A stretch of 64,000 nt of DNA from the NCBI RefSeq assembly GCF_003086795.1, contig NZ_CP026003.1, positions 3,663,531 through 3,727,530 on the forward strand. The letters run 5' to 3'. Of the stretch, positions 1 to 64,000 are shown piece by piece. Numbering within the stretch: the first letter of the stretch is position 1; every line of letters starts with the position of its first letter. The notes beneath the pieces were generated by a model, which saw only the letters and a program-made list of their open reading frames with translations, ran no database searches and was not told where the DNA came from. Made by a program: the position numbers and the translations under genes. This DNA is from Stenotrophomonas sp. SAU14A_NAIMI4_5. GTDB lineage: Bacteria > Pseudomonadota > Gammaproteobacteria > Xanthomonadales > Xanthomonadaceae.

Positions 1-1219
<1,219 letters not shown>

Positions 1220-1223
<4 letters not shown>

Positions 1224-1242
1224 ATCCACGCCATGCGTGGAT
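1220..1242 (+). repeat. SMAG/REP-like palindrome at the hppA stop
   Basis: GTAG head (1220-1223) followed by the perfect stem ATCCACGC-CAT-GCGTGGAT. The head supplies the TAG stop codon of hppA. This ATCCACGC subtype is the commonest in the window. Confidence 0.85.
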
Positions 1243-1261
1243 GGGGTTGTCGCCACGCCCC

Positions 1262-1329
1262 GTAGAGTCGAGCTTGCTCGACTGCTTTTGGCCTGCACCG
1301 CAAGAGCAGTCGAGCAAGCTCGACTCTAC
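1262..1329. repeat. Facing pair of SMAG palindromes (AGTCGAGC subtype)
   Basis: Two copies with stem AGTCGAGC/GCTCGACT in opposite orientation (about 1262-1286 and 1305-1329), separated by about 18 bases. The GTAG heads point outward, giving a long BIME-like hairpin between two convergent genes. The TAG of the right-hand head (minus strand) is the stop codon of the small membrane protein gene at 1326-1631. Confidence 0.85.
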
Positions 1330-1631
1330 GGCCTGGAACCCCGCAACCGCAGGGCGACAATCACCACCACTGCAATTCCCCAGCACACGTAGATGGGCGT
1401 ATCCCACCCGTCATAGGTGCTGTGCGGGCTGGAGATGAAGGCCAGCGACGCCAGCCACGCGCAGAGCACGCCGGGCAGGCGCGCGCCACGCCAGATGCAG
1501 AACGCAGCAAACACCAGCAGCGGCCAGGTAAAGATGACAGCGGCCGTGAACGGTGCCAGCGAGACAAAGGCCACGCAGGCGGCGAAGACCACGCTGCACC
1601 AGGCAAGCACCCGCAGGGTCCGTGTTGTCAC
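1326..1631 (-). CDS. Small inner-membrane protein, unknown function
   Basis: A 101-residue protein with about three or four hydrophobic segments: residues 8-25, 27-47, 52-67 and 80-95. The C-terminal tail is short and basic (LRLRGSRP). The stretch between the third and fourth segments (SSPHSTYDGWDTP) is polar. No enzymatic motif is visible. It is convergent with hppA, and its TAG stop falls inside a SMAG head. Codon use looks ordinary for the genome, which supports a real gene, but I do not recognise the family. Confidence 0.6.
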   Translation of the reverse strand: MTTRTLRVLAWCSVVFAACVAFVSLAPFTAAVIFTWPLLVFAAFCIWRGARLPGVLCAWLASLAFISSPHSTYDGWDTPIYVCWGIAVVVIVALRLRGSRP

Positions 1632-1683
1632 TGCAGCCTCCGGTCATCCATTGACGGTCGTGTCGATGATAGCGGTTGCCGCT

Positions 1684-1722
1684 GGGGTCAGAGCCCTTTC
1701 CTGCGGAAAGGGATCCGACCCC
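1684..1722. repeat. Palindrome of the GGGGTCAGAG / ATCCGACCCC family
   Basis: Arms GGGGTC..CCCTTTCC and GGAAAGGG..GACCCC are complementary, but the inner AGAG faces ATCC and cannot pair fully. The same mismatch recurs in other copies in this window. This copy lies between the small membrane gene and tonB. Confidence 0.75.
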
Positions 1723-1742
1723 GTTGCCGACCCCGCTGCCGG

Positions 1743-2462
1743 TCAACGACCGCGCAGGTAGAACGCGACCGGCACCATCACTTCCACCGGGTCGCCGGCC
1801 ACTTCGGCCGGCGGCGCCGGTACCGGGCTGGCGCGCTGCACGGTCTCCAGCGTTTCCTGGTCCAGCAACGCGAAGCCACTGCCGCGTTCGATGCGCGCGC
1901 CGGATACGCGCCCATCGCGGTACACGGCGAACCGTACGTAGACCACGCCCTGCTGGCGCAGCCGTTCGGACTGGCGCGGATAACGCCGGTGCTGCTGCAG
2001 ATGGCCCAGCAACAGTCCCTGCCAGGTGGCATTGGCGCGGCTGCGCTCACCGGCCGTGGTCTGCTGCGCCGCATAGCGCGTGGCGGCTTCAGCAGGAACC
2101 TCCGGCGGTGCCGTCGTCCGCTCGACATTGGCGTCGGCACTGTCCTGCGTGGTGCTGGCCGGTGCCTGCGGCTTGGGCACCACGTCGCCCTTCGGCTGCG
2201 GCGGCACCTTCGGCGCGGGCGCGTGTTCGCGCACGGTCTCGCGCTTCTGCCGTTCCTGCTGCAACGGCCCGGTCGGCAGCGCGCGCGGCGGTGCCGGCGG
2301 CGCCTGCACGGTCGGCGCAAGCTCCAGCATCAACGCGGCCGGCGGCGCCACCGGGGTGACCGGTGCCGCGCGCGCCTGCCACCACCACACCCCGCCAATC
2401 AGCACGGCGTGCACCAGCAGCACGATCGCCAGGCTGGTCGCCCAGCGCCGCAGTGTGTTCAT
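1743..2462 (-). CDS. tonB: TonB energy transducer
   Basis: Periplasm-spanning protein that passes proton-motive-force energy from ExbB/ExbD to outer-membrane TonB-dependent receptors. It has 239 residues: a single N-terminal membrane helix (about 8-28), a Pro-rich middle with PAPKVPPQPKGD-type repeats (about 35-100), and a C-terminal TonB domain (about 150-239) containing RRYPRQSERLRQQGVVYVRF and the typical GRVSGARIERGSG segment. Its start overlaps the exbD stop by ATGA, so the two are translationally coupled. As last gene of the minus-strand run hemO-DUF454-exbB-exbD-tonB, it is likely the dedicated transducer for the haem receptor encoded upstream. Confidence 0.93.
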   Translation of the reverse strand: MNTLRRWATSLAIVLLVHAVLIGGVWWWQARAAPVTPVAPPAALMLELAPTVQAPPAPPRALPTGPLQQERQKRETVREHAPAPKVPPQPKGDVVPKPQAPASTTQDSADANVERTTAPPEVPAEAATRYAAQQTTAGERSRANATWQGLLLGHLQQHRRYPRQSERLRQQGVVYVRFAVYRDGRVSGARIERGSGFALLDQETLETVQRASPVPAPPAEVAGDPVEVMVPVAFYLRGR

Positions 2463-2884
2463 CGCGCGCCCTGCTCCAGGCCGACGAGGGCCACCTTCAG
2501 GTAGCCCGCAGCGCGCAGTGCATCCAGGGTCGCCATCAGTTCGCCATAGGGCACGCGCTGGTCGGCACGCAGGTAGATGCGCTGCTCGGCGTCACCGTGC
2601 GTCGCCGCCTGCAATGCGGCACCCAGCGTGTCGCGCGGCACCGGCTGTTCGCCCACGCGCAGCGACAGGTCGGCCTGCACGGTCACGTACACCGGCACCT
2701 GCTCGCTGGGCGTGGCCTGTGCGCTGCTGGCCGGCAGCTGCACCGGTACCGAGACGGTGGCCAGCGGTGCGGCCACCATGAAGATGATCAGCAGCACCAG
2801 CATCACGTCGATGAAGGGCGTGACATTGATCTCGTGCGCTTCTTCGGGCGTGTCGTCGCGGTCGGACGCAGTCCTGATCGCCAT
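2459..2884 (-). CDS. exbD: ExbD/TolR family biopolymer transport protein
   Basis: Stator component of the TonB motor in the inner membrane. It has 141 residues: a short cytoplasmic N-terminus, one membrane helix with the conserved Asp (NVTPFIDVMLVLLIIFMVAA, about 20-39), and a periplasmic domain ending in ALRAAGYLKVALVGLEQ. The Asp in FIDVMLV is the proton-carrying residue of the family. The gene abuts exbB directly and overlaps tonB by four bases, so the three form one operon. Confidence 0.95.
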   Translation of the reverse strand: MAIRTASDRDDTPEEAHEINVTPFIDVMLVLLIIFMVAAPLATVSVPVQLPASSAQATPSEQVPVYVTVQADLSLRVGEQPVPRDTLGAALQAATHGDAEQRIYLRADQRVPYGELMATLDALRAAGYLKVALVGLEQGAR

Positions 2885-3628
2885 TCAATGCACCGCGCGC
2901 GGGGCGCTGGCCGGTGCGCGCGTGGCGGCACGGTCCAGGTCGCGCGAGACCAGCTGCTGCACGGCCGCCGAGAGATCGCCGAGCAGGCCACGCAGGCCGG
3001 CCAGCACGCGGCTGAAATGGTTGTAGACCAGCACCGCCGGAATCGCCGCGACCAGGCCCAGCGCCGTGGCCAGCAGCGCCTCGGCGATACCGGGTGCGAC
3101 CACGGCCAGGTTGGTGGTGTTGCTGTGGGCGATGCCGATGAAGCTGTTCATGATGCCCCACACGGTGCCGAACAGGCCCACGAACGGCGCCACCGCCCCG
3201 ATGCTGGCGAGCACGCCGATGCCACGCCGCTGCACGCGGGCGGTCTCCAGTTCCAGCCGGTCCAGGCGCGAGGCGACGCGCTCCTTTATGCCGTCGCGGC
3301 TGTCCAGATCCTGCGACAGGCGCAGTTCGCTGCGGGCCGCGTGCAGCATCGCTGCAGCGGTGCCTTCGGCGAGCGCGGCATCCGCATCGTCAGCGGGCAG
3401 GCTCGGCGTCTCCAGCAGCCGCGCACGTGCCACGCGCAGCGCGCGCGCCTGCCGTGACAACTCCCAGCCCTTGGCCAGCAGCACGGTCCAGGTGGCCAGC
3501 GAGGCGACGGCCAGCGCGATCATCACGGCTTTGACCACCACGTCGGCGGCCAGGTACATGCCCCACGGAGTGAGGGCGGGAGCGGCCAGGGGCGCAAGGT
3601 CAGCAGGCAGCATCGTCGGGGGTTCCAT
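2885..3628 (-). CDS. exbB: ExbB/TolQ family biopolymer transport protein
   Basis: Inner-membrane proton channel partner of ExbD. I start it at the Met of [11 protein letters not shown] (247 residues); the next Met at 3613 is equally possible, and neither has a strong ribosome-binding site. Three helices are visible: about 24-45, 140-165 ([20 protein letters not shown], the ExbB signature) and 178-200 ([20 protein letters not shown]). The start lies inside the 3' end of the preceding DUF454 gene, which suggests translational coupling. The extra N-terminal residues of the longer reading are rich in Arg and Pro and look non-coding. Confidence 0.93.
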
Positions 3629-4064
3629 CAGAATCGGGGGTAGACGCGCGGCGGCGGGCCGCACGCGTTTCGGCATCGCCCACGTCCACCAGCGGTGTGG
3701 GATCAAGCCGTGGTGCCGGCCGGCTCAGCACATAGCCGGCGCTGGCCGCGAAGAACAGGCCCACGCCCAGCAGCAGGCGCCAGGAGGGGTGCGCACCCCA
3801 GCAGAACAGGACGAAACCCACGGCCATGCCGGCGCTGGCAAAGGCCTTGCCCTTGCGCGACACCGCGCCCTGCTCGCGCCACAGGCGCAGCGAGGGGCCA
3901 TAGCGCGGATGGGCAAGCAGGCGCTGCTCGAACTTCGGCGAACTGCGGGCGAAGCAGCCCACCGCCAGGATCAGGAAGATGGTGGTGGGCATCACCGGCA
4001 GCAGTGCACCGATCACGCCCAGGCCGACCATCAGCCAGCCCAGCGCGAACCAGAGCCAGCGCAT
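3600..4064 (-). CDS. DUF454 (YbaN-type) inner-membrane protein
   Basis: Small membrane protein of unknown biochemical role. I choose the Met of [10 protein letters not shown] (154 residues), because an upstream start would overlap hemO. The DUF454 signature is clear: [20 protein letters not shown], then [20 protein letters not shown] and [22 protein letters not shown]. Two further helices follow, then a soluble charged tail of about 35 residues. DUF454 genes often sit beside haem-utilisation genes, and here the gene lies between hemO and exbB in the same operon, so a haem or iron link is likely by context only. Confidence 0.85.
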
Positions 4065-4077
4065 CAGCGGTGGCCGC

Positions 4078-4668
4078 TCATGCGCCGAATTCCACTTCAA
4101 CGTGGCCATGCACGCTGCGGAAGGCGGCGTCGGCCGCATCGATCACCTGCTGTTCCTCTTCGGCCGACAGCGGCACCGCGTCCAGCGCCGCGGTGAACTC
4201 GCGCCAGTGGCGGGCGGCACCATCGGGGTGCGCGGCCAGGTGGCGGGCGCCGAAGTCACGGTCCAGGCCCAGCGCGGCGGCCATCTTGTACAGCACGGTG
4301 CCGCCCAGGTTGGAGCCTTCGGCCACGTACAGCCAGCCCAGCGCGGCCGGCAGCGGCAGGTCGGTGGCCAGCGGCGCCATGTCCTGGCCGGGCAGGCTCT
4401 GTTCCAGGTCCTGCAGGTCGCTGCGCACCTGCTGCAGGCGGCGGCGTTCATGCAGGGCCGGCAGCAGTGCGTCCAGTGCAGGGCTGGCGTAGAGCGCGTC
4501 GATGCTGCGGTGGAAGCGGTACTGCACGCGCAGGAAGCGGGCGAAGTTGCCGCGGTCGGCGAAGATGTCGCCGGCCATGATGCGCTTGTCGAGGGCGCCA
4601 TGGCTGTCACGGGTGGCGGCCTTCAGGCGCACGCTGCGGCTGTCGTCGGGGGAAATTGTCGCGGTCAT
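4078..4668 (-). CDS. hemO: Haem oxygenase (HemO/BphO type)
   Basis: Cytoplasmic enzyme that opens haem to biliverdin, CO and free iron. It has 196 residues from the Met of MTATISPDD; an upstream Met at 4734 would overlap the divergent gene and adds non-family sequence. The proximal haem-ligand region is ATRDSHGALDKRIM (His about residue 23), and the distal-helix glycine motif is EGSNLGGTVLYK (about 115-126). Length and motifs fit the bacterial haem oxygenase family. It is first gene of the run DUF454-exbB-exbD-tonB and lies close to a sigma/anti-sigma/receptor set, so imported haem is probably degraded here. It is divergent from a DUF2789 gene, and the about 110-base gap between them holds both promoters. 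Confidence 0.9.
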   Translation of the reverse strand: MTATISPDDSRSVRLKAATRDSHGALDKRIMAGDIFADRGNFARFLRVQYRFHRSIDALYASPALDALLPALHERRRLQQVRSDLQDLEQSLPGQDMAPLATDLPLPAALGWLYVAEGSNLGGTVLYKMAAALGLDRDFGARHLAAHPDGAARHWREFTAALDAVPLSAEEEQQVIDAADAAFRSVHGHVEVEFGA

Positions 4669-4778
4669 CGGGGAGTGCCAGGGGGAAGCGTCGATCATGA
4701 GACGTGCCACGAGGGGGTTCCCCCAAGACGGCATGCGTCGATAATGCAGCTTACCTTTCCCCTGCCAGGCAGTTTCCG

Positions 4779-5036
4779 ATGATCACCACCGAACCGAGCA
4801 TGACCAACCTGTTCCTGCAGCTGGGCCTGGACGCCAGCGCCGAGGCCATCGCCGGGTTCATCGCCCAGCACCAGCTGGCCACGGAAGTGGAAGTGGCCGA
4901 CGCCCCGTTCTGGAGCGATGCGCAGCGCCAGTTCCTGGCCGAATCGCTGCAGGCCGATGCGGCCTGGACCACCGTGGTGGACGAGCTGAACGAAGCGCTG
5001 CACGAAGATGCCGTGAAGGCGGCGCGCGGGCTGTAA
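4779..5036 (+). CDS. DUF2789 family small protein
   Basis: An 85-residue acidic protein from ATG 4779; a second Met at 4800 (MTNLFLQLGLD) would give 78 residues and matches the usual family start. The sequence MTNLFLQLGLDASAEAIAGF followed by IAQHQL, then APFWSDAQRQFLAESLQ, is typical of DUF2789, a helical family with no known function. A GATAAT -10-like box lies at 4739-4744. It is the only plus-strand gene inside the haem region and is divergent from hemO. Confidence 0.8.
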   Translation: MITTEPSMTNLFLQLGLDASAEAIAGFIAQHQLATEVEVADAPFWSDAQRQFLAESLQADAAWTTVVDELNEALHEDAVKAARGL

Positions 5037-5051
5037 GCGCTCGGGAAGAAA

Positions 5052-5122
5052 CGCCGGGCATGGCCCGGCGCTACCGACGTGCCGGGGTCAGAGCCCTTTC
5101 CGCTGGAAAGGGATCCGACCCC
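5052..5122. repeat. SMAG palindrome plus GGGGTCAGAG-type palindrome
   Basis: 5052-5074 is a CGCCGGGC-subtype SMAG (CGCCGGGC-ATG-GCCCGGCG-CTAC). 5084-5122 is a copy of the GGGGTCAGAG...ATCCGACCCC family with the same AGAG/ATCC internal mismatch as other copies. Both lie between the DUF2789 gene and the receptor gene, which converge here. Confidence 0.8.
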
Positions 5123-5128
5123 GGTCTG

Positions 5129-8044
5129 TCAGTACTTCCAGGTGATGGCCAGGCGCGCGGTACGGCCCGGGGCCGGCATCACGCCCAGGGCCAGCGGGTC
5201 CAGGTAGTAGCGATCAGTCAGGTTGTCGACGTTGGCTTCCACCGACAGCTGGTCGTTGAAGCTCCAGCTGGCGAACACGTCCACCAGGGTGGTCGGCCGG
5301 TACAGCTGCTGGATCGCCGACAGGCCGACGTTCCATTCCTTGTCCAGCTTGCTGATCGGGCCGGCGTTGTGGACCACGCGGGTACCGAAGGTCAGCCGCT
5401 CGTCGAACAGGCGCGAGCCGACGGTCAGGTTGACCATGTAGCGCGGCGGGTTCTGCGTGTTCGAGTACGAACCCTCGAAGCCACCATCGACGCAGTCAGG
5501 CGTATTGGCCAGCTCCTCGATCTTGCGCTGCACGCCGTAGGCACGACGCTCGGCGGCGATGTCCGGCGCGCAGGTCTTGGCCTTGAAGTAGTAGTGCGCC
5601 GATAGATCGGCGAACAGCTTGCCGCTGTCATAGCTGGACTGGAACTCCATGCCCGACACCTTGAACTGGTCGACGTTGCGGATCAGGCCGGCCGACAGCG
5701 TGCGGTAGTCGCGGGTGATCAGGTCGTCGATACGGGTATCGAAGTAGGCCAGCTTCAGCGCCAGGCGATCACCGGCAGTGAACAGGTCGTGGCGGATCGT
5801 GCTGGCGCCCAGTTCCCAGCTGCGCGCACGCTCGGGCTTCAGTTCGGACACCGGCTTGGCCGCGGTGAACAGGCCCAGGGTGGTCTCGAACAGGCTCGGC
5901 AGCTTGGTGCCTTCGGCGTACTTCAGGTAGACCATGCTGTCTTCGCTGAAGCGGAAGGCAACGCTGGCGGTCGGCGAGAACGCGCTGTCGCGGCGGCGGA
6001 TCGGCTTGGACCAGGTCCAGCTGACCGGCACTTCCAGGTCTTCGGCAGCATCGGCGTCGTAGAAGTTCCAGCCGCCGATGTCGGCCACCGTGCCACGCTC
6101 GTAGGGCGAGGCCAGCAGCGAGGCCTGGGTGAAGTCGCCGTTGGCGTCCGGGTACCAGTTCAGCAGCGCGATGCGCTTGGCCCGCCACGACGGCAGGTTC
6201 GGGTCGCCGTTGAGCAGTTCGGTGTAGCGGTACTGGCCCTGCACCTCGTACTTGTCCGGGGTGGCCAGGCGGTTGCGGTCGTGCACGTCCACGCGGTTCC
6301 AGCGGCCACCGGCCTGCACTTCCCAATGCTCGTCCAGCGCCCACTTCAACGACGCCACGGCGCTGTATTCCTTGCGCTCGGCGTTGCGCAGGAAACGGTT
6401 GTTGACCAGATCGTCGTGCATGATCGGCGCGGAACTGCCCGGCGCGATGTCCTCATCGCTGTAGGACAGGCCGTAATCCAGGGTGAAGCGGCCGGCATCG
6501 GTGTCGAAGATCGAGGTGTTGCTGGCATCCAGGCCGAAACGCTTCTGCCGCAGCGGGTTACGGTAGGCGTCCTTGTAGCCGGGGTTGCCGCTGAAGCTCG
6601 GCGCGTCGTACCACTCGGTGCGGCGGTCGTAGTACCACGGGGTGATCCCGGTCAGGCTGTTGTACATCACGCTGTCGGTGTCGGTGTACCAGGCGTTGAC
6701 GCGCAGATCGATCTTGTCGCTGTCCGGGTTGAAGCGGTAGCGCGCGCTGTAGCTGTCCATGTCGACGTGGCCCGGGTCCCACTGCGGCACGCGGTCGCGG
6801 TCCACGCGGATGATCTGCGAGGCCATGATCTCGCCGGCGGTGCCTTCATAGCGGCGGTAGCCCAGTTCCAGGGTCTGTGCATCGTCGATGCGCCAGGTGC
6901 CCTTGAGCAGCGCCGACTTCGAGCGCGAGGAGGTGTTGAAGACTTCGGTGCGCGGCGGGTTCAGCGGTGCCAGCGTGCGACGGGTCTGCGGAAAGTCGTC
7001 GTAGCCGTGCTTGCCGGCGAAGTAGTTGCCGTTGTCGCGGTACGCGTAGGCCGCGACCAGGTCGAATTTGTCCCAGTGTTTGGCAGCGGCGACGTTGAAG
7101 AACTGGCTGCCGGTGGCGCTGCGGTCGCTGCGCGGTGCGGCGTCGTAACCGGGCAGGTTGTTGGCACTGCCGTTGGCGAGGCCGCCGCGCACGCGCACGC
7201 CGACGTCGCGGCCCTCGCGCAGGACGTCATCGACGTTCAGTGTTTCCATTTCCACCACGCCGCCGATGCCGCCGGACGCATTGGCCTGCAGGCTCGGGCC
7301 CTTGGTGATGGTCAGCCGCGAGATCAGGTCCGGGTCCAGGTAGGTGCGCTGCGACTGGCCGGCGTAGCCACGGTAGGTGTCCATGCTGGACTGGCCGCCG
7401 TCAATGATGACCGGCACGCGGCTCTGCCCCTGGATGCCACGAATGTTGACGTCGAAGCCGTTGCCGACGCGCGGGTCGCCAGCGGTGACGCCGGCCACGC
7501 CCTTGACGATGTCGCCGTTGGAGGTGCCGCGGAAACGCTCCAGCTGGGTGCGGTTGATCGTGGTGCTCGAACCGACGCTGCGATAGGTGTCGAGCAGGCG
7601 TGCTTCGTCGCTGACCGCGCCGCCTTCGATGTGCTCACCGGACACGCTGAGCGTATCGGTGACGATGACGCCGCTGCCGGCCTGGGCCGGCGCTGCTTCC
7701 AGGGTGACCGCATCGCTGCCGACGCGGCGTGCGACCAGGCCACTGCCCTGTAGCAGGCGCGACAGCGCATCACTGGGCGACAGCGTGCCACTGACCGCCT
7801 GCGAGGTGACACCGTTGCCGAGCGTGGCCGGGTAGGCCACCTGCACGCCGGACTGGCGCATGTAGGCGCGCAGCGCGGCATCCAGCGGCTGGGCAGGAAT
7901 GTCGAAGCGCAGCAGGGCCGCGGCTGCGGTGGTGCTGGACTGGGCCAGCACGGTCGGCGCGGTGCCGGCCAGGCCAGCGGCAAGCAGGGCGATGCACAGA
8001 CGGGACGGGCGCAGTGCGCGGCCCGGACGACGGAAGTCGGACAT
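5129..8044 (-). CDS. TonB-dependent haem/haemoprotein-type receptor with STN signalling domain
   Basis: Outer-membrane gated porin of 971 residues, started at the Met of MSDFRRPGRALRP, which is followed by a signal peptide ending near TVLAQS (about 35). Next is an STN (secretin/TonB short N-terminal) domain, about 45-105 (FDIPAQPLDAALRAYMRQSG), which in FecA-type systems signals to a membrane anti-sigma factor. A TonB-box-like DTLSVSG precedes the plug (GTSNGDIVKGVAGVTAGDPR), and the barrel carries LKPERARSWELG, typical of haemoglobin/haem receptors. It ends in an aromatic C-terminus (LAITWKY). It is downstream of the FecI/FecR pair and near hemO. Haem as substrate is inferred from hemO, not proven; siderophore remains possible. 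Confidence 0.88.
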   Translation of the reverse strand: MSDFRRPGRALRPSRLCIALLAAGLAGTAPTVLAQSSTTAAAALLRFDIPAQPLDAALRAYMRQSGVQVAYPATLGNGVTSQAVSGTLSPSDALSRLLQGSGLVARRVGSDAVTLEAAPAQAGSGVIVTDTLSVSGEHIEGGAVSDEARLLDTYRSVGSSTTINRTQLERFRGTSNGDIVKGVAGVTAGDPRVGNGFDVNIRGIQGQSRVPVIIDGGQSSMDTYRGYAGQSQRTYLDPDLISRLTITKGPSLQANASGGIGGVVEMETLNVDDVLREGRDVGVRVRGGLANGSANNLPGYDAAPRSDRSATGSQFFNVAAAKHWDKFDLVAAYAYRDNGNYFAGKHGYDDFPQTRRTLAPLNPPRTEVFNTSSRSKSALLKGTWRIDDAQTLELGYRRYEGTAGEIMASQIIRVDRDRVPQWDPGHVDMDSYSARYRFNPDSDKIDLRVNAWYTDTDSVMYNSLTGITPWYYDRRTEWYDAPSFSGNPGYKDAYRNPLRQKRFGLDASNTSIFDTDAGRFTLDYGLSYSDEDIAPGSSAPIMHDDLVNNRFLRNAERKEYSAVASLKWALDEHWEVQAGGRWNRVDVHDRNRLATPDKYEVQGQYRYTELLNGDPNLPSWRAKRIALLNWYPDANGDFTQASLLASPYERGTVADIGGWNFYDADAAEDLEVPVSWTWSKPIRRRDSAFSPTASVAFRFSEDSMVYLKYAEGTKLPSLFETTLGLFTAAKPVSELKPERARSWELGASTIRHDLFTAGDRLALKLAYFDTRIDDLITRDYRTLSAGLIRNVDQFKVSGMEFQSSYDSGKLFADLSAHYYFKAKTCAPDIAAERRAYGVQRKIEELANTPDCVDGGFEGSYSNTQNPPRYMVNLTVGSRLFDERLTFGTRVVHNAGPISKLDKEWNVGLSAIQQLYRPTTLVDVFASWSFNDQLSVEANVDNLTDRYYLDPLALGVMPAPGRTARLAITWKY

Positions 8045-8179
8045 GGGAAACCTGTGAGGGGAACGGAGCCGCGGGCGCGGCGTCATCCGCGCAGGCGCGG
8101 ACACAACGACGTACGTGGCGGCGGCGGGTACGTTCGTGGGGTAAGACGAATGGGGTGGTTGGAACCCCAAGGTGAATTC

Positions 8180-8282
8180 ATCCACGCATGGCGTGGATCT
8201 ACCGGTGCGTGATTCAGTAGAGCCACGCCATGCGTGGCTGCGGGGTTGCCGGCAGATTCATCCACGCATGGCGTGGATCTAC
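8180..8282. repeat. Three SMAG palindromes between fecR-type gene and receptor
   Basis: Copies at 8180-8202, 8217-8239 and 8260-8282, stems ATCCACGC/GCGTGGAT or AGCCACGC/GCGTGGCT. The outer two have the head on the minus strand and the middle one on the plus strand. The head of the third (CTAC 8279-8282) provides the TAG stop codon of the anti-sigma gene. The array sits in the untranslated region between two genes of one regulatory cascade, where it could attenuate or stabilise mRNA. Confidence 0.85.
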
Positions 8283-9244
8283 CGGTGGACGATGGCCACG
8301 CCCAACGGCAGGCGGGTGACCTGCAGGCCGGCGGTCGCGGCCAGCGCATCGAGTGCCTGTTCCGGCTGGTCGATGCGCAGCGCCGCGCTGACCGCCGGCA
8401 GGCGCGACAGGTCACCGCGCACGAACGTCGGGCCACGGCGATAGCGCCCCACTTCCTGCACGGCCTCTGCCACGGCGGTTTCGTCCAGCAGCAGCTCACC
8501 CTGGCGCCAGGCGCCGACGCGATCGGCCGCCACGTTGGCCAGGCGGGTCACGCCGCTGTGCGCGCCGTAGCTCGCGCGCTGCCCCACCTGCAGGTAGGTC
8601 CAGCCGCCATCCACCGGATTGGCCACGCGCACACGGCCCTGCCCCACTTCGGTTTCCACCGAGTCGTCGAGGCGGGCCACGGTGAACGCGGTGGAGATGT
8701 CTTCGACCACGCCGTTGCCGGCGGCCACACTGAAGCGTCGCTGCGCATCGGCCGTCACCTCGAACCAGGCACGCCCCTGCAGCAGCTCGATGCGGCGCGC
8801 GTGTGCATCGAAGTGCACGGCGATGGCGCTGTCGGCATCAAGCACCGCGCGGCTGCCATCGGGCAACTGCACCGCCTGCACCTGGTGGTTGCTGCGATGG
8901 TCGGCCTGCAGCCGCAGCCATGCATCGGGTGCGGTCACCAGCAGCGCCACAGCCGCCGCGGCGGCGGCCGCCCAGTGCAGGCGACGCTGGCGGGGACGCG
9001 CACGCGCGCGGAGCGGGGAATGCGGCGTGGCGGCGACCGATGCCACCGGTGCCGGCGCGAGGCTGCGCCACAGGCGCCGCTCGTGCTCAAAGGCACGGCG
9101 ATGCCCCGGCTGTGCCAGCCATGCCTCGAAGTCCCGCATGCGCGCATCGCTGTGCTCGCCGGAGGCCAGGAACACGATCCAGTCCCGGGCCTGTTCGGCC
9201 ACGGGGTCGTCTGCGCGGGCGCTGGAAGGGGAATGCGGGCTCAT
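8279..9244 (-). CDS. FecR-type anti-sigma factor / transmembrane sensor
   Basis: Inner-membrane regulator that holds and activates the adjacent ECF sigma factor in response to the STN domain of the receptor. It has 321 residues from the Met of MSPHSPSSARADD. The N-terminal cytoplasmic DUF4880-like part is DPVAEQARDWIVFLASGEHS..FEAWLAQPGHRRAFEHERRLW (about 12-65). A hydrophobic helix follows at about 90-107. The periplasmic FecR domain (QLPDGSRAVLDADSAIAV.., RIELLQGRAWFEV) leads to an STN-like C-terminus (DQPEQALDALAATAGLQVTR). It is downstream of the sigma gene and upstream of the receptor. Its stop codon is inside a SMAG head. Confidence 0.92.
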   Translation of the reverse strand: MSPHSPSSARADDPVAEQARDWIVFLASGEHSDARMRDFEAWLAQPGHRRAFEHERRLWRSLAPAPVASVAATPHSPLRARARPRQRRLHWAAAAAAAVALLVTAPDAWLRLQADHRSNHQVQAVQLPDGSRAVLDADSAIAVHFDAHARRIELLQGRAWFEVTADAQRRFSVAAGNGVVEDISTAFTVARLDDSVETEVGQGRVRVANPVDGGWTYLQVGQRASYGAHSGVTRLANVAADRVGAWRQGELLLDETAVAEAVQEVGRYRRGPTFVRGDLSRLPAVSAALRIDQPEQALDALAATAGLQVTRLPLGVAIVHR

Positions 9245-9347
9245 CGGCTGGCAGGCGGTCGCGGGCGTGCGCGGTGGAAAGGACGGGACCGCAGTGCGAC
9301 CCATGGATCAAGACGTGTGAAGCGCAGCGGCCCCCAAGGGCGATCGA

Positions 9348-9848
9348 TCATCGGCCCTCGCGGGCCCAGGCCAACCGCGCCAGGGCGCTGCGTACGTGGT
9401 TCTCAACCGTGGTCACCGAGACACCCAGCCGGCGCGCGATCTCGGCCTGGGTCAGGCCCTGCAGCCGGTTGAGGCGGAAGATGCTGCGGGTCGGCTCGGG
9501 CAGGTGACCGGCCGCGTCCAGCACCCGCTGCAGCTCGTCCTGGGCCATCACCTGTTCCTCGGTGGACACCTCGTCCTCCTCTTCCCACAGGTAGTGCTCG
9601 GCCAGCAGGCGGTTGCGCCGCGTCGACTCGCGGCCATGATCGGTGGCCAGGTTGATCGCCAGGCGGTACAGGTAGGCCCGCGGGTTGTCGATGCTCTGCT
9701 GGTTGTCGACGCCACGGGCCTTGAACCAGACCGCCTGGATCACGTCCTCGGCACCACTGTCGCCGCCCAGGATGCGCTGCACCCGGCGCAGCAGCGCCGG
9801 CCGTTCGCGGATCAGCAGTTCGGTGAGGGTGGCGGCATTGGAAGGCAT
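9348..9848 (-). CDS. FecI-type ECF RNA polymerase sigma factor
   Basis: A 166-residue sigma factor with region 2 (about 10-75: EDVIQAVWFKARGV.., NPRAYLYRLAINLATDHGR) and region 4 (about 105-160: LPEPTRSIFRLNRLQGLTQ, then AEIARRLGVSVTTVENHVRS). In iron-starvation sigma systems it directs RNA polymerase to the receptor promoter when the receptor binds ligand. The order sigma, anti-sigma, receptor matches fec- and hur/bhu-type cascades. A Fur-box-like sequence lies about 45 bases upstream of its start. Confidence 0.93.
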   Translation of the reverse strand: MPSNAATLTELLIRERPALLRRVQRILGGDSGAEDVIQAVWFKARGVDNQQSIDNPRAYLYRLAINLATDHGRESTRRNRLLAEHYLWEEEDEVSTEEQVMAQDELQRVLDAAGHLPEPTRSIFRLNRLQGLTQAEIARRLGVSVTTVENHVRSALARLAWAREGR

Positions 9849-9891
9849 GCGCGAGGACGGGACGGACGGGGGCGGCGCGCATGCTACTCCG

Positions 9892-9910
9892 TAAATGCGA
9901 ATCAGTCACG
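9892..9910 (-). promoter_or_regulatory. Candidate Fur box upstream of the ECF sigma gene
   Basis: Read on the minus strand the site is CGTGACTGATTCGCATTTA, which keeps the TGAT...CATT spacing of the Fur consensus but with several mismatches. Position upstream of an iron-type sigma factor fits Fur repression. This is a similarity call by eye. Confidence 0.35.
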
Positions 9911-9930
9911 TTTGCGTATGGTGGGTCGCC

Positions 9931-10410
9931 TCAGAGGCAGTCAGTCAGCCCGTCGTAGACGCTGATCGAGGTGCCGGGCAACGGCACATCGATGGCATCG
10001 CGCGGAGGCACCGCTTCCAGCGCCTGCAGCAGGCTCTCCAGCGGCGTGCCCGCGGCCAGCGGCAATGCGCAGGCATAGCTGCGCAGGTCGACATCGATAC
10101 TGCCGTCGTCCAGCACCGAGCTGTTGCTGCCGGCAAAGGTCCAGGTGCAACCGGCCACCTGGCCACTGGCCCGCTCCACCGCGCAGCGCAGGCGCATGGC
10201 CTGCAGGTTGTAGTACTCGCCCTCGCAGAAAGTGTCCCCGCAGACGTCATCGAAGCCGGCCACCAGCGCGCGCTCGACGCTGCGGAAACGCTCCCAGCCG
10301 CTGGCCGGGTCCGGGTAGAGGCGCGCATCGACGTAGCGATCGGCAGCGAGGGCGGGCACGCTGGCCAGGCACAGCAGCAGCCCCATCAACATTCGTGGCG
10401 CGCCCATCAT
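9931..10410 (-). CDS. Secreted six-cysteine protein, unknown function (paralogue 1)
   Basis: A 159-residue protein with a signal peptide ending near PALAADRY. The mature part has six cysteines at about residues 57, 62, 76, 88, 114 and 158, in the pattern DDVCGDTFCEGEYYN, RLRCAVER, AGCTWTF, YACALP and DCL. The adjacent upstream gene encodes a paralogue with all six cysteines in the same places, so three disulfides in the periplasm are likely. Start and stop of the two genes overlap by ATGA. I do not recognise the family. Confidence 0.75.
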   Translation of the reverse strand: MMGAPRMLMGLLLCLASVPALAADRYVDARLYPDPASGWERFRSVERALVAGFDDVCGDTFCEGEYYNLQAMRLRCAVERASGQVAGCTWTFAGSNSSVLDDGSIDVDLRSYACALPLAAGTPLESLLQALEAVPPRDAIDVPLPGTSISVYDGLTDCL

Positions 10411-10904
10411 CCCTGCCTCCCAGCATTGCCCGGCCCCTGCAGGCAGCCCAGCAGGCCATCAAACAGGCCCCGGCCCAGGCCAGGGAACGGGGCCTCGACG
10501 CCGTCCGGCCCCGACAGGACCGCGTGGAACTGCTCCACCGGCACGCCCGGAAGCAGGTCGACCGGGCAGACCCAGCGGCCGTTGTCCACCTGCACCTCGC
10601 CGGTGGCGGGCTGCACGCGCAGCTCGCTGGCCGCCACCACCCAGGCGCAGCGGGTGACCACCGCCGCCGCCAGCTGCACGGCGCAGCGCACCTGCATGAC
10701 CCGGTAATTGCTGTAGTCGCCCGCGCAGATCGTGTCGGCGCAGATGTGGTCGAAGCCCCGCATCAGGGCCGCTTCCAGGTTGTAGAAACGGTCCCAGTTG
10801 GCTTCGCTGGTGGGGAAATCGACCAGGTCGACATGGCTGCCGGCCACCGCCGGCGGGGCGACGGACAGCAGTACGGCAAGGCCACAGCAGCGTATCCAGG
10901 TCAT
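10407..10904 (-). CDS. Secreted six-cysteine protein, unknown function (paralogue 2)
   Basis: A 165-residue protein from the Met of MTWIRCCGLAVLL; a longer reading to 10961 adds Arg/Ala-rich sequence before the signal peptide. The signal peptide ends near PAVAGSHVD. The mature part aligns with the downstream gene: WDRFYNLEAALMRGFDHICA matches WERFRSVERALVAGFDDVCG, then DTICAGDYSNYRVMQVRCAV, TRCAWVV, WVCPVDL and GCLQG. All six cysteines are conserved between the copies. The pair overlaps by ATGA and was probably produced by tandem duplication followed by strong divergence. Confidence 0.75.
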   Translation of the reverse strand: MTWIRCCGLAVLLSVAPPAVAGSHVDLVDFPTSEANWDRFYNLEAALMRGFDHICADTICAGDYSNYRVMQVRCAVQLAAAVVTRCAWVVAASELRVQPATGEVQVDNGRWVCPVDLLPGVPVEQFHAVLSGPDGVEAPFPGLGRGLFDGLLGCLQGPGNAGRQG

Positions 10905-11045
10905 GGCGGTGCTCCTCGGGAATGAAGCTCCAGCCTGCGCCGCCCCACGCTCCGCCCCCATCGGGAAACCCCGCGGCAGCCCCTCCGCCGGGGGCCACGA
11001 CGAAGGTCGGCCCCGCCCTACCCTGCACAGCGCCCGTCAAAGGCA

Positions 11046-11091
11046 TAAAATGGTGGGCTATCCGTCCACATCCCCCACCTGGAGCACACCA
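11046..11091 (+). promoter_or_regulatory. Candidate promoter of ppa
   Basis: TAAAAT at 11046-11051 is a good -10 box, 39 bases before the ppa ATG. A weak -35 (CTGCAC) lies about 16 to 17 bases upstream. The same TAnAAT-GG form precedes pcm and the lpxL-type gene in this window. Confidence 0.45.
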
Positions 11092-11627
11092 TGGGTCTGG
11101 AACTCGTCTCGCCCGGCAAGAACCCGCCGGAAGAAATCAACGTCATCATCGAGATCCCGAAGGACTCGGAGCCGGTGAAGTACGAAGTGGACAAGGAAAC
11201 CGGCGCGATCTTCGTCGACCGCATCCTGTCGACCCCGATGCGCTACCCGTGCAACTACGGCTACGTGCCGAGCACCCTGTGTGGCGATGGCGACCCGGCC
11301 GACGTGCTGGTGGTGCTGCCGCTGCCGCTGGTCCCGGGTTCGGTCGTGCGCTGCCGTCCGGTCGGCGTGCTGAAGATGAGCGATGAGGCTGGCAGCGACG
11401 AGAAGATCCTGGCCGTGCCGGTCTCGAAGATCTTCAGCGGCTACGCCCACGTCGAAGACATCGCCCAGGTGTCCAGCCACTGGCTGGAGCGCATCGGCCA
11501 CTTCTTCGAGCACTACAAGGACCTGGAAAAGGGCAAGTGGGTCAAGCTGGACGGTTGGGGTGGCGCGGCCGAGGCCAAGCAGATCCTGATCGAGGCGCAC
11601 CAGCGCCACCTCGACAGCAAGGCCTGA
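11091..11627 (+). CDS. ppa: Inorganic pyrophosphatase, soluble (family I)
   Basis: Cytoplasmic enzyme that hydrolyses pyrophosphate to two phosphates and pulls biosynthetic reactions forward. It has 178 residues, full length for the hexameric bacterial type. Active-site features in order are EIPKDSEPVKYEVDKETG, FVDRILSTPMRYPCNYGYVP, the metal-binding GDGDPADVLVV (about 64-74), and KIFSGYAHVEDIAQV. The start is supported by the conserved MGLELVSPGKNPPEEINVII-type N-terminus. It is monocistronic, with its own promoter and a hairpin just after the stop. Confidence 0.97.
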   Translation: MGLELVSPGKNPPEEINVIIEIPKDSEPVKYEVDKETGAIFVDRILSTPMRYPCNYGYVPSTLCGDGDPADVLVVLPLPLVPGSVVRCRPVGVLKMSDEAGSDEKILAVPVSKIFSGYAHVEDIAQVSSHWLERIGHFFEHYKDLEKGKWVKLDGWGGAAEAKQILIEAHQRHLDSKA

Positions 11628-11638
11628 GTCTGAACAGG

Positions 11639-11667
11639 ATCGCTCCGGTGCCACGCGCCGGAGCGAT
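11639..11667 (+). terminator. Hairpin after ppa
   Basis: Ten-base perfect stem ATCGCTCCGG/CCGGAGCGAT with a nine-base loop, 11 bases after the ppa stop. No T-run follows, so it may act as a Rho-dependent pause or 3' stabiliser rather than an intrinsic terminator. Confidence 0.5.
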
Positions 11668-11778
11668 GCTGGTCACGTTTCAACACTGCGGCCCATCACT
11701 GTTGGCGCCGTATTAGGTAAATTGCGTCACTTCACACGTCATCGACGCGCGCCGTCGAGACAGCCAGGGGAATGTGTC

Positions 11779-12900
11779 GTGCGTATTCTGCTAGTTGGGG
11801 ATTCAGCCAGCCTGCCGGCTGAGCTGAGCGAGTTCATTGCCGATCTTGGGGAAGAATGGCAGCCGCTGACCGCCTTCGATGGCCACACTGCGATGTCCGC
11901 GGTGGCAGCGCAGGGCGTGGATGCGGTGATCGTCTGCCCGCAGCTGCCCGACCTCAATGCAACCACGTTGCTCGGTCAGATCCGCACGCTGCGGCCTGAA
12001 ACCATCCGTATCGCACTGGTCGATGCCCAGCACGGCAACCGGCCGCCGCCGGCGCGCCTGATCGGCGTGGCCCACCGCTTCCTGCCGCTGCCGCTGGCGC
12101 CGGAAGTGCTGCTGGAAGCGCTGACCAGCCTGGAAGAGCTGCGCGAGGTGCTCGACAGCCCGCGCCTGCGCGATGCCATCGGCCGTATCGAGAAGCTGCC
12201 CTCGCCGCCGCACCTGTACCTGAGCCTGACCCAGGCGCTGGAACACGATGACGACACCGACAGCGCCGACGTGGCCAAGCTGGTGGCCGCCGATCCGGCA
12301 ATCGCGGCCAAGGTGCTGCAACTGTCCAATTCGGCGTTCTTCAGCCAGGGCCGCACGATTGCCGACCTGCGCACCGCGGTGACCCGCCTGGGCCTGGCCA
12401 CGCTGCGCGACCTGGTGCTGGCCAGCGAAGTCTTTTCCGCGCCGACGCTGTCGGCTGCAGAGCGCAATTCGCTGCAGCAGCGTGCGCTGATGGCCTCGCG
12501 CCTGGCCGCGCGCCTGCTGCCCGAATCCAGCGCGGAGCTGGGTGCGACCGCCGCCCTGCTCGCCGATATCGGCCTGCTGCTGCCGGGCGTGCGCAATGAG
12601 CGCAGTGAACCGGCGCTGGCCGACGATCCGCGCCCGGGCCATGCCGAAGCCGGTGCCTACCTGCTGGGCCTGTGGGGCCTGCCGATGCCGATCATCGAAG
12701 CGGTGGCCTTCCACCTGCAGCCGCAGCGCGCCAACACGCGCAGCTTCTGGGTGACCGGTGCGGTGCACGTGGCGCTGGCGCTGGTCAACGGCGACCCGGT
12801 GGACGAGGACTACCTGCAGCGTGCCGGCGTGCTGAACAAGCTGCCGCAGTGGCGCGAGCATGCCAACAGCCTGATGGGGCTGGTACCCACCGAAGCCTGA
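11779..12900 (+). CDS. Pseudo-receiver plus HDOD-domain signalling protein
   Basis: A 373-residue protein. I choose the GTG at 11779 (MRILLVGDSASLP), which has CAGGGG nine bases upstream; the ATG at 11722 adds a basic non-family leader. Residues 1-115 form a CheY-like receiver, but the phospho-acceptor position is Cys53 (VDAVIVCPQLPDLN) instead of Asp, and the usual switch Lys is replaced (FLPLPLAPE). Residues about 125-330 are an HDOD domain (PSPPHLYLSLTQAL.., AADPAIAAKVLQLSNSAFFS), a non-catalytic relative of HD domains found with signalling modules. Probably a phosphorylation-independent signalling scaffold; its target is unknown. Confidence 0.85.
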   Translation: MRILLVGDSASLPAELSEFIADLGEEWQPLTAFDGHTAMSAVAAQGVDAVIVCPQLPDLNATTLLGQIRTLRPETIRIALVDAQHGNRPPPARLIGVAHRFLPLPLAPEVLLEALTSLEELREVLDSPRLRDAIGRIEKLPSPPHLYLSLTQALEHDDDTDSADVAKLVAADPAIAAKVLQLSNSAFFSQGRTIADLRTAVTRLGLATLRDLVLASEVFSAPTLSAAERNSLQQRALMASRLAARLLPESSAELGATAALLADIGLLLPGVRNERSEPALADDPRPGHAEAGAYLLGLWGLPMPIIEAVAFHLQPQRANTRSFWVTGAVHVALALVNGDPVDEDYLQRAGVLNKLPQWREHANSLMGLVPTEA

Positions 12901-12954
12901 TTCTGCCCTCGCGGCAGATCGATGGCGCGCCCGGTTGGGCGCGCCATCGGCGGA

Positions 12955-13164
12955 TCAGCGCTGCGGGCAGGCGTCCAGCACGCAGTTGCGCCATAGCAGC
13001 TGGCACTTCACCGCAGACCCGCCTTCGGCAAGGCATTCCTGGCGAACCTCCTCGCAATAGCGGCCACCGGCACAGACGATGAGGTTCTGGGCAGATGTCG
13101 ACCCCGCCAGCGTGGCGTAGATCAGCACCGCGGCAGACAGCTTTCGCAAGAGCGTGGCTTTCAT
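12955..13164 (-). CDS. Small secreted cysteine-rich protein
   Basis: A 69-residue protein from the Met of MKATLLRKLSAAVL; another Met lies four codons upstream. It has a signal peptide of about 25 residues (to STSAQN). The mature part has six cysteines in about 40 residues: IVCAGGRYCEEVRQEC, VKCQLLWRNC and DACPQR. This suggests a compact disulfide-bonded periplasmic or secreted peptide. I do not recognise it. The base composition and clear signal sequence support a real gene. Confidence 0.6.
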   Translation of the reverse strand: MKATLLRKLSAAVLIYATLAGSTSAQNLIVCAGGRYCEEVRQECLAEGGSAVKCQLLWRNCVLDACPQR

Positions 13165-13317
13165 ATCCGTCTCCAAGCGTCCGTCATTGGACGACGGGAC
13201 TGTGCTGGATGCGTCAATCGTAGTCCGTGATCGAATTCAACCTTTGACCTGCGTCAGAGTTTCCCTACAGAGAATCCGGAGAACCGCCGGCATGGGTCGG
13301 CAGCAGCCACAAACAAA

Positions 13318-13343
13318 GAGGGCGGACCTTGCGGTCCGCCCTC
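13318..13343 (-). terminator. Rho-independent-type terminator of the AraC-linked receptor
   Basis: Eleven-base perfect stem GAGGGCGGACC/GGTCCGCCCTC with a four-base loop, 30 bases after the receptor stop. On the minus strand it is followed by TTTGTTTG. Confidence 0.8.
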
Positions 13344-13373
13344 CTGTGTTGCGTGTCGCGACGCTTCGATGGA

Positions 13374-16226
13374 TCAGAAGCGCTGGGTGTACTTCATGTA
13401 CAGGAAGCGACCCACGTCGAAGCCACCGTAGTAGGCGAACGCAGAGTTCGGGGCCGAGTACATCAGCGGACCCTTGTGATCGAACACGTTGTTGGCGCCC
13501 AGGGCGATGGTGGCATCCCACGGAGCCTTGTAGCTGACCTGCAGGTCGTGGAAGGTGTTCGAACCGGTGTGACGCAGCGGATCGGTTTCGCCGTTGGAGT
13601 AGTGGTTCGGGGCATCGCACCAGCCATCAGCCAGGCTGATGCAGTTTTCCTTCATGCCCGAGTAGTAACGCGCGGTCCAGTTGACACCGAAATCACCGTA
13701 CTGCCAGTTGACACCGAGGTTCGAACGGACGCGGAACAGGCCCGGCTCGCTGACGCGACCGATGGTGATGGTGTCACCAGCGCTGTTCTGGCCTTCTTCG
13801 TCGTACTTGGCGGTGTAGCTGGTCTGCCAGTCGATCGAGAACTGACCGATGGCCAGTTCCGGCAGACGGTACTTCACACCCAGGTCGTAACCTTCGGTTT
13901 CCATCTTGCCGAGGTTGGCGGTGCCGTAGGTGATGGCGGTGATGTGGCCATCGTTGCCGCGGACGACGCTGTCGCAGCGCGAGGAGTTACCCAGCACGTA
14001 GCAGTCGCGCAGGATGCGGTCGACGCTGTCGGCGATGATCATGTCGCTGATCTGGTACTTGTACCAATCCAGCGAGATGTCCAGGCCCTGCACCCACTGC
14101 GGGCTCCACACGATACCGGCGGTGGTGCTCTTCGAGGTTTCCGGCTTCAGGTTCGGGTTGGCACCCGAGATGAACTGGTCCGGCGACTGGCACGGCAGGG
14201 TCGAGCACGGGACGTTGCCCTGGCCCAGCTGCACGTAATTGGCCGGTGCACCCGCGGCGAGGCAGGCTGCGTTGCCTGCGACGCTGCCCGGGGCGCCAAC
14301 GCCGCACGGATCGACGTACGACTCGAAGCTCGAGCTCAAGCCACCGTACAGATTGTCGATGGTCGGTGCGCGGAAGCCTTCAGCGCGGGTCGCGCGGACC
14401 AGCAGGCCTTCGATCGGACGCCAGGTCAGACCGAACTTGCTGTTGGTGGTGCCGCCGAAGTTGCTGTAATCCGAATAACGGCTGGCAACGTTCAGGGTCA
14501 GTTCCTTGGCAAACGGAGCGTCAGCCAGCAGCGGAACGTTCAGTTCGAGGTAGACCTCGTTCAGATCGTATTCGCCGCGGGTCGGCTTCTGGCCCAGGCC
14601 GGTGGACTGGCCCGACTGCGCGAAGGCGTCCGGCACGTAGCTGCCTTCTTCCTTGCGGTGCTCGACGCCCATGGCGAAGCCCAGATCACCGGCCGGCAGG
14701 GTCACGATGGAACCGGCAAGGTTGGCGGTGAAGCTGGTGGTCTTGGTGACGCCACGGGTAGTGAAGGTCGGGAACAGGAAGTCCTGCAGCTCCTGGTTCG
14801 CCAGCGTACCCTGGCCATCAACGCCGTACGGCAGCAGCGGGTTCCACGGACGGCAGTTACCCAGCGCGATCGGATCGGCCGCGGTACCGCACTGCGCCAC
14901 GCCATCAGCGTTGATGAAGGACGCGCCGAGGGCCTGGCGGGCAGCGATCAGGCTCATGTCACCGCGGTTGGACTTGATCGACTCGTTGCGGTTCCACAGG
15001 GCGCCGACGTCCCAGTCGAAGGTCTTGCCAGCGACGTCGAAGAAGCCGCTGACGGTCGGCGCAAAGCGCAGGGTCTTCAGCTGGCTTTCGGTGGTACGCG
15101 GCACTTCCCACAGGCGGCGACGGAAATCGACGCTTTCGCCGACCGGATTGAAGGCACTGTCGGCCGACAGCGGGGTGTTGATGTCCGACGAAGCGGACTG
15201 GTACGGGTAGCCCGCGATCTGCTGGAACGTCTGACGCTCGTTGTAGAGCAGGTCGGTGTTCAGGCTGATCGAATCGGTGAAGTCGTAGGTGCCGTTGATG
15301 TAGACCGACTTGCGCTTGACGCCGGTCAGCAGGGTCATCTGCTGGTTGGCGTTCGAGTACTCATCCTGGGTCAGGGTGTGGTAATCGGCCGGGTTGTTCG
15401 GGTTGCCACCGGCATTGAGCGTCTGCCAGACCGGGCTGTTCTCGCAGTCGTAGACAACCGGGTTGCACCAGGTGCTGTTCTGGCTGATCGGGCTCCACTG
15501 GGCCGAAGTCGAGTTCGGACCACGCGAACCGTCGCGGCTGAACCAGCGGTCCTTCGCCCACACCGGATCTTCGTTGGAGTACTCGGCCGACAGGGTCAGG
15601 CTGCCGCGCTCACCACGGGCGCCCAGGGTCATCGAGTACTGCTCGGTGCCGCCGTCGCCCTTGCCGTACTGGCCGACGTAGACGTTGGCTTCGCCACCGT
15701 CGAAGTTCTTGCGGGTGATCACGTTCACGACGCCGGCGATGGCATCCGAACCGTAGATCGAGGACGCGCCGTCCTTCAGGATCTCGATGCGCTCAACGGC
15801 CGACATCGGGATCTGGCTCAGATCCTGGTAACCGGCAGTGGTGGCGCCCAGGCGCTTGCCGTTCATCAGCACCAGGGTGCGCTGTGCGCCCAGGTTGCGG
15901 ATGTCGACGTAGTAGCCGCCGACGTTCTCGCCCGAAGCCAGGGACTCCGAACGCGAAATGGCCGGCGAACCAGCCGAAGTCATGTTGTTCAGCACGTCAG
16001 CGACGCTCGAGAAGCCCTGCTTTTCCAGGCTTTCACGGGTCATCGTCAGGATCGGCTGCTGGGTCTCCATGGCGGCGCCGCGGATGCGCGAACCGGTGAC
16101 CGAAATACGATCGAGGTCGGTGGTGCCAGAAGCCGCTTCCTGAGCGGAAGCAAACGCCGGCGTCAGCGCCAGCGCAATGCCGGCCGGCAGGAGGCCGAGC
16201 CGCACTGCGGGATTACGGAAGTTCAT
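13374..16226 (-). CDS. TonB-dependent outer-membrane receptor (large, plug-rich type)
   Basis: A 950-residue receptor from the Met of MNFRNPAVRLGLLPAG, preceded by a good ribosome-binding site (GGAGAG). The signal peptide ends near AFASAQE. A TonB-box-like DRISVTGSRIRG (about 38-49) leads into the plug: ESLEKQGFSSVADVLNNMTS, then DIRNLGAQRTLVLMNGKR, then ERIEILKDGASSIYGSDAIA and GVVNVITRK. The barrel ends with YLMKYTQRF-like aromatic Phe. Receptors of this form in Xanthomonadaceae usually import complex carbohydrates or peptides, not siderophores. The AraC regulator gene lies 49 bases upstream in the same direction, suggesting substrate-specific control. The substrate is unknown. Confidence 0.9.
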   Translation of the reverse strand: MNFRNPAVRLGLLPAGIALALTPAFASAQEAASGTTDLDRISVTGSRIRGAAMETQQPILTMTRESLEKQGFSSVADVLNNMTSAGSPAISRSESLASGENVGGYYVDIRNLGAQRTLVLMNGKRLGATTAGYQDLSQIPMSAVERIEILKDGASSIYGSDAIAGVVNVITRKNFDGGEANVYVGQYGKGDGGTEQYSMTLGARGERGSLTLSAEYSNEDPVWAKDRWFSRDGSRGPNSTSAQWSPISQNSTWCNPVVYDCENSPVWQTLNAGGNPNNPADYHTLTQDEYSNANQQMTLLTGVKRKSVYINGTYDFTDSISLNTDLLYNERQTFQQIAGYPYQSASSDINTPLSADSAFNPVGESVDFRRRLWEVPRTTESQLKTLRFAPTVSGFFDVAGKTFDWDVGALWNRNESIKSNRGDMSLIAARQALGASFINADGVAQCGTAADPIALGNCRPWNPLLPYGVDGQGTLANQELQDFLFPTFTTRGVTKTTSFTANLAGSIVTLPAGDLGFAMGVEHRKEEGSYVPDAFAQSGQSTGLGQKPTRGEYDLNEVYLELNVPLLADAPFAKELTLNVASRYSDYSNFGGTTNSKFGLTWRPIEGLLVRATRAEGFRAPTIDNLYGGLSSSFESYVDPCGVGAPGSVAGNAACLAAGAPANYVQLGQGNVPCSTLPCQSPDQFISGANPNLKPETSKSTTAGIVWSPQWVQGLDISLDWYKYQISDMIIADSVDRILRDCYVLGNSSRCDSVVRGNDGHITAITYGTANLGKMETEGYDLGVKYRLPELAIGQFSIDWQTSYTAKYDEEGQNSAGDTITIGRVSEPGLFRVRSNLGVNWQYGDFGVNWTARYYSGMKENCISLADGWCDAPNHYSNGETDPLRHTGSNTFHDLQVSYKAPWDATIALGANNVFDHKGPLMYSAPNSAFAYYGGFDVGRFLYMKYTQRF

Positions 16227-16275
16227 CAATCTCTCCAAGGTACGTGTTAGCAGCGTGTTAAAACACCCCAGCACG

Positions 16276-17175
16276 TTACGATTGCGTTGCAGCGCTGAAT
16301 TTGCGCGACACACCCGGAGACTTTGCCGATTGTGGCGGAAGCTTCGCGCCGTTTTCACGAAAACGCGAAGCGGAGGTGCCATAGCGCGCACGGAAGGCAC
16401 GGGCGAAGCTGCAGCAGTTGTCGAAGCCACTGGCCGCAGCCACTTCGCCGACCATCATGTCGGTGTCGCGCAGCAGATCCGCCGCACGCTCCAGCCGCAG
16501 GCGTGCCGACAGCGACTGCGGGCTTTCCTCGTACAGGCTCTGGAAGGTCTTGGAGAGATACCAGCTGGAGAAGTTGGTCAGCTCGGCCAGTTCGCCGATG
16601 CGCACCACGCGGTGACTGTTGCCTTCCAGGTACAGGCGGGCGCGCTGCATGCGACCGAACACCTGGCGCTTGCGGCTGCGCGAACGGCCCGGGCAGCGCT
16701 GCACGTTGTCCGCCAGGCTGCGCTGCAGGCCGGCCAGGTGCAGCAGCAGCGGACGCAGCGACGGCGCCGGCAGGCCATTGGCCAGTGCCTCACGCCACAG
16801 GCGCAGGCCGACGCGGGCGTCGCTGCGGCTCATCCGGCCACGGCCGGCGTACAGACCGCAGTCGGCCAGCTCGGCCAGCACCCGCAGCGCCTCCGGATTC
16901 AGGCTCAGGCCCACGCACAGGCCATTGCGGCCGGCCTGCACCAGCGGGCGCGATTCCTTCTCGAACGCGATCCACTCACCCTGGCGCAGCCGGAACCGGC
17001 CTTCCTTCGCTTCCACCCAGGAGGTGCCACGCACCTGCATCCAGACGGTGAAGTTGACGCCGGCGGTCTGCAGGCTGCCCAGGCGGGCAACGCCCAGGCA
17101 GGTCGGGGCTACATCGTCGACGGCCTTGTCGAGGGACACGGTTTGGCCGCGATCGGCCAGGGAAAGTTGACGCAT
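16276..17175 (-). CDS. AraC-family transcriptional regulator
   Basis: A 299-residue regulator started at the Met of MRQLSLADRGQTVSLDKAVD; the first possible Met is 15 codons earlier. The N-terminal half (about 1-180) is a ligand/dimerisation region without a recognised fold. The C-terminal AraC DNA-binding domain (about 185-285) has two helix-turn-helix units: RIGELAELTNFSSWYLSKTF, and VGEVAAASGFDNCCSFARAF followed by RARYGTSASRFR. It is transcribed in the same direction as, and just upstream of, a TonB-dependent receptor, so that receptor is the likely target. Confidence 0.9.
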   Translation of the reverse strand: MRQLSLADRGQTVSLDKAVDDVAPTCLGVARLGSLQTAGVNFTVWMQVRGTSWVEAKEGRFRLRQGEWIAFEKESRPLVQAGRNGLCVGLSLNPEALRVLAELADCGLYAGRGRMSRSDARVGLRLWREALANGLPAPSLRPLLLHLAGLQRSLADNVQRCPGRSRSRKRQVFGRMQRARLYLEGNSHRVVRIGELAELTNFSSWYLSKTFQSLYEESPQSLSARLRLERAADLLRDTDMMVGEVAAASGFDNCCSFARAFRARYGTSASRFRENGAKLPPQSAKSPGVSRKFSAATQS

Positions 17176-17290
17176 GTGGGCACCACGGATTTGCCAAGTA
17201 CAGGCCTCCGTTTTGCCCAATCAGGTGCTTCCGCGTCAGGAAAGTCTGACGAGATCGCCACGAATTCGCGACGAGAGCGTCACGAAGAAA

Positions 17291-19603
17291 TTACGAAGGC
17301 CCATTGTCGTTGAAGATCAATAACTTGCTGAAGGCAGGGAACAGCGACGGCGCCGCCTTGGGCAGGTGCATGACGCCGATGTCCGCCCCGTCGGTGACCG
17401 CCAGGGCCAGATACAGGTCGTTTCCATCGGCGCTGGCGCTCAGGCCGTTACCGGCACTGAGCCGCTGCGCATCCAGGCAGCGCTCCGGCTCCTCGTGATT
17501 GCCGCGCAGGCGCACCAGGGTGGTGGCGCAGGCATTGCTGGTACCGAGGTAATCCACGCCGCCCTGCCCGGCCACGGTCCAGGTCCGGTAGCGCCAGCGG
17601 CTGGGCCGGTCCTGGCTGATCTGCTGGACACTGGCCTGGTCCAGGGCCGGATCGATCGACCACAGCCCGCTGGCCGCCAACCGGGTGAACACCACCCGCC
17701 CGCCGCTGCGGTCGAAACGCGCCTGGGAGACGCCTTCCACGCTGGCCAGGCGCCGCCACGGCTGGCTGCTGCGGTCGAACAGGCTCAGGCGGGTGTGCTG
17801 GTCCGCGTCGCGCTCGAGCACCAGCAGCTGGTCCGGGTTCGCCCCGTACAGCACCTGCAGGGGTTGCTCGACCGGCACCGGAAGCAGCTGCAATCGCTCG
17901 TCGCGGGGCGCGATCTCATAGACCACCGCGTTGCCGTGATCATCGCGGCCCACCACCAGCACCTGGCGGCTGTCCTCCGACCAGTCCGGGGCCTGCCGGG
18001 CCTCCGGGCGCAGCCCCTCGATCGGCCGCAACGAATCGGGTCGCTGCAGGTCGGCCCACCACAGCGCGAAGCTGCCGGAGCGGTCGGAACTGAAGACCAG
18101 CTGGTGGCCATCGGGGGCCAGCATCGGCTGGGCGTCACGACCGCTGGAGGCAAACAGGCGCTCGCTGCCACCGGTCGCCGACATCCTGAACACGCCGAAC
18201 TGGGCGCGCCGGTGCACGAAGGCGAGCATGTCGCCGCGGCGCGACACCGCCGGCCACTGCGCATCATCCAGGCCGGCATCACGCAGGGTGCGGCGTGCCA
18301 CGTCCAGGTAGTACAGACGGGCTTCGCTGTCGACGCGGCGGCCGAACACGATGGTGCGGCCATCGCCTAGCCAGGCCCAGCCACGCAGCTCGGCCGATTC
18401 ATTGGTCAGCTGTTCGGGCGTGCCGCCCGTAGCCGGCACGCGCCACAGATCGCCCAACTGCGGGTTGCGCACGAACACCAGCCAGCGGCCATCGGGCGAA
18501 TAGCGCGGCGCATAGTCGAAATCGTCCTCGTCCACCGCGTAGTCGATCGCCCGCCACTGCCCGGTGGGCAGATCCAGCACACGGATGCCGCGATGGGCGT
18601 AGCGGCCGACCATGCTGCCGAACACCAGGCCACGGCCGTCCGGCGTCCAGTCGAAGCTCAGCAGTTCGGTGCCATCGCAGCGCGTGGCCTGGCGCAGCGC
18701 GCCGCCGGTGGCACTGGCCACCAGCACCTGGCAGCTGCCGTTGGCACCAAAGCGTGCAAAGGCAATCTCGCGGCCATCCGGTGACCAGGTCGGGAAACGA
18801 TCATTGGCGCCTTCCGGCGGCGACAGCAGCTGGCGTGCCGGCGCGTTGCCCGAGGTCTGCACCTTGATCGCGTTCCCGCCCTTGCCGTCCTCGTTCGCGC
18901 CTTCATAGGCAACCTGCGAACCATCCGGCGACAACGTGGGATAGGTCTCGAATCCGGCGGTCGCGGTGATCAGGCGATACGGGCGTTCGGGGCTGCCGAT
19001 CACGCGGGTGCCATCTTCCACCGCCGCATCCACCGGCGAGCTCACCGGCGACGGACGCCGCACCAGCAACACCGTCAGCACCAGCAACGCGAGCAGCATC
19101 GCCACGCCCAGCGCCAGCAGCAGGCGACGACGCCAGTAGCGCCAGCGACGGCGCGCCGCCGCATCCGCTGCCGGCTGCAGCACCGCCATGGGTTCATCAA
19201 CGGCCAGCGCTTCGGGCGATGCCGCGTCCTCCGCACCTTCAGGCACGGCATCGGCCAGCAGCTGCACCGGCACCAGCAATCGATAGCCGGTCTTGGCGAT
19301 GGTTTCGATGTAGGTCTGGCCGTTGTCCTGGTCGGTGCTGAACGCCTTGCGCAGCTGCGTCACGGCCTGGGTCAGCACATCATTGGTCGGCAGCGTATCC
19401 GGCCACACTTCCGCGAACAGTTCTTCGCGGGTGACCACGCGACCCGGTTGCCGCAGCAGCACGCGCAGCACGCCCAGCGCTTTCGGCGTGAGCCGGCGCG
19501 GGCGACGCGCACCCACGACGTCAACCTCGCGCGAGGACAACGTCACGGTGCAATCGCCGATCCGTATGCGGTCGGCTTCAGGCGGCTGGGTTTCGCTGGT
19601 CAT
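17291..19603 (-). CDS. CadC-like winged-helix protein with membrane helix and TolB/PD40 propeller
   Basis: A 770-residue one-component sensor. Residues about 12-110 form an OmpR/CadC-type winged helix (RIRIGDCTVTLSSREVDVVG.., PGRVVTREELFAEVWPDTLP, TYIETIAKTGYRLLVPV). A basic stretch then leads to one membrane helix at about 163-188 (LLLALGVAMLLALLVLTVLL). The periplasmic part, about 200-770, carries PD40/TolB-like repeats recognised by SPDGSQVAYEG, WSPDGREIAFARFG, YSPDGRWLVFVR and APDGHQLVFSSDRSG. It probably senses an envelope signal and binds DNA from the membrane. Target genes are not evident; the flanking receptor/AraC pair is one candidate. Confidence 0.88.
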   Translation of the reverse strand: MTSETQPPEADRIRIGDCTVTLSSREVDVVGARRPRRLTPKALGVLRVLLRQPGRVVTREELFAEVWPDTLPTNDVLTQAVTQLRKAFSTDQDNGQTYIETIAKTGYRLLVPVQLLADAVPEGAEDAASPEALAVDEPMAVLQPAADAAARRRWRYWRRRLLLALGVAMLLALLVLTVLLVRRPSPVSSPVDAAVEDGTRVIGSPERPYRLITATAGFETYPTLSPDGSQVAYEGANEDGKGGNAIKVQTSGNAPARQLLSPPEGANDRFPTWSPDGREIAFARFGANGSCQVLVASATGGALRQATRCDGTELLSFDWTPDGRGLVFGSMVGRYAHRGIRVLDLPTGQWRAIDYAVDEDDFDYAPRYSPDGRWLVFVRNPQLGDLWRVPATGGTPEQLTNESAELRGWAWLGDGRTIVFGRRVDSEARLYYLDVARRTLRDAGLDDAQWPAVSRRGDMLAFVHRRAQFGVFRMSATGGSERLFASSGRDAQPMLAPDGHQLVFSSDRSGSFALWWADLQRPDSLRPIEGLRPEARQAPDWSEDSRQVLVVGRDDHGNAVVYEIAPRDERLQLLPVPVEQPLQVLYGANPDQLLVLERDADQHTRLSLFDRSSQPWRRLASVEGVSQARFDRSGGRVVFTRLAASGLWSIDPALDQASVQQISQDRPSRWRYRTWTVAGQGGVDYLGTSNACATTLVRLRGNHEEPERCLDAQRLSAGNGLSASADGNDLYLALAVTDGADIGVMHLPKAAPSLFPAFSKLLIFNDNGPS

Positions 19604-19818
19604 GTGCTGCTAAAGGTCTGAAACGGGCCACGGAGGCAACTGCCAATCGACACGATTCCGTCCGAGGCACAGCGAGAAGCCAGATTCCGCAAAAAGCATC
19701 GGCGCATACCGCAAAAAAAACGAAGCGCGCGAATATTAGCCTATGCAGGTTACCTCGCCTATGCGTGGTGGACATCAGGCTCTCTCTCGCCGACGCATTC
19801 ACATAAGCAGCAACATCA

Positions 19819-19846
19819 TTCGCGCCCCTTTGGGCGCGAAATTTTT
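19819..19846 (+). terminator. Orphan intrinsic terminator on the plus strand
   Basis: Perfect nine-base stem TTCGCGCCC/GGGCGCGAA with a CTTT loop, followed by ATTTTTATC. No recognised plus-strand gene lies upstream of it; 19604-19818 is the upstream region of a minus-strand gene. It could end a small RNA starting in this 250-base gap. Confidence 0.7.
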
Positions 19847-19861
19847 ATCTGGGGTTCATTT

Positions 19862-20533
19862 TCAGAGACGCCGGATCATGGTCAATCCGACCAGTCGCGA
19901 AACCACCAGAGCGACGTACATAACACCGGAAAACTGCTCCAGCATGACCAATGCGCGTGCCTGTGGATGCAGCGGGACGACGTCGCTGAGCCCCACCCCG
20001 GACAGCAAGCTGAAGCTCAGATAAAGCAGTTCCATCCAGGTGCGCTGCGGCCCCTCTCCACTGCCCTGGAAACTGCCCGGATACCACTGCTGGCAGACCG
20101 CAAATGCGAACGCGAATCCCCACGCGAGCAACGTGAACGTAGCACCAACGGCAAACAGCTCATCGCGGGTGACCTTATGGTCCTGCAGCATGTAAGCGAT
20201 CAACGCGCCTGCCGTATAGAAATACAGCAGGCTTTCCAGCAGCTGCGCCGTGGTTCCCAGCGCGGGTCGGTCCAGCAGTGCCGCGGCAATGGAGAACACC
20301 ACCGACGGGATGGCCAGCAGCAGGGCCAGCCACGTTCCCAGCGGGCTGCGCTGCACCACCCACAGCGCAAGCCCCAGTACCGCCATGCCGAACACACCCA
20401 ACGCGGCGCGCCCGCCTGCGGTGTCATCCAGTGCCGGATACAACATCACCGCGATCAGCTGCGCCCCCAGCAGCCAGGCCGACGGATGACGGCGGGCGAT
20501 GGCCAGCCAACGGGTGGTGATGGCAACGGGCAT
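19862..20533 (-). CDS. Two-pore-type ion channel domain membrane protein
   Basis: A 223-residue inner-membrane protein from the Met of MPVAITTRWLAIARRHP; a longer reading upstream is basic and non-membrane. It has about six hydrophobic segments. The last two enclose a pore-loop-like stretch (ELLYLSFSLLSGVGLSDVVP, then LHPQARALVMLEQFSGVMYV, then ALVVSRLVGL) that resembles the Ion_trans_2 potassium-channel fold. The selectivity segment reads SGVGLSD rather than TVGYGD, so ion specificity is uncertain. It is not in an obvious operon. Confidence 0.75.
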   Translation of the reverse strand: MPVAITTRWLAIARRHPSAWLLGAQLIAVMLYPALDDTAGGRAALGVFGMAVLGLALWVVQRSPLGTWLALLLAIPSVVFSIAAALLDRPALGTTAQLLESLLYFYTAGALIAYMLQDHKVTRDELFAVGATFTLLAWGFAFAFAVCQQWYPGSFQGSGEGPQRTWMELLYLSFSLLSGVGLSDVVPLHPQARALVMLEQFSGVMYVALVVSRLVGLTMIRRL

Positions 20534-20590
20534 GGCGTGCTTCCCTGTGTGGTGGCGCGAGGATAGCCGGTGCAGCGTGGATGCGTGGTG

Positions 20591-22580
<1,990 letters not shown>

Positions 22581-22615
22581 CTTGCTGCGCATTAGAGCAC
22601 GAAGGTGTGGGGACA

Positions 22616-22653
22616 GGGGTCAGAGCCCGTTGCTGGGCAACGGGATCCGACCC
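22616..22653. repeat. GGGGTCAGAG-family palindrome upstream of the riboswitch
   Basis: Variant with inner stem CCCGTTGC/GGCAACGGG but the same AGAG/ATCC mismatch. It lies between the thiC riboswitch and the BCCT gene, which diverge here. Confidence 0.7.
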
Positions 22654-22768
22654 ACCGTTAACGGAACGATGACATCCCGTTCAGTAACGTGATGCGGTGC
22701 CGCATGCGTGGCCCTCGCTGCAAGCTCTGGCTCGCTCCCCTCAATCCCTTGATCGGAGAAGCTCCTTC

Positions 22769-24346
22769 ATGGTGTTTCGCGTTTCCATCGCACTGGTCCT
22801 GCTGCTGGTGCTGCTCGCCGGTGTCGCACCTGGCCCCTTCAACAGCGTCGTGCAGAGCATCCTCGGCGAACTCATCCGCGGCATCGGGTGGCTCTACCTG
22901 CTGGTCGTGTTCCTCGCCTTGGTCTTCCTGATGTACCTGGCGTTCGGTCGCTTCGGCAACCTGCGCATCGGCGGCGAAGATGCCGAACCCGAATTCTCGC
23001 GTGCCAGCTGGATGTCGATGCTGTTCGCCGCCGGCATGGGCATCGGCCTGGTGTTCTGGGGCGCGGCCGAACCCATCTCGCATTTCAGCAAGCCACCGGA
23101 AGGCATCGCCCCACAGAGCATGGACGCCGCGCGCGCTTCGATGCGGTACGCGTTCTTCCACTGGGGCCTGCACCCGTGGGCGATCTACGCACTGATCGGC
23201 CTGGCGATGGCCTGGTTCCAGTTCAACCGCAACGGACGTGGCCTGGTCAGTGACATGCTGCAGCCGATCATCGGCCGCCACCATCGCGGCTGGATCGGCA
23301 AGGTGGTGAACGTCGCCGCCGTCGTCGCCACCGCCATTGGCGTCGCCACCACGCTGGGCTTCGGCACCATCCAGATCGCTGCCGGCGTGCAGCGCATCTT
23401 CGGGCTGCATGCGGGCGTGCCACTGCAGCTGACCATCATCGCGGTGGCCTTCGTGCTGTACATGGCGTCCACGCTCAGTGGCGTGGACAAGGGCATCAAA
23501 TGGCTGTCCAACTTCAACCTGGCGCTGGCGGCGCTGCTGCTGGCCCTGGTGCTGGTGCTCGGCCCCACCGGTGCGATCTTCAATACCTTCACCACCACGC
23601 TGGGCTCCTACCTCAACCAGCTGGTGACGATGAGCCTGCGCATGTCGCCGTTCTCGTCGAGCACGTGGGTGGCCGACTGGACGATCTTCTACTGGGCGTG
23701 GTGGATCTCCTGGGCGCCCTTCGTCGGTTCGTTCATCGCCCGCATCTCGCGCGGTCGCAGCGTGCGCGAGTTCGTGGTGGGCGTGGTGCTGGCACCGACG
23801 CTGCTGGGCTTCTTCTGGTTCTCGGTATTCGGCGGCACGGCCATCTGGTCGCAGATCTTCGGCCACGCCGATCTGGTGCAGGCGCTGGGCAATGGCTACG
23901 AGACGGTGCTGTTCACCCTGTTTGACAGCATGCCGATGCCGTTGCTGCTGTCGTGCATCGCGCTGGTGCTGCTGATGATCTTCTTCGTGACCTCGGCCGA
24001 TTCGGCGGTGCTGGTGCTGGCGAGCATGTCGACCGACGAGGCGGGCGATCCGCCGCTGAAGCGCAAGCTGGCCTGGGGCGTGGGCATCGCGCTGATAGCC
24101 GGTGCGCTGCTGCTGGCCGGCGGCCTGGATGCGCTGCAGGGGATGATCACGATCGCGGCATTGCCGTTCGCGCTGTTGATGGTGCTGGTGATGGTGTCGC
24201 TGTACCGGGTACTGGATGAGGAGTACACGCGGGAGCGCCGGCAGGCGCTGCGGCAGCGGCACATGATCGATGCGTGGATTGCGCGGGAGATGGCGGCGCA
24301 GGAGGAGACGCAGGCGGAGGCGGCGCGGGCGCACGATCAGGATTAA
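22769..24346 (+). CDS. BCCT-family transporter (betaine/choline/carnitine type)
   Basis: A 525-residue inner-membrane symporter with twelve predicted helices. The start ATG at 22769 (MVFRVSIALVLLLVLLAG) has GGAGAA ten bases upstream; the longer reading from 22697 adds a non-family leader. Family signatures are the glycine motif AAGMGIGLVFWGAAEPISHF (about 85-104), FFHWGLHPWAIYALIG, and the TM8 region WTIFYWAWWISWAPFVGSF. The substrate cannot be fixed from sequence; glycine betaine or choline uptake is usual. The hydrophilic C-terminus (about 25 residues) may be regulatory. It is followed by two palindromic elements that separate it from the convergent ggt. Confidence 0.93.
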   Translation: MVFRVSIALVLLLVLLAGVAPGPFNSVVQSILGELIRGIGWLYLLVVFLALVFLMYLAFGRFGNLRIGGEDAEPEFSRASWMSMLFAAGMGIGLVFWGAAEPISHFSKPPEGIAPQSMDAARASMRYAFFHWGLHPWAIYALIGLAMAWFQFNRNGRGLVSDMLQPIIGRHHRGWIGKVVNVAAVVATAIGVATTLGFGTIQIAAGVQRIFGLHAGVPLQLTIIAVAFVLYMASTLSGVDKGIKWLSNFNLALAALLLALVLVLGPTGAIFNTFTTTLGSYLNQLVTMSLRMSPFSSSTWVADWTIFYWAWWISWAPFVGSFIARISRGRSVREFVVGVVLAPTLLGFFWFSVFGGTAIWSQIFGHADLVQALGNGYETVLFTLFDSMPMPLLLSCIALVLLMIFFVTSADSAVLVLASMSTDEAGDPPLKRKLAWGVGIALIAGALLLAGGLDALQGMITIAALPFALLMVLVMVSLYRVLDEEYTRERRQALRQRHMIDAWIAREMAAQEETQAEAARAHDQD

Positions 24347-24435
24347 GTGTGTTTTTGCAGGGCTTGCAGCCCTGCACCTGCTCAATGCAACTGCAACGGC
24401 CGAAGCCAGAGCGGCTCTGGGTTGCTGCTGGTTGG

Positions 24436-24538
24436 GCGGGGAGGGGACAGCTGGCGGGACACGCCGCAAGTACGTCCCTGTAGGCTCGGCCACGGCATCC
24501 ATGCCGTGGACGGTCCCGCCAACTGTCCCCTCCCCGCC
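24436..24538 (+). repeat. 103-bp palindromic element, copy A
   Basis: Terminal arms of 26 bases are complementary at 25 of 26 positions (left GGCGGGGAGGGGACAGC..., right ...CTGTCCCCTCCCCGCC). Between them lies a core GCAAGTACGTCCCTGTAGGC followed by TCGG, six bases and GCATCCATGC with its own small hairpin. Copy B (24742-24845) has the same core with different arms. Confidence 0.8.
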
Positions 24539-24562
24539 TCCGACAATTTCCCGGTGACGGCA

Positions 24563-24585
24563 GTAGATCCACGCCATGCGTGGAT
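24563..24585 (+). repeat. SMAG palindrome (ATCCACGC subtype)
   Basis: GTAG head followed by ATCCACGC-CAT-GCGTGGAT, between the two 103-bp elements. Confidence 0.8.
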
Positions 24586-24607
24586 GGGGTGTATCGGAAA
24601 ACAAGAA

Positions 24608-24647
24608 GGGGTCGGATCCGTTTTCCTGCGGAAAACGGATCCGACCT
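24608..24647. repeat. Fully symmetric variant of the GGGGTC palindrome family
   Basis: GGTCGGATCCGTTTTCC-TGC-GGAAAACGGATCCGACC: here both arms carry GGATCC, so the internal mismatch seen in other copies is absent. Suggests a gene-conversion product or a rare subtype. Confidence 0.7.
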
Positions 24648-24680
24648 TAACTCAAAGCGAGCGGCTGTGGCTGTCGCCTT

Positions 24681-24717
24681 TGCTCTTGCTCTTGCTCTTC
24701 TTTTTTCTTTTCCTGCG
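24681..24717 (+). repeat. Pyrimidine-rich short tandem repeat
   Basis: About 37 bases of almost pure C/T on the plus strand, with three GCTCTT-type units (TGCTCTTGCTCTTGCTCTTC) followed by TTTTTTCTTTTCC. It lies in the gap between BCCT and ggt. No gene is visible in 24347-24907; the gap holds only repeats. Confidence 0.55.
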
Positions 24718-24741
24718 GTGATGGCCACGGAAACCGTCCGT

Positions 24742-24845
24742 GGCCGGGCGGGTGGGTTGGCTGGGGGCGTGAGCCGCATGGATGCGGCGACCGAGCTTAC
24801 ATGGACGTACTTGCAGCGTCCCCCAGACAACCCACCCGCCCGGCC
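24742..24845 (-). repeat. 104-bp palindromic element, copy B (inverted)
   Basis: Arms GGCCGGGCGGGTGGGTTG... and ...CAACCCACCCGCCCGGCC are self-complementary but unrelated to the arms of copy A. On the minus strand the core GCAAGTACGTCCATGTAAGC, TCGG, six bases, GCATCCATGC matches copy A apart from single substitutions. Placed between two convergent genes. Confidence 0.8.
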
Positions 24846-24907
24846 AAACCCAGCATTACTGAAACCACCACCACCGCAGAGGGGGCTCAGCCCGTTGGCC
24901 GGGAAAC

Positions 24908-26626
24908 TCAGTACCCCGCCGCCTGCCCATCCTTGCGGCTCTCGGAAGCACCGTAGTAAACCCCGCTCTCCGGATCACGCATGATCGCCTGGTAGCCGCC
25001 ATACGGGCCGTCGGCGAACACGATGCGATGCCCCTTGCGCATCAGCGCGCGCACCGTCTCATACGGGAAGCCGATTTCCAGATTCACTTCACCGCCATCG
25101 CTCATCGCCGTCGCCTGGCCGGTCGGTTCGGTCGAGCCCTCGTGCTGGATGCGCGGTGCATCGCCGGCTTCCTGCAGGTTCATGCCGAAGTCCACCAGGT
25201 TCATCACGATCTGCGCGTGGCCCTGCGGCTGCATCGCACCGCCCATCACGCCGAAGCTGGCGTAAGGCTTGCCGTCCTTGGTGATGAAGCCCGGGATGAT
25301 GGTCTGGAACGGGCGCTTGCCCGGTGCGTAGCCATTGGGATGGTTCTTCTGCAGCACGAACATCTCGCCGCGGTCCTGCAGGATGAAGCCCAGCCCCGGC
25401 GGTGCCATGCCGCTGCCCATGCCGCGGTAGTTGGACTGGATCAGCGACACCATCATGCCGTCGGCGTCGGCCACGGTCATGTAGATCGTGTCGCCCTCCT
25501 CCAGCTGCTTGGGCGTGCCTGGCTGCACTTCCTTCAGTGCCTTGTCCATCGAGATCAGCGCGCGGCGCTGCGCTGCGTAGTCCTTGGAAATCAGCTTCTG
25601 CACCGGTGCCGGCTGGAAGGCCATGTCGGCGTAGAAGCGCGCGCGGTCGGCGAAGGCGAGCTTCTTGGCTTCGACGAACAGGTGCACGTGCTCGGGCGAG
25701 CCGAACGGGATCTTCGAGAAGTCGTAGCCTTCCAGCACGTTGAGGATCTGCAGCGCGGCGATGCCCTGGCTGTTCGGCGGCAGTTCCCACACGTCATAGC
25801 CACGGTAGTTGCTGCTGACCGGCTCGACCCACTCGCCGTGGTGGTCGGCCATGTCCTGGTAGCTCAGGTAGCCGCCGTTGGCCTTGAAGTAGTCGCCGAT
25901 GGTGTGGGCGATGGCGCCCTTGTAGAAGGCATCGCGGCCGCCGTCGGCGATCTGCTGCAGGGTGCTGGCCAGGTTCGGGTTCTTCCACATCTCGCCCTTG
26001 CGCGGGGCGTGGCCGTTGATCGTGAACTGCTCGCTGAATCCGGGGTACTTGGACAGCTTCGGTACCGAGCGGTCCCAGTAGTACGCGATGACCTCAGCCA
26101 CCGGATGCCCCTCGCGGGCATAACGGATGGCCGGGGCCAGGTTGTCGGCCATCGGCTTGCGGCCGAAGCGCTCGTGCAGGGCGAACCAGCCGTCGACCGC
26201 GCCGGGCACCGAGACCGGCAGGGGGCCGGTGGCCGGGATGTCCTTCAGGCCGCGGCGCTGGAACTCGGCCAGGGTCAGCGACTTCGGCGAGCGGCCCGAG
26301 CCGTTGTAGCCGTACAGCTTCTGGGTCTTGGGGTCCCAGACGATGGCGAACAGGTCGCCGCCCACGCCGTTGCCGGTCGGCTCCATCAGGCCGAGGGTGG
26401 CGTTGGCGGCGATGGCAGCGTCAACCGCCGAACCGCCGGCCTTCATCACGTCCAGCGCGACCTGGGTGGCCAGCGGCTGCGAGGTGGCGGCCATGGCATG
26501 TGGGGCGATCACCTCCGAGCGGGTGGCGAAGGTGTGGCCGGTGATGCGGTCGGCGGCGAAGGACAGCGCGGGCATCGCGGCCAGTACGGCGGCGGCCAGC
26601 AGGGAACGGGCAAGGCGTCGGGACAC
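24908..26626 (-). CDS. ggt: Gamma-glutamyltransferase
   Basis: Periplasmic N-terminal-nucleophile enzyme that cleaves or transfers the gamma-glutamyl group of glutathione. I start at the GTG of the VSRRLARSLLAAAVL reading (572 residues), with a signal peptide ending near LSFAADR. The precursor is cut autocatalytically before the Thr in EEGDTIYMTVADADG (about 395-410). Other conserved parts are MEPTGNGVGGDLFAIVWD, LPPNSQGIAALQILNVLE, YRGMGSGMAPPGLGFILQDR and MGGAMQPQGHAQIVMNLVD. The substrate-binding region is otherwise complete. The gene is single, with a SMAG pair upstream. Confidence 0.95.
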   Translation of the reverse strand: MSRRLARSLLAAAVLAAMPALSFAADRITGHTFATRSEVIAPHAMAATSQPLATQVALDVMKAGGSAVDAAIAANATLGLMEPTGNGVGGDLFAIVWDPKTQKLYGYNGSGRSPKSLTLAEFQRRGLKDIPATGPLPVSVPGAVDGWFALHERFGRKPMADNLAPAIRYAREGHPVAEVIAYYWDRSVPKLSKYPGFSEQFTINGHAPRKGEMWKNPNLASTLQQIADGGRDAFYKGAIAHTIGDYFKANGGYLSYQDMADHHGEWVEPVSSNYRGYDVWELPPNSQGIAALQILNVLEGYDFSKIPFGSPEHVHLFVEAKKLAFADRARFYADMAFQPAPVQKLISKDYAAQRRALISMDKALKEVQPGTPKQLEEGDTIYMTVADADGMMVSLIQSNYRGMGSGMAPPGLGFILQDRGEMFVLQKNHPNGYAPGKRPFQTIIPGFITKDGKPYASFGVMGGAMQPQGHAQIVMNLVDFGMNLQEAGDAPRIQHEGSTEPTGQATAMSDGGEVNLEIGFPYETVRALMRKGHRIVFADGPYGGYQAIMRDPESGVYYGASESRKDGQAAGY

Positions 26627-26718
26627 GGTCGGGTTCCGGGGAAAGGGTGGTGCCCCGATCTTCGCCGCTGCGGCCTTCACGCGGTATCGGGCAGAGGTCA
26701 TGGAAGGCGCTGGCAATC

Positions 26719-26778
26719 CGCCGGGCATGGCCCGGCGCTACCTGCACGGGACCCGGTAGCGCCGGGCCGTGCCCGGCG
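26719..26778. repeat. Facing pair of SMAG palindromes (CGCCGGGC subtype)
   Basis: Copies at 26719-26741 and 26756-26778 with stems CGCCGGGC/GCCCGGCG. Their GTAG heads face each other, with 14 bases between them. Located upstream of ggt. Confidence 0.8.
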
Positions 26779-26931
26779 AGCGCAGCGGTAAAAGCCCCTC
26801 ATTCCCGCGCAAAAAACCCGCTGAAAAGAGTGAATTCCGGTTCACCGAAACAATTTCAGTCGCAACCATCCTTGTGCCGCAAGCGATTGCGCCGGATGCA
26901 GCGGAAACCAAAAAAATATCCGTTGCCAGGG

Positions 26932-26960
26932 TTGACACTGCCGAATCGCACATGTTTCTC
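26932..26960 (+). promoter_or_regulatory. Candidate ilv-leu operon promoter
   Basis: Perfect -35 TTGACA (26932-26937), 17-base spacer, weak -10 TTTCTC (26955-26960). Initiation would fall near 26967, so the leader ORF at 26969 would be leaderless, which fits its lack of a ribosome-binding site. Confidence 0.45.
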
Positions 26961-26968
26961 TCGATCAC

Positions 26969-27097
26969 ATGTTGCACCACACCACGCCACTGCGAACCCA
27001 CGTTGAAGCCGCCGACACCGGCGCCGCCTCGCTGCGTTCGATTCTCGTGCTCGTACTTATTACCCAGCCAACAGGTGCGGGACGAGCCAGCGTGTAA
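26969..27097 (+). CDS. ilv-leu operon attenuator leader peptide
   Basis: A 42-residue ORF with residues 25-31 reading ILVLVLI: seven Ile, Leu and Val codons in a row (27041-27061), plus Val, Leu and Leu elsewhere. This is the signature of an attenuation leader for branched-chain amino acid synthesis. The ORF has no clear ribosome-binding site; the putative promoter would make it leaderless. Downstream are a terminator hairpin (27123-27154) and an antiterminator arm GGTGCGGG (27074-27081) that pairs with the terminator's left arm. Too short to be found by usual gene callers. Confidence 0.75.
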   Translation: MLHHTTPLRTHVEAADTGAASLRSILVLVLITQPTGAGRASV

Positions 27098-27122
27098 GCA
27101 ACAGACACACCGGAACTCGACA

Positions 27123-27154
27123 AAAACCCGCACCCGCCCCGGTGCGGGTTTTTT
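27123..27154 (+). terminator. Attenuator terminator of the ilv-leu operon
   Basis: Stem AAAACCCGCACC/GGTGCGGGTTTT with loop CGCCCC and a run of six T (27149-27154). The left arm CCCGCACC (27127-27134) can instead pair with GGTGCGGG at 27074-27081 inside the leader ORF, which would block termination when ribosomes stall on Ile/Leu/Val codons. A possible protector stem pairs GCTCGT (27049-27054) with ACGAGC (27082-27087). Confidence 0.8.
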
Positions 27155-27186
27155 CATTTCAAGACCTGGTTTCAGACGCAACCACC

Positions 27187-27288
27187 ATGAAGACCGCCAA
27201 CTGCAAAACCCGGACCTGCCACACCACGACGCCTCGTGGTGGCTGTGCCCGTGCGATGCGTGGCGCCTCCCCCGCCGTTTTCCCCTGA
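27187..27288 (+). CDS. Possible second leader ORF, Thr/Cys-rich
   Basis: A 33-codon ORF starting MKTANCKTRTCHTTTPRGGC, with six Thr and three Cys in its first 20 residues. It ends at 27288, and its stop overlaps the base of a second hairpin (27287-27327). No strong ribosome-binding site precedes it. Threonine is the substrate of IlvA encoded in the same operon, so a Thr-sensing role is conceivable, but this may equally be chance. Confidence 0.35.
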   Translation: MKTANCKTRTCHTTTPRGGCARAMRGASPAVFP

Positions 27289-27327
27289 CCGGCCGGTACG
27301 TCGCTTCGACTGCCGGCCGTCTTTTTT
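27287..27327 (+). terminator. Second terminator-like hairpin just upstream of ilvC
   Basis: Stem GACCGGCCGG/CCGGCCGTC with one bulged C and a 16-base loop, followed by six T (27322-27327). It ends 40 bases before the ilvC start and would form a second attenuation or processing point. Confidence 0.55.
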
Positions 27328-27366
27328 CTTCCCGTCTTTTTCTTCCCACCGCAAGGAACCTCCCCC

Positions 27367-28341
27367 ATGAGCACCAACGATCTGCCCCAGACCAAGATCG
27401 CCGTCATCGGCTACGGCAGCCAGGGCCGCGCCCACGCACTGAACCTGCGCGAATCCGGTTTCGACGTGGTGGTAGGCCTGCGCCCGGGCGGCCCGACCGA
27501 AGCCAAGGCCCAGGCCGACGGCTTCAACGTGGTGGCCCCGGCTGACGCCGTGAAGGACGCCGACCTGGTCGCCGTGCTGACCCCGGACATGGTGCAGAAG
27601 GAGCTGTACAACGAGGTGCTGGCGCCGAACATGAAACAGGGCGCCTGCCTGCTGTTCGCCCACGGCCTGAACGTGCATTACGGCATGATCGAGCCGCGCG
27701 CCGACCTGGACGTGGTGCTGGTCGCGCCGAAGGGCCCGGGCGCGCTGGTCCGTCGCGAATACGAAATCGGCCGCGGCGTGCCGTGCATCTGGGCCATCCA
27801 CCAGGATGTCACCGGCAACGCCGAACAGCATGCCAAGGCCTATGCGGCCGGCCTCGGCGGCGCCCGCGCCAACCTGATCCAGACCACCTTCAAGGAAGAG
27901 ACCGAAACCGATCTGTTCGGTGAGCAGGCAGTGCTGTGCGGCGGCGCCTCGGCGCTGGTGCAGGCCGGCTTCGAAACGCTGGTGGAAGCCGGTTACCAGC
28001 CGGAAATCGCCTACTACGAAGTGCTGCACGAACTGAAGCTGATCGTCGACCTGTTCTACGAAGGCGGCATCTCGCGCATGCTGGAATTCGTCTCCGAGAC
28101 CGCCCAGTACGGCGACTACGTCAGCGGCCCGCGTGTGATCGACGCCAGCACCAAGGAGCGCATGAAGGAAGTCCTGAAGGACATCCAGGACGGCACCTTC
28201 ACCAAGAACTGGGTGGCCGAGTACGAAGCGGGCCTGCCGAACTACAAGAAGTACAAGCAGGCCGACCTGGAGCATCCGATCGAGAAGGTGGGCAAGGAAC
28301 TGCGCGCCAAGATGGTCTGGTTGCAAGGACAGGCCGCGTAA
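27367..28341 (+). CDS. ilvC: Ketol-acid reductoisomerase
   Basis: Class I (short) enzyme that converts 2-acetolactate or 2-aceto-2-hydroxybutyrate to the dihydroxy acid with NADPH and Mg2+. It has 324 residues. The N-terminal Rossmann motif is [20 protein letters not shown] (about 15-34), and the C-terminal KARI knot has [16 protein letters not shown] and [28 protein letters not shown] lies about ten bases upstream of the ATG. First structural gene of the ilv-leu operon. Confidence 0.96.
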
Positions 28342-28379
28342 CCACGCGGCCACCCCCACCCGCTTTGCAAGGTTCCCCC

Positions 28380-30116
28380 ATGAACTCTCCCACACACCGC
28401 AGCGCGCCGCCCAACGGCGCGCGCTGGCTGACCCAGGCGCTGGAGGCCGAGGGCGTCCGTACGCTGTTCGGCTATCCCGGCGGCACCATCATGCCGTTCT
28501 ACGACGCGCTGGTGGATTCGTCGCTGAAGCACATCCTGGTGCGCCACGAGCAGGGTGCGGCGCTGGCGGCCAATGGCTTTGCCCGCGCCAGCGGCCAGGT
28601 CGGCGTCTGCGTGGCCACCTCCGGCCCCGGCGCGTCGAACCTGGTCACCGGCATCGCCGATGCGATGCTGGATTCGGTGCCGATGGTCTGCATCACCGGC
28701 CAGGTCGCCACGCCGCTGCTGGGTACCGACGCCTTCCAGGAACTGGATGTGTTCGGCCTGACCCTGCCCATCGTCAAGCACAGCTGGCTGGTGCGCAGCG
28801 TCGATGACCTGCCGCGCGTGGTGGCCGACGCCTTCCGCATTGCCCGCGAGGGCCGCCCCGGGCCGGTGCTGATCGACCTGCCCAAGGACGTGCAGCTGGC
28901 CGATGCCAGCCACCTGCCGGCGCATGTGCCGTCCAGCGTGGAACCGCCGGCCGCGGCCGCCGATGCGGCCATCGCCGACGCCATCGCTGCACTGGCAGCG
29001 GCCGAGAAGCCGGTGATCTACGCCGGCGGTGGCATTGCCCTGGGCGAGGCCGTGCAGGACCTGCGCGACTTCGCCGAGGCCAGCGCCATCCCCACCGTGA
29101 TGACCCTGCGTGGCCTGGGCGCGCTGCCCCCGCAGCACCCGCAGTCGCTGGGCATGCTGGGCATGCACGGCACCCGCGCGGCCAACATGGCGGTGCAGGA
29201 AAGCGACCTGCTGCTGGTGCTGGGTGCGCGCTTCGATGACCGTGCCACCGGCAAGCTGGCCGAGTTCGCTCCGTTCGCCCGCGTGGTCCACATCGACGCC
29301 GACGCCTACGAGATCTCCAAGCTGCGCAGCGCCGATGTCGCGGTGCCGGGCAATGTCAGCCATGCCATCCGCGCCCTGCGTGCGGCCTTCCCCTCCCCCC
29401 AGGCCCACCAGGACGCATGGCGCAAGCGCTGTGCCCAGCACCGCGACCGCTTCGCCGCCCGCTACGACGCACCGGGCCAGCACATCTACGCCCCGGCGCT
29501 GCTGAAGCGGCTGAGCGAAGTGGCGCCGGCCGACACGGTCATCGCCTGCGATGTCGGCCAGCACCAGATGTGGGTGGCCCAGCACTGCCGCTTCAACCAC
29601 CCGCGCAACCACCTGACCAGTGGCGCGCTGGGCACCATGGGCTTCGGCCTGCCGGCGGCGATGGGCGCGCAGTTCGCCTGCCCCGACCGCACCGTGGTGC
29701 TGGTGTCCGGCGATGGCAGCTTCATGATGAACGTGCAGGAGCTGACCACCATCGCGCGTTGCCGCCTGCCGGTGAAGATCGTGCTGCTGGACAACAGTTC
29801 GCTGGGCATGGTGCGGCAGTGGCAGGAGCTGTTCTTCTCCGAGCGCTACAGCGAGATCGACCTGTCCGACAACCCGGACTTCGTGGCCCTGGCCAAGGTG
29901 TTCGGCATCGCTGCCACCCGCATCGACAACCGCGACGACGTGGAAGGCGGCCTGGCCGCGCTGCTGGCCGAACCGGGCCCCGCCCTGCTGCACGTGGCCA
30001 TCGATGCACGCGCCAACGTGTGGCCGCTGGTGCCGCCCAACACCGCCAACAGCACCATGCTGGAAAGCAACCCCGCCCACGCCCGCCAGGAGACCCCAAA
30101 TGCAATACCGGCTTGA
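28380..30116 (+). CDS. ilvG: Acetolactate synthase large (catalytic) subunit
   Basis: Thiamine-diphosphate enzyme that makes 2-acetolactate or acetohydroxybutyrate. It has 578 residues from ATG 28380 (MNSPTHRSAPPNGARWLTQA); a longer open frame runs back into ilvC but is a shadow. Domains are the N-terminal pyrimidine domain with catalytic Glu (ILVRHEQGAALAANGFARAS), a central domain with the GRPGPVLIDLPKDVQ segment, and the C-terminal TPP domain with the GDGSFMMNVQELTT motif (about 448-461) and LGMVRQWQELFFSERYSE. It overlaps the next gene by 17 bases. With the ilvM-type partner it looks like isozyme II. Confidence 0.95.
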   Translation: MNSPTHRSAPPNGARWLTQALEAEGVRTLFGYPGGTIMPFYDALVDSSLKHILVRHEQGAALAANGFARASGQVGVCVATSGPGASNLVTGIADAMLDSVPMVCITGQVATPLLGTDAFQELDVFGLTLPIVKHSWLVRSVDDLPRVVADAFRIAREGRPGPVLIDLPKDVQLADASHLPAHVPSSVEPPAAAADAAIADAIAALAAAEKPVIYAGGGIALGEAVQDLRDFAEASAIPTVMTLRGLGALPPQHPQSLGMLGMHGTRAANMAVQESDLLLVLGARFDDRATGKLAEFAPFARVVHIDADAYEISKLRSADVAVPGNVSHAIRALRAAFPSPQAHQDAWRKRCAQHRDRFAARYDAPGQHIYAPALLKRLSEVAPADTVIACDVGQHQMWVAQHCRFNHPRNHLTSGALGTMGFGLPAAMGAQFACPDRTVVLVSGDGSFMMNVQELTTIARCRLPVKIVLLDNSSLGMVRQWQELFFSERYSEIDLSDNPDFVALAKVFGIAATRIDNRDDVEGGLAALLAEPGPALLHVAIDARANVWPLVPPNTANSTMLESNPAHARQETPNAIPA

Positions 30117-30348
30117 CCTGGTGCTGCACCCGGCCGAAGGCGCGCTGCTGCGCGTGATCGGCATGGCCGAACGCCGCGGCTTCGCCCCGCGCGCGATCAG
30201 CGGCGCGCCGGTGGCCGCCGATGACGGACGCTGGCACCTGCAGCTGGTGGTCGATGGCCAGCGGCCGCCGGAAACCCTGTGCCGGCAGATGGAAAAGATC
30301 TACGACTGTGTGTCGGTACAGCTGACGCCCGTGGAAGGAGCTGCATGA
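30100..30348 (+). CDS. ilvM: Acetolactate synthase small subunit, IlvM type (ACT domain)
   Basis: An 82-residue ACT-domain protein that stabilises and regulates the IlvG subunit. ATG at 30100 lies inside the 3' end of ilvG (17-base overlap), with CAGGAG upstream, so the two are translationally coupled. The fold is recognisable by LVLHPAEGALLRVIGMAERR.., APRAISGAPVA.., WHLQLVVDG and LCRQMEKIYDCVSVQL. It is a single ACT unit, as in IlvM, and lacks the second domain of IlvH/IlvN. Confidence 0.88.
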   Translation: MQYRLDLVLHPAEGALLRVIGMAERRGFAPRAISGAPVAADDGRWHLQLVVDGQRPPETLCRQMEKIYDCVSVQLTPVEGAA

Positions 30349-30461
30349 TGAACACCCGTACCGTAGCGACCACGGTGCCGGCACGGAGGCGTCTTCTTCG
30401 TCGCCCGTGCCCGCACCCGGCGCAGTCCGGCAACCCGCTGGTGGCCCATGCCGGCCGCTGA
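30345..30461 (+). CDS. Small ORF between ilvM and ilvA
   Basis: A 38-codon ORF (MMNTRTVATTVPARRRLLRR...) whose ATG overlaps the ilvM stop by ATGA and which ends 14 bases inside ilvA. It is Arg-rich. It may only serve to carry ribosomes across to ilvA by coupled re-initiation; no function is recognisable. Confidence 0.35.
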   Translation: MMNTRTVATTVPARRRLLRRPCPHPAQSGNPLVAHAGR

Positions 30462-31547
30462 TGCCAGCAAGGAAAGCGATGTCGGTGACGTAAGCGTCGC
30501 CGACGTACTGGCTGCGCAGGCCCGCCTGCGCCGCTTCCTGCCGCCTACCCCGCTGCACCATGCCGAGCGCTTCGGCACCTGGCTGAAGCTGGAAAACCTG
30601 CAGCGCACCGGTTCCTACAAGGTGCGCGGCGCATTGAACGCGCTGCTGGCCGGCCGCGAACGCGGCGATACCCGGCCGGTGATCTGCGCGTCGGCCGGCA
30701 ACCACGCCCAGGGCGTGGCCTGGGCCGCCTACCGCCTGGACGTACCGGCCATCACCGTGATGCCGCATGGCGCGCCGGCCACCAAGATCGCCGGTGTCGC
30801 CCACTGGGGCGCCACCGTACGCCAGCACGGCAACAGCTACGACGAGGCCTTCGCCTTCGCCGTCGAACTGGCGCAGCGCCATGGCTACCGCTTCCTGTCC
30901 GCCTTCGACGATGCCGACGTGATCGCCGGCCAGGGCACGGTCGGCATCGAACTGGCACCGCATGCACCGGACGTGGTGATCGTGCCGATCGGTGGCGGCG
31001 GCCTGGCCTCCGGCGTGGCGCTGGCACTGAAATCGCAGGGCGTGCGCATCATCGGTGCGCAGGTCGAGGGCGTCGATTCGATGGCCCGCGCGATCCACGG
31101 TGATGTCAACGAGATCGCACCGGTGCCGTCGCTGGCCGACGGCGTGCGGGTGAAGGTGCCCGGCTACCTGACCCGCCGCCTGTGTGCCTCGCTGCTGGAC
31201 GACGTGGTGATCGTGCGCGAAGCCGAGCTGCGCGAGACCCTGGTCCGCCTGGCGCTGGAAGAACACATCATCGCCGAGGGCGCCGGTGCGCTGGCCCTGG
31301 CCGCCGGCCGCCGCGTGGCTGGCCGCCGCAAGTGTGCGGTGGTGTCCGGCGGCAACATCGATGCCGGCGTGCTGGCCGGCCTGCTGACCGACATCCGCCC
31401 CCGGCCGCCGCGCAAACCGCGCCGGCGCCGCAGTGACACCAACCGCACACCACCACGCTCGCCCAGCAAGGCCAGCGCCCCCGCCTCCCCCACTTCTTCC
31501 CCTTCCCACCTGCAAGCCGTCGCGCCCGCTGTCGAGGAGATTTCCCT

Positions 31548-31551
<4 letters not shown>
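30448..31551 (+). CDS. ilvA: Threonine dehydratase, short form without regulatory domain
   Basis: PLP enzyme that deaminates threonine to 2-oxobutanoate for isoleucine synthesis. It has 367 residues. The PLP lysine is in [12 protein letters not shown] (about 52-63), [13 protein letters not shown] follows, and the glycine-rich phosphate loop is [13 protein letters not shown] (about 180-192). The catalytic domain ends near residue 317. The allosteric ACT-like domain of the long IlvA form is absent; in its place is a Pro/Arg/Ser-rich tail of about 50 residues ([18 protein letters not shown]...). Its last bases overlap the leuA GTG start. Lack of the regulatory domain implies no classical isoleucine feedback. 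Confidence 0.88.
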
Positions 31552-33131
<1,580 letters not shown>

Positions 33132-33141
33132 GGAAACTGAC

Positions 33142-33915
33142 ATGAGCGCCTTCGACACCGCCACCACGGCCGCCGGCCAGCAGTGGAACGCCCAGGACTA
33201 TGCGATCGACGCCGGTTTCGTGCCGCTGCTCGGCGGTGCGGTGTCGCGCCTGCTCGACCCGCGCACCGGTGAACGCATCCTCGACCTGGGCTGTGGCGAT
33301 GGCGTACTCAGCACCGAACTGGCCCTCAGCGGCGCACGCATCCACGGCGTGGACGCCTCGCCGGAACTGGTCAATGCCGCCCGCGCGCGCGGCGTCGACG
33401 CGCAGGTGATGGATGGCCACGCGCTGACCTTCAACGCCGAGTTCGATGCGGTGTTCAGCAATGCCGCGCTTCACTGGATGGGCAACCCGGACCGCGTGCT
33501 GGAGGGCGTGCGTCGTGCCCTGCGTCCCGGCGGCCGTTTCGTCGCCGAGTTCGGCGGCCATGGCAACGTGGCTACCATCATCGCCGCGGTGCAGGCCGCA
33601 CGCGTGGCCCATGGCCATGGCGCCAGCGCGTTCCAGTGGTATTTCCCGACCGCCGATGCCTACGCCGACCGCCTGCGCCAGCACGGCTTCCAGGTGCAGC
33701 TGATCGAGACCACACCGCGCCCGACCGCGCTGCCGACCGGCGTGGCCGGCTGGCTGCGGGTGTTCGCCGCGCCGCTGCTGGACGATCTGCCGGCAGCCGC
33801 CCGCGCCACCGTGCGCGAGGCCGCGGTGGTCCTGCTGGAGGACCTGCCGCGTGACGCAGCCGGCCAGCCGCTGGCCGACTACGTGCGCCTGCGCGTGCTC
33901 GCCCGCCGTCGCTGA
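33142..33915 (+). CDS. Class I SAM-dependent methyltransferase embedded in the leucine operon
   Basis: A 257-residue methyltransferase with SAM-binding motif I ERILDLGCGDGVLSTELALS (about 48-67), acidic motif VDASPELVNAARARGVDA and post-motif FNAEFDAVFSNAALHWM. The spacing and ALHWM signature resemble trans-aconitate methyltransferase (Tam) relatives. It is preceded by GAGGAA, lies ten bases after leuA and 60 bases before leuC. The yeast trans-aconitate methyltransferase acts on 3-isopropylmalate, the intermediate made next in this pathway, so a role on an isopropylmalate is a reasonable hypothesis; the substrate is unproven. Confidence 0.85.
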   Translation: MSAFDTATTAAGQQWNAQDYAIDAGFVPLLGGAVSRLLDPRTGERILDLGCGDGVLSTELALSGARIHGVDASPELVNAARARGVDAQVMDGHALTFNAEFDAVFSNAALHWMGNPDRVLEGVRRALRPGGRFVAEFGGHGNVATIIAAVQAARVAHGHGASAFQWYFPTADAYADRLRQHGFQVQLIETTPRPTALPTGVAGWLRVFAAPLLDDLPAAARATVREAAVVLLEDLPRDAAGQPLADYVRLRVLARRR

Positions 33916-33975
33916 CTTGACCGTTCCGCTTTCTTTATTGATGTTCGCTCTCTCGTACCTCTGCCAGGCATACGC

Positions 33976-35394
33976 ATGACTTCCGCACCCCGCACCCTGT
34001 ACGACAAACTGTGGGACGCCCACGTGGTGGTTCCCGAATCCGACAGCGCCCCCGCCGTGCTGTACATCGACCTGCACCTGATCCACGAGGTCACCTCGCC
34101 GCAGGCGTTCACCGAGCTGCGTTCGCGCGGCGTGGCGCCGCGCCGCCCGGATCGCACCAAGGCGACGATGGACCACTCCACCCCGACCCTGCCGGCCGGT
34201 GCCGACGGCAAGCTGCCCTACGCCAGCGCCGCCTCCGAAGCGCAGGTCGCCACCCTGGCGCGCAACTGCGCCGAGTACGGCATCGAGCTGTTCGACATGG
34301 CCTCGGACAACCGCGGCATCGTCCATGTCATCGCCCCGGAGCAGGGTTTCACCCAGCCCGGCATGACCATCGTCTGCGGCGACAGCCACACCTCCACCCA
34401 CGGCGCGTTCGGTTCGCTGGCCTTCGGCATCGGCACCAGCGAAGTCGGCCACGTGCTGGCCACCCAGTGCCTGCTGCAGCGCAAGGCCAGGACCTTCGCC
34501 ATCACCGTCGACGGCCCGCTGGCGCCGGGCGTCGGTGCCAAGGACGTGGTCCTGCACATCATCGGCGTGATCGGGGTCAACGGTGGCACCGGCCACGTCA
34601 TCGAGTTCCGTGGCAGCACCATCGAAGCGATGGACATGGAACAGCGCATGACCCTGTGCAACATGTCGATCGAAGCAGGTGCGCGTGCCGGCATGGTCGC
34701 CCCCGACCAGGTCACCTTCGACTTCGTGGCCAACACTCCGCGCGGCCCCAAGGGCGCCGACTTCGACGCCGCCGTGGCGCGCTGGCAGCAGCTGCGCAGC
34801 GATGACGGCGCACGCTTCGACAGCGAAGTGCGCATCGACGCCGCCGACATCCGCCCGACCCTGACCTGGGGCACGCACCCGGGCACCGCCATCGCCGTGG
34901 ACACGCCGATTCCGGCCGCCAACGATGCCGCTGCACAGAAGGGCCTGGATTACATGCACTTCCAGGCCGGCAAGGCGCTGGCGGGCACGCCGGTGGACGT
35001 GGTGTTCGTCGGCTCGTGCACCAACGGCCGCCTGAGCGACATGCGCGAAGTGGCGCAGGTGCTGCGTGGCCGCCGGGTAGCCGACGGCGTGCGCATGCTG
35101 GTGGTGCCGGGTTCGGAAATCGTCAAGCGCCAGGCCGAGGCCGAAGGCATCCACGAGATCGTGCGCGCGGCCGGTGCCGAGTGGCGCGAGCCGGGCTGCT
35201 CGATGTGCATCGCCATGAACGGTGACCTGGTCGCCCCCGGCCAGCTGGCGGTGAGCACCAGCAACCGCAATTTCGAGGGCCGCCAGGGTCCCGGTTCGCG
35301 CACCCTGCTGGCCTCGCCGATGAGCGCGGCCTGGGCCGCGGTGAAGGGCCAGGTGGCCGACACCCGCGAACTGTTCGCACAGGAGGTGGCGTGA
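33976..35394 (+). CDS. leuC: 3-isopropylmalate dehydratase large subunit
   Basis: Aconitase-fold 4Fe-4S enzyme that, with LeuD, interconverts 2- and 3-isopropylmalate. It has 472 residues. Substrate and cluster motifs are [60 protein letters not shown] (cluster Cys about residue 353) and [11 protein letters not shown] (about 413-423, two more cluster Cys). ATG is at 33976. The stop overlaps leuD by one base. Confidence 0.96.
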
Positions 35395-35972
35395 TGGCCG
35401 GTTTCCGTACCCTGACCTCGTCCAGCGTCGTGCTGGCGCAGACCAACATCGACACCGACCAGATCATTCCGGCGCGGTTCCTGTCCACCACCGAACGCGC
35501 CGGCCTGGGCCGCAACGCGTTCAATGACTGGCGCTGGCAGGCCGACGGCTCGCCGGTGGCCGACTTCGCCTTCAACCAGCCGCACAACACCGGCCGCAGC
35601 ATCCTGCTGGCCGGCCGCAACTTCGGCTGCGGTTCCTCGCGCGAACATGCGCCGTGGGCGCTGACCGACCTGGGCCTGCGCGCCATCGTCAGCAGCGAGA
35701 TCGCCGACATCTTCCGCGGCAACTCGCTGAAGAACGGCCTGCTGCCGATCGTGCTGGACGAATCCGACGTGCAGGCGCTGATGCAGCGCCCGGACGACGA
35801 GCTGACCATCGACGTGGCCGCGCGCGAGCTGCGCACCCCCGACGGCCGCGTCTATTCCTTCCCGCTGGATGGCTTCTCGCAGACCTGCCTGCTGGAAGGT
35901 GTCGACCAGTTGGGGTATCTGTTGGGCCGTGTCCCAGAAATCGAACGTTACGAGAGTGAGCATGCACGCTGA
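35394..35972 (+). CDS. leuD: 3-isopropylmalate dehydratase small subunit
   Basis: Swivel-domain partner of LeuC. It has 192 residues from ATG 35394, which overlaps the leuC TGA by one base; a GTG three bases upstream gives one extra residue. Motifs seen are [20 protein letters not shown], the conserved [15 protein letters not shown] (about 76-90), and SLKNGLLPI. It overlaps leuB by 11 bases. Confidence 0.96.
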
Positions 35973-37023
35973 AATTGTTGTCCTGCCCGGTGATGGCATC
36001 GGCCCGGAAGTTGCCGCTGCTGCAGTGGCCGTCCTGAAGGCTGTCGCCGAACGCTTCAACCACAGCTTCACCTTCAGCGAGCACGACATCGGTGGCATCG
36101 CCATCGATCGCCATGGCGAGCCGCTGCCGGCCGCCACCCTCACCGCCTGCCAGGCCGCCAACGCGGTGCTGCTGGGCGCCGTGGGTGGCCCGAAGTGGTC
36201 CGATCCGAACGCCAAGGTGCGCCCGGAACAGGGCCTGCTGGCGATCCGCAAGGCGCTGGGCCTGTACGCCAACCTGCGCCCGGTGCGCACCCATGAAGCC
36301 GCGCTGCACGCCTCGCCGATCAAGGCCGAGCTGCTGCAGGGCGTGGACTTCGTGGTGGTGCGCGAACTGACCGGCGGCATCTACTTCGGCGACAAGACCC
36401 GCGACGCTGACAGTGCCAGCGACCTGTGCCGCTACACCGTGGCCGAGATCGAGCGCGTGCTGCGCAGCGCGTTCCGCCTGGCCCAGCAGCGCCGTGGCAA
36501 GGTCACCTCGGTGGACAAGGCCAACGTGCTGGAAACCTCGCGCCTGTGGCGCGACGTGGCCGCGCGCATCGGCCGCGAGGAATTCCCGGACGTGGCGCTG
36601 GAACACCAGCTGGTCGATTCGATGGCCATGCACCTGCTGGCCAAGCCGCGCGAGTACGACGTGATCGTCACCGAGAACATGTTCGGCGACATCCTCACCG
36701 ATGAAGCCTCGATGCTGGCGGGTTCGCTGGGCCTGCTGCCTTCGGCTTCGCTGGGCGAACCGGGCGCGGTGGGCATCTACGAGCCGATCCATGGTTCGGC
36801 GCCGGACATCGCCGGCAAGGGCATCGCCAATCCCTACGCGACGATCTTCAGCGCCGCCATGCTGCTGCGCCATTCGCTGGGCCTGGACGCCGAAGCCGCC
36901 GCGGTGGAAGCCGCCGTGCATGCGGTACTGGATGACGGCGTGTTCACCGCCGATCTCGCGGCCAAGGGGCAGGCGGTCAGCACCGCCGCCGCCACCGACG
37001 CGGTGCTCGCCAAGCTGAAGTGA
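35962..37023 (+). CDS. leuB: 3-isopropylmalate dehydrogenase
   Basis: NAD-dependent oxidative decarboxylase that gives 2-oxoisocaproate, the last dedicated step to leucine. It has 353 residues from ATG 35962 ([20 protein letters not shown]), starting inside leuD. Catalytic and substrate residues lie in [33 protein letters not shown] and the metal-binding [20 protein letters not shown]. The nucleotide-binding [18 protein letters not shown] is complete. Last gene of the ilv-leu operon; three SMAG copies follow. Confidence 0.96.
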
Positions 37024-37033
37024 TGTCAGGAGA

Positions 37034-37113
37034 AGCCACCCATGGGGTGGCTCTACTGTAGAGCCGAGCCATGCTCGGCTGATGCAACCGTCGTCGAGCA
37101 TGGCTCGACGCTA
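37034..37113. repeat. Three SMAG palindromes after leuB
   Basis: Three copies of different subtypes: 37034-37056 (AGCCACCC stem, head on minus strand), 37058-37080 (GTAGAGCCGAGC) and about 37091-37113 (CGTCGAGC, head on minus strand). The region separates the ilv-leu operon from gdhA and may mark the operon end. Confidence 0.75.
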
Positions 37114-37174
37114 CAGGACCCCACCTTCATGCCGACCGCGCAGCCGCCGCCCCGCACAGGCCTCAATCCAAGGA

Positions 37175-38524
37175 ATGCCTTTGAAGCATCGTTCCCCCGA
37201 CGAGTTCCTCGCCGACGTCGCCCGCCGTGACCCGCACCAGCCCGAGTTCCTGCAGGCGGTAAAGGAAGTGGTCCACAGCCTGTGGCCGTTCCTGCAGGAC
37301 AACCCGCGCTACCTGCAGCAGGGCCTGCTGGAGCGCCTGGTCGAGCCGGAGCGGCTGATCCAGTTCCGCGTGGCCTGGAGCGATGACGCCGGCCAGGCCC
37401 AGGTGAACCGCGCCTGGCGTGTGCAGCACAGCTCGGCCATCGGCCCGTTCAAGGGCGGCATGCGTTTCCACCCGTCGGTGAACCTGTCGATCCTGAAATT
37501 CCTCGCCTTTGAGCAGACCTTCAAGAACGCACTGACCACGCTGCCGATGGGCGGCGGCAAGGGCGGTTCGGACTTCGACCCCAAGGGCCGCAGCGATGCC
37601 GAAGTCATGCGCTTCTGCCAGGCGCTGATGCTGGAACTGCACCGCCACCTGGGTCCGGACACCGACGTGCCCGCCGGTGACATCGGCGTCGGTGCGCGTG
37701 AGGTCGGCTACATGGCCGGCATGATGAAGAAGCTCAGCAACGATGCTGCCTGCGTGTTTACCGGCAAGGGCCTGTCCTATGGCGGCAGCCTGATGCGCCC
37801 GGAGGCGACCGGCTACGGCACGGTCTATTTCGTCGAGCAGATGCTGCACCACGCGCGCCGCGAAACCCACGGGGCACGCGTGCTGGTGTCGGGCTCCGGC
37901 AACGTCGCCCAGTACGCCGCGCAGAAGGCCATCGAGCTGGGCGCGAAGGTGCTGACCTTCTCCGATTCGGGCGGCACGCTGTACGCGCGCGATGGCTTCG
38001 ACGAGCAGGCCCTGCAGGAACTGATGGCACTGAAGAACGAGCGCCGTGGCCGCCTGCAGGAACTGGCAAGCGATACCCGCTTCGAGTTCCTCGCCGGCAA
38101 GCGTCCCTGGCATGTGCCGGCGGACATCGCCCTGCCCTGCGCCACCCAGAACGAGCTGGATGAAGATGACGCCCGCACGCTGGTGCACAACGGCGTGCAG
38201 TGCGTGGCCGAGGGCGCCAACATGCCCTCCACGCTGGAAGCGGTGGGTGTGTTCCTGCAGGCCGGCACGCTGTACGCACCGGGCAAGGCCAGCAATGCCG
38301 GTGGCGTGGCGACGTCCGGTCTGGAGATGAGCCAGAACGCGCAGCGGCTGTCCTGGCACCACGCCGACGTGGACGAACGCCTGCACGCGATCATGAAGGA
38401 CATCCACGCCAGCTGCGTGCGCCATGGCAAGCGCGCCGACGGCAGCGTCAATTACGTGGATGGTGCCAACATCGCCGGCTTCGTGAAGGTGGCCGACGCG
38501 ATGTTGGCGCAGGGGTTGTACTAG
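37175..38524 (+). CDS. gdhA: NADP-specific glutamate dehydrogenase
   Basis: Assimilates ammonium into 2-oxoglutarate with NADPH. It has 449 residues, a length typical of the NADP hexameric type. The glutamate-binding and catalytic region is GPFKGGMRFHPSVNLSILKF and the glycine-rich PMGGGKGGSDFDPKGRSD (about 125-142); the Rossmann part contains RVLVSGSGNVAQYAAQKAIE. ATG 37175 has AAGGA only one base upstream, whereas the in-frame TTG at 37181 (MKHRSPDEFLADV) has that AAGGA at six bases, so TTG may be the true start. The TAG stop is followed at once by the in-frame TAG of a SMAG head. Confidence 0.95.
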   Translation: MPLKHRSPDEFLADVARRDPHQPEFLQAVKEVVHSLWPFLQDNPRYLQQGLLERLVEPERLIQFRVAWSDDAGQAQVNRAWRVQHSSAIGPFKGGMRFHPSVNLSILKFLAFEQTFKNALTTLPMGGGKGGSDFDPKGRSDAEVMRFCQALMLELHRHLGPDTDVPAGDIGVGAREVGYMAGMMKKLSNDAACVFTGKGLSYGGSLMRPEATGYGTVYFVEQMLHHARRETHGARVLVSGSGNVAQYAAQKAIELGAKVLTFSDSGGTLYARDGFDEQALQELMALKNERRGRLQELASDTRFEFLAGKRPWHVPADIALPCATQNELDEDDARTLVHNGVQCVAEGANMPSTLEAVGVFLQAGTLYAPGKASNAGGVATSGLEMSQNAQRLSWHHADVDERLHAIMKDIHASCVRHGKRADGSVNYVDGANIAGFVKVADAMLAQGLY

Positions 38525-38686
38525 TAGATCCACGCCGTGCGTGGATGGGGTCGGATCCTTTCCGCAGGAAAGGCTCTGACCCCGGTGAGTGCAGACGGGA
38601 CAGATGGGGTCAGAGCCCTTTCCCTGCGGAAAAGGGATCCGACCCAGCCATCGCCGTGCCCCAGTAGATCCACGCCACGCGTGGAT
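38524..38686. repeat. Four palindromes after gdhA
   Basis: SMAG copies (ATCCACGC subtype) at 38524-38546 and 38664-38686. Between them lie an inverted GGGGTC-family copy (38547-38583, GGGGTCGGATCC first) and a direct one (38606-38645). The two families are interleaved and the GGGGTC copies face each other. Confidence 0.8.
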
Positions 38687-38737
38687 GGTGCATGATGCCG
38701 GAACTGGATCCACCCTCTGCTGCCAAGGAACCCGGCC

Positions 38738-39070
38738 GTGCTCACTCCCGATCTGTTGACCGGCATTGCAGGAAGCGTCGGCCTGCTGCTCTGCGCCATT
38801 GCCGCCTGGATGCTGCACCGCCGGGTGCGTACGCGCAGCAGCGCAGCATTCGCCTGGCTGAGCAGGGCGATGTGTGTGTGGCCATTCATTGCCTCACCGG
38901 CCTTTGCGGTGGTTGTCTATTACGCCGGCAACCCACTGCCCCAGGCGTGGGCAAATGCGCTGAGGCTGGCCATCGACCAGATCATTCCCGTGCTGCTGAC
39001 CCTGGCTGCCGCCGTGTTCTTCCTGCTGGCGGTGCGGGGTATCGCGTACCGGAACTCACCCGCGCCTTGA
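38738..39070 (+). CDS. Small membrane protein, unknown function
   Basis: A 110-residue protein from GTG 38738 (MLTPDLLTGIAGSVGLLLCA) with three hydrophobic segments: about 7-26, 44-64 and 80-103. The loop after the first helix is strongly basic (HRRVRTRSS). No motif is recognised. It sits in a repeat-rich pocket between gdhA and smeP, with its own start 52 bases after a SMAG element. Confidence 0.6.
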   Translation: MLTPDLLTGIAGSVGLLLCAIAAWMLHRRVRTRSSAAFAWLSRAMCVWPFIASPAFAVVVYYAGNPLPQAWANALRLAIDQIIPVLLTLAAAVFFLLAVRGIAYRNSPAP

Positions 39071-39073
39071 ATC

Positions 39074-39192
39074 ATCCACCCATGGGGTGGCTCTACTGAC
39101 GAACCACGCCATACGTGGATAGGGTCAGAGCCCTTTCCCTGCGGGAAAGGGATCCGACCCCGGCAACGGCAGTCGAGCAAGCTCGACTCTAC
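39074..39192. repeat. Palindrome cluster downstream of smeP
   Basis: SMAG at 39074-39096 (ATCCACCC/GGGTGGCT stem), a degenerate copy at about 39101-39120, a GGGGTC-family copy at 39122-39161, and an AGTCGAGC-subtype SMAG at about 39169-39192. The head of the last (minus strand) is the TAG stop codon of smeP. Confidence 0.8.
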
Positions 39193-42100
39193 TCGCCCGG
39201 CTTGACCCGGAACCAGGCCGCGTAAAGTGCCGGCAGGAACACCAGGGTCAGCACGGTGCCGACGATCAGGCCACCCATGATCGAGATCGCCATTGAGCCG
39301 TAGAACGCGCTGCGCGACAGCGGGATCATCGCCAGCACGGCGGCGAGCGCGGTCAGCACGATCGGGCGGAAACGGCGCACCGTGGCGTCGATGATCGAAT
39401 GCCAGCGATCATGCCCGGCATCGATGTCCTGCTGGATCTGGTCGATCAGGATCACCGAGTTGCGCATGATCATGCCGGCCAGCGCGATGGTGCCCAGCAG
39501 CGCCACGAAGCCGAACGGCGCGCGGAACAGCAGCAGGAACAGGGTGGCACCGATGATGCCCAGCGGTGCGGTCACCAGCACCATCGCCGCCCGCGAGAAG
39601 CTGCGCAGCTGCAGCATCAGCAGGGTCGCCACCACGATCAGGAACAGCGGCATGCCGGCCTTGATCGAATCCTGGCCACGCGCCGAATCCTCCACCGTGC
39701 CGCCGGTTTCCAGCAGGTAGCCGCTGGGCAGCTGCGCACGGATGCCGTCCAGCGTCGGCAGGATCTGCTGCACCACGTCCAGCGGCTGCATGCCATCGCC
39801 GATATCGGCGCGCACGGTCACCGTCGGCAGGCGGTTGCGGTGCCAGATGATGCCGTCCTCGAAGCCATACTCCATCGTCGCCACCTGCGACAGCGTGATG
39901 CTGCCACCGTTGGCGGTGGGCATGGCCAGGCTGGACAGCAGCTCCAGCTGGTCACGCTCGTCGGCCGGGCCGCGCAGCAGCATCTCGATCTGGCGGTTGC
40001 CTTCGCGGTACACGCTCACCGACTGCCCGGCCAGCGAACTGGCCAGGAACTGGCTGACCTGCGCACTGCTGACGCCCAGCGCGCGCGCACGTTCCTGGTC
40101 GATCACCAGGCGCACCACCTTGCTCGGCTCGCTCCAGTCCAGGTTGACGTTGATGACGTGCGGGTTCTCGCGCACCTTGGCCTCGACCTGGCGCGCGATG
40201 GCCTGCACCTGCTCGATGTGCTCGCCGGACACGCGCATCTGCACCGGGTAGCCCACCGGCGGGCCGTTTTCCAGGCGGGTCACGCGCATCTGCACGTCCG
40301 GGAACTGCGGGATCACGTCCTTCATCAGCCAGTTGCGCACGGTTTCGCGGGCGTGGGTGTCCTTGGCCAGCACCACGAACTGGGCGAAGTTGGTCGCCGG
40401 CAGCTGCTGGTCCAGCGGCAGGTAGAAGCGCGGCGAACCGGTGCCCACGTAGGACACGTAGTTGGCGATGCCCTCGCGGCCGTGCAGCAGCTTTTCCAGC
40501 TTCTCGGCCTGGGCCTGGGTCGAGCGCAGCGATGCACCTTCGGCCAGTTCGATGTCGACCATCAGTTCCGGCCGGGTCGAATCGGGGAAGAACTGCTGCG
40601 GCACGAAGCGGAACATCATCAGCGAGAACACGAACAGACCGATGGTCGCGGCGATCACCCACCAGCGGCGGCGCAGGCAGGCGTCGAGGAAACCACGGAA
40701 GCGGCGGTAGAACGGCCGCTGGTAGGGATCGTGGTCATGGCCGTGCTGCGCCGGGGCGATCAGGTTGGCCAGCGCCGGGAAGCGGTCGGCCCACTGCCGG
40801 CGCCGGGCCAGCCAGCGCGCGGACAGGCTGCCCGGCTTCGGCGGCTGCGGATTGAACAGGTCCGGCAGCATCTTGTCGCCCAGGTACGGGATGAACAGCA
40901 CCGCCGCGATCCACGACACCACCAGCGCGATGGTCACCACCTGGAACAGCGAACGGGTGTACTCACCGGTGCTCGACGCAGCGGTGGCGATCGGCAGGAA
41001 GCCGGCCGCGGTGATCAGCGTACCGGTCAGCATCGGGAACGCGGTCGATTCCCAGGCGAAGCTGGCCGCGCGCAGGCGGTCGTAGCCCTGCTCCATCTTG
41101 GTGGCCATCATCTCCACCGCGATGATCGCATCGTCCACCAGCAGTCCCAGCGCCAGCACCAGCGCGCCCAGCGAAATCTTGTGCAGGCCGATGCCGAAGT
41201 AGTGCATGACGAAGAAGGTCATCGCCAGCACCAGCGGAATGGTCACGCCCACCACCAGGCCGGTACGCAGGCCCAGCGAGAAGAAGCTGACCAGCAGCAC
41301 GATCACTACCGCTTCGGTCAGCACCTGCACGAACTCGCCGACGGATTCATCCACCGCCTGCGGCTGGTCGGAGACCTTGCGCAGCTGCATGCCGGTCGGC
41401 AGGGTCTTCTGCAGGCGCTCGAACTCCGCATCCAGGTTCGCACCCAGCTTGAGGATGTCGCCGCCGTCCTTCATGGCCACGGCCAGGCCGATGGCCTCTT
41501 CGCCCATGAAGCGCATCTTCGGCGAGGCCGGATCGGCGAAGCCGCGCTTGACCTCGGCGATGTCGCCCAGGTGCACGGTGCGCTCACCGGCACGCACCGG
41601 GAACTGACGGATCGCCTCGATGCTGTCGAACTGGCCGGTCACGCGCAGCTGCACGCGGTCGGTCGGCGTTTCAAAGAAACTGGTACCGGCAATCGCGTTC
41701 TGGTCGGCCAATGCCTGCTGCACCTGCTGCATCGACAGGCCCAACGTGGCCAGGCGGGTGTTGGACAGCTCGATCCATACCTTCTCGTCCTGCAGGCCGA
41801 CCAGGTCGATCTTGCCGACGTCAGGCACGCGCTGCAGTTCCAGCTGGATGCGGTCGGCGTAGTCACGCATCACCGCATAGTCGAAGCCCTTGCCGGTGAG
41901 CGCGTAGATGTTGCCGTAGGTATCGCCGAACTCATCGTTGTAGAACGGGCCGACGATCTCGCGCGGCAACGTGGCGCGGATGTCGCCCACGCGCTTGCGC
42001 ACCTGGTACCACAGGTCCGGAATCTGCTTGGAACGCAGGCTGTCGCGGGCCATGAAGATCACCTGCGATTCGCCCGGGCGCGAGTACGAGCGGATGAACT

Positions 42101-42341
42101 CGTATTCGCCGGTGTTCATCAGCGCCTTCTCGATCGGCTCTGTCACCTGCCGCGAGACCTGCTCGGCGGTGGCGCCGGGCCACTGCGTACGGATCACCAT
42201 CGCCTTGAAGGTGAACGGTGGATCCTCGGACTGGCCGAGGTGCTTGTACGACCACGCGCCGATCACTGCGAAGGCGAGCATGGCGAACAGCACCAGCGGA
42301 CGATTGGCCAGCGCCCACTCGGAAAGATTGAAGCGGCGCAC
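39189..42341 (-). CDS. smeP: RND efflux pump inner-membrane transporter (SmeP)
   Basis: Proton-driven multidrug transporter of 1050 residues with two six-helix bundles and large periplasmic loops. The start is a GTG (MRRFNLSEWALANRPLVLFA) four bases after the smeO stop. The TM4 proton-relay pair is in LALGLLVDDAIIAVEMMATK (about 402-421, Asp-Asp). Porter-loop parts include TQWPGATAEQVSRQVTEPIE and NVNLDWSEPSKVVRLVIDQE. S. maltophilia has a described five-gene cluster tetR-smeO-smeP-pcm-tolC with this order, which gives the name. Its TAG stop lies in a SMAG head. Confidence 0.93.
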   Translation of the reverse strand: MRRFNLSEWALANRPLVLFAMLAFAVIGAWSYKHLGQSEDPPFTFKAMVIRTQWPGATAEQVSRQVTEPIEKALMNTGEYEFIRSYSRPGESQVIFMARDSLRSKQIPDLWYQVRKRVGDIRATLPREIVGPFYNDEFGDTYGNIYALTGKGFDYAVMRDYADRIQLELQRVPDVGKIDLVGLQDEKVWIELSNTRLATLGLSMQQVQQALADQNAIAGTSFFETPTDRVQLRVTGQFDSIEAIRQFPVRAGERTVHLGDIAEVKRGFADPASPKMRFMGEEAIGLAVAMKDGGDILKLGANLDAEFERLQKTLPTGMQLRKVSDQPQAVDESVGEFVQVLTEAVVIVLLVSFFSLGLRTGLVVGVTIPLVLAMTFFVMHYFGIGLHKISLGALVLALGLLVDDAIIAVEMMATKMEQGYDRLRAASFAWESTAFPMLTGTLITAAGFLPIATAASSTGEYTRSLFQVVTIALVVSWIAAVLFIPYLGDKMLPDLFNPQPPKPGSLSARWLARRRQWADRFPALANLIAPAQHGHDHDPYQRPFYRRFRGFLDACLRRRWWVIAATIGLFVFSLMMFRFVPQQFFPDSTRPELMVDIELAEGASLRSTQAQAEKLEKLLHGREGIANYVSYVGTGSPRFYLPLDQQLPATNFAQFVVLAKDTHARETVRNWLMKDVIPQFPDVQMRVTRLENGPPVGYPVQMRVSGEHIEQVQAIARQVEAKVRENPHVINVNLDWSEPSKVVRLVIDQERARALGVSSAQVSQFLASSLAGQSVSVYREGNRQIEMLLRGPADERDQLELLSSLAMPTANGGSITLSQVATMEYGFEDGIIWHRNRLPTVTVRADIGDGMQPLDVVQQILPTLDGIRAQLPSGYLLETGGTVEDSARGQDSIKAGMPLFLIVVATLLMLQLRSFSRAAMVLVTAPLGIIGATLFLLLFRAPFGFVALLGTIALAGMIMRNSVILIDQIQQDIDAGHDRWHSIIDATVRRFRPIVLTALAAVLAMIPLSRSAFYGSMAISIMGGLIVGTVLTLVFLPALYAAWFRVKPGE

Positions 42342-42345
42342 CGGC

Positions 42346-43476
42346 TTACTCCTTGGCCTTCGGCGCGGCGGCCGGCGTGGCCGGCTTCAGCACCGGGCGG
42401 TTCTGCCGGTCCACGGCGGTCACCGGCTGGCCGGCGCGCAGCAGGTGGCCACCCGCGGCCACCACCCAATCACCGGCAGCGACGCCGGACAGCACCGGCA
42501 CGCTGTCGCTGCCATAGGCACCGGTGGTGACGGCCACGTCCTTCAGCGTGCTGTTGGCCGGATCCACCACCCAGACACTGGATGCCCCGTTGGCACCGCG
42601 CTGCAGCGCAGCCAGCGGCAGCTGCAGGGTGCCGGTGCGACCGGCGCTGCTGAACACCCGCGCGCTCTGGCCCAGCTCGACATCGGCCAGTGCTTCGGCA
42701 GCCAGGCTGACGCGGGTGGCATAGGTGCGCGCCTGCGGATCGGCCGCAGCCGCGATCTCGCGGATCGTGCCCGGCAGGCGCTGGCCCGGTCGGTTCCACA
42801 GTTCCACCTGCACCGGCTGGCCCACCGTGTAGTCGCGGAAGGTCGCTTCGGGCAGGTCGATCAGCACTTCGCGGGCGCCATCGGCGGCCAGGTTGAAGAT
42901 GGTCTGGCCGGCCGACACCACCTGCCCGGCCTCGGCCTCGCGGCTGGCGATCACGCCATCGGCCGGCGCGCGCAGCTGGGCATAGCCCGCCTGGTTGCGC
43001 AGCACGTCGAGGTTGGCGCGGGCCGCGTTGGCCTGGCCCTGTGCGGCCTTGAAGGCGGCACTCTGCTGGTCCAGCTGCGAACGGCTGACCAGCTGCTGGT
43101 CGGCCAGCACCTGGTAGCGCTTGAGATCATCGCGGGTACGCGCCAGGTCGGCTTCGGCCGCCGCCAGCTGTGCCTGCGAAGCGCGCGCCTGCAGGGCGAA
43201 GTCGGCCACGTCCAGCTCGGCCAGCACGTCGCCCTTCTTCACCCGCTGGCCGGCATCGACGTGGCGCTTGACCAGGTTGCCGCCCACGCGGAACGACAGC
43301 GGACTTTCCTGGCGGGCCCGGATGGTGCCCGGGAACGACGCCGCACCCTGCCCGGCCTGCTCGCCCGGATGCACCACCAGCACCGGCACCGCGGCCTGCG
43401 GCGCCTGCTCCGGCCCCGAACAGGCGGCCAGCGCCACCACCCACACCCAACTGCCCAGCCAGCGCACGCTCTTCAT
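42346..43476 (-). CDS. smeO: RND periplasmic adaptor protein (SmeO)
   Basis: Membrane-fusion protein of 376 residues linking SmeP to TolC. The lipoprotein-type signal (WVVALAACSGPEQAPQ, Cys about 20) suggests anchoring in the inner membrane. The lipoyl/barrel-sandwich part has VGGNLVKRHVDAGQRVKKGD, followed by a coiled-coil hairpin (about 95-165) and the beta-barrel region with GQTIFNLAADGAREVLIDLP. It is adjacent to smeP with a four-base gap. It is divergent from tetR across a 121-base region that holds operator-like repeats. Confidence 0.93.
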   Translation of the reverse strand: MKSVRWLGSWVWVVALAACSGPEQAPQAAVPVLVVHPGEQAGQGAASFPGTIRARQESPLSFRVGGNLVKRHVDAGQRVKKGDVLAELDVADFALQARASQAQLAAAEADLARTRDDLKRYQVLADQQLVSRSQLDQQSAAFKAAQGQANAARANLDVLRNQAGYAQLRAPADGVIASREAEAGQVVSAGQTIFNLAADGAREVLIDLPEATFRDYTVGQPVQVELWNRPGQRLPGTIREIAAAADPQARTYATRVSLAAEALADVELGQSARVFSSAGRTGTLQLPLAALQRGANGASSVWVVDPANSTLKDVAVTTGAYGSDSVPVLSGVAAGDWVVAAGGHLLRAGQPVTAVDRQNRPVLKPATPAAAPKAKE

Positions 43477-43540
43477 CGGTCAACGTCCTGAAAACACAGG
43501 GTTCAAACGCGGGGGAGCCGGCACGAGGGCCAACCCCAAT

Positions 43541-43590
43541 TTAGTAAACTGGCCGGTATAGTATAAATATCGAACCGGTTGGTCTAGTAT
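43541..43590. promoter_or_regulatory. smeO/tetR divergent promoter with operator-like repeats
   Basis: AT-rich stretch with three TAGTA units and TATAAA at 43563-43568. ACTGGCCGGT (about 43548-43557) and AACCGGTTGGT (about 43573-43583) form an imperfect inverted repeat, matching at seven of ten positions. Placement between a TetR gene and its divergent target fits TetR binding. Confidence 0.5.
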
Positions 43591-43597
43591 TACGGGA

Positions 43598-44275
43598 ATG
43601 AGTTCTCCCACTTCCCGCAAAGCATCGGCCAAGCCTGCTGCCAAGGCCGCCGGTCCCGGGCGTCCGAAGGACCTCGGCAAGCGCGCGGCGATCCTCGAAG
43701 CGGCCAAGACCCTGTTCGTCGAACAGGGCTATACCGGCGTGAGCATGGACAGCATCGCCGCCCAGGCGGGCGTATCGAAGCTGACCGTTTACAGCCATTT
43801 CGGCGATAAAGAAACGCTTTTCACCGAAGCTGTGCAGTCCAAGTGCATGGAGATGCTGCCGGACGCGCTGTTCGTGGCCGATGCCGAAGGCCCGCTGCGC
43901 GACCAGCTGCTGGGCATCGGCCAGGCCTTCTTCGAGATGATCACCTCCGATGCGGCGATCTCGGTGCAGCGGGTGATGATGGCCCCGGAGACCGATGAAC
44001 GCCTGCGCGAACTGTTCTGGCAGGCCGGCCCGGAGCGCACCTGCGAGGCGCTGGCCGATTTCCTGCGCTCGCGCACCGCGCGCGGCGAGCTGGAGATCAG
44101 CGATTTCCGCCTGGCCGGCCAGCAGTTCCTGACCCTCATCAAGGGCGAGGTGCATATGAACCGGATGTGCGGCATGCCGCTGTCACCGGGACAGTGCGAT
44201 GCTTCCAGCCACGTGCCCGACAGCGTCGATTTCTTCCTGCGCGCCTATGCGCCGCGAGGGTCTGGAACCGCCTGA
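43598..44275 (+). CDS. TetR-family repressor of the smeOP efflux cluster
   Basis: A 225-residue regulator. The N-terminus is basic and low-complexity (SRKASAKPAAKAAGPGRPKD). The TetR DNA-binding domain spans about 25-72, with the helix-turn-helix MDSIAAQAGVSKLTVYSHFG followed by DKETLF. The C-terminal ligand-binding part is helical. It is divergent from smeO. In S. maltophilia the tetR of this cluster is reported to repress smeOP; here that rests on synteny. Confidence 0.92.
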   Translation: MSSPTSRKASAKPAAKAAGPGRPKDLGKRAAILEAAKTLFVEQGYTGVSMDSIAAQAGVSKLTVYSHFGDKETLFTEAVQSKCMEMLPDALFVADAEGPLRDQLLGIGQAFFEMITSDAAISVQRVMMAPETDERLRELFWQAGPERTCEALADFLRSRTARGELEISDFRLAGQQFLTLIKGEVHMNRMCGMPLSPGQCDASSHVPDSVDFFLRAYAPRGSGTA

Positions 44276-44305
44276 AGCACCAAACTGAACGAACCGGAGG
44301 TCGCG

Positions 44306-44425
44306 ATGACTTCCGGCACTGCGACCCCGGCCGCCCGAAAGCTGATGCTCTGGGCGCGCCGCCGGCCTCCGGCACCGGTAAAATGGCCGGCCCACTGCGC
44401 TGGATTTGAACCTCATGACGATTGA
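44306..44425 (+). CDS. Small ORF ahead of pcm
   Basis: A 39-codon ORF (MTSGTATPAARKLMLWARRR...) with a strong GGAGG six bases before its ATG; it ends 11 bases inside pcm. No similarity is recognised. A TAAAAT box lies within it at 44379-44384, so transcripts for pcm may start inside it. It could couple translation to pcm or be chance. Confidence 0.3.
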   Translation: MTSGTATPAARKLMLWARRRPPAPVKWPAHCAGFEPHDD

Positions 44426-45062
44426 TTACGCCCACGCCCGCGAACTGATGGTGGAACAGCAGATCCGTCCCTGGGACGTGCTGGACATCAAGGTGCTCGA
44501 CGTGCTCGCCCGCCTGCCGCGCGAGGCCTTTGTCGCTGACGCGCACCGGGCGCTGGCCTATGCCGACGTCGAACTGCCGATCGGTAACGGCCAGAAGATG
44601 ATGAAGCCGGTCATCGAGGGCCGTACCCTGCAGGCGCTGGATCTGCAGCCGGGTGACGAAGTGCTGGAAATCGGCACCGGCAGCGGCTTCCTGGCAGCCT
44701 GCATCGGCGCGCTGGCGCGCGACGTGCTGAGCCTGGAAATCGACCCGGAGCTGGCCGCTGCTGCACGCGCCCGCCTGGATGCTTCGGGCCTGGGCACCAA
44801 CGTCCGCGTCGAAGTGGCCGATGCCCTGACCTGGCAGACCGAGCGCCGTTTTGACGTGATCTGTGTCACTGGCGCGGTCGACGTGGTGCCGTCACAGTTC
44901 GCCTCGTGGCTGCGTCCGGGTGGTCGCCTGTTCGTGATCCACGGCCGCTCGCCGGCGATGGAAGCCCTTCTGGTCAAGGCCGACGGCAGCACCGAATCGC
45001 TGTTCGAAACCGATATCGATTACCTGCGCGGTGCCGCCCCGGCACCCCAGTTCCACCTCTGA
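44415..45062 (+). CDS. pcm: Protein-L-isoaspartate O-methyltransferase family protein
   Basis: A SAM methyltransferase of the PCMT family (215 residues from MTIDYAHARELMVEQQIRP). Motif I is VLEIGTGSGFLAACIGAL (about 80-97), followed by SLEIDPELAAAARARLD. The N-terminal part has ARLPREAFVADAHRALAYAD and LPIGNGQKMMKP in place of the classic PIGxGQTISQP, so repair activity on isoaspartate is not assured. It is upstream of tolC with a 16-base gap and belongs to the described tetR-smeO-smeP-pcm-tolC cluster. Confidence 0.88.
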   Translation: MTIDYAHARELMVEQQIRPWDVLDIKVLDVLARLPREAFVADAHRALAYADVELPIGNGQKMMKPVIEGRTLQALDLQPGDEVLEIGTGSGFLAACIGALARDVLSLEIDPELAAAARARLDASGLGTNVRVEVADALTWQTERRFDVICVTGAVDVVPSQFASWLRPGGRLFVIHGRSPAMEALLVKADGSTESLFETDIDYLRGAAPAPQFHL

Positions 45063-45078
45063 GTCCAAGGAAGCCGCA

Positions 45079-46437
45079 ATGATCCGCCGATCCCTCGCTG
45101 TTGCGCTGGCCACTGCCCTGCTGCCGTTGTCCGCCCATGCCGCCGACCTGCTGCAGGTCTACGAAATGGCACGCAATGGCGATCCGCAACTGTCGGCCGC
45201 CGAATCGACCCGGCTGTACGACAAGGAAGGCGCCGTGCAGGCGCGTGCCGCGCTGCTGCCGCAGATCAACGGCACCGCCTCGTTGAACCGCACGCGCACC
45301 GAAGCCGATGCCGATGCCAACTCCGGCACCGTCACCAGCAAGCGCCGCAACTACACGATCGACGGCAGCCAGACGCTGTTCAACTGGACGCAGATCAACA
45401 ACCTGCGCTCGCAGCGTGAGCTGAGCAAGGCGGCGGATTTCACCCTCGATTCGGCCAACGACAGCCTGATCGTGCGCAGCTCGGCGGCCTACTTCAACGT
45501 GCTGGTGGCGATCGAATCGCTGAACGCCGCACAGACCAATGAAGCGGCCGCGAAGAAGCAGTTCGACTTCGCCGACAAGCGCCTGGAAGTGGGCCTGGCG
45601 CCGATCACCGACGTGCACGAAGCGCGTGCCCAGTACGACCAGGCACGCGCCAACACCATCGTTGCGCAGAACACCCTGGCCGATAACTACCAGGCCCTGA
45701 CCGAACTGACCGGCCAGCCGGTGATGAACCTGAAGGGCCTGCCGGCCGACTTCCGTCCGGAAGTGCCGGCCAACCGCGGCAACATCAGCGAACTGGTGCA
45801 GCAAGCGACCAGCCAGAACCCGGCGCTGAAGGCGCAGGAACTGAAGGTCAGCGCGGCGGAAGCCGGTGTGCAGGCTGCACGTGGCGGCCACTACCCGACC
45901 CTGTCGCTGGGCGGCAGCTGGGGCAAGAGCGCGACCTGGGGCGACAGCGTCGGTTCCGGTTCGCTGTCCCCCGATGCGCGCACCAACAGCATCGGCCTGA
46001 CCCTGAGCGTGCCGATCTTCTCCGGCGGTGCCACCCAGTCCGGCGTGCGCCAGGCGCTGGCCCAGCGTGACATCGCCCAGGACGGCTACGAGCAGCAGAA
46101 GCGTGCCCTGGACCGCAACACCCGCAATGCCTACCAGACCCTGGTGCAGGGCATCAGCGAAGTGGAAGCCCGCCGCCTGGCGGTGGTCTCGGCGCAGAGC
46201 GCGTATGACGCGTCGCAGGTCGGCCTGGAAGTGGGTACCCGCACGGTGCTGGACGTGATCCAGAACCAGCGCATCCTGTTCTCGGCGCAGCTGGACTACG
46301 CCAACGCCCGCTACACCTTCCTGCAGAACCGCCTGCTGCTGAGCCAGTCGCTGGGTGCGCTGGACGTGGCCGAACTGCAGGACATCAACCGCCTGCTGAC
46401 CCAGGATGCCGGCAACCCGGCCACGACCACGAACTGA
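45079..46437 (+). CDS. tolC: Outer-membrane efflux protein TolC
   Basis: Trimeric outer-membrane channel of 452 residues from MIRRSLAVALATALLPLSAH, signal peptide ending near AHAADLL. Two OEP repeats are visible: first half with LLQVYEMARNGDPQLSAAES and YTIDGSQTLFNWTQINNLRS, second half with GVQAARGGHYPTLSLGGSWG and SVPIFSGGATQSGVRQALAQ. AAGGAA lies upstream of ATG. It serves the SmeOP pump and probably others, as TolC usually does. A strong terminator follows. Confidence 0.95.
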   Translation: MIRRSLAVALATALLPLSAHAADLLQVYEMARNGDPQLSAAESTRLYDKEGAVQARAALLPQINGTASLNRTRTEADADANSGTVTSKRRNYTIDGSQTLFNWTQINNLRSQRELSKAADFTLDSANDSLIVRSSAAYFNVLVAIESLNAAQTNEAAAKKQFDFADKRLEVGLAPITDVHEARAQYDQARANTIVAQNTLADNYQALTELTGQPVMNLKGLPADFRPEVPANRGNISELVQQATSQNPALKAQELKVSAAEAGVQAARGGHYPTLSLGGSWGKSATWGDSVGSGSLSPDARTNSIGLTLSVPIFSGGATQSGVRQALAQRDIAQDGYEQQKRALDRNTRNAYQTLVQGISEVEARRLAVVSAQSAYDASQVGLEVGTRTVLDVIQNQRILFSAQLDYANARYTFLQNRLLLSQSLGALDVAELQDINRLLTQDAGNPATTTN

Positions 46438-46463
46438 GTCGTCGCCTGCCGGTAGAACGAAGA

Positions 46464-46488
46464 AGCCACCCGCAAGGGTGGCTTTTTT
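46464..46488 (+). terminator. Intrinsic terminator of pcm-tolC
   Basis: Stem AGCCACCC/GGGTGGCT with a GCAA tetraloop and six T, 26 bases after the tolC stop. Confidence 0.92.
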
Positions 46489-46513
46489 GTGGGTGCGGGT
46501 CGCGAGGGGGAGC

Positions 46514-46860
46514 ATCCACGCATGGCGTGGATCTACCGGATGCGTGTGCATCCACGCGTGGCGTGGATCTACCGGGTGCGCGTGCATCCACGCGTGGCGT
46601 GGATCTACCGGGTGCGTGTGCATCCACGCGTGGCGTGGATCTACCGGGTGCGGGTGCATCCACGCGTGGCGTGGATCTACCGGGTGCGCGTGCATCCACG
46701 CGTGGCGTGGATCTACCGGGTGCGTGTGCATCCACGCGTGGCGTGGATCTACCGGGTGCGTGTGCATCCACGCGTGGCGTGGATCTACCGGATGCGGGTG
46801 CATCCACGCGTGGCGTGGATCTACCGGGTGCGCGTGCATCCACGCGTGGCGTGGATCTAC
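46514..46860 (-). repeat. Exact tandem array of ten SMAG palindromes, period 36 bp
   Basis: Ten 23-base copies (stem ATCCACGC..GCGTGGAT, head CTAC on the plus strand) repeat with an exact 36-base period from 46514 to 46860, all in one orientation. The 13-base linkers vary only at a few sites (C-GGGTGCGTGTGC, GCGCGTGC, GCGGGTGC and GGATG forms). Because 36 is a multiple of three, long spurious ORFs cross the array in several frames. Confidence 0.9.
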
Positions 46861-46899
46861 GGGTGCGTGTTTTTTGCGCATGGCATGGATCCAGAGGCA

Positions 46900-46922
46900 G
46901 TAGAGCCACGCCATGCGTGGCT
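46900..46922 (+). repeat. SMAG palindrome opposite to the array
   Basis: GTAG head then AGCCACGC-CAT-GCGTGGCT, oriented against the ten-copy array and 24 bases before the 3' end of the permease gene. The gap 46438-46945 holds only the tolC terminator and these repeats. Confidence 0.8.
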
Positions 46923-46945
46923 GCCGTGCGCGGTCACGGGCCACG

Positions 46946-48208
46946 TCACCCCTGCCAGAGCTGGATCTGCCGGGCCAGCGGCACCAGGCACAACACGGCC
47001 GCCAACGGCGCCAACAGGTAGATCAACGCCGTGCGCTGGCGCGGCAGCGGGCCCTGTGGACGCAGCAGGCCCAGACACAGCACCGCCAGCAACGGCAGCA
47101 CGGCCAGGCCTGGTGGCAGCACCGCGCGCTCAGGCAGCCAAGGCACCAGCAGCATCGCCAGCGCAGCCGCACCCAGAGCCAGCATCGCCCGCCCCGGGTC
47201 GCGATCGTCGTGATCAGCGGCATCGGCACCCGGCCGCCGCCACAACGCCGGCAGCAGTTCCACCGCCAGCAGCAGCACCACCACCTGCAGCGCCAGCAAC
47301 CCGGCCCAGCCCGCCACCGGAACCAGCGGCAGCACCCACTGCAGCTGCGGCACCGCCTGCACCGCCACTGACAGCGGCCGCGTGCTGTCCAGCGCCGCGA
47401 ACTGCACCAGGCCCGACTGCAGCGCCGCCAGCCCCATCAGCAGCAGCATGGCCGCCAGGACCGCTCCACCGGCCACCTGGGTCAGCTGCCGGTGCGGCCG
47501 CTGCACCCGCGGTGCCACGCCCAGCAGCAGGCCCGCGCTGGCAAACACCCCCAGCAGGGGCACGGCCGCGGCCACCACGCCGCCCAGGCCGAAACGATGC
47601 GGCCCGGTGGAGGACGGCATCCACGGCACCCAGTTGCCGTAATGCACGTAGCGCGCGGCCAGCAGCACCAGCAGCAGGCCCAGGCCCACTTTCACGGTCA
47701 GCAGCCCGCAGGCGACCAGCAGCGCACGACGTGGCCGCAGCATCGCCGCCAGGCCAACCGGCAGCAGGCCCAGCGCCGCCGCCATGGACATCGGCAGCCA
47801 GCGCTGCGGTGCTGCGCCGAGCGCGCCGGCGGCCGCGTACAGGTGGCGGGCGCCCGACTGCGCGGCACCGGCCAGGGTGGCCAGCAGATCGAGCAGCAGC
47901 AGGCCCAGCAGGATGGCCGCCAGCCGCCGCCCGCACACACCCTGCAACAACACAGGCAATCCTGCCGCATCCGGCGTGCGGCGCATCACCTCGCGCAGGC
48001 AGAACAGCAGCGGCGCCGTGCCCACGGCCGCCAGCAACAGGCTCAATACGATGGCCGGCCCCGCGCGCGCCGCGGTGTTCTGCCCCACCAGCGCGATCAC
48101 GCTGCCCCCGATCAGCAGGGTCAGCGCGAGCACCAGCAGGTGGTCCCTGCCCAAGCGGTCGAACGCCGCCCGCCCGCCGCGCAGACCGGCATCGCTGTCG
48201 TCCTTCAT
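46946..48208 (-). CDS. APC-superfamily amino acid permease-like membrane protein
   Basis: A 420-residue inner-membrane protein with about twelve hydrophobic helices and short Arg-rich cytoplasmic loops. Start at the Met of MKDDSDAGLRGGRAAFDRLG, preceded by GGGAG; longer readings run through non-coding sequence. The first helix region GSVIALVGQNTAARAGPAIV followed by LSLLLAAVGTAPLLFCLREV resembles the APC consensus. The usual GxG signature is replaced (VGQNT), so the substrate is uncertain. It is upstream of, and oriented away from, the ten-repeat array. Confidence 0.75.
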   Translation of the reverse strand: MKDDSDAGLRGGRAAFDRLGRDHLLVLALTLLIGGSVIALVGQNTAARAGPAIVLSLLLAAVGTAPLLFCLREVMRRTPDAAGLPVLLQGVCGRRLAAILLGLLLLDLLATLAGAAQSGARHLYAAAGALGAAPQRWLPMSMAAALGLLPVGLAAMLRPRRALLVACGLLTVKVGLGLLLVLLAARYVHYGNWVPWMPSSTGPHRFGLGGVVAAAVPLLGVFASAGLLLGVAPRVQRPHRQLTQVAGGAVLAAMLLLMGLAALQSGLVQFAALDSTRPLSVAVQAVPQLQWVLPLVPVAGWAGLLALQVVVLLLAVELLPALWRRPGADAADHDDRDPGRAMLALGAAALAMLLVPWLPERAVLPPGLAVLPLLAVLCLGLLRPQGPLPRQRTALIYLLAPLAAVLCLVPLARQIQLWQG

Positions 48209-48420
48209 CGCAAGCTCCCTTGATGCTGTCCAAGCATGGTGGACATCAGGCTGGCAGCCTGGATCGAGGGACGGAATCAGAATCGGCCGAATGTGTGTCG
48301 CGCTGTGATTGCAGACACAGCAGGCAACGGCCAACGGTCCGACTACGACAGCGCGGAGGGCGTCAAGCGGGCTTGAATCTGTCGAACGCGACAGTGCCGG
48401 GACGGCAGCGTGCGCTGGCC

Positions 48421-49719
48421 TCAGTCGCGCGGCGGCGGCAGGTGCGGCGCGACCAGCGCCAGCGTGCGCTGCAGGGCCCCGCGGCCGTTGCTCACCAGCG
48501 TACAACCGGCTCGCGCCATGTCTTCGCGGGCCTGCGCGTCGTCCAGCAGGTGCTGCAGCAGATCGCCCACCGCCTGCACGTCCTCGCCGATCAGCAGCGC
48601 CCCGGCCTCGCGCATGCGCCGCGAGATCTCGGAGAAATTATGCAGGTGCGGACCGGTCACCGCAGCCGTGCCCATCGCTGCCGGTTCCAGCAGGTTGTGC
48701 CCGCCGATGGCCTGCAGGCTGCCGCCGACGAAGGCGACCTGCGCACAGCCGTAGAACGGCATCAGTTCACCCAGCGTATCGATGACGAACACCTCGGTGC
48801 CCGCACCCGGCCACTGTTGCGCACGGCGCGTGGCCACGCTCCAGCCCTGCTCGCGGGCCAGCGCTTCGACCTTCGGGAAGCGTTCGGGGTGGCGTGGTGC
48901 CCACAGCAGCAGCAGGTCCGGATGGCGCTCGCGCAGGCGCCGGTGCAGGTCGATCACCGCCTGCTCTTCGCCATCGTGGGTGCTGGCAGCGATCCACACC
49001 GGGCGCGAAGCCGGCACCTGCGCATGGAACTGGGCCACGAACGGCCGCACGTCCGGCGTGGTGATGTCGAACTTCAGGTTGCCCAGCGCCTGTACCTGCT
49101 CCGGCGCCGCGCCGAGCTGCACGAAGCGCGCCGCATCGTCTTCCGACTGTGCGGCCACGCAGGTGACGGTGCGCAGCGCGCGGCGGATGAGCGCGGCCAG
49201 CACCCGGTAGCCGCGCAGCGAGCGGGCCGACAGGCGGGCGTTGAGGATGTAGACCGGGATGCGGCGGTCGCGGCAGCCGAACAGCATGTTCGGCCACAGC
49301 TCGGTTTCCAGGATCAGCGCCAGGCTGGGCTGGAAATGGCCGAGGAAACGGTTGACGCTGCCCGGCACGTCATACGGCAGGTAGACGTGGTCCAGCGCAT
49401 CGCCCCACAGCGCGCGCACCCGCTCCGACCCGGTCGGGGTGATGGTGGTGATGACCCAGCGGATGTCCGGGCGCTGCTCGCGCAGGGCATTGACCAGTGG
49501 CGCGGCGGCGTTGACCTCGCCCACCGAGACGGCGTGCAGCCAGACCCGCGGCTGGCCGGTCGGCTGCGGATAGGACGCATAGCGTTCATCCCAGCGCCGG
49601 AAGTATTCACGGACCCGGAAACCGCGCCAGACCAGGTGGTACACGGTGATTGGCAGCAGGATGTAGAGCACGACCGAATACAGGCCGCGCAGGATCCATT
49701 CGACAGGGTCTTTACGCAT
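48421..49719 (-). CDS. waaA: 3-deoxy-D-manno-octulosonic acid (Kdo) transferase
   Basis: Attaches Kdo to lipid IVA at the inner face of the inner membrane. It has 432 residues: an N-terminal anchor helix (about 8-30), then the GT-B fold. The catalytic Glu lies in WLHAVSVGEVNAAAPLVNAL (about 60-79), and ILETELWPNMLF is the conserved acidic stretch. The C-terminal domain has FVGGSLQAIGGHNLLEPAAM (about 338-357) binding the CMP-Kdo donor. It is divergent from the lpxL-type gene with only 60 bases between, consistent with joint control of lipid A assembly. Confidence 0.95.
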   Translation of the reverse strand: MRKDPVEWILRGLYSVVLYILLPITVYHLVWRGFRVREYFRRWDERYASYPQPTGQPRVWLHAVSVGEVNAAAPLVNALREQRPDIRWVITTITPTGSERVRALWGDALDHVYLPYDVPGSVNRFLGHFQPSLALILETELWPNMLFGCRDRRIPVYILNARLSARSLRGYRVLAALIRRALRTVTCVAAQSEDDAARFVQLGAAPEQVQALGNLKFDITTPDVRPFVAQFHAQVPASRPVWIAASTHDGEEQAVIDLHRRLRERHPDLLLLWAPRHPERFPKVEALAREQGWSVATRRAQQWPGAGTEVFVIDTLGELMPFYGCAQVAFVGGSLQAIGGHNLLEPAAMGTAAVTGPHLHNFSEISRRMREAGALLIGEDVQAVGDLLQHLLDDAQAREDMARAGCTLVSNGRGALQRTLALVAPHLPPPRD

Positions 49720-49767
49720 GCGGCAAGGATACGGGAGCCCCCCGGGAAAGACACGCGGCGGGGTTGG

Positions 49768-49780
49768 TAGAATGGCCGCA
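49768..49780 (+). promoter_or_regulatory. TAGAAT -10 box placing initiation at the lpxL-type ATG
   Basis: TAGAAT at 49768-49773 ends seven bases before the ATG at 49780. A start site at the usual distance falls on the A of ATG, so the transcript would be leaderless. No ribosome-binding site is visible upstream. Confidence 0.4.
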
Positions 49781-50697
49781 TGTCAGATGCCTCTACCGCC
49801 GTCCGCCCGTCCCTGGCCGATCCCCGCAACTGGCCGATGTTCGCGGCCATGTTCGCTGCCTTCGGCATCGCCCGCCTGCCGTGGATGCTGCAGCGCGCGC
49901 TTGGCCGCGGCGTCGGCTGGATCACCTGGCGCCTGCTCGGCAGCCGCCGCCGTGCCGCCGAGGTGAACCTGAAGCTGTGCTTCCCCGAGAAGAACGAGGC
50001 CTGGCGCAACCGCCTGGTGCGCGACAGCTTCGACGCCCTCGGCGTGGGCATCTTTGAATGCGCGCGTTCGTGGTGGGGCAGCATCGACAGCATCCGCCCG
50101 CAGGTGCAGATCGAGGGCCTGGAGCATCTCAAGCAGATGCAGGCCGAAGGCCGCGGCGTGCTGCTGGTGTCGGGCCACTTCATGACCCTGGAGATGTGCG
50201 GCCGCCTGCTGTGCGACCACGTCGACCTGTCGGGCATGTACCGCAGGCACAAGAACCCGGTGTACGAGTGGGCGGTGAAGTTCGGCCGGCTGCGCTACGC
50301 CAAGGCGATGTACGCCAACGAGGACATCCGTGCCACCGTGCGCCACCTGAAGAAGGGCGGCTTCCTGTGGTACGCGCCGGACCAGGACATGCGCGGCAAG
50401 GACACCGTGTTCGTGCCGTTCTTCGGCCACACCGCCGCCACCATCACCGCCACCCACCAGCTGGCGCGGATGACCGGCTGCGCGGTGATCCCCTATTTCC
50501 ACCGCCGCGAAGGCGGGAAGTACTTCCTGAAGATCGGCGCGCCGCTGGAGAACTTCCCCAGCGAAGACGTGGAAGCCGATACCGCGCGGGTCAACCAGGC
50601 CATCGAACAGATGGTGCGCGAGGCCCCGGACCAGTACCTGTGGATCCATCGGCGGTTCAAGCGCCAGCCCGGTGGCAGAAGCGATTTCTACAAGTAG
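49780..50697 (+). CDS. Lipid A biosynthesis acyltransferase (LpxL/LpxM type)
   Basis: Adds a secondary acyl chain to Kdo2-lipid IVA; inner membrane. It has 305 residues. An N-terminal hydrophobic stretch (about 20-45) precedes the catalytic HX4E motif in VSGHFMTLEMCGRLL (about 127-141). Other family parts are GVGWITWRLLGSRRRAAEVN, LSGMYRRHKNPVYEWAVKFG, WYAPDQDMRGKDTVFVPFFG and the terminal IHRRFKRQPGG. Its stop TAG is the head of a SMAG copy. It probably belongs with waaA. Confidence 0.9.
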   Translation: MSDASTAVRPSLADPRNWPMFAAMFAAFGIARLPWMLQRALGRGVGWITWRLLGSRRRAAEVNLKLCFPEKNEAWRNRLVRDSFDALGVGIFECARSWWGSIDSIRPQVQIEGLEHLKQMQAEGRGVLLVSGHFMTLEMCGRLLCDHVDLSGMYRRHKNPVYEWAVKFGRLRYAKAMYANEDIRATVRHLKKGGFLWYAPDQDMRGKDTVFVPFFGHTAATITATHQLARMTGCAVIPYFHRREGGKYFLKIGAPLENFPSEDVEADTARVNQAIEQMVREAPDQYLWIHRRFKRQPGGRSDFYK

Positions 50698-50767
50698 ATC
50701 CACGCCATGCGTGGATGATTGCCGGCCGCGCCCGTTACCACGCCATCCACGCATGGCGTGGATCTAC
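50694..50767. repeat. Facing SMAG pair between lpxL-type gene and RAYT
   Basis: Copies at 50694-50716 (head on plus strand) and 50745-50767 (head on minus strand), both ATCCACGC subtype. The left head gives the stop of the acyltransferase, the right head gives the stop of the RAYT gene. This is the pairing usually called a BIME. Confidence 0.88.
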
Positions 50768-51213
50768 AGCGGCCACCGGCACCACGCATAGGGATACTCC
50801 CCCACCACGCAGGCCAGCCCGGCGCGGACCGGGTTGGCCATGATGTACATCGCCTTCTCGTGCAATGACTCGTCGCTGCGCACCGCATGGTCGTGGTACC
50901 CGTGCTGCCAGAGTGCTCCGGATCGCCCCAGCTGCCGGTTCAGCAGGCGGCTGCTGCGGGATTTGAGCGGGGACATGCATTCGGCGAGTGTTCCCTTCCG
51001 CAGTTCCATCAGCCAATGCAGGTGATCGGGCATCACCACCCAGGCAAGGCTGTGGCTGATGCCGGCACGCTCGACGAAGCGCAGGGCGTCGACCAGCACC
51101 GCAACGTTGGCGGCATCGGCGAAGAAGGCTTCACGGCCAATGGTGGTCGTGGTCAAGGAGTACACGGTGCCGGTGCTGGAGTGGCGACCGTAGCGGAGTT
51201 TTGGGCTGGCCAT
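50764..51213 (-). CDS. REP-associated tyrosine transposase (RAYT, Y1_Tnp)
   Basis: A 149-residue single-strand transposase of the IS200/IS605-related REP type. The HUH motif is AWVVMPDHLHWLMELRKGT (His-Leu-His, about 57-75) and the catalytic Tyr is in LWQHGYHDHAVRSDESLHEK (about 102-121). The N-terminus FADAANVAVLVDALRFVERA and C-terminus AMYIMANPVRAGLACVVGEY are family-typical. Flanking SMAG copies on both sides (50694-50767 and 51285-51373) are its probable substrates. RAYTs recognise GTAG-headed hairpins, which matches the repeats. Confidence 0.92.
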   Translation of the reverse strand: MASPKLRYGRHSSTGTVYSLTTTTIGREAFFADAANVAVLVDALRFVERAGISHSLAWVVMPDHLHWLMELRKGTLAECMSPLKSRSSRLLNRQLGRSGALWQHGYHDHAVRSDESLHEKAMYIMANPVRAGLACVVGEYPYAWCRWPL

Positions 51214-51284
51214 GGCGCCAGCGTGCGATAGGTACGCGAGTGCCGGTATTGGGCGGTTGCCCGTATTGGTGTCGGGAAAGCTCC

Positions 51285-51373
51285 ATCCACGCTTGGCGTG
51301 GATCTACTGCAACGCCCACGGCAGATCAACGCCACGCGTGGATGATTCCCGTAGATCCACGCCACGCGTGGAT
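51285..51373. repeat. SMAG copies flanking the RAYT gene on its 5' side
   Basis: 51285-51307 (minus-strand head, one base different in the loop), a degenerate copy at about 51322-51344 that lacks the GTAG head, and 51351-51373 (plus-strand head, loop CAC). Together with 50694-50767 they bracket the transposase gene. Confidence 0.8.
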
Positions 51374-51379
51374 GCGCGA

Positions 51380-52711
51380 TCACACCGTTTTCAGTGCGTC
51401 GTCCGGTTCGCGGGCCAGCAACGTGCCGACGAACAACGCCGCCAACAACACCGTCACCCCGCCCCAGAACGCGGAATAGAACGCCAGGTGGGTGTTGAGC
51501 GGGAACACGGTGGCGGCCAGCGCCAGCATCGCCGGGCGCGCGCGGTCACGGGCCGCAGCCGGTGCGAAACGCCAGGCGCGCCACGCCTGGGCGACGGCGG
51601 CCAGCCACAGCAGCAGCCCCAGCACGCCGGTTTCGGCGAGGATTTCCAGCACGATCTGGTGGGCGTGCAGCGCCGGTTCGGCGCCCCACACCGCGGGCCC
51701 ATCGTCACCGACGCACTGCGGGTACGCATCGCGGAAGCCGCGTGCGCCCACGCCGTTGATCGGGTGTTCGGCAATCATGCAACCGGCCGCACTCCAGATG
51801 CGCCCGCGTCCGGACAGCGCCTGGTCGACGCCCTCGGTGCCGCCGTCCCAGGCCATCGCGGTGCGCGCCACGCGCTCGCGCAGCTGCGGCACGCTGGCGG
51901 TCAGTGCCGCCGCGGCCAGCAGGCCGACCACCGCCAGCAGGCCCAGCCGTTTCCAACCAAGCTGGCGCACGCCGCTGTAGGCCACGATCACCGCGAAGGT
52001 GATCCACGACGCGCGCGAACCGGCCAGCAGCAGCACGATGGCCAGCGCCGCACCGGCGAGCAGCCAGCCCGGCGTACCGAAGCGGCGTGCAGCAGGAAGC
52101 AGCAGGAACGGCGAGAGGCTGGCCAGGACCTGGCCGAACTTGAGGTTGCACGGCCCCAGCGGACCGCTGAGGCGGTCGGCCAGGGCCATTTCCTCGGCCG
52201 GGCACAGCGCATGGCCGCTGACGGCGAGTTTCAATTGCTGCAGCGACCAGAACCATGGGCTGGTGCCCGCCAGCGCCTGCACCAGCGCATCCAGCGTCCA
52301 CAGGGCGGTGATCAGCGCCAGGCCACCGTAGATCAGGCGGCGCCGCTGCGGGGTGGCCACGGCAATCGCCACCAGCCACATGAAGGGCAGGTAGCGCAGG
52401 CCGGCGGCCGCCTTGGTCCACGACGCCGCCGGGTCGATCGCATCGAAGGCAGAGAACGCCTGCGGCAACCAGTAACCGAGGAACAGGATCGAGGTCAGCG
52501 CCCACGCGGCGGGCGTGAGCAGATGTGGGCGGCGCTGCAGGCGGCGCATGATCATGCGCACCGCGGCATACACCGCGCCGAGGCCGAGCACGGTTTCGGC
52601 GATACCCGGCAACGGCCACAGGGCCACGTAGGCCAGCACCCACCATGGCGCCCAGCGCCCGGCGCGCTCGTCACCCGCGATGGGTGCGGCGTCAGCCTGC
52701 AAGGTCGGCAT
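51380..52711 (-). CDS. O-antigen ligase / Wzy-like polysaccharide membrane protein
   Basis: A 443-residue inner-membrane protein from the Met of MPTLQADAAPIAGDERAGRW; an earlier in-frame Met would lie inside the glycosyltransferase. About ten to twelve helices. A large periplasmic loop near residues 290-360 has LSGRGRIWSAAGCMIAEHPI, then NGVGARGFRDAYPQC, which fits the Wzy_C/WaaL signature (GxGRxxxW...HPxxGxG). Its start overlaps the glycosyltransferase 3' end by 20 bases, so they are coupled. Role in joining or polymerising surface polysaccharide is inferred. Confidence 0.85.
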   Translation of the reverse strand: MPTLQADAAPIAGDERAGRWAPWWVLAYVALWPLPGIAETVLGLGAVYAAVRMIMRRLQRRPHLLTPAAWALTSILFLGYWLPQAFSAFDAIDPAASWTKAAAGLRYLPFMWLVAIAVATPQRRRLIYGGLALITALWTLDALVQALAGTSPWFWSLQQLKLAVSGHALCPAEEMALADRLSGPLGPCNLKFGQVLASLSPFLLLPAARRFGTPGWLLAGAALAIVLLLAGSRASWITFAVIVAYSGVRQLGWKRLGLLAVVGLLAAAALTASVPQLRERVARTAMAWDGGTEGVDQALSGRGRIWSAAGCMIAEHPINGVGARGFRDAYPQCVGDDGPAVWGAEPALHAHQIVLEILAETGVLGLLLWLAAVAQAWRAWRFAPAAARDRARPAMLALAATVFPLNTHLAFYSAFWGGVTVLLAALFVGTLLAREPDDALKTV

Positions 52712-53807
52712 AGAGGCGGAGGGTGTCGCGCTGCATGGTCTGCAGGGTAAACGGGATACGGCTCGGCAAGGACGGCGGCTGCGCCAGCAGGGCCAGCGCA
52801 CGTTCACCCAGCGCCCGTGCATCGCCCAGCGGCACGGCGCCGGCCGGCTGCAGCTGCTGCAGCAGTTCGCCCACGCCACCATGGTCCCAGCCCAGCACCG
52901 GGCGGCCGACCGACAGCGCCTCGACCACGGTACGGCCGAACGCCTCGGGCTTGTCCGACAGCTGCAGGACCAGGTCGCTGGCCGCATAGGCCTGGGCGAT
53001 ACGCGCGGTCGGGGTGCTGATCTGCACCGCCTCGGCCACGCCCAGCGCGGCCGCCTGGCGGCGCAGCTCGGCCACGTAGCTTTCGCGGCCGGGCTCGTCG
53101 GTGCCCAGCATCCAGAGCTGTGCCGGCACGCCGGCAGCGCGCACGTCGGCCAGCAGCTGCAGTGCGTGCGCATGACCCTTCAGGCGGGTGCCACGGCCCG
53201 GCAGCAGCAGCAGCGGGCCGTCGACCTGGGCCAGCCAGGGGTAATCGGCGGCCAGCGCCAGCCGCGGCCGGCGGTCGGCACGGGCCACGCGGGGGAACTG
53301 GCTGACATCGACGCCACGCGGAATGACCTGCAGGGTCTGTTCCGGCACCGTCGGGTAATGCTGGCGCACGTAGTCGCGCACCGTGTTGGATACGCAGATG
53401 ACGCGCTCACCGCTGGTCATCACCGCGCTGTAGCGGCTGGGCGAATTCAGGCCGTGCACGGTGGTCACCCAGTGCGGACGCTGCGCGGCCGGCATCGCGC
53501 GGATCGCGTACAGGCCCAGCCACGCCGGCAGGCGCGAGCGCGCATGCACGATGTCCGCTCCAATCTCGGCGAACAACCGCCGCAGGGTGGGCAGGTGGCG
53601 CAGGGTCAGCAGCGATTTGCGGCCGATATCAAGGGTGAGGTGCTCGGCACCGCTGTCCAGCAGCGGCTTCACCAGGCGGCCACCGGCGGACACCACCAGC
53701 GCGCGATGGCCGGCGGCGACCAGGGCCGCAGCGATTTCCAGGGTCGAGCGCTCGACGCCACCGGAGTGCAGCGCCGGCAGCAACTGCACCACGGTCAGTC
53801 GGCGCAT
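52692..53807 (-). CDS. Family 4 glycosyltransferase
   Basis: A 371-residue GT-B enzyme. The N-terminal acceptor domain starts VVQLLPALHSGGVERSTLEI and includes ADIVHARSRLPAWLGLYAIR. The C-terminal Glycos_transf_1 domain carries RLKGHAHALQLLADV, then LQLSDKPEAFGRTVVEALSV, then GRPVLGWDHGGVGELL (about 287-320), with the donor-binding E-x7-E pattern EAFGRTVVE. It lies in a minus-strand operon with the zf-CHCC gene 12 bases upstream and the ligase overlapping downstream. Probably a lipopolysaccharide core or surface glycan enzyme. Confidence 0.9.
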   Translation of the reverse strand: MRRLTVVQLLPALHSGGVERSTLEIAAALVAAGHRALVVSAGGRLVKPLLDSGAEHLTLDIGRKSLLTLRHLPTLRRLFAEIGADIVHARSRLPAWLGLYAIRAMPAAQRPHWVTTVHGLNSPSRYSAVMTSGERVICVSNTVRDYVRQHYPTVPEQTLQVIPRGVDVSQFPRVARADRRPRLALAADYPWLAQVDGPLLLLPGRGTRLKGHAHALQLLADVRAAGVPAQLWMLGTDEPGRESYVAELRRQAAALGVAEAVQISTPTARIAQAYAASDLVLQLSDKPEAFGRTVVEALSVGRPVLGWDHGGVGELLQQLQPAGAVPLGDARALGERALALLAQPPSLPSRIPFTLQTMQRDTLRLYADLAG

Positions 53808-53819
53808 CGAGATGCCTGC

Positions 53820-54017
53820 TTAGTCGGCCAGCACGAAGGTGGAACCGCAGTACGGGCACTTCGCCTCGCCGTTGGGCTCATCTTCGATCGGCAGGTACAC
53901 GCGCGGATGCGAGTTCCACAGCGCCATTTCCGGGGTCGGGCAGCTCAGCGGCAGGTCGCTGCGGTGCACGGTGTAGCGCTTTTCGGCATTGGCGGGCGCG
54001 GTGGCGGTATGGCTCAT
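53820..54017 (-). CDS. zf-CHCC zinc-finger protein
   Basis: A 65-residue soluble protein with the CHCC zinc site: SCPTPEMALWNSHPRVYLPI (Cys about 26, His about 37) and AKCPYCGSTFVL (Cys about 54, 57). The family includes the small NDUFS6-related proteins of unknown bacterial role. It is first gene of the operon with the glycosyltransferase and ligase. Confidence 0.88.
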   Translation of the reverse strand: MSHTATAPANAEKRYTVHRSDLPLSCPTPEMALWNSHPRVYLPIEDEPNGEAKCPYCGSTFVLAD

Positions 54018-54096
54018 GGCGGGTGTCGATGAACGGATTGCGAGGCCTGCGATTCTAGCACCTTGGGGCGGTCCGGCCGCCCCCCTGCCCGTTCAA

Positions 54097-54120
54097 GGCC
54101 CCCGGGCATGCCCGGGGGCC
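54097..54120 (-). terminator. Perfect 24-base palindrome at the receptor 3' end
   Basis: GGCCCCCGGGCA and TGCCCGGGGGCC form an uninterrupted self-complementary stem, seven bases after the stop of the TonB-dependent receptor gene. There is only a short T pair afterwards on the minus strand, so it may terminate both converging transcripts. Confidence 0.6.
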
Positions 54121-54127
54121 AGCGGCC

Positions 54128-56872
54128 CTACTGGAAGTCCAGCGACAGTTCCAGGAAGGCCGAACGGCCGAAGGCGTTGTAGACGCCCTGGTCGTAGTAC
54201 GGCCAGTTGCCGTTGCTGCGGTCGATCGGCGGCATCTCGTCGGTCAGGTTGTTGACCGTCAGCAGCAGGCTTGCCAGGTCGTTGATGCGGTAGCCGACCG
54301 TGGCGTTCCAGGTGGTCCAGGGGCCGATGTTGCGCTGCTCGCCGCGGCTGTCCCAGGTGGGGGCGTTGCGTATGCCGAACGCGCTGGCGGTGAACGGCCC
54401 GCGCTTCCAGTTCACGCCCAGGGTGGCGCGGTACTGCAGCTCGTTGGAGTTGGCGCAGCACAGCTGGTCGTAGACCGGGTCGCCTTCCTTGTCCTGGGTG
54501 GTGTGCTTGAGCGGCCGGTAGTAGCCGGCATTGACCGCGAAATCACCCACCGACTGCGTGGCCCAGCGGTAGTCCAGCGCCGCCTGCACGCCGTTCTGGC
54601 GCTGGCTGGCGATGTTGATCGGGTACGAGAACACCTTGTCCACGCCGTTCGGGTTGAGCGGATCGGTGGCCGGCTTGCGCTGCACCTGGCCCAGCACCTG
54701 CTGGCAGGTGGGCGAGTTGATGTCGAACTGGGTCTGCCCGTTCTCCGAGACCCCCAGGCGGCAGTTGGCCTCGGTGTCGAGGATGCTGTCGGTGCCAAGG
54801 ATGCGCACTTCGTTCTCGATGACCACCGAGTTGTAGTCCACCGACAGGGTCAAGGCGTTGTCCAGCGTCGACCACACCACGCCATAGGTGAAGGTGCGCG
54901 CGGTGATGTCCTTCAGGTCGCGGTTGCCGGTGCTGGAGGACAGCACCGAGAGGCCGGACTGGTCGCACTCGTCGAAGTTGTCGGAGGTGTACCCGGCCTG
55001 CCGGCATTGGTAGAGATCGGTGTTGGTGGTGTAGCCACTGCTTTCGCGCGAGAACAGGTAGAACATGTCCGGCGAACGGAAGGCGGTGGCGTAGCTGCCA
55101 CGCAGCAGCAGCGATTCGATCGGCCGGTATTCCAGGCCCAGCTTCCAGGTGGCCTTGCCGTTGCCACCGCCGCCCTGCAGCGCGTACTTGTCGTAGCGAC
55201 CGGACAGGTTGGCGCTGAACGTATCGATGATCGGCACCTGCAGTTCTGCGCCCAGCGCATACAGGTCACGCTGGCCCTGCGCCGAGGTGCCGGCGGTCTG
55301 CCCGCGAAACAGCACGCCCGCGTTGGGATCGGCCGACTGGTTGAAGAACTTCTCGCGCTGGCCCTGCGCGATCAGCGCGAAGCCGACGTCGCCGGCCGGC
55401 AGGGTGAACAGCGAGCGATCAGTGAGCAGCGCCGTCACGGCGGTGCGCGACGCACTGGATGCGGCGCGGTTGAGGCCGCTGAAGCTGTCGTACTGCTCAC
55501 GGTTGATCGGCTGGTACAGCCGCGACAGATCCGGCGCGTAGACCTCGTAGCCATCCTGCATGCCCAGCATCGGCCCCAGGTAGTAGTCGTCAACGCCATT
55601 CTTAGCGAGGAAATCGGTGGATTTGCGGGTGACGTCGGTGCTGGAGCGGTTGACGTAGACGTCGTAGTCGAAGCCTCCAAGCACGCCGCGCACGCCCGCG
55701 GTGATGTTCAGCGAGCGGGTGTAGACGCGCTGGTCCTTGGCATCCAGGCCGACTTCCTCCGGCGCGTAGATGCGCTGCCACTGTTCGTACTGGCCGCTGG
55801 TCTGGTTGTAGAAGGTCTTGTTCCAGAACGGGCTGCCACCGCTGTAGGTCGGCCGGCCGAAGCCGAACAGGATGTCCGAGTACAGCTCGGTGTCCGGGCT
55901 GAGGTGGTAACGCAGGAAGGTGGTGGCGTTGACGTCCTGGCTGGAGTTGTACAGCGACGCGGTGCCGACGTTGTCAGGCGTGCCGCAGTAGTAGCCGCCG
56001 CCGGAAATGTCGCGGTGCGCGTACACGGTGCTGCCGCCGAACAGGTCCGACAGCGGCGCGCAGGTGGCCGCGCCCGGGTCGATGTAGGCGTTGGGGCCCA
56101 TGCGCATGCGCAGGAAGCTGCGCGAAGGATCCTGCGGGCCGGTCGGGTTGTCGTTGACGCTGTCGATGCGGCTGCGGTCGAAGGCGTAGATCGCCTTCTG
56201 GTTGGTGTATTCCAGCCCGTAGCTGATATCGAGGTTGCCGAAGGTCTGGCCGCTGCTGGCGCTGAAGCGCTGGCTGGAGCCGCCGCCCTGGCTGTAGCCG
56301 CCGACGCGGTAGCGCAGGTGGGTGCCTTCGACGCGGTCCTTCAGCACGATGTTGACCACGCCGGCAATGGCCGAGGAGCCATACACCGAGGACTGGCCAC
56401 CGGTGAGCACGTCGATGCGCTCGACCATGCCCAGCGGGATGTTGGCGATGTCGGCGATGCTGGTGTTGCCGTTGTAGGCCAGCGGGTAGCTGTTGATCGG
56501 CCGCCCGTTGATGAGGGTGAGGGTGTAGCTGGGGTCCAGGCCGAACAGGCTGATGGTCTTGGCGCCCGGGGTGTAGAAGCCGGTGCCCTGCGAATCCTGC
56601 ACCGAGCCGTTCGACACCGGCAGCGAGCGCAGCGCGTCGAACACGGTGGTGAAGCCCTGTGCCTGGATCTGCTCGGCGGTGATGGTGGTGACTGGCGAGG
56701 GACCCTCCACCTGTGCGCGCGGGATGAGCGAGCCGGTGACCTTGACCGCATCCAGGTCGCGGGTGCGCGGCGGATCGGTGCCCTCCCCCTGCGGGGTGGA
56801 CTGGGCCTGTACGGCAAGCGGCGACAACAGCAACGACGACATCAACAACGACAACAACCGGGGTTTCATCAA
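54128..56872 (-). CDS. TonB-dependent outer-membrane receptor, divergent from GH92
   Basis: A 914-residue receptor; the ATG-ATG start has GGAGAG upstream. The signal peptide ends near AVQAQST. Motifs are the TonB-box-like DLDAVKVTGSLIPRAQ (about 39-54), plug PVTTITAEQIQAQGFTTVFD, MVERIDVLTGGQSSVYGSSA and IAGVVNIVLK, and the barrel ending with SAFLELSLDFQ. Similar to the AraC-linked receptor in this window. It is transcribed away from a GH92 mannosidase across 411 bases with a strong promoter, so import of mannose-containing oligosaccharides is a reasonable guess. Confidence 0.9.
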   Translation of the reverse strand: MMKPRLLSLLMSSLLLSPLAVQAQSTPQGEGTDPPRTRDLDAVKVTGSLIPRAQVEGPSPVTTITAEQIQAQGFTTVFDALRSLPVSNGSVQDSQGTGFYTPGAKTISLFGLDPSYTLTLINGRPINSYPLAYNGNTSIADIANIPLGMVERIDVLTGGQSSVYGSSAIAGVVNIVLKDRVEGTHLRYRVGGYSQGGGSSQRFSASSGQTFGNLDISYGLEYTNQKAIYAFDRSRIDSVNDNPTGPQDPSRSFLRMRMGPNAYIDPGAATCAPLSDLFGGSTVYAHRDISGGGYYCGTPDNVGTASLYNSSQDVNATTFLRYHLSPDTELYSDILFGFGRPTYSGGSPFWNKTFYNQTSGQYEQWQRIYAPEEVGLDAKDQRVYTRSLNITAGVRGVLGGFDYDVYVNRSSTDVTRKSTDFLAKNGVDDYYLGPMLGMQDGYEVYAPDLSRLYQPINREQYDSFSGLNRAASSASRTAVTALLTDRSLFTLPAGDVGFALIAQGQREKFFNQSADPNAGVLFRGQTAGTSAQGQRDLYALGAELQVPIIDTFSANLSGRYDKYALQGGGGNGKATWKLGLEYRPIESLLLRGSYATAFRSPDMFYLFSRESSGYTTNTDLYQCRQAGYTSDNFDECDQSGLSVLSSSTGNRDLKDITARTFTYGVVWSTLDNALTLSVDYNSVVIENEVRILGTDSILDTEANCRLGVSENGQTQFDINSPTCQQVLGQVQRKPATDPLNPNGVDKVFSYPINIASQRQNGVQAALDYRWATQSVGDFAVNAGYYRPLKHTTQDKEGDPVYDQLCCANSNELQYRATLGVNWKRGPFTASAFGIRNAPTWDSRGEQRNIGPWTTWNATVGYRINDLASLLLTVNNLTDEMPPIDRSNGNWPYYDQGVYNAFGRSAFLELSLDFQ

Positions 56873-57021
56873 GCTCTCTCCAGAGGCGGATGACGGTCCA
56901 GCCGGTGGGGGGCGGACGGGAAGGTCGTGGATGGACGGCAGTGGCGGGTTACAGCGGGCGGCGGGGGCCGGCCCGGATCAGGACATGCGGGGCATTCCGG
57001 TACAGGGGGTGAGCTGGCCAC

Positions 57022-57088
57022 TTTTAAATCGATCCAAGGCAACCTGTCAATAATTTGAAATGAAACGGTTTTGCCGTATTTGGATCGA
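57022..57088 (-). promoter_or_regulatory. Receptor promoter with operator-like inverted repeat
   Basis: On the minus strand: -35 TTGACA (57045-57050), exactly 17-base spacer, -10 TTAAAA (57022-57027). The nine-base TCGATCCAA (57029-57037) lies inside the spacer and its inverse TTGGATCGA recurs at 57080-57088. Symmetric placement between divergent genes suggests a regulator site; the rest of 56873-57283 shows nothing else. Confidence 0.6.
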
Positions 57089-57283
57089 ACTAATTGCACT
57101 TGTCAGGCGGCAATGGGCTGAGGCAGGATCGGGACGATTCCGACCCCGACCCGATCGCACGGCCCGACCCCCACCGGACCGGCATCGCCCCCTCCACTGC
57201 CCCCTGGGCGGCGGGCGCGATGCTGTCCGTGGTGCGTGCCGATGCGGGTTCTGCCTGCCGCCTGCCCTACCGGGAGACCCTGC

Positions 57284-60200
57284 ATGACCCTGTCCGATCC
57301 GCGCCGCGCCCTGCTTCCGCTTGCCCTCGCCCTGGCCTGCGCCACCCCCGCCCTGCCCGCACTGGCGCAGGGCCTGCAGACCTCGTTCGAAGCAGGCGAA
57401 CCGGCACCGGCCAAGGCCGGCGGCACCCTGCAGGTGCAGATCGGCAACGGCCCGGCCGAGCCCTATGCGGCCAAGCGCAACGTCGGCTACAGCGGCCTGC
57501 GCGCCCTGCACTACCAGGCCGGCGGTGGCAGCGCGCGGCGCGAACTGTTCAACACCGACCTGGCCATCGACGCCGATACCACGCTGTCCTGGCTGGTGCT
57601 GCCGGAGATCGTCGGCAAGGACACCGTGGCCTCCACCTACGTGTCGCTGGACCTGCGCCTGGACGACGGCAGTCGCGTGTCGGCCAGCAGCGCGCGCGAC
57701 CAGCACGGCATCGCCCTCGGCGCACAGGCACAGGGCGATTCGAAGACGCTGTACCCGCAGCAGTGGGCACGCAAGGCCGTGCGCCTGGGCGATGTGCCGG
57801 CGCTGCGTGGCCGCCGCGTGGTGGCCATCGAGCTGGAGGTGGCCAGCGCCGAGGGTGCGCCGGTCTCCGGCTGGATCGACGACGTGCGCCTGGATGCGCA
57901 GCCGCGCAACGTGCCGCAGCGGGTTTCGAACTGGGTGCTGACCACCCGCGGCACCCAGGCCAACGGCACCTTCTCGCGCGGCAACAACTTCCCGGCCACC
58001 GCGGTGCCGCACGGCTTCAACTTCTGGACCCCGGTGACCGATGCCGGCGCGCTGAACTGGCTGTACCGCTGGAACGAGCAGAACGATGCGAAGAACCGTC
58101 CGCAGCTGCAGGCGCTGGCACTGAGCCACCAGCCCAGCCCGTGGATGGGCGACCGCCAGACCTTCCAGGTAATGCCGTCGGCCAGCCGTGGCGTGCCCGA
58201 GGCCGACCGCGGCAAGCGTGCGCTGTCCTTCGACCGCAGCCACGAAAGCGCGCGCCCGTACCGCTACGACGTGCGCTTCGACAACGGCATCGCCGCGTCC
58301 ATCGCGCCGACCGACCATGCCGCGCTGTTCCACTTCGCCTTCCCCGAGGGCGGTGATGCCAACCTGCTGTTCGACAACGTCGATGCGCGTGGCGGCCTGA
58401 GCCTGGATGCGGCCACGCAGACCCTGAGCGGCTATACGGATACCCGCAGCGGCCTGTCCAACGGCGCCACCCGCATGTTCGTGGTCGCCCGCTTCGACAA
58501 GCCGTGGCGCAGCAGCGGCCGCATCGACACCGGCCGCCCCACCGGCTACATCAAGTTCGACGCGGGCAGCGACCGGCAGGTGACGATGCGCATCGCCACC
58601 TCGCTGATCTCGGTCGAGCAGGCGCGGCACAACCTGGACCTGGAAATCGCCGCGGCCGATACGCTGGACAGCGTGGCCGGCCGCGCACAGGACGCCTGGG
58701 ATGCACGCCTGGCCCGCTTCGACATCGGCAACGCCAGCGACGATGCCAAGACCACGCTGTATTCCAGCCTGTACCGTCTGTACCTGTACCCCAACTCCGG
58801 CCATGAAAACGCCGGCACCGCGGCCGCGCCTGACTGGCGCTACGCCAGCCAGGCCAGCGCCGAGGACAACAACACCGACGGCAGCGCCAGCCGCAGCTTC
58901 GCGCCAGTGCGCGATGGCCAGGTGTACGTCAACAACGGCTTCTGGGACACCTTCCGCACCACGTGGCCGGCGTATGCGCTGTTCACCCCGGACGACGCCG
59001 GCAAGCTGGTGCAGGGCTTCATCGAGCAGTACCGCGCGGGCGGCTGGATCGCACGCTGGTCCTCGCCGGGCTATGCGGACCTGATGGTCGGCACCAGCTC
59101 GGACGTGGCCTTCGCCGATGCGTGGCTGAAGGGCATCGGTGGCTTCGACCCGGCCGAGGCCTATGCCGCCGCGCTGAAGAACGCCACCGTGGTGCCGCCG
59201 GACCGCCATGTCGGCCGCAAGGGCATGGACCGTTCAACCTTCCGTGGCTACGCCAGCGCCGATGTGCATGAAGGCATGTCGTGGACGATGGAAGGCGCGT
59301 TGAACGACTTCGGCATCGCCAACATGGCCGAGGCCCTTGCCAAGCGCGCGACCAGCGCCGCCGAACGCGAGCGCTACAGCACCGAGGCCGATTACTTCCG
59401 CTACCGCGCGGCCGGCTATTCGACCCTGTTCGACCCGGCCGCCGGCTTCTTCCAGGGCCGCAAGGAAGACGGCAGCTGGCGCCTGGATTCGAAGGACTAC
59501 GACCCGCGCGTGTGGGGCTACGACTACACCGAATCCAACGGCTGGACGTTCGCCTTCACCGCCGCGCACGACGGCGAAGGCCTGGCGGCGCTGTACGGTG
59601 GCCGCGACAAGCTGGCCGCCAAGCTCGATACGTTCTTCTCGACCCCGGAAACCGCCGATCCGGCGCTGGCCGGTTCCTACGGCGGCACCATCCATGAAAT
59701 GACCGAGGCGCGCGATGTGCGCATGGGCATGTACGCGCACAGCAACCAGCCGGCGCACCACATCCCGTGGATGTACCTGTACGCCGGGCAGCCGTGGAAG
59801 ACCCAGCAGCACGTCCGCGAGATCCTGTCGCGGCTGTATGTCGGCAGCGAGATCGGCCAGGGCTACCCGGGCGATGAGGACAACGGCGAGACTTCGGCGT
59901 GGTATGTGCTCGCCTCGCTGGGCCTGTACCCGCTGCGCATGGGAGCACCGGAGTATGTGATCGGCTCGCCGGCCTTCGAGCATGCACGGGTGGAACTGCA
60001 GGGCGGTGCGGTGCTGACCGTCAACGCGGCCAACAACTCGGCGCAGAACGTCTACGTGCAGTCGCTGAAGATCAACGGCAAGCCGTGGACCAAGACCTGG
60101 GTGCCGCACGAGGTGATCGCCAAGGGCGCGACGCTGGACTTCGTGATGGGCCCGCAGCCGTCGCGCTGGGGCACCGGCGCGGACGATGTGCCGCGTTCGC

Positions 60201-60628
60201 TGACCGCGCCGGGCAAGCGCCCGCAGATGCTGCATGACCTGCTCGGCAACGGTGCCCGTGCGGCGCTGGCCGATGGCCGTGCCCTGCCCGCACTGCTGGA
60301 CGACGATGCGACCACGGCCGTGCCGCTGGGCGCGGGCGCCACCATCGCACTGACCGCGGTGGGCGATGGCGCGCCGACGATGTACACGCTGACCAGCGGT
60401 GAAGGCGCGATCCGCGGGGCCGGATGGACGCTGGAAGCACGCACGGCCGGCGGCCGCTGGACGACACTGGATGAGCGCCGTAGCGAAGATTTCACCTCGC
60501 CGCGGCAGACTCGTCCGTTCCGCATCGCCTCGCCCTCACGCTTTGCAGAGTACCGTCTGCGCGTGGCTGCGCCGGGGCGCCTGCAGCTGGCCGAGATCGA
60601 ACTGTTGTCGCCCTCCACCGTAAACTGA
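57284..60628 (+). CDS. GH92 family alpha-mannosidase, secreted
   Basis: A 1114-residue glycoside hydrolase of family 92 (alpha-mannosidases, Ca2+-dependent). ATG 57284 (MTLSDPRRALLPLALALACA) has CGGGAGA upstream; signal peptide ends near LPALAQG. The N-terminal beta-rich domain (about 30-230) is a carbohydrate-binding-like part. GH92 motifs are VNNGFWDTFRTTWPAYALFT, MGMYAHSNQPAHHIPWMYLY, GYPGDEDNGETSAWYVLASL with GLYPLRMGAPEYVIGSPAFE, and the C-terminal GTGADDVPRSLTAPG. In such enzymes the Glu/Asp-rich GDEDNGE segment is catalytic. Divergent from a TonB-dependent receptor, as in glycan-utilisation loci. Confidence 0.92.
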   Translation: MTLSDPRRALLPLALALACATPALPALAQGLQTSFEAGEPAPAKAGGTLQVQIGNGPAEPYAAKRNVGYSGLRALHYQAGGGSARRELFNTDLAIDADTTLSWLVLPEIVGKDTVASTYVSLDLRLDDGSRVSASSARDQHGIALGAQAQGDSKTLYPQQWARKAVRLGDVPALRGRRVVAIELEVASAEGAPVSGWIDDVRLDAQPRNVPQRVSNWVLTTRGTQANGTFSRGNNFPATAVPHGFNFWTPVTDAGALNWLYRWNEQNDAKNRPQLQALALSHQPSPWMGDRQTFQVMPSASRGVPEADRGKRALSFDRSHESARPYRYDVRFDNGIAASIAPTDHAALFHFAFPEGGDANLLFDNVDARGGLSLDAATQTLSGYTDTRSGLSNGATRMFVVARFDKPWRSSGRIDTGRPTGYIKFDAGSDRQVTMRIATSLISVEQARHNLDLEIAAADTLDSVAGRAQDAWDARLARFDIGNASDDAKTTLYSSLYRLYLYPNSGHENAGTAAAPDWRYASQASAEDNNTDGSASRSFAPVRDGQVYVNNGFWDTFRTTWPAYALFTPDDAGKLVQGFIEQYRAGGWIARWSSPGYADLMVGTSSDVAFADAWLKGIGGFDPAEAYAAALKNATVVPPDRHVGRKGMDRSTFRGYASADVHEGMSWTMEGALNDFGIANMAEALAKRATSAAERERYSTEADYFRYRAAGYSTLFDPAAGFFQGRKEDGSWRLDSKDYDPRVWGYDYTESNGWTFAFTAAHDGEGLAALYGGRDKLAAKLDTFFSTPETADPALAGSYGGTIHEMTEARDVRMGMYAHSNQPAHHIPWMYLYAGQPWKTQQHVREILSRLYVGSEIGQGYPGDEDNGETSAWYVLASLGLYPLRMGAPEYVIGSPAFEHARVELQGGAVLTVNAANNSAQNVYVQSLKINGKPWTKTWVPHEVIAKGATLDFVMGPQPSRWGTGADDVPRSLTAPGKRPQMLHDLLGNGARAALADGRALPALLDDDATTAVPLGAGATIALTAVGDGAPTMYTLTSGEGAIRGAGWTLEARTAGGRWTTLDERRSEDFTSPRQTRPFRIASPSRFAEYRLRVAAPGRLQLAEIELLSPSTVN

Positions 60629-60632
60629 TCCC

Positions 60633-61379
60633 ATGCGCCTTCGCCTGCTGACTCTTGCCCTCGCTGCATTCACCCTGCCCGGCATCGCGCAGGGCCAGCC
60701 ATCGCAGACCGATCCCTTCGATGGCCAGGTCACGCGCGAAGGCGTGACCCTCTCCTACCAGGACCCCACCGGCGCGCTGTCCGCGCCGGTGCGGAAGCGG
60801 ATCATCGACACGTTCTACTTCGCCTACCTGCGCGAACGGGCCGATTTCCACCCGAAGGCGCCGGCCGAGGTGCGCATCGTGATCGACCCGGCCTACAACG
60901 GCGTCGCCTACGTGGGCGACAAGGACAAGGCGACCACGATCACCATCAACCCGGGCTGGCTGCTGCAGCACCCCGATGACATCGACCTGGTGACCCACGA
61001 GGCGATGCACATCGTGCAGGGCTACCCGAGCTACGGCGACAAGCGCGTGCCGGGCTGGCTGGTGGAAGGCATCGCCGATTACGCACGCGACCGCTATGGC
61101 ATGGGCAATGCCGCGGCGGGCTGGGCGCTGCCGCAGAAGGTGGGCAAGGGCCAGACCGTGGAAAGCGGCTACCGGGTGACCGGTGCGTTCCTGAAGTGGG
61201 CCGAGGGCGAACACCCCGGCCTGGTACTGGCGCTGGACAAGGCCCTGCGCGCAGGCCAGTACACCCCGGCGCTGTGGCAGAAGCACGCCGGCAAGGCACT
61301 GCCGGCGCTGTGGGCCGAGTACGCCAAGCCGCGTTCGGATGCCCCGCCGCCGGCACCGGCACGACGCGGCAAGCGCTGA
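60633..61379 (+). CDS. BSP-type secreted metallopeptidase-like protein
   Basis: A 248-residue protein of the basic secretory protein family with signal peptide to about IAQGQP. The zinc-binding HEAMH (LVTHEAMHIVQGYPSYGDKR, His about 122 and 126) fits the HExxH pattern, and GWLVEGIADYARDRYG supplies the third-ligand region. It follows GH92 by four bases in the same direction, so they are probably co-transcribed. Its last 13 codons are duplicated 221 bases downstream. Confidence 0.85.
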   Translation: MRLRLLTLALAAFTLPGIAQGQPSQTDPFDGQVTREGVTLSYQDPTGALSAPVRKRIIDTFYFAYLRERADFHPKAPAEVRIVIDPAYNGVAYVGDKDKATTITINPGWLLQHPDDIDLVTHEAMHIVQGYPSYGDKRVPGWLVEGIADYARDRYGMGNAAAGWALPQKVGKGQTVESGYRVTGAFLKWAEGEHPGLVLALDKALRAGQYTPALWQKHAGKALPALWAEYAKPRSDAPPPAPARRGKR

Positions 61380-61483
61380 GTGGTAGCGCCGGGCCATGCC
61401 CGGCGGAATGCCTGATTCGCCGCGCTGCGCGCTCGCCGGGCATGGCCCGGCGCTACCTCGATCCGGTTTTCGCTGTGCGGAAA

Positions 61484-61513
61484 CAGAAACGCGCCCCGTG
61501 GGGCGCGTTTCTG
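61484..61513 (-). terminator. Hairpin in duplicate copy 1
   Basis: Fourteen-base perfect inverted repeat CAGAAACGCGCCCC/GGGGCGCGTTTCTG with a two-base centre; minus-strand T-rich tail (TTTCTGTTTCC). Same hairpin at 61704-61733. Confidence 0.75.
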
Positions 61514-61703
61514 CAGCTGTCGCGGGAACGAAGGCTTACGCCTTCTTTTCCCTTCACCGATGCCCCGCCGCCGGCACCGGCACGACGCGGCAAGCGCTGA
61601 GTGGGAGCGCCGGGCCATGCCCGGCGGAATGCCTGATTCGCCGCGCTGCGCGCTCGCCGGGCATGGCCCGGCGCTACCCGATCCGGTTTCCGCGGTGCGG
61701 AAA

Positions 61704-61733
61704 CAGAAACGCGCCCCGTGGGGCGCGTTTCTG
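61704..61733 (-). terminator. Hairpin in duplicate copy 2, terminator of maeB
   Basis: Identical stem to copy 1, about 23 bases after the maeB stop on the minus strand. It is the terminator that maeB transcripts meet first. Confidence 0.8.
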
Positions 61734-61755
61734 CAGCTGTCGCGGGAACGAAGGC

Positions 61756-64000
61756 TTACGCCTTCTTTTCCGCTTCCAGCTGCTTGCGGATCTGCGCATC
61801 CACCGCGGCGATCGCGGTCATGTTCAGCACGCGGCGCGAGGTCGCGCTGGTGGTGAGGATGTGCACCGGCTTGTTCACGCCCATCAGGATCGGACCAATC
61901 GCCACGCCGTCGGTGAACACGCGCACCAGGTTGTAGGCGATGTTGGCCGCTTCCAGGTTCGGCAGCACGAACAGGTTGGCACGGCCCTGCAGGGTCGAGC
62001 CCGGCAGCAGCTTCTGGCGCAGAGCTTCGTCCCACGCGGTGTCGCCCTGCATTTCGCCGTCCACGTTCAGACGCGGGTTGCGCTTGAGCAGCATCTCGCG
62101 CACCTGGCGCATCTTCAGCGCATCCTTCGAATCGTGGCTGCCGAAGTTGGAGTGCGACAGCAGCGCCACCTTCGGCTCGATGCCGAACAGCTTCATGCGG
62201 TACGCAGCCTGCAGGGTCGCTTCGCACAGCTGCTCGGCGGTCGGGTCTTCCTGCACGTGGGTGTCCACGAAGAAGAACACGCCCTGCTGGTTGATCACGC
62301 CGGTCATGGCCGAGGTCGAGGTGACCTTCGATTCCAGCGGCAGCACGCTGCGCACGTAGCCCAGCTTCTTGTGGAAGCGGCCGACGATGCCGGTCAGCAT
62401 CGCATCGGCTTCGCCACGGGCAACCATCACGGCGGCGATCAGGGTCGGGCGCGAACGCATCAGGTTCTTCGCCGCGGCCACGGTCACGCCGCGGCGGCCG
62501 GTCAGGCCGTGGTAGTACTGCCAGTATTCGTTGAAGCGCGGGTCGTCATTGATGTTGGTGACTTCAATGTTCTCGCCGACCTTCAGGCGCAGGCCGAGAC
62601 GCTCGATGCGCGATTCGATGACGTCCGGGCGGCCGATCAGGATCGGGTGCGCCAGGCCTTCGTCGACCACGTTCTGCACCGCCTGCAGCACCACTTCTTC
62701 TTCGCCCTCGGCGTAGACCACGCGCTGCTTGTCGTTGCGCGCGCGGTCGTAGACCGGCTTCATCATCAGGCTGGTGCGGTAGACGAACTGGGCCAGCTTG
62801 TCGCGGTAGGCGCCCATGTCGGCGATCGGACGGGCGGCCACGCCCGAATCCATCGCGGCCTGGGCCACGGCGGCCGACAGCTCCACCAGCAGGCGGCGGT
62901 CGAACGGACGCGGGATCAGGTATTCACGGCCGAAGCTCGGGGTGTCACCGCCATAGGCCGAGCCCATGTCGGTGGCCGCACGGCGGGCCAGCGCGGCGAT
63001 GGCGCGCACGCAGGCGATCTTCATTTCCTCGTTGATCGCGGTGGCGCCGACGTCCAGCGCGCCGCGGAACAGGTACGGGAAGCACAGCACGTTGTTGACC
63101 TGGTTCGGGTAGTCCGAACGGCCGGTGCCGATGATCGCGTCCGGACGGGCGGCGCGCGCCAGTTCCGGCATGATTTCCGGGGTCGGGTTGGCCAAGGCGA
63201 AGATCACCGGATCCGGCGCCATGGTCTTGACCATCTCGGCGGTCAGGATGCCCGGGGCCGACAGGCCCAGGAAGATGTCCGCGCCGTCGACGATCTCGGC
63301 CAGGGTGCGCTTGTCGGTGTCGCGCGCATAGCGCTGCTTTTCCGGGTCCAGGTCGGTACGGCCGGTGTGGATGACACCCTCGCGGTCGAAGGCCAGGATG
63401 TTCTCCGGCTTCAGGCCCAGCTGTACCAGCATGTTCACGCAGGAAATGCCGGCCGCGCCCATGCCCGTGGTCGCCAGCTTCACTTCTTCGATCTTCTTGC
63501 CGGTGATGGCCATGGCGTTGATCACCGCGGCACCGACGATGATCGCCGTGCCGTGCTGGTCGTCATGGAACACCGGGATCTTCATGCGCTCGCGCAGCTT
63601 GCGCTCGACGATGAAGCATTCCGGAGCCTTGATGTCTTCCAGGTTGATGCCGCCGAAGGTCGGCTCCAGCGAGGCGATGATGTCGACCAGCTTGTCCGGG
63701 TCGGTCTCGTCCACTTCGATGTCGAACACATCGATGCCGGCGAACTTCTGGAACAGGACGCCCTTGCCTTCCATCACCGGCTTGCCGGCCAGTGCGCCGA
63801 TGTTGCCCAGGCCCAGCACCGCGGTGCCGTTGGAGATGACCGCCACCAGGTTGCCGCGCGCGGTCAGCTCGCTGGCCTGCTGCGGGTCGGCCTTGATCGC
63901 TTCACAGGCGTAAGCAACGCCCGGCGAATACGCCAGCGACAGGTCGCGCTGGGTCAGCATGGGCTTGGTTGCAGAGACCTTGATCTTGCCCGGCGGGGAC
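61756..64000 (-). CDS. maeB: NADP-dependent malic enzyme with phosphotransacetylase-like domain (5' cut by window)
   Basis: Decarboxylates malate to pyruvate with NADP. The frame is open to the window edge (…[20 protein letters not shown]), so the N-terminus lies beyond 64000. Malic enzyme part: [60 protein letters not shown] and the Rossmann [20 protein letters not shown]. The C-terminal PTA_PTB domain (about 440-735) starts near [20 protein letters not shown]. This two-domain form is the usual MaeB type; the second domain is thought to be regulatory. Its last codons are duplicated in the neighbouring repeat. Confidence 0.95.

Follow-up and report, generated by a model that had tools for sequence, protein, structure and literature searches.

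The window analysed here is a stretch of 64,000 nucleotides from Stenotrophomonas sp. SAU14A_NAIMI4_5, and all positions are counted from its first letter. Its central part carries a branched-chain amino acid (BCAA) biosynthesis cluster that runs on the forward strand from 27367 to 37023 in the order ilvC-ilvG-ilvM-ilvA-leuA-MT-leuC-leuD-leuB, with family assignments as follows.

27367..28341 (+), ilvC, ketol-acid reductoisomerase (NCBIfam TIGR00465)
28380..30116 (+), ilvG, acetolactate synthase large subunit (NF006524)
30100..30348 (+), ilvM-like acetolactate synthase small subunit (NF008362, E 3.4e-8, below the curated cut-off)
30448..31551 (+), ilvA-like threonine dehydratase (NF006455)
31548..33131 (+), leuA, 2-isopropylmalate synthase (TIGR00973)
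33142..33915 (+), methyltransferase-like gene, MT (best NCBIfam matches below cut-off)
33976..35394 (+), leuC (TIGR00170)
35394..35972 (+), leuD (TIGR00171)
35962..37023 (+), leuB (TIGR00169)

The closest NCBIfam models to MT, which lies between leuA and leuC, are those for trans-aconitate methyltransferase and BioC, both below their cut-offs, and the PF00920 (ilvD-type) genes lie elsewhere in this genome. A consensus scan of 27100-37400 gave no promoter-like site, and the same interval holds 4 terminator-like sites against 4.3 expected from shuffles, two of them being the two strands of the attenuator hairpin described below; the whole cluster is probably cotranscribed. The gene order bears out the proposal of the first-pass annotation that one leader stands ahead of both ilv and leu genes. 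An Rfam scan at the gathering score found no match at the attenuator, the only match in the window being a TPP riboswitch at 22485-22586 (-), ahead of a minus-strand ORF that we take to be thiC. Ahead of hisG, a reading by eye of the first 1900 bases of a separately taken stretch revealed no His leader, and the short ORF directly before hisG resembles a gene for a TrpR-type regulator.

The region ahead of ilvC contains the following elements, in which the hairpin arms are numbered as segments 2, 3 and 4.

26932..26937 (+), -35 element TTGACA (exact match 35-39 nt ahead of the ATG in 129 of 133 leaders)
26956..26961 (+), inferred -10 element TTCTCT (spacing 18, TG before it at 26953-26954; from column conservation)
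26969 (+), predicted transcription start, at the first base of the leader AUG (C at -1; a discriminator of 7 nt follows the inferred -10)
26969..27097 (+), leader ORF MLHHTTPLRTHVEAADTGAASLRSILVLVLITQPTGAGRASV (42 aa; ATG at 26969, TAA at 27095-27097)
27041..27061 (+), stall run ATT CTC GTG CTC GTA CTT ATT (seven Ile/Leu/Val codons)
27043..27051 (+), possible protector 5' arm, pairing with 27074-27082 in the predicted fold of the window leader
27074..27081 (+), segment 2, GGTGCGGG, antiterminator 5' arm (from pairing and covariation)
27127..27134 (+), segment 3, CCCGCACC, antiterminator 3' arm and terminator 5' arm (from pairing and covariation)
27141..27148 (+), segment 4, GGTGCGGG, terminator 3' arm (from pairing and covariation)
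27149..27154 (+), terminator T-run, T6 (from sequence)

Re-reading of the sequence confirmed the 42-codon ORF at 26969-27097 and, within it at 27041-27061, the seven consecutive Ile/Leu/Val codons that the first-pass annotation had pointed out, and this run is kept in relatives. When the residues of this leader were shuffled 200,000 times, a seven-residue I/L/V run arose in 192 of the shuffles. IlvC matches at E ≤ 0.001, some of them weak, were obtained in 168 of 198 genomes of the family, and the 139 family loci considered here are the listed IlvC loci with E < 1e-100, own genome excluded. A leader ORF of this kind with an upstream TTGAC was present at 131 of these 139 loci, while the reverse strand of the same stretches, searched under the same rule, gave 0 of 139; this conservation makes a chance origin of the leader untenable. 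Among the other eight loci, six have less than 2 kb of upstream sequence, one (L213) has a leader that was found by the covariance model, and one (L210) showed no leader despite 4 kb upstream. Leader length ranged from 35 to 63 aa in the 133 leaders collected.

For the analysis of RNA structure the 133 leaders were joined by six added under looser rules, giving 139 leader regions, and segments 2, 3 and 4 were located in all 139. The intrinsic terminator between the leader and the first gene is present by sequence, as had been claimed; its stem, originally placed at 27123-27152, spans 27124-27151 when the A-T pairs are counted, and so overlaps the T-run. The copy of GGTGCGGG at 27074-27081, proposed to compete for the left arm of the terminator, is likewise present, and the segments co-vary. 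Pairing between segments 2 and 3 was complete (8 of 8) in 73 leader regions, with 7 pairs in 52 and 6 in 14, and pairing between segments 3 and 4 reached 8 in 80, 7 in 54 and 6 in 5; because GCGGG served as the anchor for finding segment 2, and CCCG for segment 3, this preselects 4-5 of the 8 pairs. When segment 3 was shuffled among the 37 distinct triples, 0 of 5000 shuffles reached the observed pairing total for either helix, in a test that takes no account of relatedness among leaders. One variable column runs through the three segments (2-3-4), reading C-G-C in 47 of the 139 regions, T-A-T in 40, T-A-C in 34 and A-T-A in one (L206), the remaining 17 being mixed forms, mostly mismatched somewhere; L206 and L209, which belong to the same genus and read A-T-A and T-A-T respectively, thus differ by a matched three-way change.

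Across 46 diverse sequences the terminator showed 96.1% pairing and two-sided changes at 5 pairs (a number reached by 1 of 500 shuffles). The antiterminator showed 93.7% pairing and a two-sided change at one pair, seen in 13 sequences; this pair is the variable column common to the three segments. Covariation scores of both helices exceeded all 500 shuffles, which again leave relatedness uncontrolled. The antiterminator surpassed the shuffles in pairing, in changed cells and in covariation score, but not in how many pairs showed two-sided change (1 against 1.3) or in pair types (5 against 5.3). Because the two helices share segment 3, the antiterminator excludes the terminator, and covariation links segment 2 with 3 and segment 3 with 4. 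The distance from the start of segment 2 to the stop codon is 21 nt in 110 of the 139 leader regions.

The T-A-C class leaves an A.C mismatch in the terminator of 34 of the 139 regions, where the antiterminator can pair, and the terminator tail starts with TTTCGC in 17; both features occur together in L005 and L006 (Xanthomonas). In loci of the L005 type (e.g. L005, L006, L112) the A.C mismatch is central and the T-run is broken as TTTCGCGTTTC, and the antiterminator is fully paired despite the mismatched terminator. The terminators of both sets may be weak, and termination may be leaky in L005 and L006, which combine the mismatch with the TTTCGC tail.

A third stem was not supported. The first-pass annotation had proposed a protector, GCTCGT/ACGAGC (27049-27054 with 27082-27087), overlapping the stall codons; it is present here, but among the 65 leaders directly ahead of ilvC it is fully paired in only 7, and as a conserved protector it was rejected, with no covariation and no better pairing than shuffles on the 46 sequences. 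The alternative stem 27043-27051/27074-27082 forms 8 or 9 of its 9 pairs in 42 of the same 65 leaders, and on the 46 sequences 77.8% of its cells were paired, without covariation. Family-wide, the upstream pairing of segment 2 was 0.85 compared with 0.82 when the upstream sequence was shuffled, and for the window leader 33 of 200 shuffles equalled it; there is thus no excess of upstream pairing that would support a protector stem. The local hairpin had z = -2.0 in the window leader and a mean of -0.41 over the 139.

The genes that follow the leader vary. It stands directly before ilvC in 65 of the 139 leader regions and before ilvD-ilvC in the other 74, with ilvD on the same strand as the leader in 74 of 74. 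At the Rhodanobacter-type loci with about 10 kb of upstream sequence (L011-L015 and L017-L019) a full-length model match precedes leuA in 8 of 8, the downstream ORF being identified by a LeuA motif of 12 residues, and the leader peptides start M[SPT]QR, as do many other leaders. In other parts of the order, judging from the translations read, the leader is followed by a gene resembling ilvD, leuA, ilvG or ilvC, and at L267 leuA was confirmed. Standing before ilvC, ilvD-ilvC or leuA, the leader therefore tends to stay ahead while the genes rearrange.

These comparisons bear on another account of the locus, in which a plain terminator follows a small protein gene and no hairpins switch. The minimum-energy fold prefers the terminator in the modelled states that hold both of its arms, and even in the 'stalled' RNA it still does, as that account would have it; under attenuation the same result means that the choice of antitermination must be kinetic. 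The antiterminator arm, however, is part of the ORF and changes in step with segments 3 and 4, the I/L/V run precedes BCAA genes at 131 of the 139 family loci, and the ORF keeps its place ahead of the cluster when gene order changes, so that we regard a plain terminator as a very improbable explanation. The first-pass annotation had recognised an attenuation design of the ilv/leu type and had proposed comparing it across relatives; in that comparison the BCAA run, the terminator and the antiterminator pairing were all conserved, supporting the contention that the locus is an attenuator.

With a covariance model built from the run-to-terminator part, 145 of the 200 genomes searched in the order gave a match at E ≤ 0.001, the weak matches including plain terminators, and the model gave matches below 1e-10 in eight of the twelve numbered families of the order (f1, f3, f4, f5, f7, f9, f10 and f12). 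Across the class 85 of 274 genomes matched at E ≤ 0.001, three of them from the own family, and most of the class matches listed cover the terminator half only. The strongest full-length matches outside the order were in G429 (1.3e-10) and G611 (4.4e-8); the first (L279) has no TTGAC, and the second (L280) has aggag before its AUG. Both L279 and L280 contain I/L/V leader ORFs with the same type of hairpin, and from the translations read the L279 leader precedes an MFS-transporter-like ORF and the L280 leader a BrnQ-transporter-like ORF.

The start of the leader was compared in the 133 leaders. In the window the distance from the first base of TTGACA to that of the ATG is 37 nt, and an exact TTGACA was found at 37 nt in 63 leaders, 36 in 55, 38 in 6, 35 in 4 and 39 in 1; two further leaders have TTGACA with one mismatch at 36 or 37, and the last two have it at 13 (L216) and at 56, although in L216 the next in-frame ATG, 24 nt on, brings the distance back to 37. 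No leader (0 of 133) carried a Shine-Dalgarno-like 4-mer (AGGA, GGAG, GAGG or AAGG at -18 to -4), compared with 47 of the 66 ilvC starts assignable to an ATG and with 11% of random 15-mers from the same loci. This bears out the suspicion in the first-pass annotation that the leader has no ribosome-binding site. Two of the eight Rhodanobacter-type leaders scored such a 4-mer, in each case the AAGG inside the likely -10 element. As a pattern alone, TTGACAN{29,32}ATG is no evidence, since its 12 matches across the own genome compare with 15 in the reversed control; two of the 12 are leaders, namely the ilv-leu leader and the Thr leader described below.

The same transcript could instead carry a 5' UTR, with a start further upstream and Shine-Dalgarno-independent initiation on an unstructured leader region. 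A consensus scan of 26500-27700 found no full sigma-70 promoter, which makes the -10 assignment weak in this genus, and in 6 of 14 leaders from other families of the order no hexamer fits TANNNT at the expected place. Against a leadered transcript, TTGACA is fixed 36-37 nt ahead of the AUG in 118 of the 133 leaders while the surrounding bases vary, a spacing for which the promoter of a longer UTR would have no need. The hexamer 18 nt after TTGACN does fit TANNNT in the other 8 of the 14 (as TACTGT, TATGGT, TAGTGT, TAGCTT, TAACTT or TAGGTT), followed by 7-8 nt and then the AUG, and 90% of the 130 distinct sequences carry a C at -1. We therefore consider a leadered form of the attenuator improbable. 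The fixed spacing of -35 to AUG, the absent Shine-Dalgarno sequence and the C at -1 strongly support the earlier idea of a leaderless transcript, whose synthesis would start at the leader AUG or no more than about two bases away.

The opening codons of the leader (26969-26992) are conserved at the nucleotide level, approximately as GCAnCGCnnCA from the sixth base. This conservation is common to leaders ahead of different genes and exceeds what the stall function needs, and the conserved codons are perhaps an element for leaderless initiation.

Codon use in the stall runs of the 133 leaders was compared with that of ilvC from the same loci, and the run inverts the usual preferences. ATT accounts for 97.9% of 189 Ile codons (1.7% in ilvC); Leu is CTT in 41.7%, CTC in 55.8% and CTG in 1.5% (1.1, 15.4 and 80.3% in ilvC); and Val is GTA in 46.3% and GTG in 9.3% (2.0 and 53.6% in ilvC). 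GC at third codon positions falls from 0.86 ahead of the run to 0.44 within it and returns to 0.67 beyond it, compared with 0.90 in ilvC. Because ATT and ATC are normally read by one tRNA, isoacceptor charging cannot explain ATT at 98%, a failure that speaks for keeping the AT-rich codons for RNA structure, as an unpaired loop, rather than for slow or charging-sensitive decoding. The near-invariance of CTTATTACC by position points the same way. On the other hand, ATT encodes Ile in 126 of 126 cases at the final position of the run and in 59 of 63 at its other positions, the run avoids CTG, and third-position GC is normal in the codons ahead of it, all of which argue against structure as the sole reason and leave that explanation possible yet the less probable one. 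Codon bias in E. coli leaders is known and has been explained by selective tRNA charging (PMC1183508), to which the leaders described here add the scale of the effect and the preference for ATT over ATC. The inversion of codon use may have a role in RNA structure in addition to stalling.

Taken with the absent Shine-Dalgarno sequence and the promoter-AUG spacing, the comparison of ORF, codon run, co-varying hairpins and codon inversion makes it highly probable that the locus is a ribosome-mediated transcription attenuator heading the BCAA operon, with a leaderless leader peptide. From this evidence we infer stalling, the behaviour of RNA polymerase, the exact 5' end, cotranscription of the cluster and the response to amino acids. 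The ribosome would load on the 5'-terminal AUG and not on a Shine-Dalgarno site. When charging with Leu, Ile or Val is low, it would stall on the seven I/L/V codons, which are mostly rare; the last of these ends 12 nt before segment 2, so a waiting ribosome should leave segment 2 free. Segment 2, thus exposed, would capture segment 3 before segment 4 is made, and the 2:3 pairing would let RNA polymerase read into ilvC-ilvGM-ilvA-leuA-leuCDB. When charging is high, the ribosome would reach the stop codon, where its footprint, by its size, spans the start of segment 2, 21 nt upstream; with segment 2 covered, segment 3 would pair with segment 4 and transcription would end at the T-run.

Two further leaders lie outside the window in the own genome. 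An Asn-codon leader ORF (MSIHLATAVNNSNRNNLRGNNRARNRARPMRDCALGR) at G000:C1:1546740-1546852(+) (L265), picked up by the covariance model, precedes asnB, whose family was confirmed; it has a terminator and an antiterminator, and TACGGT lies 7 nt before its AUG. Among 18 loci chosen because they gave a second model match, the own genome being one of them, 16 have an Asn leader; asnB lies downstream in 16 of 16, and at least 7 contiguous segment 2:3 pairs form in 15 of 16 (5 in L296). A literature search found no precedent for an asparagine-specific ribosome-mediated attenuator before asnB; the one paper that a related search brought up deals, by its title, with BCAA in Listeria. A Thr/Ile-codon leader (MVFDAALASLIAPASAGGSTAPVAITTIITTTATTALVRPVVFV) at G000:C1:2059451-2059716(+) (L226) has TTGACA 37 nt before its AUG, and the gene after it encodes an aspartate kinase whose best model is of the bifunctional thrA type (cut by the locus end). 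In a DNA search with this leader 17 of 60 family genomes matched; of these 17 loci 13 were checked, own genome included, and the leader with TTGAC at 36-38 nt was present in 6, none being found under the search rule in the other 7. The Asn leader (asnB) and the Thr/Ile leader (thrA) share the layout of the ilv-leu leader.

Between the attenuator and ilvC lie two more elements.

27187..27288 (+), second small ORF (33 aa)
27290..27327 (+), second hairpin with T-rich tail, after the stop of the second ORF (read by eye)

The terminator scan, restricted to loops of 3-8, did not pick up the second hairpin. The second ORF is open in 24 of 27 long-spacer loci, and its pN/pS of 0.87-1.36 in three equal-length groups (16 of the 24) is near 1, so that in these 16 ORFs its peptide is not under constraint. 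By eye, the stop of the second ORF falls at or inside the second hairpin in most loci, and the ORF of L005 ends early. In loci of the Xanthomonas type the last part of the ORF contains the hairpin, which could thus be melted by translation.

A broader reading, on which our judgement is evenly balanced, is that this order of Gammaproteobacteria has an attenuation regulon built on leaderless leaders (ilv-leu, thr and asn), together with an Asn-specific attenuator of asnB and, in Stenotrophomonas-Xanthomonas, a translation-relieved second checkpoint before ilvC. If so, the promoter would set the first base at the AUG and leaderless initiation would be built into amino acid sensing, while the second checkpoint would be formed by a further small ORF whose end falls at a second terminator-like hairpin.

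Enteric ilv/leu leaders have Shine-Dalgarno sites. Unlike the enteric ilvGMEDA and leu systems, the element described here has no Shine-Dalgarno sequence, its promoter abuts the AUG, one leader of 35-63 aa stands before ilv and leu genes together, and no protector stem is supported. The E. coli and Salmonella leu leader uses rare Leu codons, as does the stall run here, and the ilvGMEDA and leu attenuators of these species, which are named in PMC1183508, likewise consist of a leader with regulatory codons and alternative hairpins ahead of BCAA genes. The nearest likeness for the transcript is trpLE(G) of Sinorhizobium meliloti, described in PMC7298713 as an attenuator whose leader transcript begins at the leader-peptide AUG; that mRNA is leaderless, its 5' end being stated as known there and predicted here, and it differs in concerning tryptophan, in its 14-aa peptide and in belonging to the Alphaproteobacteria. 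The Caulobacter ilvBN attenuator is likewise a BCAA leader, with Ile/Val codons (PMC4117421, citing Tarleton 1994), but heads a different operon in the Alphaproteobacteria. For ilvBNC of Corynebacterium glutamicum, in the Actinobacteria, a BCAA attenuator with three hairpins has been proposed (PMC11857589), a likeness drawn by description and not by sequence.

A literature search, judged by titles and the openings of abstracts, found no report of the present element; the main text of PMC2965389 contains no 'ilv', and none of the terms looked for occurs in PMC3744752. It also found no paper joining attenuation, leader peptide, branched-chain amino acid and Xanthomonas. The attenuator itself is not claimed as new, because the comparative survey of proteobacterial attenuators by Vitreschak et al. 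in 2004 reportedly may already list Xanthomonas BCAA attenuators. Attenuation of BCAA operons and a leaderless attenuator transcript are each known; what appears new is the leaderless, order-wide form ahead of a joint ilv-leu cluster.

In textbook attenuation a ribosome loads promptly at a Shine-Dalgarno site behind RNA polymerase. If much of the order uses 5'-terminal AUGs instead, leaderless initiation must be fast enough for coupling to transcription, and a native regulatory site of this kind would allow the speed of leaderless coupling to be tested directly. The codon reversal, seen over 133 distinct leaders, offers the charging-sensitivity theory of leader codons a strong natural data set, and the choice of ATT over ATC provides a case beyond isoacceptor charging alone. 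A leader that is kept ahead of its cluster under changing gene order shows regulation surviving the rearrangement of an operon.
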